Source of the DNA: a virus
IMG/VR virus record: IMGVR_UViG_3300032271_000480
Location: 1 to 20,396 of that record
Strand: one strand, 5' to 3'
Length of the DNA stretch: 20,396 nt
Shown: positions 1 through 20,396 of the stretch, piece by piece
Layout: each line of letters starts with the position of its first letter
Position numbering within the stretch: position 1 is the stretch's first letter
The notes under the pieces: generated by a model
Database searches by the model: none
The model's input: the letters and a program-made list of their open reading frames with translations, nothing else
What the model was told of the DNA's origin: nothing
Position numbers and translations under genes: made by a program

Positions 1-57
1 ACGCTCGCGCGGCCGGAAATCATAAACGCGTTTTCGACACTGGAAAACAAGGGTTAA
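1..57 (+). CDS. Possible 3' end of an upstream gene (partial)
   Basis: An open frame enters at base 1 and stops at TAA 55-57, three bases before the small terminase start. It encodes 18 residues ending in NKG, too few to assign a family. The tight spacing fits the packed style of the rest of the window. HNH endonuclease genes often precede a P27-type small terminase, but nothing here shows that motif. The stretch could equally be untranslated leader. Confidence 0.3.
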   Translation, partial: TLARPEIINAFSTLENKG

Positions 58-60
58 ACG

Positions 61-537
61 ATGCCGCGACCAGGACCACGGCCGATGCCGACCGAGCTGA
101 AGATTCACCGCGGCAACCGCTCAAAGGAGAACCTAAAGGCGAAGCAGGCCTCGGAGCCGAAGCCGCCGAAGGCCTCGCTCGATCCGCCCGCGATCCTCGA
201 GGGAGCCGCGCTCGAGATGTGGACCAGGCGGGCGCAGCAGCTCGCCGGGATGGGGCTCTTCACCCAAGCCGACCGCGAGACGCTCGAGCGCTACTGTCTT
301 ACCTACGAGCTCTTCTATGCGGCCTACCGATCGGTGAAGTCCGACGGCCTGGCGGCCGCCACCGAAGGCGGAGGCATGAAGGGGAACCCAGTCGTCGCCG
401 CGATGCGCGGGTATCACGCGGACCTCCTCCGCATCGAACAGGAGTTCGGCCTCACCCCGAGCTCGAGGTCTACGCTCACGGTGGAGCATGGGAAAGAAGT
501 CGACCCGCTCGACGCGTTCCTCCGCGCGTCGCAGTAG
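61..537 (+). CDS. terS: Phage terminase small subunit, P27 family
   Basis: 158 aa. This is the DNA-recognition subunit of the packaging motor: it binds the concatemeric phage genome and hands it to the large subunit. The sequence has the P27 layout: a basic Pro-rich start (PRPGPRPMPTELKIHRGN), an acidic/Pro stretch (residues 35-45), a helical core with the LTQADRETLERYC-like segment (here FTQADRETLERYC), and a C-terminal tail with the GLTPSSRS-type motif seen in this family. ATG 61 is preceded by AAGGG at 49-53 at good spacing. The gene overlaps the large terminase by 50 bases, the usual arrangement, which supports the assignment. Known: P27-type subunits pair with Terminase_1-type large subunits. 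The packaging mode (cos or pac) cannot be read here. Confidence 0.93.
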   Translation: MPRPGPRPMPTELKIHRGNRSKENLKAKQASEPKPPKASLDPPAILEGAALEMWTRRAQQLAGMGLFTQADRETLERYCLTYELFYAAYRSVKSDGLAAATEGGGMKGNPVVAAMRGYHADLLRIEQEFGLTPSSRSTLTVEHGKEVDPLDAFLRASQ

Positions 538-2104
538 CAAGCAGCGGCCCGAAGCCGTCGACGGATTCGTCTACGATCAGGCGCGGCCCGATCGCGTGAT
601 CGAGTTCGTCGAGACGTTCTGCCAGATGTCGAAGGGCGAATGGGCCGGGCGGCCAATGAAGCTGCTCGACTGGCAGAAGCACGACATCCTCGAGCCGCTC
701 TTCGGCTGGGTCGACTCCGAAGGCCGCCGCCGGTATCGGACCGCCGCGATCTTCACGCCGAAGAAGCAAGGCAAGTCGACCATGATGTCGGCGCTCTCGC
801 TCTGGTTTCTCCTGGGCGAACGCGAGCCGGGGGCGGAGGTAATCTCCGCGGCATGCGACCGAGCCCAGGCGGCGATCATCGCCCGCGAGGCGGCCGCGAT
901 GGTTCGCGCGTCGCCTCATCTCTCGAAGGTGCTCGAGGTAATCGACTCGCGCAATACGATCATTCACAAGGCGAGTAACTCGCGTTACACCGTGATCAGC
1001 GCCGACTCCTTCCGGGCCGAAGGTATCAACGCGTCGGCGGTCCTCCTGGACGAGGCACATGCCCAGCGCGACACGCGGCTCTACGATGCGCTCCGATACG
1101 CTGGCGCGTCTCGCCGATCGCCGATCGTGATCTCGATCTCGACCGCTGGATACGATCGCTCGCCCGGGGCTCTATGGTGGCAACTTTGGCAATACGCGGA
1201 GCGCGTCCAGGCGGACCCGTCTCACGACCCGACCTTCTTCGGGAAGATCTACAAAGCCGACGACGACCCGGCCAAATGGTTCGAAGAGGAACAATGGTTC
1301 AAAGCAAACCCGAGCCTCGGCCACACCGTGACGCTCGACTCCTTCCGGGCCGACGCGGTCCAGGCCCAGAAGAACCCGGCGGCCCTGAACCAATGGGCGA
1401 GGTATCGGATCAACGTCCCGACGGAGTCCGATCAGCGCTGGTTCACGGCCGAGGCCTGGGCGGCATGTGGCGAAGAGCTCCACCCGCTCGACGGCCGCCC
1501 CTGTTGGATGGGGCTCGACCTCGCGAGTAACCGGGACTTTACGGCGGCGGTCTGCTGGTTCCGCGACGGAGAGTCCTGGGACATCGACTGTCTCTTCTGG
1601 TTCCCCGAGGACGCGGTCGCGGAACGCGAGCAGCGCGATCGAATCCCGCTCTCGCAGTGGATCCGCGAGGGCTGGGTTCGGACGACGCCCGGAGTCCGGC
1701 TCGATCACGACGCGGTCGCGGCCGACGTTCTCGCGTACGCGCAGAAGCACGAGATCCGCCAGGTCGCGGCCGACCCGTGGAACCTCGGCGCGATCGCCTC
1801 GCGACTTCAATCGGGGGGCCTGCAAGTTGTAGGAATAGGCCAGAACACCGGTTCTCTCTCCGCTCCGTCGAAGCTCCTGGAATCGCTCGTTTACGAGAAG
1901 CGTTTGCGGCACGGAGGGAACCCGGTGCTCGCCTGGATGGCGAGTAACGTCCAACTGTTCACCGACAGCAACGGGAACATAAAACCCGACAAGGGCCGCT
2001 CGACGGAAAAGATCGATGGAATCGTCGCGGCAATCTGCGGACTGGCGGTCGCGTCTACGGCGCGCGATGAGCTGGGGACCGACTGGTCGATCACAATCAT
2101 CTAG
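488..2104 (+). CDS. terL: Phage terminase large subunit (ATPase and nuclease)
   Basis: 538 aa. This is the motor protein that hydrolyses ATP to pump DNA into the prohead through the portal and cuts the genome. The N-terminal ATPase domain shows Walker A PKKQGKST (residues 91-98) and Walker B VLLDEAH (185-191, D188/E189). The C-terminal RNase H-like nuclease domain shows candidate metal ligands D344 (in GLDLA), D429 (in AADPW) and D510 (in KIDGIVA). Length and motif order match the Terminase_1 family of HK97-like phages. ATG 488 follows GGTGGAG at 479-485 and lies inside the small subunit gene, suggesting translational coupling. The basic first 20 residues (KKSTRSTRSSARR) are a loose extension. 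All key residues are present, so the enzyme should be active. Confidence 0.97.
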   Translation: MGKKSTRSTRSSARRSSKQRPEAVDGFVYDQARPDRVIEFVETFCQMSKGEWAGRPMKLLDWQKHDILEPLFGWVDSEGRRRYRTAAIFTPKKQGKSTMMSALSLWFLLGEREPGAEVISAACDRAQAAIIAREAAAMVRASPHLSKVLEVIDSRNTIIHKASNSRYTVISADSFRAEGINASAVLLDEAHAQRDTRLYDALRYAGASRRSPIVISISTAGYDRSPGALWWQLWQYAERVQADPSHDPTFFGKIYKADDDPAKWFEEEQWFKANPSLGHTVTLDSFRADAVQAQKNPAALNQWARYRINVPTESDQRWFTAEAWAACGEELHPLDGRPCWMGLDLASNRDFTAAVCWFRDGESWDIDCLFWFPEDAVAEREQRDRIPLSQWIREGWVRTTPGVRLDHDAVAADVLAYAQKHEIRQVAADPWNLGAIASRLQSGGLQVVGIGQNTGSLSAPSKLLESLVYEKRLRHGGNPVLAWMASNVQLFTDSNGNIKPDKGRSTEKIDGIVAAICGLAVASTARDELGTDWSITII

Positions 2105-3416
2105 CGACGAGCCTCCCTTCACGCCAGACGAGGCTTTTACGATCCGGGCGCTCGACGCCCTGGCTCCCCAATACTGGGGCATCGAGCCGATGGATCGGCT
2201 CACCGCCCAGACCGCGATCCGGGTGACGGCCATCCTCGCGTGTCTGCGGTTTCTCGCTCAGAGCATCGCCTGCATGCCGCTCGAGCTGCTGCACGTCGGC
2301 GACCGGCGGAAGCGCCCGGCGATCGATCTCCCCTGCTACCCCGTGCTCACCCGCCAGCCGAACGGATGGCAGTCCACCTATTCCTGGCTCGAGCAGATGG
2401 TTTTCCATACGGGGCTCTACGGGAACGGCTATTCGAAGATCGTCCCCGGCGCTCGCGGTTTCTGCTCGCAGCTCGTGCCGCTCCATCCGAGCCGCGTCCT
2501 CGTCAAGCGGATGAGCGACGACACGCTCGAGTACACGTTTACAGACGCGTTCGGCCGGACGGAGTCTCTCTCGCAGGACCAGGTTGTTCACTTCCGCTGG
2601 CTCTCGGATAACGGCTACATCGGGCAGATGCCCGCGGACTTGTGCGGGACGAGCGTCTCGCTCGCGCGGAAGCTCGATGTCGCCGCGTCGGCCTACTGGG
2701 ACAATTCAGCCCGGCCCGACACGGTCCTTGAGACGACCGAGCGGATTCCCGAGGAAGGCATGCAAGCGCTTCGCCAGGGATGGCGGGACGCGTACGGCGG
2801 AGCCCGCAACCGCGGGAAGGTCGCGATCCTCCCGAAGAGCGTCACGGCCCGGACCCTCGACGGCAATTCGATGGAGTCCTCGCAGTACATGCAGCAGCGC
2901 TCCGCGATCGTCTCGGAGATCGCCCGGATCTTCGGCGTCCCCGCGACGCTCATCGGCCATGAGGGCGCGATGAAGTGGAGCACGGTCGAGCAAGAACACC
3001 TTGGCGCGCAAGTGTGGTGCCTGCTCCCGTGGCAGCATCGGATCGAGTCGGCGATCGATGTCTCGATCTTGAGCGCGTACGGGAACGATGTTTACTGCAA
3101 GCTCGACAACCGCGGCCTAATGCGGGCCGACTCCGCGGGCCGCGCGCAGCTCTACCAGGCGCTCTGGTCGATGGGCGCGATCACGCCGAACGAGATTCGC
3201 GACCTCGAGGATCTCCCTCTCCTGGACAACCCGGCCGCTGACGAAACCTACGTGCAGCTCGGTTTCTCGACGCTCTCGGCCGCCGCCGCCCAGGCCCCGC
3301 AACAAGCACCGGCGCCGGTCGAGCCGGTCGCTCCGGCTCCCGATCAATCCAAGACGCTCCCGGCCGACGCGGCCGGACCATTCATCTCCGGAGGCGACGA
3401 TGTCATCCTCGGCTGA
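2016..3416 (+). CDS. Phage portal protein, HK97 family
   Basis: 466 aa from ATG 2016, or 449 aa from the alternative ATG 2067. The dodecameric portal forms the DNA channel at one head vertex, docks the terminase and nucleates head assembly. Family hallmarks seen: AIRVTAILACLRFLAQSIA (residues 67-85), HTGLYGNGYSKI (131-142), the LVPLHPSRV segment, DQVVHFRW, and IARIFGVPATLIG followed by STVEQEHL. The C-terminus is Ala/Pro-rich. The long overlap with terL (89 bases) makes the first start uncertain; GGAAAA at 2005-2010 favours it, and 2067 lacks a clear ribosome site. Cys residues at several positions are unremarkable. Placement between terL and prohead protease is canonical. Confidence 0.95.
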   Translation: MESSRQSADWRSRLRRAMSWGPTGRSQSSSDEPPFTPDEAFTIRALDALAPQYWGIEPMDRLTAQTAIRVTAILACLRFLAQSIACMPLELLHVGDRRKRPAIDLPCYPVLTRQPNGWQSTYSWLEQMVFHTGLYGNGYSKIVPGARGFCSQLVPLHPSRVLVKRMSDDTLEYTFTDAFGRTESLSQDQVVHFRWLSDNGYIGQMPADLCGTSVSLARKLDVAASAYWDNSARPDTVLETTERIPEEGMQALRQGWRDAYGGARNRGKVAILPKSVTARTLDGNSMESSQYMQQRSAIVSEIARIFGVPATLIGHEGAMKWSTVEQEHLGAQVWCLLPWQHRIESAIDVSILSAYGNDVYCKLDNRGLMRADSAGRAQLYQALWSMGAITPNEIRDLEDLPLLDNPAADETYVQLGFSTLSAAAAQAPQQAPAPVEPVAPAPDQSKTLPADAAGPFISGGDDVILG

Positions 3417-4434
3417 ACGTAGATTCCTCACCCTCGGCGAGATGCCGACGAAGCTCCGCGTCTCCCGCCGCAAGGCCGGGGGGATGAAGTTCTCCGGCTA
3501 CGCGGCCCGATACTCGTCCGCCTCGAGCGACCTCGGAGGCTTCCGCGAGATCCTCGCGCCGGGTGCTTTCGACAAGGTTCTCTCAAAGCGGTCGAAGTCC
3601 GATGTCATCCTCGCGTACAACCACAATCCCGACCACCTTCTCGCGCGGACGAGCTCCGGGACGCTGAAGCTCACGAGCGACGAGAAGGGCCTCCGGTTCT
3701 CGGCCGACCCGCCCGAGACCCAGCTCGCGAAAGACATCGGCGAGCTGATCCGTCGCGGCGACCTCACGGGCGCGAGTTTCGCGTTCACGGTCGCGCCGAA
3801 GAATGAAGCCTGGTCGACGGACGAGCGCGGCAACTCCGTCCGGACGATCCGAGAAGTTTCCGAGCTGTTCGACGTGTCGATCGTCACGACCCCGGCCTAC
3901 CCGGCGACCTCGATCGCGATGCGGTCGCTCCAGGCCTGGAAGCAGGCCCGGGCGCTCATGGGCCAGCCGATGGCTCCGGCCGCCGAGGCCGAAGCCGAGG
4001 ACCAGGAGCAGGAGGTCGGCGAGCAGCTCGTCGGGCCGGGCCTCACGATCTCGATCGACTTCGACGACACCTTCTCCGCGGCCCCTGGTCTCTGGCTCTC
4101 GTTCATCGAGGAGGCCTGCGAGGCCGGGAATACAATCATCATGACCAGCCGCCGGGAAGACACTCCCGAGAACCAGGCCCAGATCATGTCGGCCCTGGGC
4201 GACGACGCCGACCTCGCGGCCGTGATCCTCGCCGGGCCGGACTCGACGAAGCGGGACGCGGCGACCGCCGCCGGGTTCACGGTCGACATCTGGATCGACG
4301 ACGACCCGTCGACGGTCGACGGCCCGATCGAGCAGCAGCGGGCGGCATCGATCCGCATCGGCTCCCGCCTGGCGGCCGCTCGTGCGATCGCCGCCCACAA
4401 TCTCCGGAGGATCCGCGATCGTGTCTCCGGCTAA
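3400..4434 (+). CDS. HK97-type prohead protease fused to a HAD-phosphatase-like domain
   Basis: 344 aa, against roughly 180-230 for typical family members. Residues 25-175 form the S78/U35 prohead protease, which cleaves the capsid delta domain during maturation. The candidate triad is H75 (in YNHNPDH), S126 (in GASFAF) and E152 or E155 (in REVSELFDVSIVTTPAYPAT). An acidic Ala/Glu/Gln linker spans about 193-210. Residues 215-305 look like a HAD-superfamily fold: motif I DFDDT (D220, D222, T224), motif II IIMTSR (T249/S250), motif III K284 in STKRDA, motif IV WIDDDP (D300-D302). The HAD catalytic residues look complete. I recall similar HAD proteins as stand-alone phage genes, so fusion here is notable. 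ATG 3400 overlaps the portal end and follows GGAGG (3390-3394). M187 or M191 could serve as an internal start for a free HAD product. The HAD substrate is unknown. Confidence 0.9.
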   Translation: MSSSAERRFLTLGEMPTKLRVSRRKAGGMKFSGYAARYSSASSDLGGFREILAPGAFDKVLSKRSKSDVILAYNHNPDHLLARTSSGTLKLTSDEKGLRFSADPPETQLAKDIGELIRRGDLTGASFAFTVAPKNEAWSTDERGNSVRTIREVSELFDVSIVTTPAYPATSIAMRSLQAWKQARALMGQPMAPAAEAEAEDQEQEVGEQLVGPGLTISIDFDDTFSAAPGLWLSFIEEACEAGNTIIMTSRREDTPENQAQIMSALGDDADLAAVILAGPDSTKRDAATAAGFTVDIWIDDDPSTVDGPIEQQRAASIRIGSRLAAARAIAAHNLRRIRDRVSG

Positions 4435-4588
4435 ATGCAAACACTGTGGCGAGCGGATGCGCGTCGACTCCTCGAGGAGATGCGGCGAGCTCCAGCTCCA
4501 GTACCTCGAGTGCGTCCGTTGCGCGGCCCGGCGGAGCCGGGTCGTCGACCGCTCGACCGTGTGGCCGAAACCGAGGAGCAAGTCATGA
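4421..4588 (+). CDS. Small zinc-ribbon protein
   Basis: 55 aa from GTG 4421, chosen because GGAGG lies just upstream (4407-4411) and the frame then opens straight into a metal-binding motif. Residues show CKHC near the N-terminus and CVRC about 22 residues later, with a basic, Leu/Tyr-containing stretch between (RVDSSRRCGELQLQYLEC). This is the layout of a treble-clef or zinc-ribbon domain and recalls Ogr/Delta-type late activators and NrdR-like ribbons. A nucleic-acid-binding role is therefore plausible but unproven. The C-terminus is basic. It overlaps the end of the prohead protease gene by 14 bases and ends in an ATGA overlap with the next gene. Confidence 0.7.
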   Translation: MSPAKCKHCGERMRVDSSRRCGELQLQYLECVRCAARRSRVVDRSTVWPKPRSKS

Positions 4589-4959
4589 GCGTATCGGCCG
4601 CCGTCATATCCGCCCGAGATCTGCCGACGCTCGAGGCAAAAGTCCGCGCGTTCGTCGCGGTCGCCATCGGTGACGCGAGGGACGGCCTCACGATCGCCGA
4701 GCTCTCGGAGCTGACGATCGCGCTCCTCCGGCTCGTGATGGACGCTCTCGACAACATCCCCGCCGACGGCGAGCAGAAGAAGGCCTGGGCGCTCCAGGCC
4801 GTCGCCGACTTGTTCGACGCGGTGGCGGACTCGTGCGTCCCGCTCCTCGCTCGCCCGATCTGGTTCCTCCTTCGGCCGATGGTCCGCCAGCTCGTCCTAG
4901 CGGCCGCCTCCGGCGCAATCGAGCAACTTCTCCCCCTGGTACGGATGGCAACCCGATGA
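4585..4959 (+). CDS. Hypothetical protein, mostly helical, accessory cluster
   Basis: 124 aa from ATG 4585, preceded by GAGGAG at 4573-4578 and sharing ATGA with the zinc-ribbon stop. A longer frame opening at 4435 would overlap the zinc-ribbon gene and is Arg/Pro-rich, so it is rejected. The protein looks all-alpha: Leu/Ala heptads through TIAELSELTIALLRLVMDAL, then a more hydrophobic C-terminal half (PLLARPIWFLLRPMVRQLVL). It may lie on or in a membrane, but no clean transmembrane helix is obvious. No family recognised. It is translationally coupled to a membrane protein gene downstream. Confidence 0.75.
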   Translation: MSVSAAVISARDLPTLEAKVRAFVAVAIGDARDGLTIAELSELTIALLRLVMDALDNIPADGEQKKAWALQAVADLFDAVADSCVPLLARPIWFLLRPMVRQLVLAAASGAIEQLLPLVRMATR

Positions 4960-5219
4960 CAATCGCTCTCCTCTTCGCGGCGGCCGCCGCCGCCGTCTAC
5001 CTCTGGCCGACGATGCCGAAGGCCCCGGTCACGGTCAAGCCGCTCGAGGTCGCTCCGCCGCTCGTGACGTTCACGAAGGCCCCGACCTATCGGTCGGCGA
5101 TCGAGTCGCTCGCGTACGTCCGGACGCGGCTCATCAATACCGAGAACCTCACCGAAGCGGCGAAGTCCGCGGTCGACACGCTCACGCTCGCGCTCGTCGC
5201 CGGGTCCGACAAGGAGTAA
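4956..5219 (+). CDS. Small membrane-anchored protein
   Basis: 87 aa from ATG 4956, which overlaps the preceding stop as ATGA. An N-terminal hydrophobic segment (residues 2-17, IALLFAAAAAAVYLW) would act as a signal anchor. It is followed by a Pro/Val-rich linker (PKAPVTVKPLEVAPP) and a soluble helical tail of about 45 residues, probably on the outer side of the membrane. A single N-terminal helix with a short soluble domain resembles spanins and pinholin-like proteins in outline only; no motif proves that. No family recognised. An in-frame upstream extension is possible but has the Arg/Pro look of non-coding frames. Confidence 0.75.
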   Translation: MTIALLFAAAAAAVYLWPTMPKAPVTVKPLEVAPPLVTFTKAPTYRSAIESLAYVRTRLINTENLTEAAKSAVDTLTLALVAGSDKE

Positions 5220-5222
5220 CCC

Positions 5223-5675
5223 ATGCGCCGCGATCTCATCGCCGCCGCCCTGGTCGTCGCCTCCGTCTCGGCCTTGGCCATCTCCGCCCCGGCCCCGGCA
5301 CCGACCCCGGCTCCGCCCCATCCGGGGGCGCTTGAGCTGCGAGGGAAGTTCGTCGGCCCCGACGCGGCCTCCGACGCGGCGACGTTCTCGGCCTTGTGCG
5401 ACGAGCTCGCCGCGGTGATCGAGTTCGACTCCATGCAACCGACGCCCCGCCTGAAGACCGGCGCGAGCATCGAGGATCTCCGCGTCGCCGCCCGAGAGGC
5501 CCGGATGAAGGGGGTCTCGCTCGGAGCCCGTCAGCCGCGCGTGCGAGACGCGGTGAAGGAGTTCCTCGACGAGAAGGCCGGGGTCTCCGGCGGTCCCCTT
5601 ACACCGTCCCAGCGGTCCGCCTGGGCGGCAGCGTTCCGCGAGATCGGGAGGGCCGCCGCCGATGCCGCGCGATGA
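5223..5675 (+). CDS. Exported or membrane-anchored hypothetical protein
   Basis: 150 aa. It starts with a classic signal-peptide layout: MRRD, a hydrophobic core LIAAALVVASVSALAIS, then an Ala/Pro spacer (APAPAPTPAPPHP) that may be a flexible linker or follow a signal peptidase site. The mature part begins near ALELRGKFVGPDAASDAATF and is a compact helical domain with conserved-looking blocks (TPRLKTG, RVAAREARMKG, GARQPRVRDAV). I recall similar proteins from planctomycete phage regions but no function. It begins three bases after the previous stop and overlaps the papain-like peptidase by 14 bases, so the two are probably co-translated. Confidence 0.8.
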   Translation: MRRDLIAAALVVASVSALAISAPAPAPTPAPPHPGALELRGKFVGPDAASDAATFSALCDELAAVIEFDSMQPTPRLKTGASIEDLRVAAREARMKGVSLGARQPRVRDAVKEFLDEKAGVSGGPLTPSQRSAWAAAFREIGRAAADAAR

Positions 5676-6783
5676 GTTCGACGCCAGGCTGAACCGGGTC
5701 GCCTTCGTGGCGGCCGCCACGGTCTTCGGTTTCTGGTTCTGGTACTTCGGCCTGCACTACATCGACACGGCCTTCGTCCAGGCCGCGAGGAACTACGGCT
5801 ACACCCCCGACCCGGCCGGGACGAAGGAGTTCCTCGCCGAGCTCGACCAGCCGCTCTTTCGCAACGCTGGCGCCGAGGTAATTGCAAACGCGAAGGGCCG
5901 CGACGCGTACCTCTATCGCATCGCCGACAAGGCGCACCAAGCGGTTTACGGAACGCCCTACGGCCCGTGGGATCAAGGCCAGATCGGGACGTGTGTTTCG
6001 TTCGGCTGGGGCATGGGGTCCTACGTCGGCCAGTGCGTCGAGTGGTCGACCGGCGAGCTCCCCGCTCCGCCGAAGATCGTCGCTACCGAACCGATCTACG
6101 CGGGAAGCCGGACGGCGGGCCGGATGCCTCCTGTCTCCTTCGCTGGATTCAGTGACGGGAGTTTCGGAGCGGCCGCCGCGCGGTGGGTATCCGGCCAGTG
6201 CAAAGATAAGACGGTCGGCGGGATCCTGTTTCGCCAGAAGTACGGCGACGGCGAGCTCGACCTCACCACCTATTCCGTCCCGAAGTCGAAACAATGGGGC
6301 GCGTACGGATGCCCGCGTCCGCTGGCGCTCGAGGCGAATAAACACCTCGCGCGGGCGGTCGCCTTGTGCGAGACATGGGAAGGCCTCACGGCCGCGCTCG
6401 AAAGCGGCTACTGCGTCCCGGTCTGCTCGAACATCGGTTTCGCGAGCGGCGACCGCGACGCGGACGGATTCCTTCGAAGCGCCGGGAGCTGGGGTCACTG
6501 TATGGTCGCCATCTCGGTGAAGTACGCGGCGAACAGCGGCAAGAACCAGGAGCCGCCGATGAGGAACCCGCGCGACGGAGTGCTGATCATGAATAGCTGG
6601 GGACCGTCCTGGGTGAAGGGCGGCAAGCATCCGGCCGATCAGCCCGACGGGAGTTTCTGGATCACGCGGGCGGACGCCGAGAAAATTCTTCGACAGTCCG
6701 ACTCGTTCGTGATCGGTGGGGTCGGAGGCTTCGCGTATCGTGATATTCACAATGGAAACTGGATGGCAACCAATGAACAGTAG
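5662..6783 (+). CDS. Membrane-anchored papain-like (C1A) cysteine peptidase
   Basis: 373 aa. An N-terminal transmembrane segment (about residues 13-32, FVAAATVFGFWFWYFG) anchors a C1-type peptidase domain. QGQIGTCVSF (105-114) aligns without gaps to the papain QGSCGSCWAF block, giving oxyanion-hole Q105 and nucleophile C111. SWGHCMVAI supplies H279, and LIMNSWGPSW supplies N311 followed by the invariant SWG. The spacing Cys-His-Asn (168 and 32 residues) suits the family with an insert before His. Extra Cys residues (125, 180, 217, 236, 251, 255, 280) might form disulfides, in keeping with an extracytoplasmic location. No propeptide is obvious. GGGAGG precedes ATG 5662. Papain-like proteases are uncommon in phage structural regions. 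Possible jobs are envelope or wall protein cleavage at lysis, exclusion, or virion protein processing; none is proven. Confidence 0.88.
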   Translation: MPRDEFDARLNRVAFVAAATVFGFWFWYFGLHYIDTAFVQAARNYGYTPDPAGTKEFLAELDQPLFRNAGAEVIANAKGRDAYLYRIADKAHQAVYGTPYGPWDQGQIGTCVSFGWGMGSYVGQCVEWSTGELPAPPKIVATEPIYAGSRTAGRMPPVSFAGFSDGSFGAAAARWVSGQCKDKTVGGILFRQKYGDGELDLTTYSVPKSKQWGAYGCPRPLALEANKHLARAVALCETWEGLTAALESGYCVPVCSNIGFASGDRDADGFLRSAGSWGHCMVAISVKYAANSGKNQEPPMRNPRDGVLIMNSWGPSWVKGGKHPADQPDGSFWITRADAEKILRQSDSFVIGGVGGFAYRDIHNGNWMATNEQ

Positions 6784-7018
6784 AACGCTCGCAATCGCGG
6801 CCGTGTGCCTTTGCCTAGGGATGTACTTCGCCCGCCCGGCCCCGGAGCCGCCGCGTCCCGATCGGCCCGTCCTGTCGGCGATCGCCCGCCTGGCGAAGTT
6901 GGGGCTCTGGATCATGCTCGTCGGCGAGTCGGCCCCGGCCGAGAAGCAGACGCTCGCGTATCACGCTCACGTAGACGCGGACGGACATCGGATCCTCGAG
7001 CACGGGGAAGGATGGTAA
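6773..7018 (+). CDS. Small membrane protein, accessory cluster
   Basis: 81 aa from ATG 6773, inside the end of the peptidase gene, with GGATGG at 6761-6766 as ribosome site. An N-terminal hydrophobic helix (residues 5-18, TLAIAAVCLCLGMYFA) is followed by a Pro-rich turn and a second amphipathic or hydrophobic segment (VLSAIARLAKLGLWIMLVGE), then a hydrophilic tail ending in HGEGW. Two hydrophobic stretches in so short a protein would fit a class II holin, but this is a guess from topology only. No family recognised. The GTG at 6716 gives a longer frame but lies deep in the peptidase gene. Confidence 0.7.
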   Translation: MNSRTLAIAAVCLCLGMYFARPAPEPPRPDRPVLSAIARLAKLGLWIMLVGESAPAEKQTLAYHAHVDADGHRILEHGEGW

Positions 7019-7020
7019 TC

Positions 7021-7158
7021 ATGTGGGGCTGGATCCTCGGACTCCTCGCGTCCCTCTCGGCCGACCCGGCGGCCATCGACCGCGAGACTCCTCGAGCTGC
7101 GGCGGCGGTCGCCTACGCGTACGCGGCGCTCGCCGAGGATCCCGCGCAGGATCGGTAG
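7021..7158 (+). CDS. Very small exported or membrane peptide
   Basis: 45 aa from ATG 7021, two bases after the previous stop, with AAGGA at 7008-7012 as ribosome site. The first 16 residues (MWGWILGLLASLSADP) look like a short signal or anchor, followed by an Ala-rich helix and an acidic end. A start at ATG 7012 would add three residues but has poorer spacing. It closes the accessory cluster; a real intergenic gap follows. No function can be given. Confidence 0.6.
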   Translation: MWGWILGLLASLSADPAAIDRETPRAAAAVAYAYAALAEDPAQDR

Positions 7159-7159
7159 C

Positions 7160-7192
7160 GTACTTTCAAAGTACTTACACCGACCGCGGTCG
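7160..7192. promoter_or_regulatory. Two adjacent perfect palindromes upstream of the capsid gene
   Basis: GTACTTTCAAAGTAC (7160-7174) has 7-base arms around a single C, and CGACCGCGGTCG (7181-7192) is a perfect 12-base palindrome. They lie six bases apart in one of the few true gaps of the window, about 75-105 bases before the capsid start. They could be operator sites, or hairpins in the message that end or stabilise the upstream transcript. The first lacks a following T-run, so it is a poor intrinsic terminator. Confidence 0.45.
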
Positions 7193-7264
7193 ATTCAATC
7201 GCCCGGCCCATTCGTAGAAAGTGTGACGCGTAATCGTTCACGCAACCCCGAAGGGAATTCTCTC

Positions 7265-8482
7265 ATGTCGACCAGCCGTCGCCGCCTGCTCCAGGACGAA
7301 GCCGCCAAGCTCGCCAATCAGATCGAAGAGCTCCGCGCTCTGGCTCCGAAGGACGACGCCGAAGCGGCGACGATCGCCGAGCGGCTCGACGCCGCCTCGA
7401 AGCGTAGCGAGCAGATCCTCCCCGAGCTCGACCGCGAGAACGCGCTCGACGCGCGGCTGAAGGCTCTCCGCTCGACCGTCACCGACGCCTACGAGCACCG
7501 GGACGCCCTGGTCCGCGGCGAGGCCCCGACGGTCGAGACCGCCGAGGCGGCCGCCGTCCGCGGCTTCGGCAGTCGGAAGGAAGCCCATCAAGTCGGCCTC
7601 GCTCTCCGGAGCCTGTTCCGTGGCGAGACCCGCGCGATGGGCGAGTCCTCGACCGCCTACGACGGCAAGGGCTCGGAGTACGTTGTCGTCCAGCTCTACA
7701 ACGCGGTGATCAACATCCTGAAATATCAGTCGGTCGCGTTCCAGGTCGCCAACGTCGTCGAGACGAACAGCAACCGGATCACCTTCCCGAAGGTCGGCGA
7801 GATCACTGCGACCCCGATCAGCGAGAACACCGACACGACCGACGTCGATGTCTCGACGAGCGGCGCGACCTGCAACGTCCTCGACTGGCGGTCGAGCGTC
7901 GCGGTGTCGAATTCCCTCATCGAGGACTCCCCGGTCGACGTTGCCGGTCTCGTGGCGAATCGTCTCGCCTACGGCTACGCGAAGAGCATCGACAAGGCCT
8001 GGCTCCAGGGCTACTCCTCGGGCGGGATCACGATCGGCGGCCTGTTCGCGGCTCTCGATTCCGGTAACGTCGTGACGGTCGCGAAGACCGCCGCGACGAC
8101 CGTCGGAAACTTCGCCGATGTCGTGGGCAAGATCGACCCGTACGCGATCAACCCGAGCTGGGTCGTCGGTACGCTCGGTTGGGCCGAGGTGATGAAGGTC
8201 TCCGCGACGCTTCTGAACGCGAACATCGTCGACGGAACCGCGGCGAGCCTCTGGGGCGCTCCGGTTCGCAAGGCATACAACATGCCCGCGAACGTTTACG
8301 CGATGTACGGCGACTTCGGATTCTCGTCGCAGATCGCAGTGAAGCCGAACGGCCTCCAGATCACGGCCGCCCGCGAGCTGCTGATCAAGAAGAACGCGAC
8401 CCTGTTCGTGGGTATCCAGCGGTTCGGCATCCTGAACAGCTCGCCGGAGTTCGCCGCCGCCCTGAACAAGGCCACGGTCTAA
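7265..8482 (+). CDS. Major capsid protein, HK97 fold, with N-terminal delta-like scaffold region
   Basis: 405 aa. It builds the icosahedral shell. Residues 1-75 are charged coiled-coil helices (KLANQIEELRAL and ARLKALRSTV heptads) like the HK97 delta domain, which acts as a scaffold and is removed by the prohead protease; cleavage is expected around residues 100-135, before the shell domain. The shell part begins near SSTAYDGKGSEYVVVQLYNAVI and contains typical blocks: ILKYQSVAFQVANVVET, ITFPKV, IDKAWLQGYSSGG, and the C-terminal LIKKNATLFVGIQRFG. ATG 7265 is chosen over GTG 7223 because AAGGGAA (7252-7258) sits upstream and the extra 14 residues look non-coding. A spacer with palindromes lies upstream and a terminator downstream, so it may be separately transcribed at high level. 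Confidence 0.95.
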   Translation: MSTSRRRLLQDEAAKLANQIEELRALAPKDDAEAATIAERLDAASKRSEQILPELDRENALDARLKALRSTVTDAYEHRDALVRGEAPTVETAEAAAVRGFGSRKEAHQVGLALRSLFRGETRAMGESSTAYDGKGSEYVVVQLYNAVINILKYQSVAFQVANVVETNSNRITFPKVGEITATPISENTDTTDVDVSTSGATCNVLDWRSSVAVSNSLIEDSPVDVAGLVANRLAYGYAKSIDKAWLQGYSSGGITIGGLFAALDSGNVVTVAKTAATTVGNFADVVGKIDPYAINPSWVVGTLGWAEVMKVSATLLNANIVDGTAASLWGAPVRKAYNMPANVYAMYGDFGFSSQIAVKPNGLQITAARELLIKKNATLFVGIQRFGILNSSPEFAAALNKATV

Positions 8483-8502
8483 CATCGACGAAGGGACAAC
8501 AA

Positions 8503-8545
8503 GAGCGGCCGGGTCGGCATACCGGCCCGGCCGCTCGTCTTTCCT
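8503..8545 (+). terminator. Hairpin terminator after the capsid gene
   Basis: A 15-base stem (8503-8517 with 8522-8536; one G-T pair, otherwise perfect) closes a 4-base CATA loop and is followed by GTCTTTCCT, a weak T-rich run. The stem is very G/C-rich. It lies 20 bases after the capsid stop, the only such structure I see in the window, and would let the capsid message end or be partly read through to the downstream genes. Confidence 0.75.
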
Positions 8546-8734
8546 ATGATCCGCCTCCGCCTTCTGTTTCAGTATCGGGGCTATCGGAAGGGCGAAGTCA
8601 TTCAGGCGACGCCCGGCCTGGCGGCGATCCTCGTGAATCAAGGCATCGCGGTCGAGGACACTCAGTCGGAGATCTCGGTGAAGGCGGAGCGGTCCGTAGC
8701 GGCTCAGGTGAACGCCAGAACGGCCGCACAGTAA
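8546..8734 (+). CDS. Small protein following the capsid gene
   Basis: 62 aa from ATG 8546, immediately after the terminator tail, so a usual ribosome site is missing unless CTTTC/GTC-type sequence is tolerated; expression may depend on read-through. The N-terminal half, with YRGYRKGEVI and a GLAAILVNQGIAV block, resembles the small phage proteins of the form xGxYxxGExxxxxxxxAxxLVxxGxA that often follow the major capsid gene. The C-terminus is polar. Function is unknown; a minor head or connector-associated part is plausible from position. Confidence 0.65.
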   Translation: MIRLRLLFQYRGYRKGEVIQATPGLAAILVNQGIAVEDTQSEISVKAERSVAAQVNARTAAQ

Positions 8735-8746
8735 CAGGAGGGGTCG

Positions 8747-9409
8747 ATGGTCTACCCGTACCTCTATCCCGTCCAGATGGCCTACGGGGTCCCGTCCCCG
8801 CGGCATCCGGTCTCTACGGTCCCGATCACTGCCCCGACGCTCGAGCCGGTCTCGCTCGACGACGCGAAGGCCCAGCTCCGGATCCTGAAAGACTTCACCG
8901 ACGACGACTCCTTCGTCGCCGGGCTCGTGGCGACCGGCCGCCGCGTCGTCGAGCGTCGCCTCGGGATCACGCTCATGGCGACCCAGTACCGGGCGACCTT
9001 CGCGGACCCGCTCGACCTCCTGTCGAACCGTCACGAGAGCAACTGGTGGGGCTGGAGCGACACGCTCGAGCTCCCCTACGGTCCGCTCCTGGTCGACGGC
9101 TCGCATCCTGTCGCGATCACGGCCGGGGGCGTGACGCTCGACCCGTCGGCCTACACAGTCGACGCCGACAGCCGACCGGGCCGCGTCCGCCTTGCAACCC
9201 CCGGCAATAACTCCCAAATGGTCGTTACCTACTGGGCCGGGTACAGCTCGGCCGCCCTGGTTCCTCCGACGATCAAGTCCGCGATCCTGCTCCTCGTCGG
9301 CCACTACTGGCTCCATCGCGAGAGCGTCGTCACCGGCACGATCTCCCAGGAGCTCGATCACGGGCTCGACATGCTCCTCGCGTCCGAGGCCATTACGGGG
9401 ATCTACTAA
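8747..9409 (+). CDS. Head-tail connector protein, HK97 gp6-like
   Basis: 220 aa. It forms the ring under the portal that links head to tail. Residues 36-70 (SLDDAKAQLRI...DDDSFVAGLVATGRRVVERRLG) match the helical block of gp6-like connectors, and TLELPYGPLL plus a DPSAYTVDADSRPGRVRL stretch match the middle part. The last 45 residues, with PPTIKSAILLLVGHYWLHRE, are the family's C-terminal helices. The first 30 residues are a Tyr/Pro-rich extension. A strong AGGAGG lies at 8736-8741. It shares one base with the next gene. Confidence 0.9.
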   Translation: MVYPYLYPVQMAYGVPSPRHPVSTVPITAPTLEPVSLDDAKAQLRILKDFTDDDSFVAGLVATGRRVVERRLGITLMATQYRATFADPLDLLSNRHESNWWGWSDTLELPYGPLLVDGSHPVAITAGGVTLDPSAYTVDADSRPGRVRLATPGNNSQMVVTYWAGYSSAALVPPTIKSAILLLVGHYWLHRESVVTGTISQELDHGLDMLLASEAITGIY

Positions 9410-9738
9410 TGCTCGAGGCCGGGCTCCTTCAGGAGATGGTCGTCGTCGAGGCTGCGGTCGAAAGCCGGAACAGCCTGGGCGAGACCTCGCTCGCCTGGGT
9501 CCAGTTCGCGAAACGCTGGGCGATGGTCCAGGCCGTTTCCTATCACGAGCAGGAGCGGCGGAAGCAGATCGGCGGCATGGGCTCGCATACCGTGCGGATG
9601 CGCTACGTGCCGGGCCTCACCGGAAAGATGCGGATCCGCTGGGCCAGTCGCGGAAATCGGATCATGTACATCTCCTCGGTCGTCGAGAAGGGTCGCCGCG
9701 AGGAGCACGAGCTCACCGTCGACGAGCAACAAACATGA
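9409..9738 (+). CDS. Phage head closure / head-tail adaptor protein
   Basis: 109 aa, in the range of the head-tail joining family (SPP1 gp16-like). It plugs the filled head and offers the docking surface for the tail. The family pattern is visible: an N-terminal block with ESRNSLGETSLAWVQFAKRWAMVQ, then a beta-rich RMRYVPGLTGKMRIRW and NRIMYISSVVEKGRR, ending with a strand of the type hELTV. Start ATG 9409 overlaps the connector stop by one base. The gene ends in an ATGA overlap with the next. Confidence 0.88.
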   Translation: MLEAGLLQEMVVVEAAVESRNSLGETSLAWVQFAKRWAMVQAVSYHEQERRKQIGGMGSHTVRMRYVPGLTGKMRIRWASRGNRIMYISSVVEKGRREEHELTVDEQQT

Positions 9739-10355
9739 TTTCCCTCTCATTCGACAAGGCGGCGACCGAGGCGCAGATCCGGGCGCTCATGTCGAGGTAC
9801 GCCTCGCTCCCGAAGCACATCGCTAAAAAGCATCTCCAGGCCGCGATGAAGCGGACGCTCAAAGACGGACTGCCGATCCTGAAAGCGGCGACCCCGGTCG
9901 GCTCGTCTGAATGGACGTTCAAGAAAACGAAGCGCCAACACTCAAACCAGTCCGGCAAGCGCGGCCAATTCATGGCCGGGTCGGGCCGCTGGCAGGGTCA
10001 CGCCCGCGGGCAAAAGATGGTCTTCGGCCGGGCCGCGAAGCAGAAGCTCGCCGGGAAGGTCTCGAAGAGCGGCGACCTCCGGCGGGCCGCGACGACGAAG
10101 TCGCGCTTCATCGGCCGGAACACCGACGGCACGGTCTACGGGGTCCTCGGCTACAAGTACGGCGCGGAGTCCCGCAAGGCGCTCTGGCTCGAGTTCGGGA
10201 CGAAGCGCGGGATCCGGCCCCGCGGAATCCTCGAGAAGGTGATGCGCGAGTACGGCGGGCCGAGCGCGAACCGGCTCGCGGCCGAGATGGCGGCCGCCTT
10301 CGAGAAGGCCGCCCGCGAGCTCGCCAGCGGCAAGAACCCCGGAAGGAGTTTCTAA
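9735..10355 (+). CDS. HK97 gp10-like minor tail / tail completion protein
   Basis: 206 aa from ATG 9735, which shares ATGA with the head closure stop; a longer upstream frame back to 9192 is the shadow of the neighbours. Hallmarks of the gp10 family: basic N-terminal helices, HLQAAMKRTLKDGLPILKAATP (split here around residues 35-55), a GRA/KS-rich middle, and the signature LWLEFGTKRGIRPRGIL (residues about 155-171) near the end. It sits between head closure and tail terminator as in HK97-type gene order. The exact structural role in the tail neck is inferred. Confidence 0.88.
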   Translation: MISLSFDKAATEAQIRALMSRYASLPKHIAKKHLQAAMKRTLKDGLPILKAATPVGSSEWTFKKTKRQHSNQSGKRGQFMAGSGRWQGHARGQKMVFGRAAKQKLAGKVSKSGDLRRAATTKSRFIGRNTDGTVYGVLGYKYGAESRKALWLEFGTKRGIRPRGILEKVMREYGGPSANRLAAEMAAAFEKAARELASGKNPGRSF

Positions 10356-10744
10356 TGGCATACCCCGAGGTCTGGATCCGTCACGCGATCGAGGACGCCA
10401 CGGGACGCCCGGCCTACCCGCTCACGGCCCCGGAGTCGGCAGCCCTGCCCTACGTCGTTTACGGGCGGATGTCGACCGAACGGGAGTTCTCGCTCGGCGG
10501 GACGAAGACCTCCCCGGACGGCACATTCCTCGTCGAGATCTACGGCCTCGGGTACGCGACCGTCAAGGACATCGCGGACCAGGTCCGCCTGGCTCTTCAC
10601 GGGTTCAATCACACCGACGGCGGAGTAACAATCACTTCGTCGATCCTGGCGGACGAGCGGGACGGCGAGCCGATCTTTTTCGACGGCCAGGACATCGGGA
10701 CATATCTCGTCGAGCAGACCTACAAAATCCGCTGGGAGGAATAG
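10355..10744 (+). CDS. Tail terminator / tail completion protein (DUF3168-like)
   Basis: 129 aa from ATG 10355 (TAATG overlap), with GGAAGG at 10341-10346. It caps the tail tube so that it can join the head. Visible family features: start with an IRHAIEDATG helix, PYVVYGRMSTER strand, FLVEIYGLGYATVKDIADQVRLALHG (split over residues 59-84) and a late YLVEQTYKIRW strand. Size and place just before the tube genes agree with the DUF3168/gpU-like group. Confidence 0.85.
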   Translation: MAYPEVWIRHAIEDATGRPAYPLTAPESAALPYVVYGRMSTEREFSLGGTKTSPDGTFLVEIYGLGYATVKDIADQVRLALHGFNHTDGGVTITSSILADERDGEPIFFDGQDIGTYLVEQTYKIRWEE

Positions 10745-10749
10745 AAAAC

Positions 10750-11112
10750 ATGCCGACCGACACTCCGACGACGATCGCCGACTCGCAGGGCCTCTCCTTT
10801 TCGTTCAACGGTGCCGATTCCTCGGCCGTACTCACGAACGTCAAGCGCAAGGCGACCGCCGAGTTCAAGGATGTAACTCCCCTCTCGGCCGCCTCCGGCT
10901 CGACCCGGAAGCTCCAGGTCGCTCCGCTGTACGACGGCGAGGAGGTCTCGTGCGAGTTCATGGGATCGGCCGCGTTCACGAAGGGCGCGTCGGGCTCGAT
11001 CACCTGCACGAAGCTCGGGATCTCAGGCACGGCAGTCGTGACGGATGTCGAAGTGACGGCGGCCCGCGGTGAGCTGCTCATGGGTACGGCCTCGCTCAAG
11101 CTCACGGGCTGA
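10750..11112 (+). CDS. Tail tube-like protein, paralog A
   Basis: 120 aa, beta-rich with few helices. GGAGGA at 10735-10740 precedes the start. It shares with the next gene an N-terminal ADSQG...FNG block (residues 10-21) and a C-terminal TAARGEL block (103-109), in the same relative positions, so the two are duplicates that have diverged. Position before the assembly chaperone is that of the major tail tube protein. Which of the two makes the bulk of the tube cannot be told. Short length fits a minimal tube fold without decoration domain. Confidence 0.75.
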   Translation: MPTDTPTTIADSQGLSFSFNGADSSAVLTNVKRKATAEFKDVTPLSAASGSTRKLQVAPLYDGEEVSCEFMGSAAFTKGASGSITCTKLGISGTAVVTDVEVTAARGELLMGTASLKLTG

Positions 11113-11133
11113 AACTCACCCGGGGGGTGATTC

Positions 11134-11523
11134 ATGCCGTCGCAACTCGCGGACAGCCAGGGCGCTAGCGTCTACTGGAACGGGAACGAGATCGGGACTT
11201 ATATCTCGATGTCGCCGTCCTGGCAGACCGGCACGTCGTACGAGTGTACGAATAAGAATTCGATGGTCGTCGGCGTGGGCGAATCTGCCCGCGTCGTGAA
11301 GCAGTACAACGCCTCGAGCATCGAGCCGGGCGCGGTCGTCGTCGAGTTCCTCGGAAACGTCAATCTCCGCGTAGACGATCTCGGGGACGCGGGTACGTTG
11401 TCCATTGGATGGACAGGTTTCAGCTACGAGGCCCGAGGATTTATCTCCTCGTTCTCCTCGACCGCCGCCCGCGGCGAGCTGATCCAGTGCTCGATCACGT
11501 TTCAATTCAACGGATTCTTTTAA
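11134..11523 (+). CDS. Tail tube-like protein, paralog B
   Basis: 129 aa, beta-rich. It repeats the ADSQG...WNG start (residues 6-17) and TAARGEL near the end (110-116) of paralog A, and adds a strand ITFQFNGFF at the C-terminus. A central EPGAVVVEFLG matches YDGEEVSCEFMG of paralog A. GGGGGGTG upstream is a usable ribosome site. It lies right before the tail assembly chaperone, the place usually held by the major tail protein, so B may be the main tube subunit and A a specialised tube or neck ring; the reverse is possible. Confidence 0.78.
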   Translation: MPSQLADSQGASVYWNGNEIGTYISMSPSWQTGTSYECTNKNSMVVGVGESARVVKQYNASSIEPGAVVVEFLGNVNLRVDDLGDAGTLSIGWTGFSYEARGFISSFSSTAARGELIQCSITFQFNGFF

Positions 11524-11535
11524 CAGGGGTACACG

Positions 11536-11880
11536 ATGCCGATCACCGCCGACGAGCTGCTCGCAATCGAAGACATACGAAAGCCGACGAAGCTCTTCGT
11601 CAAGGCCTGGAAACGGGACGTATGGATCCTCGACCCGACCGCGGAGATGCTGCGCGACTGGGAGGCATACTGTTCGCTCCCGCCGGAGAAGCGCGGCGAC
11701 ATCCGCGCTCGCCTGGTCGTGAAGCTGGTCTGCGACGAGGAAGGGAATCGCGTCTTTCGCGACGACCAGGTCGTCGCCGTCGGCAAGAAATCGGCGGCCG
11801 CCATCAAGGAAATCTCGGAGTTCGCGGCCGACAGGATGCGCGTCACCGACAAGGACATCGAGGACTACGAAAAAAACTGA
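11536..11880 (+). CDS. Tail assembly chaperone, gpG-like (unshifted product)
   Basis: 114 aa. This is the short form of a two-product chaperone gene pair that keeps tape measure and tube subunits competent for tail assembly. Length, an acidic helical character and the place between tube and tape measure all fit. Seen: TKLFVKAWKRDVWILDPTAE, RLVVKLVCDEEGNRVF (beta-hairpin type pattern) and a C-terminal helix. The gene ends with GAA AAA AAC TGA, so the stop directly follows a shift-prone heptamer. CAGGGG upstream of ATG 11536 serves as ribosome site. Confidence 0.85.
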   Translation: MPITADELLAIEDIRKPTKLFVKAWKRDVWILDPTAEMLRDWEAYCSLPPEKRGDIRARLVVKLVCDEEGNRVFRDDQVVAVGKKSAAAIKEISEFAADRMRVTDKDIEDYEKN

Positions 11881-12203
11881 GGAGCCCCGGCGGCGCGGTG
11901 GAGCTGTTTCTCCATCGGCTGGGGCTCGCTATGGGGATCTGGGACATCGATCGATGGAGGAACGAGATCACGATCCGGCAGCTCGTGCGATGGATGGCCT
12001 ATTGGCGGGTCGAACCATTCGGCGACGACTGGCGACGGACCGGCCGCGGAGCGCTCGCCTCGGCCGGGGGCCGCGTCGATCCGAACGCCGAGGACAAGTT
12101 CCTCCCAAGTTATCGCGAGAGACCGCCGACCGAAGACGAATTCATCGCACAGTTAAAGCAGATCCCGTCATTTAGGAAGCAGCTCGAAGAGCAGGGCCGA
12201 TAA
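11536..12203 (+). CDS. Tail assembly chaperone, -1 frameshift fusion (gpGT-like)
   Basis: The predicted long product is 222 aa: 114 codons read to 11877, then a slip of -1 and a further 108 codons from 11877 to the stop at 12201-12203. The second part has no good start of its own near its beginning, but is clearly coding: residues ELFLHRLGLAMGIWDIDRW, RQLVRWMAYWRVEPFGDDW and FLPSYRERPPTEDEF are the type seen in gpT-like extensions (LxxWxxYxxxEPFG). In lambda and many siphoviruses the long form binds the tape measure and the tail tube protein. It ends with a one-base overlap with the tape measure start (TAATG). The amount made would depend on slippage efficiency. Confidence 0.85.
11871..11927 (+). 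promoter_or_regulatory. -1 frameshift signal: slippery A_AAA_AAC and downstream stem-loop
   Basis: The heptamer A_AAA_AAC (11871-11877) is in the right phase for -1 slippage and sits right before the 0-frame TGA. Four bases on, GAGCCCC (11882-11888) pairs perfectly with GGGGCTC (11921-11927); three more pairs (one G-T) extend it to about 10 with a loop of roughly 26 bases. Such a stem, or a pseudoknot with the loop, is the usual stimulator. Confidence 0.85.
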
Positions 12204-14938
12204 TGGCAACCATTGGAAAAGTCGCCGCGATCTTCACCGCCTCGACGGCCGGGCTGAAGTCCGCCGTCGCGGATGCTGGGCGCTCGTTCAAGCAGCTCGG
12301 CGGCGACTCCTCGGCCCTGAGCTCGGCCTTCGCGAAACTCCGGACCGTGAGCGGCCAGGGCCTCGCGCTCGTCGGCCCGGCGGCCGAGCAGGCGGGCCGG
12401 AAACTCGCCGTGTTCGAGGGCCTGGCGGCGAAGCTGCAAGAGTCCCTCGCGGCCGGGAGGATCTCGGCCGACGCGTTCGCGGCGAAGATGGAGGCGATCC
12501 GCGTCGCATCCGACGCGGCCTCGGCCTCGCTCTCTCGGGGCGCGGAGATAACCCAGCAGTACGAGACGGCCGAGCAGCTCCACGCCAGGACGACCCAAGA
12601 GCTTGTAAAGCTCCTCGGCGAAGGAGCGCTCGCCGAGGACACGTTCGCCAGGGCGATCGCAGACGCCGACAAGAAACTCGCCGACGCCAACGGGACGACA
12701 GCCGCCGCGGCCGCCGCTGTTCGGGCGGAAGCCCAGGCCCTAGCGGCATCGGAGCAGGCGATCGCCGATGTAAGGCGAGAAGGTGAAGCGGTTACGAAAA
12801 AGTACGCAACGGCCGAAGAGGTTCACGCGTCCGAAGTTTCGGACCTCACAAGACTGCTCGACGCCGGGGTTATTTCCCAAAGCACGTTTGCGAGGGCAAT
12901 CGCCCAGGCGGACGCCACGCTCGCCAACGCGAACGGAACCACCGCGGCCGCCGCGCAAGCGGCGAAGGATTTGGCGGATGCTCAGCGAGCCGCCTCGGAA
13001 GCGCTTGCCGAAACAATGCGCCGCGGAAAACAAGTAACCGACGAGGTCGCAACAGCCGAAGAACAGCACGCCAGCAAGGTTTCAGAATTGCAAGCTCTTC
13101 TCCAGGCTGGCGCGATTTCTCAGGAAACATTTTCAAGAGCAACCGCCGCCGCGGAATCAGCTCTCGCGGATGCCAACGGCACGACCGAGGCGGCCGCCCA
13201 GGCCGCCCGCGATGCGGCCGCCGCCGAAATGGCGTTCGCCGAAGCCCAGGGGAAGGCGATGGACGAGTTTACGGCCACGATGAGCCGAGGGGCCGCGGTG
13301 GCCGACGAGGTCGCGACGGCCGAGGAGCGGCACGAGGCCCGCGTCCGAGAGCTGCGCGGCCTCCTGGCGGCCGGAGCGATCTCTCAGACGACATTCAATC
13401 GGGCGGTCGACCAGGCAGACGAGGAGCTCCGCCAGGCCTCGACGGCCTCGAACAAGTTTCAGAAGGCCGTGAGCTCGACCGACGACGCGCTCCGGAAGAT
13501 CAATTCGAAGCTGACGGCCCTGGTCGGGATCAACGCGGCCCAGCTCTTCGGCTCGATCGCCTCGGCCGCAGCGGACGCGGCCCGGTCCGCGTTCTCGTTC
13601 GCGGCCTCCGAGGCCGAGGCGATCGACCGGACCGGCAAGCTCGCGGAGCGGCTGGGCATGACGTACGGCGAGTTCGCCGGACTGGCTCACGCGGCGGCCC
13701 TGGCGGATGTCGACATGCAGGCCGTCGGCAAGGCGGCCACGAAGGCCGATGTCGCCTTCGTGAAGGCGGCCCAGGGGTCGGCAGTGGCGCAGGCGGCCTT
13801 CGCCGGGATCGGCCTCTCGGTGGACCAGCTCAATAACAAGAGCCCGGCCGAGCGGTTCCAAATGATCGCGCAGGCGATCGCGAGCCTACCGACGGAGGCC
13901 GAGCGGGCTAAGGCCGCGGTCCAGCTCTTCGGCCGGTCGGGGGCCGAGCTCATGCCGCTCTTTAACGGCGGAGCCCAAGCGATCGCGGACGCGACCGCCG
14001 AGGCCGATAAGTTCGGGCTCGCGCTCACGAACGAGCAGCGCTCGAGCGTCGAGGCGATGAACGACTCTTTTAAGAACGCGTACGAGTCGATCCGCGGGGT
14101 CGTCGACCAGGTCGTCGCCTACCTCTCCCCTGCATTGAAAGCCGTCACCGACACGTTCACCAATCTCATCGGCGGGATCGGGGGAGCGAACATCGGACAA
14201 TTCATCGGCGACGGGATCCTCCGGGGGGCGGAGTTTTTCGCGACGATCGCCGACGGGTTCCTCGCGCAAGTTCCGGTTGTGTGGCAGTACGTCGCGAGCG
14301 TCGCGGAGTATTGGTCGGGGGTGCTCGACTTCGCCGGGCGCGTCGCGAATCTTTTGTACGGCGCGTTCAAGGTATTCGAGGTCGTCGGGAACGTGATCGG
14401 CGGACTGTTCTCCGACATCGTCGCCGGTCTCTATCGGGCGGCCGCAAACATCGCGGAGGTAATCCCAGGCTTCGGCGAGTTCGCGAAGGGCCTCGACAAG
14501 AGCGCCGACTCGTGGGCTGCCCAGGGCGATCAGTTCGCCTCGAGCATGAACAAAAACGCGAACGAGGCCGCTAATGCTTTCTCGGCGGCCTTCGGCGAAT
14601 CGACGAAGAAGGCGGCAACCGCGGCACCGGGGCCGATCGCCACGGGCCTACGGGCGGCGATCGACCAGGCGAAGCGGGACGCGGCCGCGGTGAACGAGCC
14701 GAAGCGGCAAACCATCGACACCAAGAAGGCGGGCGAGGAGAAGCTCTTCACCGGGGAGAGCTCGGAGGCCCTAAAGGGAGTCGACTCGCGGTCGAAGGAA
14801 GGAGTCGCCGAGATGTTCCGGCTCATGAGAGGAACCGGCGGCGACATTCAGGAGCGTCAGCTCAAAACCCTCGAGCAGATTCACGAGGACCTCTCCGAAA
14901 GCGACGCCGAGAACATTTGCGACATCATGGGGGCCTAG
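12203..14938 (+). CDS. Tail tape measure protein with internal repeats
   Basis: 911 aa. It sets tail length and is ejected ahead of DNA; at about 1.5 angstrom per residue the tail would be near 135 nm (inference). Start ATG 12203 overlaps the chaperone stop. Residues 1-110 are a helical head. Residues 112-413 hold four related units of about 80 residues (starting near 112, 192, 274 and 362), each with a TAEExHAxxVxxLxxLLxAGxISxxTFxRA block; the first three also end in an NGTT motif (163, 243, 325). Residues 430-640 resemble the common tape measure core (RTGKLAERLGMTYGEFAGLA, VQLFGRSGAELMPLFNGG). Residues 665-755 are strongly hydrophobic and could insert in the host membrane. The C-terminus is polar. 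The middle repeats differ from the outer ones in codon choice. Confidence 0.93.
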   Translation: MATIGKVAAIFTASTAGLKSAVADAGRSFKQLGGDSSALSSAFAKLRTVSGQGLALVGPAAEQAGRKLAVFEGLAAKLQESLAAGRISADAFAAKMEAIRVASDAASASLSRGAEITQQYETAEQLHARTTQELVKLLGEGALAEDTFARAIADADKKLADANGTTAAAAAAVRAEAQALAASEQAIADVRREGEAVTKKYATAEEVHASEVSDLTRLLDAGVISQSTFARAIAQADATLANANGTTAAAAQAAKDLADAQRAASEALAETMRRGKQVTDEVATAEEQHASKVSELQALLQAGAISQETFSRATAAAESALADANGTTEAAAQAARDAAAAEMAFAEAQGKAMDEFTATMSRGAAVADEVATAEERHEARVRELRGLLAAGAISQTTFNRAVDQADEELRQASTASNKFQKAVSSTDDALRKINSKLTALVGINAAQLFGSIASAAADAARSAFSFAASEAEAIDRTGKLAERLGMTYGEFAGLAHAAALADVDMQAVGKAATKADVAFVKAAQGSAVAQAAFAGIGLSVDQLNNKSPAERFQMIAQAIASLPTEAERAKAAVQLFGRSGAELMPLFNGGAQAIADATAEADKFGLALTNEQRSSVEAMNDSFKNAYESIRGVVDQVVAYLSPALKAVTDTFTNLIGGIGGANIGQFIGDGILRGAEFFATIADGFLAQVPVVWQYVASVAEYWSGVLDFAGRVANLLYGAFKVFEVVGNVIGGLFSDIVAGLYRAAANIAEVIPGFGEFAKGLDKSADSWAAQGDQFASSMNKNANEAANAFSAAFGESTKKAATAAPGPIATGLRAAIDQAKRDAAAVNEPKRQTIDTKKAGEEKLFTGESSEALKGVDSRSKEGVAEMFRLMRGTGGDIQERQLKTLEQIHEDLSESDAENICDIMGA
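12536..13441 (+). repeat. Four ~80-residue coding repeats in the tape measure gene
   Basis: Units begin near 12536, 12776, 13022 and 13286; the last is partial. They are clear at protein level but poorly conserved as DNA: units 1 and 4 use the G/C-ending codons of the rest of the gene, while units 2 and especially 3 (about 12770-13160) use many A/T-ending codons such as TTG, TCA, GCA and GTT. A half unit (LQESLAAGRISADAFAAKM, residues 79-97) precedes the first. Confidence 0.85.
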
Positions 14939-14941
14939 CCG

Positions 14942-15838
14942 ATGGCGGTCGTGAGCTGTGCGGAATCAATCGGCGGGACGGGTCTTTCCGGGAAGTACGG
15001 CGAGACTTTTACGTTTACGAGAAAATGGAAGATCCGCGTCGACGACCCGGCGACCTCGAAGGTCCTGATCTCGAGGTTTCCCGGGGTGTACTTCGGCGCT
15101 CCGCATCCGGAGTTTTCCGACCACAAGGCGATGGAGTTCGAGCTCTCCGACGACGACGGGGTCGGGATGTGGTGGCTCCTCACCGTCAAGTATTACATCC
15201 CGCCGAAAGAGAACACGCCCGACAGCTCGACCGGGATGCCGAAAGATCTATGGACGGCCACGGGGTCGACGACCTCGATCCCGGTTTTCGAGGATAACGG
15301 AGTCGAGAGTAACGGCACGAAGCAGACGCTAACCAACTCGGCAGGAGATCCTCTCGAGGACCTCGAGCGCGAGGCCTCCGATTTCTGTTTGACGCTCACC
15401 AAATGCTACGCGGATACGGCCTGGTCTGCGCTCGCGATGACTCACTCGAACAGCGTCAACAATGGAACATGGAACGGCGGCGCGGCGAGGAAATGGAAGG
15501 CGGCTTTCCGCGGAGCGACGCCCAAAGAGATGACGGTCTCCGGGTCGAGCAACTCGACCAAGAAATATTGGGAGACAACCTGGGAGTTCGCGTATCGCGC
15601 CGAAACATGGGATCTCAAACCCTGGGACGTGGGTTTTAATCAGAAGGTCAACTCCGACGGCACGCCGACGGCTTCGGGAAGCTCGCGCGCGGCCGTTCTC
15701 GGTGCCGATAAAAAGCCGGTAAAGCAACCGGTCGCGCTCTCGAGCGGCATCGCGAAGGCCGCCGGACAAAAGCCGGACGCGCTTACGTTCCGCGTTTACC
15801 CCGAGGTCTCCTTCTCCTCGTTCGGGACTCCGTCATGA
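14942..15838 (+). CDS. Tail-tip protein of unknown family (distal tail candidate)
   Basis: 298 aa, directly after the tape measure, where the distal tail protein normally lies; that place is the only support for the role. The sequence is beta-rich and polar with many aromatic strands (FTFTRKWKIRV, GMWWLLTVKYYIPP, YWETTWEFAYRAETWDLKPW). A long middle helix (LEDLEREASDFCLTLTKCY) carries two Cys. No adhesin or hydrolase motif is visible. ATG 14942 lies three bases after the tape measure stop, with GGGGG upstream. Its end overlaps the next start as ATGA, so the tail-tip genes appear translationally linked. Confidence 0.8.
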   Translation: MAVVSCAESIGGTGLSGKYGETFTFTRKWKIRVDDPATSKVLISRFPGVYFGAPHPEFSDHKAMEFELSDDDGVGMWWLLTVKYYIPPKENTPDSSTGMPKDLWTATGSTTSIPVFEDNGVESNGTKQTLTNSAGDPLEDLEREASDFCLTLTKCYADTAWSALAMTHSNSVNNGTWNGGAARKWKAAFRGATPKEMTVSGSSNSTKKYWETTWEFAYRAETWDLKPWDVGFNQKVNSDGTPTASGSSRAAVLGADKKPVKQPVALSSGIAKAAGQKPDALTFRVYPEVSFSSFGTPS

Positions 15839-16167
15839 GCAAGGCCCCGAGGAAGGCATCGACCCGCGTCTCCTTCTCGGCGAAGTCTGCAAAGCGGATC
15901 GCCCGCGTCGTCCGCCTGGTCGAGGGCGGCGACCGAAAGCAGGGGCCGACGACGCTCCGGACATCCGTCGGCGACGACGCGATCGTCCGCGGCACGTTCA
16001 CGGCTCCGTGGAGCAAGGGATCGACCGCGACCGTCACCGACGCGAATCTCTCGGCCGTGACGTACCAAGCAAAAAACTATTTTGCGGACATCACTGGGAC
16101 CGGATCGAAAGCGTGCGCGATCGCGTACGCGAGCGGCGAGTGGATCCTCATTGCGGTGGAGTGCTGA
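15835..16167 (+). CDS. Small tail-region hypothetical protein
   Basis: 110 aa from ATG 15835 (ATGA overlap). The first 30 residues are basic (SKAPRKASTRVSFSAKSAKR), then the protein turns beta-rich with Thr/Ala/Gly and two Cys (one near the C-terminal end, VEC). The pattern GTFTAPWSKGSTATVTDANLSAVTY looks like a small beta-barrel or sandwich. No family recognised. It sits between two tail-tip candidates, so a minor tip or hub component is likely. Codon use is as in the core genes, unlike the following gene. Confidence 0.72.
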   Translation: MSKAPRKASTRVSFSAKSAKRIARVVRLVEGGDRKQGPTTLRTSVGDDAIVRGTFTAPWSKGSTATVTDANLSAVTYQAKNYFADITGTGSKACAIAYASGEWILIAVEC

Positions 16168-16168
16168 C

Positions 16169-17152
16169 ATGCTCGGCTCGAGCTGCTCGCCATGCTGCGG
16201 CGGTTGTGCATGCACAGAACAAGTTTTCAACAAGCTCGTCGCGTCGTCCGTCACGCTGACGCTTAGCTCGCCTGTCCCGAATCAGGTCGAACTAACATAC
16301 GGTGAATACAAGATATTCGGCAACTCAGTGGCATCAGGGCAGATCCCGCCGAACCCGTATACGTTTACGATTCAATACACGGCCTACAAATCGAGCGATT
16401 TCTACAAGACCTACTCGCTCGCGCTTAATGCCAGCGCCAGCTCGTTTACGTGCTCCAAAAACAACTCCGGCGGTTATTCAAACTCGGCCACTGTTGTTTT
16501 TGGATATTCGGACGATTCCGTAAGTTTAACGTGTTACATGGTCCTGTTTCCCAAAAACGCAAACGGATCGGCTCCGATGTTTCCGACGCTTGGCGGGTAT
16601 CAAACGGGGTACCAAATGCAAAAGATTGGCGATACCGATTGTTACTTCGCGGCCTATTTTTACGGAACACTGTACGACAAAGTAAAAGAATTCGATTACG
16701 GAGTTCTGCCGGATCTGATGTCGTGGAACAAAACGACGCGCGACGACCCGGCGATAAACGCCGATCCTCCATTACGACAACAAGTCTGGACGATCAGTCA
16801 ATCGCCAAGGGCGTGTTGCGCGCCAAACGACGCCAACTCGTCGTCCAAGCAGTTCGGTTTTTGGGATCAGAATTACGCGGCAAGCGGAACGCAATTTGCG
16901 AAAACACAGTACGCTCGTTTGAGTGCTAACACTCTTGCCGATGCGCAGATGACATCGTCCTCGCTTCAGGACGGTTTTCCTAGTTCCGCTACGTGCGTCG
17001 TAAAGATGCGCCGCGATGCTCCGACTAGGTTTTGGACTACCGGCTCGCAAAACCTGGCCTTTTGTAACGGGCATTACCAAACCGACACAAAGGCGGGCCA
17101 AGATTCTTCAGACTCCACGGCAACAGGTGTTATTCAAATAACCCCGCCATGA
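16169..17152 (+). CDS. Cys-rich tail-tip protein with atypical base composition
   Basis: 327 aa from ATG 16169, one base after the previous stop; an in-frame upstream extension is shadow. The N-terminus packs five Cys in ten positions (C6, C9, C10, C13, C15; SCSPCCGGCAC), followed by a beta-rich, Ser/Thr/Asn/Tyr-rich body with further Cys including a CC pair (RACCAPN). This would suit a metal-binding or disulfide-linked start and a receptor-facing beta structure. Codons here are much richer in A/T-ending forms than in neighbours from about 16250 to 17140, as if acquired separately or under diversifying selection. No family recognised. It overlaps the next gene by ATGA. Confidence 0.8.
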   Translation: MLGSSCSPCCGGCACTEQVFNKLVASSVTLTLSSPVPNQVELTYGEYKIFGNSVASGQIPPNPYTFTIQYTAYKSSDFYKTYSLALNASASSFTCSKNNSGGYSNSATVVFGYSDDSVSLTCYMVLFPKNANGSAPMFPTLGGYQTGYQMQKIGDTDCYFAAYFYGTLYDKVKEFDYGVLPDLMSWNKTTRDDPAINADPPLRQQVWTISQSPRACCAPNDANSSSKQFGFWDQNYAASGTQFAKTQYARLSANTLADAQMTSSSLQDGFPSSATCVVKMRRDAPTRFWTTGSQNLAFCNGHYQTDTKAGQDSSDSTATGVIQITPP

Positions 17153-17535
17153 AATTGTGTCAGTTTGAAAACGACGCGTGTATCGTGTGCGGATCCGCTC
17201 GGCTGAACGCTCGCCAGCTTTGCCCGGAAGAGCCGATAAGCCCGCCACCGCCGCCCGGTCCCGGCGCGACGTTGAAAAAGATTCTCGCCCGGATCGGTAT
17301 CACGGCTTCGCCGGGATGTAGTTGCAACGCTCGCGCCCAAGAGATGGACGCCTGGGGCATCGACGAAGCGGCCCGGCCGGAGAGAATCGAGGAGGTCGTC
17401 GGATGGCTCCGCGAGGAAGCGGCGAAGCGCGGCCTACCGTTCCTCGACGCGGCCGGGAGGCTTTTGATTCGGCGGGCGATCTCAAACGCCAGGAGGGCGA
17501 GTCGTGAAAAAGAAACCGGACGCGCCGCGGTTTGA
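17149..17535 (+). CDS. Cys-containing conserved hypothetical protein
   Basis: 128 aa from ATG 17149. The N-terminal part has C4, C11, C14 and C25, with C11/C14 as a CxxC pair, then a Pro run (residues 32-36). The rest is a compact helical domain starting GATLKKILARIGI with a C57-x-C59 motif and blocks MDAWGI, IEEVVGWLREEAAKRGLPF and GRLLIRRAISNARR. I recall this last domain as recurrent in planctomycete phage regions, with no known function. Four plus two Cys suggest metal binding. It follows the Cys-rich tail-tip gene and may act with it. It shares 32 bases with the next gene. Confidence 0.78.
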   Translation: MKLCQFENDACIVCGSARLNARQLCPEEPISPPPPPGPGATLKKILARIGITASPGCSCNARAQEMDAWGIDEAARPERIEEVVGWLREEAAKRGLPFLDAAGRLLIRRAISNARRASREKETGRAAV

Positions 17536-17704
17536 CGCGGACCCGCTCGACGACGACGAGGACGCTCCGCCGTTCACGCTCGACGACTCTGGATCGATGG
17601 TCTTGAACCGGGGCCTCGAGGCCGGGAAGCCGCGGCGGGCCGCGAAGCCGCAGAAACGGAAGGCCGCGGAGCGTCGCAAGAAACCCCGACGACCAGGCCG
17701 ATAG
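17504..17704 (+). CDS. Small acidic-basic hypothetical protein
   Basis: 66 aa from GTG 17504, supported by AGGAGGG at 17491-17497. The N-terminal half is acidic (DADPLDDDEDAPPF) and the C-terminal half strongly basic (GKPRRAAKPQKRKAAERRKK). It is probably largely disordered. No family recognised. It closes a run of overlapping genes; a 69-base gap follows. Confidence 0.65.
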   Translation: MKKKPDAPRFDADPLDDDEDAPPFTLDDSGSMVLNRGLEAGKPRRAAKPQKRKAAERRKKPRRPGR

Positions 17705-17773
17705 GCGGCGGCCGCGGTTCAATCTCCGCCCATATTTCCCCACTATAGGGGCTCACTCCAGGAACCCGACCAC
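17705..17773 (+). promoter_or_regulatory. Intergenic spacer before the fibre genes, possible promoter
   Basis: This 69-base gap contains CCGCGGTTCAATC (17712-17724), GCCCAT (17728-17733) and a CCCC-ACTATA-GGGG inverted repeat (17738-17751). The first two elements recur, with small spacing changes, in the gap before the capsid gene (7184-7212). No standard -35/-10 pair is convincing. CAGGAA just before ATG 17774 is the likely ribosome site. Confidence 0.3.
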
Positions 17774-18145
17774 ATGGCAGCGTTTACCCAAACCCCGGCC
17801 GACATCTCGATTACGTGCGTCCAGGGGGACGAGCTCGCGATCGCCATCGACTGCCATCAATCGCTCGTCGGGTACACGCTCTCGGCCGTCGTTTACAACC
17901 AGGTCTTGTCGAGCTCGGCCGGATCGATTGGAGGAGGCGGGACGTACACCGTGGGCGACACGGCCGCGACGTTCACGATCGCCGACATCTCCCGCTCCGC
18001 TGGAACCGTGAAACTCTCGCTCACCGAAACTCAGACCGCCGCCCTGTCGCCGTCCGGCAAATACAGATGGTATTTCCGCTGGCAGGACGCGGCGGGCTAC
18101 ACCAAGTCGATCTTGGCGGGAGCGTTCACGGTGAGCATCCCATGA
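17774..18145 (+). CDS. Baseplate/fibre base protein (BppU-type N-terminal domain-like)
   Basis: 123 aa. It is a beta-sandwich-like protein, starting with a strand pattern seen in upper baseplate proteins and fibre adaptors: [17 protein letters not shown], then a [11 protein letters not shown] strand, a [29 protein letters not shown] hairpin pattern (residues 63-91, given here in part), and [12 protein letters not shown] followed by a closing strand [11 protein letters not shown]. This matches the common phage domain that describes intrinsic limits of a value (VxGDTxxxxxxxxxxG...L...Qt..L.pG.Y.Wdl) in BppU-like proteins. It probably attaches the fibre to the tail tip; the fibre gene starts within its stop codon. 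Confidence 0.75.
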
Positions 18146-20396
18146 GCAACGTCTCCGCCGTCGTCATCTCGCAGTCCAACCCGACGGTAACGACGACGGG
18201 CGGGAGCGTTACCTACGTCACGACGAGCAACGGAGCCGGGATCTCGATCGCCGCGGTGAGCGGCGACACGATCAGCGTCTCGGTGAGCGCGACGCAAACC
18301 CTCACCCCGGCGACGACGAGCTCCCTCGGGGGCGTGATCGTCGGCTCGGGGATCTCCGTCGCCTCCGACGGGACCATCTCGGCAAGCTCGTCCTACGCGC
18401 TCCCGGCGGCGACGACGAGCTCCCTCGGGGGCGTGATTGTCGGCTCTGGGATCTCCGTCGCCTCCGACGGTACCATTTCGGCGAGCTCGTCCTACACGCT
18501 CCCGGCGGCGACCAGCTCGACCCGCGGCGGTGTGGTAATTGGATCGGGGATCCTGGTATCGGCCGGGACGATCTCCGCAACGGCCTCGAGCGTCGGGGCC
18601 GCGGCCGCCAGTCACTCGCACGCGATCTCCGACGTTACGGGCCTACAGTCGGCGCTCGACGGCAAGCAGGCCTCCGGGACCTTTGCGACGCTGGTGAGCG
18701 GCCTCGTGCCGTCCTCGCAGCTCCCGTCGTACGTCGACGACGTGCTCGAGTACGCGGCGATCGCAAACTTCCCGTCGACCGGCGAGACCGGGAAAATATA
18801 CGTCGCCACGGGTACGGGAAAGATTTACCGCTGGAGCGGCTCGACCTACATCGAGATCTCGCCGTCGCCAGGCTCCACCGACAGCGTCGCCGAGGGCTCG
18901 TCGAATCTCTATTACACGACGGCCAGGGCGGCCGCGGCGGCCCCGGTCCAGTCGGTCGCCGGTCGGACGGGCTCCGTCACGATCGCCGCGTCCGATGTCT
19001 CCGGTCTGCCGACCGCTGGGACCGGGAGCTCGAACTACTGCGCTGGGAATGATTCAAGGCTTTCCGACTCGCGCAGCCCGAGCGGGTCTGCGGGCGGGTC
19101 GCTCTCCGGAACGTACCCGAACCCGACACTCGCGGCGACGACCGTAACGGCCGGGTCGTACGGGTCGGCCTCGTCCGTTGGCACGTTCACTGTTGGAGCA
19201 GATGGCCGATTGACTGCGGCCGGGTCGTCGTCAATCGCGATCTCGTCCGGCGCGGTCTCTGGCCTGGCGGCAATCGCGACCAGCGGATCCGCGAGCGACC
19301 TCTCGGCCGGAACCGTCGCGGTTGCTCGGATCCCGACCGGCACGAGCTCGAGCACGGTATGCGTCGGGAACGATTCGCGGCTCTCGGACTCGCGAAGCCC
19401 GAGCGGATCCGCAGGCGGGGCGCTCGCCGGAACGTTTCCAAACCCGACGCTCGCGGCGACTACCGTCACGGCTGGCTCCTACGGCTCGGCATCGTCCGTC
19501 GGCACGTTCACGGTTGGGTCCGATGGTCGCCTGACCGCGGCAGGGTCTACGGCCATCGCCATTTCCGCGAGCGCGGTAAGCGGGCTTGCCGCGTCGGCCA
19601 CGACGGACACGACAAACGCTGGCAACATCAGTTCGGGAACACTTGCCACGGCCCGGCTCGCCACTGGCGCGGCCTCGGCATCGACCTACCTACGCGGCGA
19701 CGGACAGTGGGCAACCGTGTCGGCCAGCACGCCAGACCCTTATGAGCTTGGAACGTACCCGCTCATCACGATCTCGGCGCAGCCATCGGCCGCCTCGATC
19801 CCAGTCGGATCAAGTGCGACGTTTTCGGTGAGTGCCACAGCCACGCTTTCGGCAACAATCTCTTACCAGTGGCAGCAGTCAACGAATTCTGGAGCAACGT
19901 GGTCAAGTATTAGCGGGGCAACTTCGTCGTCCTACACGATTTCAAGCGCGCAATCGTCCGCAAGTGGTTATCAATATCGCTGCCAGTTGACGGCTAACCT
20001 ATCCGTTATCAATTCCTCTTCCGCTACGCTGACCGTTCAAAGTGCGTTTACTGCCACTGCCGTCCTGCTTACCAGCGGCAGTAGCTGGTACAACGTACCC
20101 GCCGGTGCGACAACGATGAAGGCATGGGCGATTGGCGCGGGAGGTGGCCGTGCGGTAAACGACAGCGGCGGTGCTGGCGGCTGTGCGTATAAGACATGGA
20201 GCGTATCTGGCGGTCAAGCTGTGTTGTACGCGGTCGGGACTATTTCCGCCGCCACTAACGGCACCGGAGGAAGTACCACTGTTACTTTTAGCGGCACTAC
20301 AATTTCAGGTAATGGCGGTTCATGTTCAACTGCTGGGTATAACGGAGCCACTGGCCTCTATAGCAATGGCGGCTCGTACTCCGGTGGCGATGGTGG
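18142..20396 (+). CDS. Long modular tail fibre / receptor-binding protein (3' end beyond window)
   Basis: At least 751 aa, open at the window end. ATG 18142 overlaps the previous stop (ATGA). The N-terminal part holds three 33-residue repeats (from about residue 57) of the form [20 protein letters not shown]. Next come the fibre motif [19 protein letters not shown] (from 158), a [20 protein letters not shown] block (from 198) followed by [15 protein letters not shown], then an LYYTTARAA segment. Two 107-residue repeats follow with [22 protein letters not shown] and [16 protein letters not shown]. An Ig-like domain (about 540-634; YQWQQS and YRCQL) and a Gly-rich tip (from about 648; [18 protein letters not shown]) close the visible part. 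All are known phage fibre modules. The tip region is less G/C-biased. It should bind the host surface. Confidence 0.92.
18310..18540 (+). repeat. 99-base tandem repeats in the fibre gene
   Basis: The block starting CGACGACGAGCTCCCTCGGG occurs at 18310-18321 onward and again 99 bases later, nearly identical over the full unit; a third, degenerate copy follows another 99 bases on. The period is 33 codons, so changes in copy number would keep the frame and vary shaft length. Confidence 0.85.
19048..19660 (+). repeat. 321-base tandem repeat in the fibre gene
   Basis: Two copies, starting at 19048 and 19369, encode 107-residue units that share [33 protein letters not shown] and DGRLTAAG. The first two-thirds is highly similar as DNA, the last third has drifted. 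The exact period of 321 keeps the frame. Confidence 0.85.

Follow-up and report, generated by a model that had tools for sequence, protein, structure and literature searches.

In HK97-type phages, extra parts are frequent at the C-termini of prohead proteases. According to PMC12749128, Prohead 1 of HK97 is built with the protease in about 60 copies and the portal in about 12, D3 has about 90 protease copies, and purified Prohead 2 of D3 shows cleaved capsid protein only. Other sources describe head proteins with additional functions. DarA of phage P1: internal head protein that is cut by the prohead protease and that can be co-ejected with the DNA as a counter-defence protein (PMC12810830). 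MuF toxins: enzymes carried by a portal-associated head protein whose C-terminal effector domains are exchangeable (PMC5576092). Polyvalent proteins: portal or MuF domains joined to PBECR, 2H or inorganic pyrophosphatase domains and thought to be packaged and injected (PMC5512222). Enzyme fusions to portal or MuF domains are already known; the prohead protease as a carrier would be new. No report of a HAD-protease or HAD-portal fusion was found among the papers listed by the literature searches, whose coverage includes few subscription papers.

The gene described here belongs to a virus record of 20,396 bases (the whole stretch that was analysed, called the window), whose head genes are ordered terminase, portal, protease, capsid. 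It encodes a prohead protease fused to a HAD-like domain that is carried, in a large group of uncultured phages, either by the protease or by the portal protein.

Gene layout and domains

The open reading frame (ORF) at 3400-4434 runs on the + strand for 344 uninterrupted codons and overlaps the portal stop. The features are sorted according to their position.

488..2104, +: terminase large subunit (phrog_9, 6.2e-151).
2016..3416, +: portal protein, without HAD in this phage (phrog_12, 2e-81).
3390..3394, +: GGAGG, likely ribosome-binding site as read from the sequence, 5 bases before the ORF start.
3400..4434, +: gene of the prohead protease-HAD fusion (344 aa; same architecture in at least 71 ORFs).
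3457..3957, +: S78 (HK97-type) prohead protease domain, residues 20-186 (PF04586, T4 gp21 fold match).
3622..3624, +: H75, catalytic His candidate (39/39 invariant).
3775..3777, +: S126, catalytic Ser candidate (39/39 invariant).
3871..3873, +: D158, invariant acid, putative third residue and a better candidate than E152/E155.
3958..4038, +: residues 187-213, a variable linker, here rich in Ala, Glu and Gln (gappy among relatives; mid-linker pLDDT about 50).
4039..4317, +: cap-less HAD-like domain, residues 214-306 (phrog_4256/4919, model, T4 Pnkp match).
4057..4071, +: HAD motif I, D220-x-D222-x-T224 (from conservation).
4147..4149, +: HAD motif II, S250 (S or T in 74/74 cluster representatives).
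4249..4251, +: HAD motif III, K284 (from conservation).
4297..4302, +: HAD motif IV, D300-D301 (from conservation).
4360..4431, +: C-terminal Ala/Arg-rich helix after the HAD domain, protease-HAD lineage (model helix 321-343; tails of relatives).
7223..8482, +: major capsid protein, whose N-terminal part is long, charged and delta-like (PF05065, 5e-25, residues 157-404; N-terminus read from the sequence).

PF14550 was not found in the window. The stretch at 5662-6783 has a papain-like look, for which Pfam and PDB sequence searches gave no support.

The fusion is real: two complete domains lie in one frame, as stated in the preliminary description. The whole fusion is found at 87-88% identity in two other contigs. 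A scan of viral contigs with a HAD profile was limited to the best 80 of 531 relatives, kept as loci; once the window and the loci L003 and L004 are included, protease and HAD share one frame in 71 of 83 HAD ORFs. These 71 listed fusions form 41 clusters at 95% identity, with 39 full-length representatives, and one MAG contig (L101) shows the fusion in the same single frame. A merger of two genes by frameshift or chimeric assembly could be read from another MAG contig (L102), in which HAD is the next ORF after the protease; this explanation is rejected as virtually excluded because the same frame recurs in at least 71 ORFs (41 clusters at 95% identity) from many metagenomes and in the MAG contig L101.

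The stretch joining the domains is less constant. Residues 184-215 amount to 32 residues in the window protein versus 9-13 in most relatives, and the Ala/Glu/Gln composition noted for the linker in the preliminary description is confined to the close kin of the window. The internal start proposed at M187 or M191 is rejected: nothing resembling a Shine-Dalgarno site lies there at the normal distance, and many relatives do not have these Met residues.

Residues 20-180 match PF04586 (Pfam; 1.6e-43, 149.1 bits for a cut-off of 21). The NCBI HK97 protease model TIGR01543 (104.8 bits for a cut-off of 59) and phrog_80 (1.2e-53) also match, and a Pfam scan of the 344-aa protein up to E 1 gave only PF04586, with no MuF domain. 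In the full-chain model, the protease part resembles T4 gp21 (Z 11.4, 144 residues, 3.1 A); herpesvirus proteases also match this fold with Z 5.7-6.5, matches below Z 8 being perhaps due to a mere common arrangement. By profile, conserved His and Ser and predicted fold, the window protein belongs to Peptidase S78. H75, S126 and D158 are invariant in 39/39 listed full-length fused representatives, and E50 is another invariant acid in this set; E152 and E155 are absent from its invariant and nearly invariant columns. The first two members of the triad initially put forward (H75, S126) are thus conserved, and D158 is a better candidate for the acid than E152 or E155.

The HAD part matches two families annotated as of unknown function, phrog_4256 (residues 208-330, 6.3e-15) and phrog_4919 (residues 216-307, 5.3e-13). 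No HAD model matched the 344-aa protein in the Pfam or NCBIfam scans (weak NCBIfam lines at E 0.02-0.03 lie far below their own cut-offs). The PDB sequence search (phmmer) named no HAD family, T4 Pnkp not being found up to E 1, and PADLOC gave no defence family for the domain. Profile comparison thus places the domain in the two phrog families and in no Pfam or NCBIfam HAD family; because of the latter, the label HAD is given according to motifs and predicted fold.

D220, D222, T224, R251, R252, K284, D300 and D301 are invariant in 39/39 listed full-length fused representatives; D220, D222, T224, K284, D300 and D301 are also invariant in 27/27 protease-borne and 23/23 portal-borne HADs (clusters at 90%). 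Position 250 is always S or T (74 cluster representatives), and D302 is not conserved in the HADs of the 90% clusters. The four motifs announced in the preliminary description are therefore kept for D220/D222/T224, K284 and D300-D301, motif II, for which T249 or S250 had been given, is S250, and D302 is removed from motif IV.

The full-chain model, built with 39 relatives, has a mean pLDDT of 83.6 (near 50 in the linker); its second part resembles HAD-type phosphatases and its first part a protease. A model of the HAD domain only (104 residues, 68 alignment rows) reaches a pLDDT of 93.0. Its best solved fold match is the 3'-phosphatase of T4 Pnkp (Z 9.7, 99 residues, 3.1 A); AphA, a class B acid phosphatase, is ranked lower (Z 8.0). 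A shared fold proves no function, and Z values of 8-10 leave the substrate unfixed. The motifs DxDx(T/V), S/T, K and DD occur in this order on a Rossmann-like core modelled without cap insert, as in cap-less HADs. Residues 214-306 almost certainly adopt a true HAD fold, and the domain is likely, by prediction, to be catalytically active.

Carriers and relatives of the HAD domain

HAD ORFs without protease mostly encode portal proteins with HAD at or near the C-terminus, just upstream of a HAD-less protease. A scan with portal-type HADs was limited to the best 80 of 493 relatives, kept as loci. The combined listed HAD ORFs include at least 71 protease-HAD, at least 81 portal-HAD and at least 33 others (distinct sequences: 63, 72 and 29, respectively). 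L001, L005, L018, L098, L099 and L100 were left out of the combined count as repeats of other loci or of the window. Contigs entered twice (L113/L027, L128/L087, L131/L088, L171/L082, L173/L086) are corrected for in the distinct counts. HAD stretches of less than 75 residues were removed before clustering, and 185 stretches were retained.

The HAD is carried by the protease in 63, by the portal in 62, by the next gene in 1 and by both portal and protease in 0 of the 126 listed HAD-bearing loci that have both stops, and hence both 3' ends, in view. The corresponding numbers are 53, 51 and 1 (separate gene) for the 105 listed two-gene loci that are distinct by sequence and 27, 30 and 1 (separate gene) for their 58 clusters at 90%. 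In L102, the HAD is a separate ORF right after the protease. Many of the 126 loci are related, and all were picked for HAD presence; no prevalence can therefore be derived from them, and this choice would not have concealed a second copy. The distribution suggests that one or the other head protein would carry the HAD into the particle, a HAD on both never having been seen in these loci. A second tail domain is found on both carriers: the tail of the L191 protease and that of the L126 portal-HAD protein share 66% identity over 127 columns. A Gly-rich stretch is included in this comparison.

A scan with the protease alone was limited to the best 80 of 597 relatives: 14 loci have protease-HAD (12 of them on contigs already collected), 1 has portal-HAD and 65 have no nearby HAD (no portal in view in 5 of the 65). 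The HAD is dispensable, since so many close proteases are without it. Near-copies were removed before trees were built (90% and 85%). A rapidly built protease tree of 83 rows (9 of them set aside for unclear HAD state) requires a minimum of 7 changes in HAD presence; counting well-supported branches alone, the HAD-less group demands just 3. L090 and L092 share 100% identity in the HAD and only 59% in the protease; the values are 61% and 88%, respectively, for L042 and L048. Judged by sequence, HAD and protease domains recombine, and the HAD is an exchangeable C-terminal domain. The HAD tree (74 rows, 96 columns) joins 54 head-module HADs in one group (SH-aLRT 96), with the portal-borne ones inside. 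Long branches were flagged in this tree, and the alignment is short. A single clade of protease-borne HADs was not rejected (AU test, p 0.532), and repeated transfers are for this reason not claimed.

Effector domains accompany the HAD in the portal lineage. L094: portal-HAD-ADPrib_exo_Tox in one polypeptide (2.8e-11). L082 and L086: Ntox46-HAD (1.1e-9, profile scan of L082). L142: Zeta-toxin ORF after portal-HAD (3.2e-28). L151: ART-PolyVal ORF adjoining portal-HAD (2.6e-14). So far, toxin neighbours come from the portal-HAD lineage only; coverage of the protease-HAD lineage in the search for them was unsystematic. HEXXH motifs were noticed by eye after the HAD in L079/L081 and in L181/L187. 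A search of 19,494 six-frame ORFs gave 21 occurrences of the cysteine motif C-x-T-G-x-G-G-x(3,6)-[SN]-x(0,1)-C (mean of 0.02 expected from whole-ORF shuffles). In every case with visible context, it lies in the head module, on the + strand. It precedes accessory domains in portals, in one protease (L191) and in free ORFs between portal and protease; a pattern search did not find it in the portal, protease and capsid proteins of the window.

When the HAD model was compared with viral protein structures, several head proteases matched, XkdF-type ones among them. The protease of Lactobacillus phage LJ has a DxD HAD-like domain at residues 1 to about 100 and S78 at 124-289. Its close relatives match it from residue 77-105 onward only: 1 of 53 loci, LJ itself, gives a full match (residues 1-318), and in the remaining 52 the match begins at residue 77 or beyond. 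More than one origin of the HAD-protease pairing therefore seems likely, with the opposite order in LJ.

In cultured phages, none of the 376 records found with the HAD (tblastn) reaches 80% coverage of the query, and the seven relatives that were read are separate small genes. Those of KNP2, phiM6 and CHOED adjoin genes for MazG, ribonucleotide reductase, dNMP kinase or thymidine kinase. All MAG contigs that carry the HAD in a head module belong to Planctomycetota (3/3). This host hint may come from binned free phage, since a prophage search of 392 genomes, sampled from the phylum to which the Planctomycetaceae MAG belongs, matched 1, the starting genome itself.

Proposed function and alternative explanations

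The C-terminus of the protease would bear the cap-less HAD phosphatase-like domain as cargo, and the carrier (protease or portal) would take it into the head during assembly. The two carriers are products of adjacent genes, and both are known to be built into the prohead. Inside the head, or after release with the DNA, the HAD would dephosphorylate a nucleic-acid end or a nucleotide; the phage genome may thereby be protected or repaired, or a host defence signal blunted. Cargo is proposed on the basis of the carrier swap, the kept catalytic residues, the domain recombination, the effector company, the second domain found on two carriers, the separate HAD-protease pairing of phage LJ and the fold. 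An accessory function, rather than a part in assembly, is proposed because the capsid protein has a scaffold-like N-terminus and close relatives have no HAD. The putative substrates are given according to the fold, to a site that is open and has no cap, and to the genes adjoining the stand-alone relatives.

That a phosphatase-like domain is brought into the prohead by fusion was already put forward in the preliminary description; it is still the best reading, and gains weight from relatives whose portal bears this HAD. Sorting of a cargo phosphatase into the prohead through fusion to a head protein has, as an overall explanation, an even chance of being correct. Presence of the HAD inside the prohead is very probable, its persistence in the virion slightly doubtful and its action in the host cell somewhat more so. 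HK97-type proteases leave the head, as in D3 (PMC12749128), and a HAD fused to one may not last until the virion is complete; the protease as a carrier argues somewhat against a HAD that stays and is ejected. A wider proposal is tentative and rather doubtful: C-termini of protease and portal would be interchangeable cargo ports, exactly one of them loaded, between which the HAD and at least one other small domain are swapped; the HAD would be ejected with the DNA and act in the host immediately, its target being DNA 3'-ends or a defence signal that bears a phosphate. In that case the prohead protease would be a delivery vehicle besides a maturation enzyme.

The HAD might instead act during assembly, inside or near the prohead, on DNA ends at the motor, on nucleotides or on a head phosphoprotein, and then be lost or inert. 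Protease and portal both belong to the prohead, their genes and that of the capsid stay in the order portal-protease-capsid and protease material is gone from Prohead 2 of D3 (PMC12749128), all of which fits; however, close relatives manage without HAD and the effector company of the portal lineage suits delivery better, so that this alternative is considered unlikely. A folded spacer or protein-binding, scaffold-like module would not need catalysis. The catalytic residues are nonetheless invariant (39/39, and in both carrier classes), the HAD swaps carriers, close relatives are HAD-less and the charged N-terminal part of the capsid protein already suits a scaffold role. The mere scaffold, raised at the outset as a second option, is disfavoured and must be called improbable, even if extra C-terminal parts are a common trait of HK97-type proteases and the helix after the HAD is conserved.

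A still less probable explanation makes the HAD a free enzyme of nucleotide metabolism, fused by chance to a head gene and cytosolic during infection, as the genes next to the stand-alone kin of KNP2, phiM6 and CHOED would allow. Chance fusion is not expected to be restricted to two carriers that are both head proteins, and head-borne HADs group apart from stand-alone ones (SH-aLRT 96, from one tree and a short alignment). Delivery of the HAD into the prohead as cargo is thus preferred. A prohead protease used as a carrier, the portal bearing the same enzyme in sister phages and none having been seen with both, would be a new natural route for loading enzymes into phage heads. The fusions are ready-made cargo arrangements that can be tested; they give a guess of function for phrog_4256/4919 and make it testable whether cargo fused to a maturation protease survives in the virion.

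Comparison with described systems

T4 Pnkp 3'-phosphatase: best solved fold match, with the same motifs I-IV; it differs by an identity of 15% with the HAD domain, which is attached to a head protein in a fusion without kinase domain. phrog_4256/phrog_4919: sequence families of the window HAD; the relatives read in cultured phages differ in being stand-alone genes, some of them near nucleotide-metabolism genes. Polyvalent proteins: outside the window, L094 joins portal, HAD and ART domains and L082 joins Ntox46 and HAD, polypeptides whose packaging is putative; the part of PMC5512222 cited names neither HAD nor prohead-protease fusions. MuF polymorphic toxins: a head-associated protein with an exchangeable C-terminal domain in both cases (PMC5576092), whereas the carrier is here the protease or the portal and the HAD is without toxin signature. 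HK97-type prohead protease: same profile, His and Ser, T4 gp21-like predicted fold and gene slot between portal and capsid; here, several small ORFs separate the protease and capsid genes and a HAD domain is added at the C-terminus.

Domain border of the fusion gene and adjacent ORFs

The prohead protease-HAD fusion gene (3400-4434, +) and its relative on another contig (L003:3433-4455) are 99% identical in the protease part and 84% identical in the HAD part. This difference is a sign of recombination at the protease/HAD domain border. The following ORFs are found downstream.

4435-7158, +, several small ORFs wedged in from the protease gene to the capsid gene
5662-6783, +, 373-aa ORF between the protease and capsid genes, with an N-terminal hydrophobic stretch

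The filling of the protease-capsid gap by small ORFs is unusual for an HK97-type order. None of the small ORFs scanned matched a family convincingly. A counterpart of the 373-aa ORF is retained in the contig of L003 (71% identity). By eye, this ORF has a papain-like look (QGQIGTCVSF, GHCMVAI, NSWGPSWV); Pfam and PDB sequence searches give no support to this reading.

Accessory domains and effector ORFs in head modules of relatives

A small C-terminal domain is common to a HAD-less protease (L191:3955-5502) and a portal-HAD protein (L126:2399-4726), with 66% identity. By eye, the 249-residue tail of the protease L261:4264-5727 resembles ClpP.

A cysteine motif, C-x-T-G-x-G-G...C, precedes accessory domains and is carried by portal, protease or free head-module ORFs; it is possibly a packaging or processing tag. 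It is found in loci L079, L081, L082, L086, L094, L118, L126, L127, L137, L142, L151, L157, L171, L173, L181, L187 and L191. Head modules of three of these loci include the following ORFs.

L142:3905-5053, Zeta toxin ORF
L151:5169-6158, ART-PolyVal ORF
L082:3167-4291, Ntox46 ORF, with HAD

HAD-protease pairings and candidate pairings in other phages

The S78 protease of Lactobacillus phage LJ (L269:109-1065) carries an N-terminal HAD-like domain, which is absent from close relatives. In structure comparison, the predicted model of the HAD part matches several proteins from uncultured phages named XkdF or "prohead protease"; these proteins are possibly additional cases of a HAD fused to a protease, here one of a different protease family.

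Follow-up and report, generated by a model that had tools for sequence, protein, structure and literature searches.

Seven genes between the prohead protease and the capsid genes

The window, i.e., the whole stretch of 20,396 nucleotides of viral DNA analyzed here (IMG/VR record IMGVR_UViG_3300032271_000480), is a fragment. Reading its sequence revealed seven consecutive frames on the + strand, A to G, that separate the gene of an S78 prohead protease, which has a HAD-like extension at its C-terminus (3400..4434, + strand), from that of an HK97-type major capsid protein (7265..8482, + strand), as an earlier note on this DNA had described. These two flanking genes provide context and lie outside the module. 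The capsid gene start at 7265 is that of our gene calls, made with a home-made gene finder that left gaps (the longest ORF starts at 7223), and the start of F was taken from the reading of the sequence.

All seven genes are on the + strand. Gene A (4421..4588, GTG start) encodes the zinc ribbon (CxxC...CxxC) that had been recognized previously in the set, with weak zinc-ribbon matches below the cut-off. Gene B (4585..4959, 124 aa), the first of the block, has a moderately hydrophobic C-terminal half and belongs to a family present in 75 loci. Gene C (4956..5219, 87 aa) has an N-terminal membrane segment by hydropathy and is a separate gene in 14 loci; in most relatives, its counterpart appears as a longer N-terminus of D. 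Gene D (5223..5675, 150 aa) consists of a signal peptide or anchor, a Pro-rich linker, and a helical domain, and is found beside E in 86 loci. Gene E (5662..6783, 373 aa) encodes a predicted papain-like cysteine protease with an N-terminal membrane anchor, identified by its fold and by the conservation of its site. Gene F (6773..7018, 81 aa), whose family occurs in 76 loci, has an N-terminal membrane segment and a conserved C-terminal DGxxxxxHxxGW motif. Finally, gene G (7021..7158, 45 aa) is a short form of a secreted protein, with an N-terminal hydrophobic stretch and PRAAAAVAYAYAAL.

The spacing of these genes is very tight, in line with the earlier description of starts that overlap or closely follow stops: the junctions measure -14 nt (protease/A), -4 (A/B), -4 (B/C), +3 (C/D), -14 (D/E), -11 (E/F), and +2 (F/G). 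The same type of junction is found in relatives (B/C overlap in 14/14, B/D in 56/59, and D/E in 73/86). Genes B to G (4585-7158) are thus a translationally coupled cassette. The N-terminal hydrophobic segments of C, D, E, and F exceed a Kyte-Doolittle mean of 1.6, whereas the segment previously attributed to G does not (maximum of 1.39), nor does B (maximum of 1.44). The value for C is weak when taken alone, given the alanine richness of the proteins and the 25% of shuffled C sequences that also pass the threshold.

The local GC content (~65-70%), the alanine-rich proteins, and a G of just 45 aa could evoke chance neighbors or over-called frames in GC-rich DNA. Yet, the block recurs in order and the comparison of the window with L132 revealed purifying selection, with pN/pS between 0.33 and 0.55 for B (0.35), C, D, E, and G, far below 1 in every gene tested. 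On these two grounds we reject a chance cluster, whose probability is negligible.

The block is exchanged between phages

The block occupies different positions in the 86 loci analyzed, some of which are not fully independent (a single Blastopirellula locus is represented by both L084 and G027, and the window and L002 are nearly the same virus). It is found between the protease and the capsid genes in 28, after the tail genes in 39, and before TerS in 2, the remaining 17 being unclassed. The tree of E forces at least four changes of position. The cassette follows the protease in all 6 portal relatives with contigs that reach beyond this gene. Placement beside the tail genes or the integrase (39/86 loci) occurs outside the window's own group and, in G005 and L014, the copy lies between the tail genes and the integrase.

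When differently placed copies are compared (L013/L014 and L045/L054), DNA similarity is limited to the block. The exchanged DNA starts at B and ends just beyond G; the left edge is weakly tested by L013, with only 131 nt upstream of B, and better by L045/L054. The distances of D, B, and F track those of E (Mantel r of 0.85, 0.62, and 0.74, respectively; 0/2000 permutations each). Because the iterated D profile also matched S78 protease genes in contigs of the protease-capsid type, the counts of D were restricted to genes lying no more than 400 nt from E, and its alignment to proteins under 300 aa (n=85). Hence, B to G are inherited together and pass as a single unit among phages in which its position varies. 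The conservation of gene order and the movement as a block, which the earlier note had suggested looking for, are both observed, with three placements and a similarity confined to the block.

The unit initially proposed (4421-7158) is therefore correct up to its right edge for B to G, but not at its left limit, since gene A lies outside the exchanged DNA. In L045 and L066, A remains beside the protease although the cassette sits elsewhere. We thus reject A as a member of the block: the zinc-ribbon gene goes with the capsid side.

Gene E encodes a predicted anchored papain-like protease

E has no Pfam match at E<=1 and is recognized by neither PHROGs nor NCBIfam, although its initial identification by eye as a papain-like protease is supported by its fold and site. 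The closest PDB match of its AlphaFold model (pLDDT 87) is xylellain (Foldseek E 3.9e-9, VIA Z 22.3), which superposes on residues 34-355 (rmsd 3.0, 243 aligned), and cathepsins match the model at Z ~17-20. A profile match to cathepsin V covers the His-Asn part (E 0.025). The catalytic order is Gln105, Cys111, His279, and Asn311. The first three are kept in 94/94 homologues and Asn311 in 91/94, where the exceptions (G416, G326, and G404) have a Gln. E thus shares with the C1 proteases xylellain and cathepsin B the fold and the Gln-Cys-His-Asn order, but differs from them by its ~15% identity, its N-terminal membrane anchor (predicted helix 3-42), and its location in a phage operon. By fold and site, rather than as a formal MEROPS C1A entry, E is a papain-fold (clan CA, C1-type) cysteine protease with predicted activity. 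Its relatives are encoded on 94 IMG/VR stretches. Searches of 50,697 phage records and of 72,556 plasmids gave no match for E, whereas the portal matches 1311 phage records.

The position between protease and capsid genes in the window and 27 further loci could suggest a role in the virion, where particle-borne E and its partners would breach the envelope of the cell being infected or act in the processing of capsid proteins. This is very improbable: the block is elsewhere in at least 41 of the 86 loci, membrane anchors and export segments are ill-suited to a virion part, and the phage has its own S78 prohead protease for this task. We reject a function of E in capsid maturation, given the S78 protease, the membrane anchor, and the frequent location of the block elsewhere.

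Partner genes of the cassette

The AlphaFold model of D (pLDDT 83) gave no informative match in fold searches, and D has no match in the 50,697 phage records. The D protein of prophage G416 has a lipobox-like LPGC, and by eye D and G of prophages G416 and G326 look like lipoproteins. In relatives, G gains a cluster of cysteines or a thioredoxin domain, both absent from the 45-aa protein of the window. It is Cys-rich in many phages, and Pfam identified thioredoxin in 4 of the 6 prophage proteins tested, encoded by G or the next gene (L084 5.5e-7, L083 8.1e-6, G326 2e-6, and G360 1.6e-7). The exceptions were G416 and G221, and Pfam likewise identified no thioredoxin in L022, the only viral G tested.

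Some cassettes carry a GlsB/YeaQ-like Transgly_assoc protein. No holin family matched the small membrane proteins of the cassette (B, C, F, and the Transgly_assoc-like ones), and the small membrane neighbors of E in prophages had no PHROG name. One neighbor of E in G404 has a very weak Rz-like match (E 0.019). B, which may have a holin-like role, was not detected in the G026/L068-L078 group.

Hosts and conventional lysis genes

Cellular copies are planctomycetal: they were found in 12/392 genomes, against 1/398 in a control phylum, samples that include the seed of each search (the one control genome is the seed itself). Planctomycetes were reported to have a disulfide-bonded protein sacculus (PMC2754498) and also a lysozyme-sensitive peptidoglycan (PMC4432640).

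A Pfam scan of the other 19 proteins of the window (8 families) identified no holin, endolysin, or spanin, consistent with what had been noted from the sequence. The search was extended to three terminal-repeat genomes, G419 (141 bp), G005 (127 bp), and G026 (131 bp at 99%), one of which is of the window's own kind. Among the Pfam matches listed (25/27 families in G005), they have no lysis family except the Transgly_assoc of the cassette; the PHROG listings cover 25/46 families in G005 and 25/63 in G419. Amidase_2 was found in 0/27 records (including one cellular genome), Phage_lysozyme in 0/29, and Peptidase_M15_4 in 0/29 (including four cellular genomes). The situation that would have spoken against the earlier interpretation, a conventional cassette elsewhere together with scattered and independent occurrences of these genes, was looked for and not encountered. 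Outside the cassette, G419 and G005 encode a 98-aa secreted protein and a 47-aa two-helix protein, absent from G026. The actual lysis genes might be among such small proteins of unassigned role.

A candidate lysis module

We propose, with a probability of about 0.6, that B to G form the module by which uncultured, temperate, siphophage-like phages lyse their Planctomycetota hosts. The block resembles the lambda-type holin-endolysin-spanin cassette in that it is a small contiguous operon of membrane or exported proteins with one hydrolase, and lies after the tail genes in 39/86 loci. It differs in lacking known holin, peptidoglycan hydrolase, or spanin families, in its frequent location between protease and capsid genes, and in its exchange as a single block. 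The region between tail genes and integrase is a usual site of lysis genes, and the copies placed there count in favor of lysis. Against it, none of the components is confidently a holin or a spanin, and B is missing from the matches in the G026 group. A protease alone may also be insufficient, the peptidoglycan of planctomycetes being sensitive to lysozyme (PMC4432640).

B to G are presumably made late, because they are encoded inside the structural operon. The anchored proteins would face the periplasm, where B, the N-termini of C and D, F, and any Transgly_assoc protein may breach or depolarize the inner membrane. E would replace the endolysin as the wall-cutting enzyme, acting on a disulfide-stabilized protein layer of the envelope or on the peptide cross-links of peptidoglycan. 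D may be its dedicated partner (chaperone, inhibitor, or anchor), and G could keep catalytic or substrate thiols reduced. Since the G of the window lacks the Cys part, this reducing step would be optional or otherwise supplied there. SAR endolysins (P1 Lyz, phage 21) are muramidases held in the periplasm by an N-terminal anchor. They compare with E in the way they work only, by the anchor and a possible thiol control, for E is not a muramidase and its release from the membrane is hypothetical.

The conservative form of the lysis proposal, whose probability is contained in it, is that E is an ordinary papain-fold endolysin cutting stem peptides or bridges of peptidoglycan, and the others are unrecognized holin and spanin genes. 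This is possible but rather doubtful. We saw no domain in E that would bind peptidoglycan, its nearest solved folds (xylellain, cathepsin B) cut proteins, and a thioredoxin partner is not known as a usual component of peptidoglycan endolysin systems. It would fit the names of the viral papain-fold structural matches (peptidoglycan binding-like, N-acetylmuramidase, and Lysin A) and a weak Peptidase_C39_2 match in 1 of 19 E proteins. The N5 domains of mycobacteriophage endolysins, termed papain-family in PMC3314691, are a precedent for such a peptidase in phage lysis, but LysA is multidomain (peptidase, amidase or glycosidase, and wall binding), whereas E is stand-alone and anchored.

The other form of the proposal is an exit through a protein wall, in which the anchored protease and its thioredoxin or Cys-rich helper would dismantle a disulfide-linked protein layer. 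We hold it tentatively, as doubtful. The cysteine protease Cwp84 of Clostridioides difficile, which shares the papain fold with E (Z 17.6) and whose entry title reads surface layer associated protein, is a precedent for a papain-type protease acting on a protein coat, although it is a cellular enzyme with a lectin-like domain rather than a phage lysis protein.

An alternative to lysis is superinfection exclusion or remodeling of the host surface, where the anchored protease would trim surface proteins or phage receptors on infected or lysogenic cells, barring rivals from entry or preventing re-adsorption of the progeny. The proteins around the protease are directed to the envelope and the phages are temperate and bear integrases, as expected for such a role. 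The E copy found among host genes in G388 also fits, and hints at other uses of E. Yet exclusion genes are usually sporadic and expressed separately, unlike this block, which forms part of the structural operon and was found in each of the 6 nearest relatives examined; furthermore, the three terminal-repeat genomes would be left with no visible lysis gene. We regard this alternative as unlikely. From the earlier proposal of a lysis, exclusion, or host-surface module, an envelope-directed unit around a papain-like protease is retained, and among the three candidate roles we rank lysis first.

Among the open-licence PMC papers listed by our searches, none treats the exit of phages from planctomycetes, and none concerns a stand-alone papain-like protein of phage lysis. 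Which layer of the planctomycete envelope bears the load is debated, between a protein sacculus (PMC2754498) and peptidoglycan (PMC4432640). A protease module exchanged as a block points to a layer that needs to be broken, and offers a direct test of which layer this is. If our proposal is true, a stand-alone papain-type enzyme joins the mycobacteriophage endolysin domains in phage lysis. The cassette would also be a marker for the discovery of planctomycete phages.

Organization of the cassette

The window, a 20,396-base IMG/VR virus record regarded here as a fragment, carries in order TerS, TerL, portal, and S78 prohead protease (3400-4434); genes A to G follow, and after them come a capsid gene of HK97 type and the genes for head-tail and tail proteins. 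The zinc-ribbon gene A (4421-4588) is followed by B (4585-4959), C (4956-5219), D (5223-5675), E (5662-6783), F (6773-7018), and G (7021-7158), with spacings from A/B through F/G of -4, -4, +3, -14, -11, and +2 nt. The earlier note had placed N-terminal hydrophobic segments in the genes starting at 4956, 5223, 5662, 6773, and 7021. With a threshold of 1.6 on the Kyte-Doolittle mean, this holds for the first four (C, D, E, and F) but not for the last, since neither B nor G reaches it.

Two other features of the window were recorded. The C-terminal part of the S78 protease (4018-4434) is, by eye, a HAD-like extension, with IDFDDT at residue 219 and a match to phrog_4256 over residues 208-330 (E 6e-15); of 16 protease genes examined, 9 contain the motif IDFD[DQ]T. 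It is odd for a prohead protease to bear a phosphatase-like domain. A long, repetitive tail-fibre-like frame (18142-20394) runs off the end of the window, and a weak match to Ig_3 (E 8.5e-4) came from the set of tail genes scanned in the window.

Conservation and exchange of the block

With the window's portal as an independent query, seven relatives (75-100% identity) were retrieved. B, D, and E lie beyond the protease in all six whose contigs extend there, the L131 contig ending inside E; the remaining relative, L135, has a contig that stops within the protease. Scanning viral contigs with E gave 94 stretches encoding relatives, from which 80 loci were retained. Gene order is conserved elsewhere, the usual order being B-(C)-D-E-F-(G), and the genes are tightly coupled: junctions overlap in 14/14 loci for B/C, 56/59 for B/D, and 73/86 for D/E. 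Where a separate C is lacking, D is mostly extended at its N-terminus, and in one group of loci B was not detected. Many relatives, though not the window, have a Transgly_assoc (GlsB/YeaQ-like) membrane protein of 75-86 aa inserted between E and F or F and G (L139:7374-7598, minus strand, and equivalents such as L055:10259-10483).

The block occupies different places. Among 86 loci sorted by their neighbours, it lies between protease and capsid in 28, after tail genes in 39, before TerS in 2, and could not be placed in 17. On the E tree (56 rows), the protease-capsid label changes at least 4 times, even when only well-supported branches are trusted. D, B, and F track E in their pairwise distances (Mantel r 0.85, 0.62, and 0.74, respectively; each 0/2000 permutations), which shows co-inheritance. 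Two pairs of loci delimit what moves. L013, with the block between the protease side and the capsid, and L014, with the block between tail genes and an integrase, share DNA only from the start of B to 43 nt past the stop of G, in two pieces (76% and 87%). As L013 has only 131 nt upstream of B, the left edge is better tested by L045, where the block precedes TerS, and L054, where it follows tail genes; their shared DNA is limited to 747-3518 of L045 and begins 3 nt before B. Hence, the unit of exchange is B-G. The cassette moves as a block, a point that the earlier note proposed to test, and the unit once drawn at 4421-7158 loses A, which remains beside the protease in L045 and L066. Phage lysis or envelope modules are already known as a kind; the composition of this cassette and its one-block exchange were not found in searches of open-licence PMC papers.

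Gene E encodes a predicted papain-like protease

No family in Pfam, PHROGs, or NCBIfam identifies the window's E. Its AlphaFold model, built from an alignment of 19 E proteins (mean pLDDT 87), has xylellain as its top solved-structure match (Foldseek E 3.9e-9; Z 22.3, rmsd 3.0 over 243 residues in VIA), followed by cathepsins; the E profile reaches cathepsin V in the region of the catalytic His and Asn (E-value 0.025). Gln105, Cys111, and His279 never vary across the 94 E proteins that exceed 250 aa, and 91 of these keep Asn311, the remaining three having Gln. These three (L126, L127, and L128, from G416, G326, and G404) are among the most distant prophage proteins and retain Gln, Cys, His, and the SW motif. 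Residues 1-42 of the model are largely a single long helix, which we read as a putative membrane anchor. Matching predicted viral structures include several C1 peptidases of uncultured phages and others named peptidoglycan binding-like, N-acetylmuramidase, and Lysin A.

Hosts

Planctomycetes carry the cassette. Relatives on genome contigs come from a Planctomycetaceae MAG, Blastopirellula marina DSM 3645, a Gemmataceae MAG, one further MAG, and a MAG titled Proteobacteria. A profile search matched 12 of 392 Planctomycetota genomes and, in the phylum of the last MAG, 1 of 398, the seed itself. E and D had no match among 50,697 phage records, where the portal had 1311, so the module is limited to phages absent from that collection.

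B. marina and related prophages have the order B, C-like, D, E, F-like, G, with the terminase downstream. Their G has a thioredoxin domain (Pfam E-values of 5.5e-7 in B. marina, 1.6e-7 in G360, 8.1e-6 in L083, and 2e-6 in G326), which Pfam did not find in G of G416 and G221. Phage copies of G mostly end, by eye, in a cysteine cluster; that of the window is a 45-aa short form without cysteine. G388 has an E copy (L130, genes at about 7095-9551 in the reversed orientation) whose surroundings look like ordinary host genes, not phage genes. It is preceded by a lipoprotein-like gene and followed by a short thioredoxin-like frame, and is perhaps domesticated or decayed.

Lysis genes elsewhere in the genomes

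Three genomes carry terminal direct repeats and were regarded as complete: G419 (32.3 kb, 141 bp repeat), which is of the same kind as the window, G005 (42.7 kb, 127 bp), and G026 (41.8 kb, 131 bp at 99%). In G419, Pfam gave 24 families over 40 proteins; the scanned set excluded nine called proteins (portal, protease, capsid, a terminase fragment, and B, D, E, F, and G of the cassette) as well as TerS, the tape measure, and the remainder of TerL, these last owing to their place or a piece border. G005 gave 27 families over 50 proteins (25 of the 27 listed), and G026 gave 12 over 55, a set without the tape measure, TerL, portal, protease-capsid, and a gene lying at a piece border. These families concern packaging, capsid, tail, recombination, replication, regulation, and unknown domains. 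In the three genomes as scanned, Transgly_assoc alone could relate to lysis, and it comes from a small membrane gene that belongs to the cassette. No family named as lysis was among the PHROG matches listed (25 of 46 for G005 and 25 of 63 for G419), and Amidase_2 (0/27 records), Phage_lysozyme (0/29), and Peptidase_M15_4 (0/29) were not detected. In these genomes, as far as scanned, the standard lysis cassette that the earlier note proposed to look for was not found.

A rival lysis pair outside the cassette is possible. A 98-aa secreted protein (L138:3434-3727, minus strand) and a 47-aa two-helix protein (L138:3183-3323, minus strand), both upstream of a RusA gene, are candidates for other envelope genes; the pair is present in G419 and G005 and was not found in G026. 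G005 also encodes a DNA polymerase III beta-clamp homologue (L088:11371-12483, a position judged by eye from the listed genes), elsewhere a LexA DNA-binding domain protein, and, being of the post-tail phage type, a single 611-aa frame (38244-40079; L088 18244 to L089 79) that looks by eye like a fusion of prohead protease and capsid.

Proposed function

We favour lysis as the general function of the cassette, with a probability of about 0.6. Several points argue against it: the lack of a confident holin or spanin candidate, the group in which B was not detected, uncharacterised proteins elsewhere in the genomes, the E copy among host genes in G388, and planctomycete peptidoglycan, which may require its own hydrolase. 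Outside lysis, the strongest rival is superinfection exclusion or surface remodelling. If the cassette serves lysis, it would be expressed late, B, C, F, and the Transgly_assoc-like gene would breach the membrane, E would cut the wall with D as its dedicated partner, and G would be a redox helper.

Most of the probability given to lysis is split between a protein-wall form and a peptidoglycan-cutting form. According to older work, Rhodopirellula has a disulfide-bonded protein sacculus (PMC2754498), and a proteinaceous wall that resists SDS is also described (PMC3422733); a protease with a thioredoxin helper would suit such a target. Later work shows that planctomycetes have lysozyme-sensitive peptidoglycan (PMC4432640); for this second target, the papain-family domains of mycobacteriophage endolysins (PMC3314691) are a precedent.

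Follow-up and report, generated by a model that had tools for sequence, protein, structure and literature searches.

A conserved phage cassette encoding a papain-family peptidase with a predicted membrane anchor, and its possible role in lysis of planctomycete hosts

The DNA analysed here, a 20,396-base virus contig (hereafter the window, meaning the whole stretch), encodes a cysteine peptidase that belongs to the C1A papain family, as far as its sequence and predicted structure allow. The conserved unit is a cassette of five to six genes (holl, often tmA, secB, the protease gene C1, tmD and orfE), not the protease gene alone, and it is core rather than accessory in these phages, many of which are uncultured. 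No recognisable wall-dissolving enzyme was found in those scanned, so they may burst their hosts by cutting envelope proteins. The reading favoured here, to which we give a probability of about 55%, is that the cassette is a lysis module in which a signal-anchored protease is used instead of an endolysin and cuts proteins of the envelope.

Fold and predicted anchor of the peptidase

The protease ORF extends from an ATG at 5662 to a stop codon at 6781-6783 and specifies a product of 373 aa, which contains the motifs QGQIGTC (Q105-x5-C111), WGH279C and N311SWG. The initial annotation of this DNA had described such an ORF at 5662-6783, with Q105, C111, H279 and N311 in C1A order, and both the ORF and the residues were found exactly as described. 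The window protease has no significant match to any Pfam, PHROG or PADLOC model, so that first identification had been made from the motifs alone; PF00112 was likewise not detected in 12 phage records. A scan of IMG/VR recovered 80 loci with protease homologues (39-100% identity in the best segment), and all four residues are shared by every one of the 29 homologues in a non-redundant set clustered at 90% identity, which indicates that the catalytic motif pattern is not a product of chance. Within a divergent set of 18 protease sequences, reaching down to 25% identity, the Q, C and H never vary and one sequence has Q in place of the N. The Q-to-C spacing is six in the window protease and its close relatives, as it is in papain, and five in most others.

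An AlphaFold2 model of the protease, computed with the family alignment as input, has a pLDDT of 87.1 and a pTM of 0.83. When it was compared with the PDB using Foldseek, 117 matches were obtained at E<=0.001, and the best 50 of the 117 are all papain-type peptidases. VIA-align superimposed xylellain (PDB 3ois) on the model with a Z of 21.5 over 243 residues (rmsd 3.1), and procathepsins, cathepsins, pro-papain and papain relatives with Z of 17-20. The predicted fold is that of papain, and not that of an S78/S49-type serine protease. Profile A8, built from the divergent protease set, matches solved C1A chains (E 1e-4) with the H and the NSWG motif aligned. Membership of the C1A family is therefore indicated by the conserved catalytic residues and the predicted papain fold, and the papain identity proposed initially is borne out; neither a non-papain fold nor a lack of conservation at C111, H279 and N311, the outcomes named in advance as contrary to it, materialised.

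Xylellain, a short C1A peptidase from the bacterium Xylella fastidiosa, is the closest solved fold among the Foldseek and VIA-align matches listed, and its alignment reaches into an N-terminal pro-like segment of the phage protease (model residues 34-355). The two differ in that they share 17% identity and in that the phage protease has in addition a predicted signal anchor and belongs to a phage cassette. The N-terminus of the protease is hydrophobic, with a 19-residue Kyte-Doolittle maximum of 1.74 beginning at residue 13, and the N-terminal maximum exceeds 1.6 in 79 of 79 near-full-length homologues. This fits an uncleaved signal anchor, as a topology predicted from sequence, and agrees with the membrane anchor that had been claimed.

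Many relatives of the protease (L012, L013, L039, L057, L076, L084 and L085) also possess a conserved short C-terminal tail (...SLAP, ...HLAQ, ...ALAL), which could be a recognition tail; the window protease lacks it.

Composition, position and retention of the cassette

Most of the cassette products are membrane or secreted proteins, and hydrophobic N-termini are found in the C1, secB and tmA products. Analysis of the neighbours at each locus revealed that the genes are kept together on one strand, the late strand, with holl present in 73 loci, secB in 83, tmD in 75, tmA in 13 and orfE or its thioredoxin form in 28. The window cassette is compact, with short overlaps at three of its junctions (Table 1).

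Table 1. Features of the window in and around the cassette
Feature	Position	Strand	Description
Prohead protease S78	3400..4434	+	Upstream flank
Small zinc-ribbon-like ORF (CKHC...CVRC)	4421..4588	+	Follows S78 and precedes holl; a conserved element of the S78-type lineage
holl	4585..4959	+	124 aa; conserved ahead of the protease gene; has amphipathic/hydrophobic segments; likened to holins on its position only
tmA	4956..5219	+	87 aa; TM segment at the N-terminus; shares 4 bp with holl; present in a subset of cassettes
secB	5223..5675	+	150 aa; hydrophobic N-terminus and a helical domain that is conserved; directly precedes the protease gene, overlapping its start by 14 bp
C1	5662..6783	+	C1A papain-family (xylellain-like) cysteine peptidase, as assigned from sequence and predicted structure, with predicted N-terminal signal anchor; Q105 oxyanion, C111 nucleophile, H279, N311
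tmD	6773..7018	+	81-aa TM protein; ends in a conserved ...HGEGW; its first 11 bp are shared with the end of C1
orfE	7021..7158	+	45-aa short form
HK97-type major capsid protein	7223..8482	+	Downstream flank

The N-terminal module of orfE is constant and its C-terminus varies: there is none in the window, and relatives extend into either a Cys-rich zinc-ribbon-like tail or a secreted thioredoxin-like domain (L085:11337-11906; L014:9279-9557 was also compared). The secreted thioredoxin-like form occurs in Blastopirellula marina, in other planctomycete prophages and in L084. Additional small proteins are inserted in some cassettes, namely one with two hydrophobic stretches in G023 and G024 and a 3-TM Transgly_assoc protein in G003 and L078. 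Transgly_assoc proteins (PF04226) constitute the putative holin family TCDB 1.E.43 (PMC6281302). The member in the G003 and L078 cassettes, which has no counterpart in the window, is counted in favour of a lysis function, the holin function of the family being itself putative.

The whole cassette is unnamed by family databases. Profile searches with holl, secB and tmD gave no match, and neither holl, tmD nor tmA matches a holin family; Pfam/PHROG-type scans, together with the holl and tmD profiles, detected no recognised holin in the window. The secB product was modelled with a pLDDT of 85, yet no solved structure matches it at E<=0.001. A search of INPHARED phages for holin-like cassette neighbours returned nothing, and PADLOC-DB models matched none of 10 cassette proteins.

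The cassette is present in at least three phage lineages and at three genome positions. It lies between the S78 and capsid genes in the window, in its capsid relatives and in L015, L019, L022 and others; upstream of terminase in L045, L066, the B. marina locus L085 and prophage L231; and after the last tail genes, ahead of an opposite-strand integrase, in G001, G002 and G003. The last three have a lambda-type portal and a GpA terminase, a backbone unrelated to that of the window, and integrases are present in G001-G004, which are temperate phages. The tail end before the integrase and the region upstream of terminase are customary positions for lysis genes, so that two of the three placements lend support to a lysis module; the window-type cassette shares its strand with the late genes that surround it, but the S78/capsid site is not a customary lysis position. 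The head-cluster location given in the initial annotation holds for the window, where the terS, terL, portal and S78 prohead protease genes are upstream of the protease and the capsid gene is downstream, and not for the other phages, in which the cassette is outside the head cluster.

Retention was assessed with the capsid, not the protease, as query, which removes selection bias, and the cassette was found in 14 of 14 capsid-relative contigs that cover the site. The longer records among relatives of the G001 portal (n=14) include nine with the protease gene and five without it (G020, G025, G026, G028 and G029). These five were rejected as counter-examples, since each record terminates before or at the cassette site (G020 stops just after holl and secB), and an intact genome without the protease was therefore not seen. 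A 48-kb contig with a broken C1 copy (G017) was set aside as a probable chimera, because its left 5 kb has lambda R/Rz-like genes on DNA of different composition; the ORFs concerned (L207:1-5400, the left end of G017) were recognised by eye, and we take them to resemble R and Rz of coliphage lambda.

Carriers and the search for another lysis enzyme

Protease relatives with known carriers are found mostly in Planctomycetota, so the host of the window phage is probably a planctomycete. Matches to genomes were to B. marina, three Planctomycetota MAGs and one unplaced MAG; one genome match is to a MAG called Alphaproteobacteria, on a 6-kb contig in which a capsid gene adjoins the protease. In the phylum of B. 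marina, 12 of 392 genomes carry the family, several of them with the whole cassette. Searches of INPHARED phages and PLSDB by tblastn with the window protease, and of INPHARED phages with two divergent relatives, found nothing.

Two Mucilaginibacter chromosomes encode anchor-less copies with neither cassette nor phage context (L086:9974-10900 and L088:9926-10888), which were likely acquired by horizontal transfer. A prophage-like region in a planctomycete genome (L226:8536-11703) has an anchor-less protease adjoining a lipoprotein and a membrane protein, and the contrast between this variant and the anchored cassette recalls the split between anchored and soluble endolysins.

Peptidoglycan hydrolases were sought in these phages by several routes. 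None is among the best 25 Pfam families listed for G001 (42.7 kb) and G002 (45.3 kb), the remainder being weaker than ~7e-4, and none was detected in ORF-level Pfam scans of G003 (41.8 kb) and G004 (33.4 kb); the ORF-level families in G001-G004 are those of terminase, portal, capsid, tail, integrase and replication proteins. The ORFs without homologues in the set (from G016, G018, G019, G023, G024, part of the B. marina prophage and the window) yielded no peptidoglycan hydrolase among the best 25 of 29 families. Six-frame searches for Amidase_2, Phage_lysozyme, SLT, CHAP and Peptidase_M15_4 in 12 records were negative, and control genomes were positive. The phage records are IMG/VR contigs of unproven completeness; RusA and terminase are ~300 bp apart in G001 and G002 spans RusA to terminase, so that G002 is close to complete, with at most a few hundred bases missing by comparison with G001. 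It is possible that these phages possess an endolysin from an undescribed family.

Role of the cassette and further genes of these phages

In the favoured model, the protease would be made late, its TM segment serving as a signal anchor that leaves the catalytic domain on the periplasmic side, and would be held inactive until the small holin-like membrane proteins depolarise or permeabilise the membrane. The activated protease would then cut structural proteins of the envelope and so take over from a peptidoglycan endolysin, in a manner akin to a SAR endolysin with a protease domain. Where the secreted thioredoxin-like partner is present, it may keep the catalytic cysteine reduced, open the disulfide-linked sacculus, or both. 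The wider proposition, that Planctomycetota phages have a protease-based lysis in which an anchored papain-family peptidase, thioredoxin-aided in some, dismantles the disulfide-linked envelope and wholly replaces the endolysin, is tentative and stands at less than even odds.

The initial annotation had offered three functions for the protease, and among these envelope attack at lysis is favoured because the protease gene is the unvarying core of a set of membrane and secreted proteins, no recognisable endolysin was found in the scanned phages and the wall of the likely hosts has been described as rich in protein. The planctomycete wall has been described in the literature as a disulfide-linked, protein-rich sacculus, against which a protease, with a reductant in some phages, would be a sensible tool. 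Planctomycetes do possess peptidoglycan (PMC5814848), however, so a protease alone may not suffice. Also counting against a lysis module are the lack of a holin family match for holl, tmA and tmD and the location of the window cassette outside a customary lysis position.

We know of no tailed phage for which host lysis by a protease in place of the endolysin has been demonstrated. SAR endolysins have an uncleaved type II signal anchor from which they are freed by pinholin-driven depolarisation, and P1 Lyz is activated by disulfide isomerisation (PMC9025707). The SAR-endolysin/pinholin systems of P1 (Lyz) and phage 21 resemble the cassette in that an enzyme with a signal anchor, a predicted one in the cassette, is found beside small membrane proteins, and the redox control of P1 Lyz has a possible parallel in the thioredoxin-like partner; SAR endolysins are muralytic, whereas the phage enzyme is a papain-type protease, as predicted from its fold. 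Papain-type proteases had initially been called uncommon in phages, a statement that needs tempering since xylellain-type C1A peptidases, the same subfamily as the window protease, have been reported in tailed phages (Caudoviricetes) as horizontal acquisitions from bacteria (PMC10380794). The passage of that report dealing with them describes no cassette, host link or lysis role. Among open-licence papers, no relevant paper was found on phage lysis in planctomycetes, nor any report of this cassette, its fixed presence in planctomycete phages or a replacement of the endolysin. What is apparently new is thus the cassette and the apparent endolysin replacement, C1A peptidases in tailed phages being already known.

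The main rival within the lysis interpretation, which we consider unlikely, is that the C1A-fold enzyme acts as the peptidoglycan endolysin, cutting stem or cross-bridge peptides, the cassette being an ordinary one with an unusual catalytic domain. Members of other papain-superfamily clans, CHAP and NlpC/P60, do cut peptidoglycan (PMC10318531). The pseudomurein endoisopeptidases PeiW and PeiP provide a precedent for peptidase lysins, in methanogens, and the absence of other endolysins from the scanned phages is equally expected if the enzyme is an endolysin. Furthermore, among the fold neighbours of the protease in BFVD are phage proteins that bear the names N-acetylmuramidase and peptidoglycan binding-like; these names hint at C1-type domains in the lysins of other phages and suggest such fusions, and they count for a lysis role of the cassette in general as well. 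The closest folds, however, are protein-cutting C1A enzymes and not CHAP or NlpC/P60, and the protease family has no cell-wall-binding domain. C1A enzymes act, moreover, on ordinary L-peptides.

Functions outside lysis are less probable again. An anchored protease with small membrane partners, in phages whose integrases mark them as temperate, might trim surface receptors or DNA-entry proteins and so block reinfection, as in superinfection exclusion or lysogenic conversion, but the cassette is core in two unrelated lineages without any loss seen, is flanked by late genes on the late strand and has no PADLOC match, and the phages would be left without a lysis module; we regard this as a poor prospect. 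Cleavage of a head or tail protein, or packaging and injection of the protease, would accord with the site of the window-type gene inside the head operon. Virion maturation is nonetheless disfavoured, and quite improbable, because S78 already provides the window phage with a maturation protease (a head maturation protease family is likewise present in G003) and the position of the cassette shifts between phages, being away from the head genes in others; the hydrophobic anchor in every near-full-length homologue is a further argument against it. The isolated anchor-less chromosomal copies in Mucilaginibacter would suit accessory cargo hitch-hiking in phages, with a competitive or toxin-like use, which is the least probable of the explanations given the universal retention of the cassette and the co-conservation of its genes.

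If the cassette is the lysis module favoured above, it would be relevant to how the atypical planctomycete envelope is held together, a matter long disputed between protein wall and peptidoglycan. Such a conserved cassette, with a protease and no recognisable endolysin, offers a directly testable answer to how phages exit from planctomycetes, and it could serve as a tool for opening these hard-to-manipulate cells.

Several other genes of these phages have features of their own. The C-terminal part of the window S78 protease (4020-4434) is an extension that matches phrog_4256/4919 and has a HAD-like look ('ISIDFDDTFS...IDDDP'), as though a phosphatase-like domain had been fused to the prohead protease. 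An ORF at 16172-17152 begins MLGSSCSPCCGGCAC, contains a Cys cluster and lies where the window is richest in AT (GC 0.535 across 16001-17000); it is a candidate tail or receptor-binding protein. Close to the tail module, within the late genes, three related phages encode a putative mannosyltransferase (PF11051; L204:16125-17069, L211:12810-13751 and L214:15583-16545).
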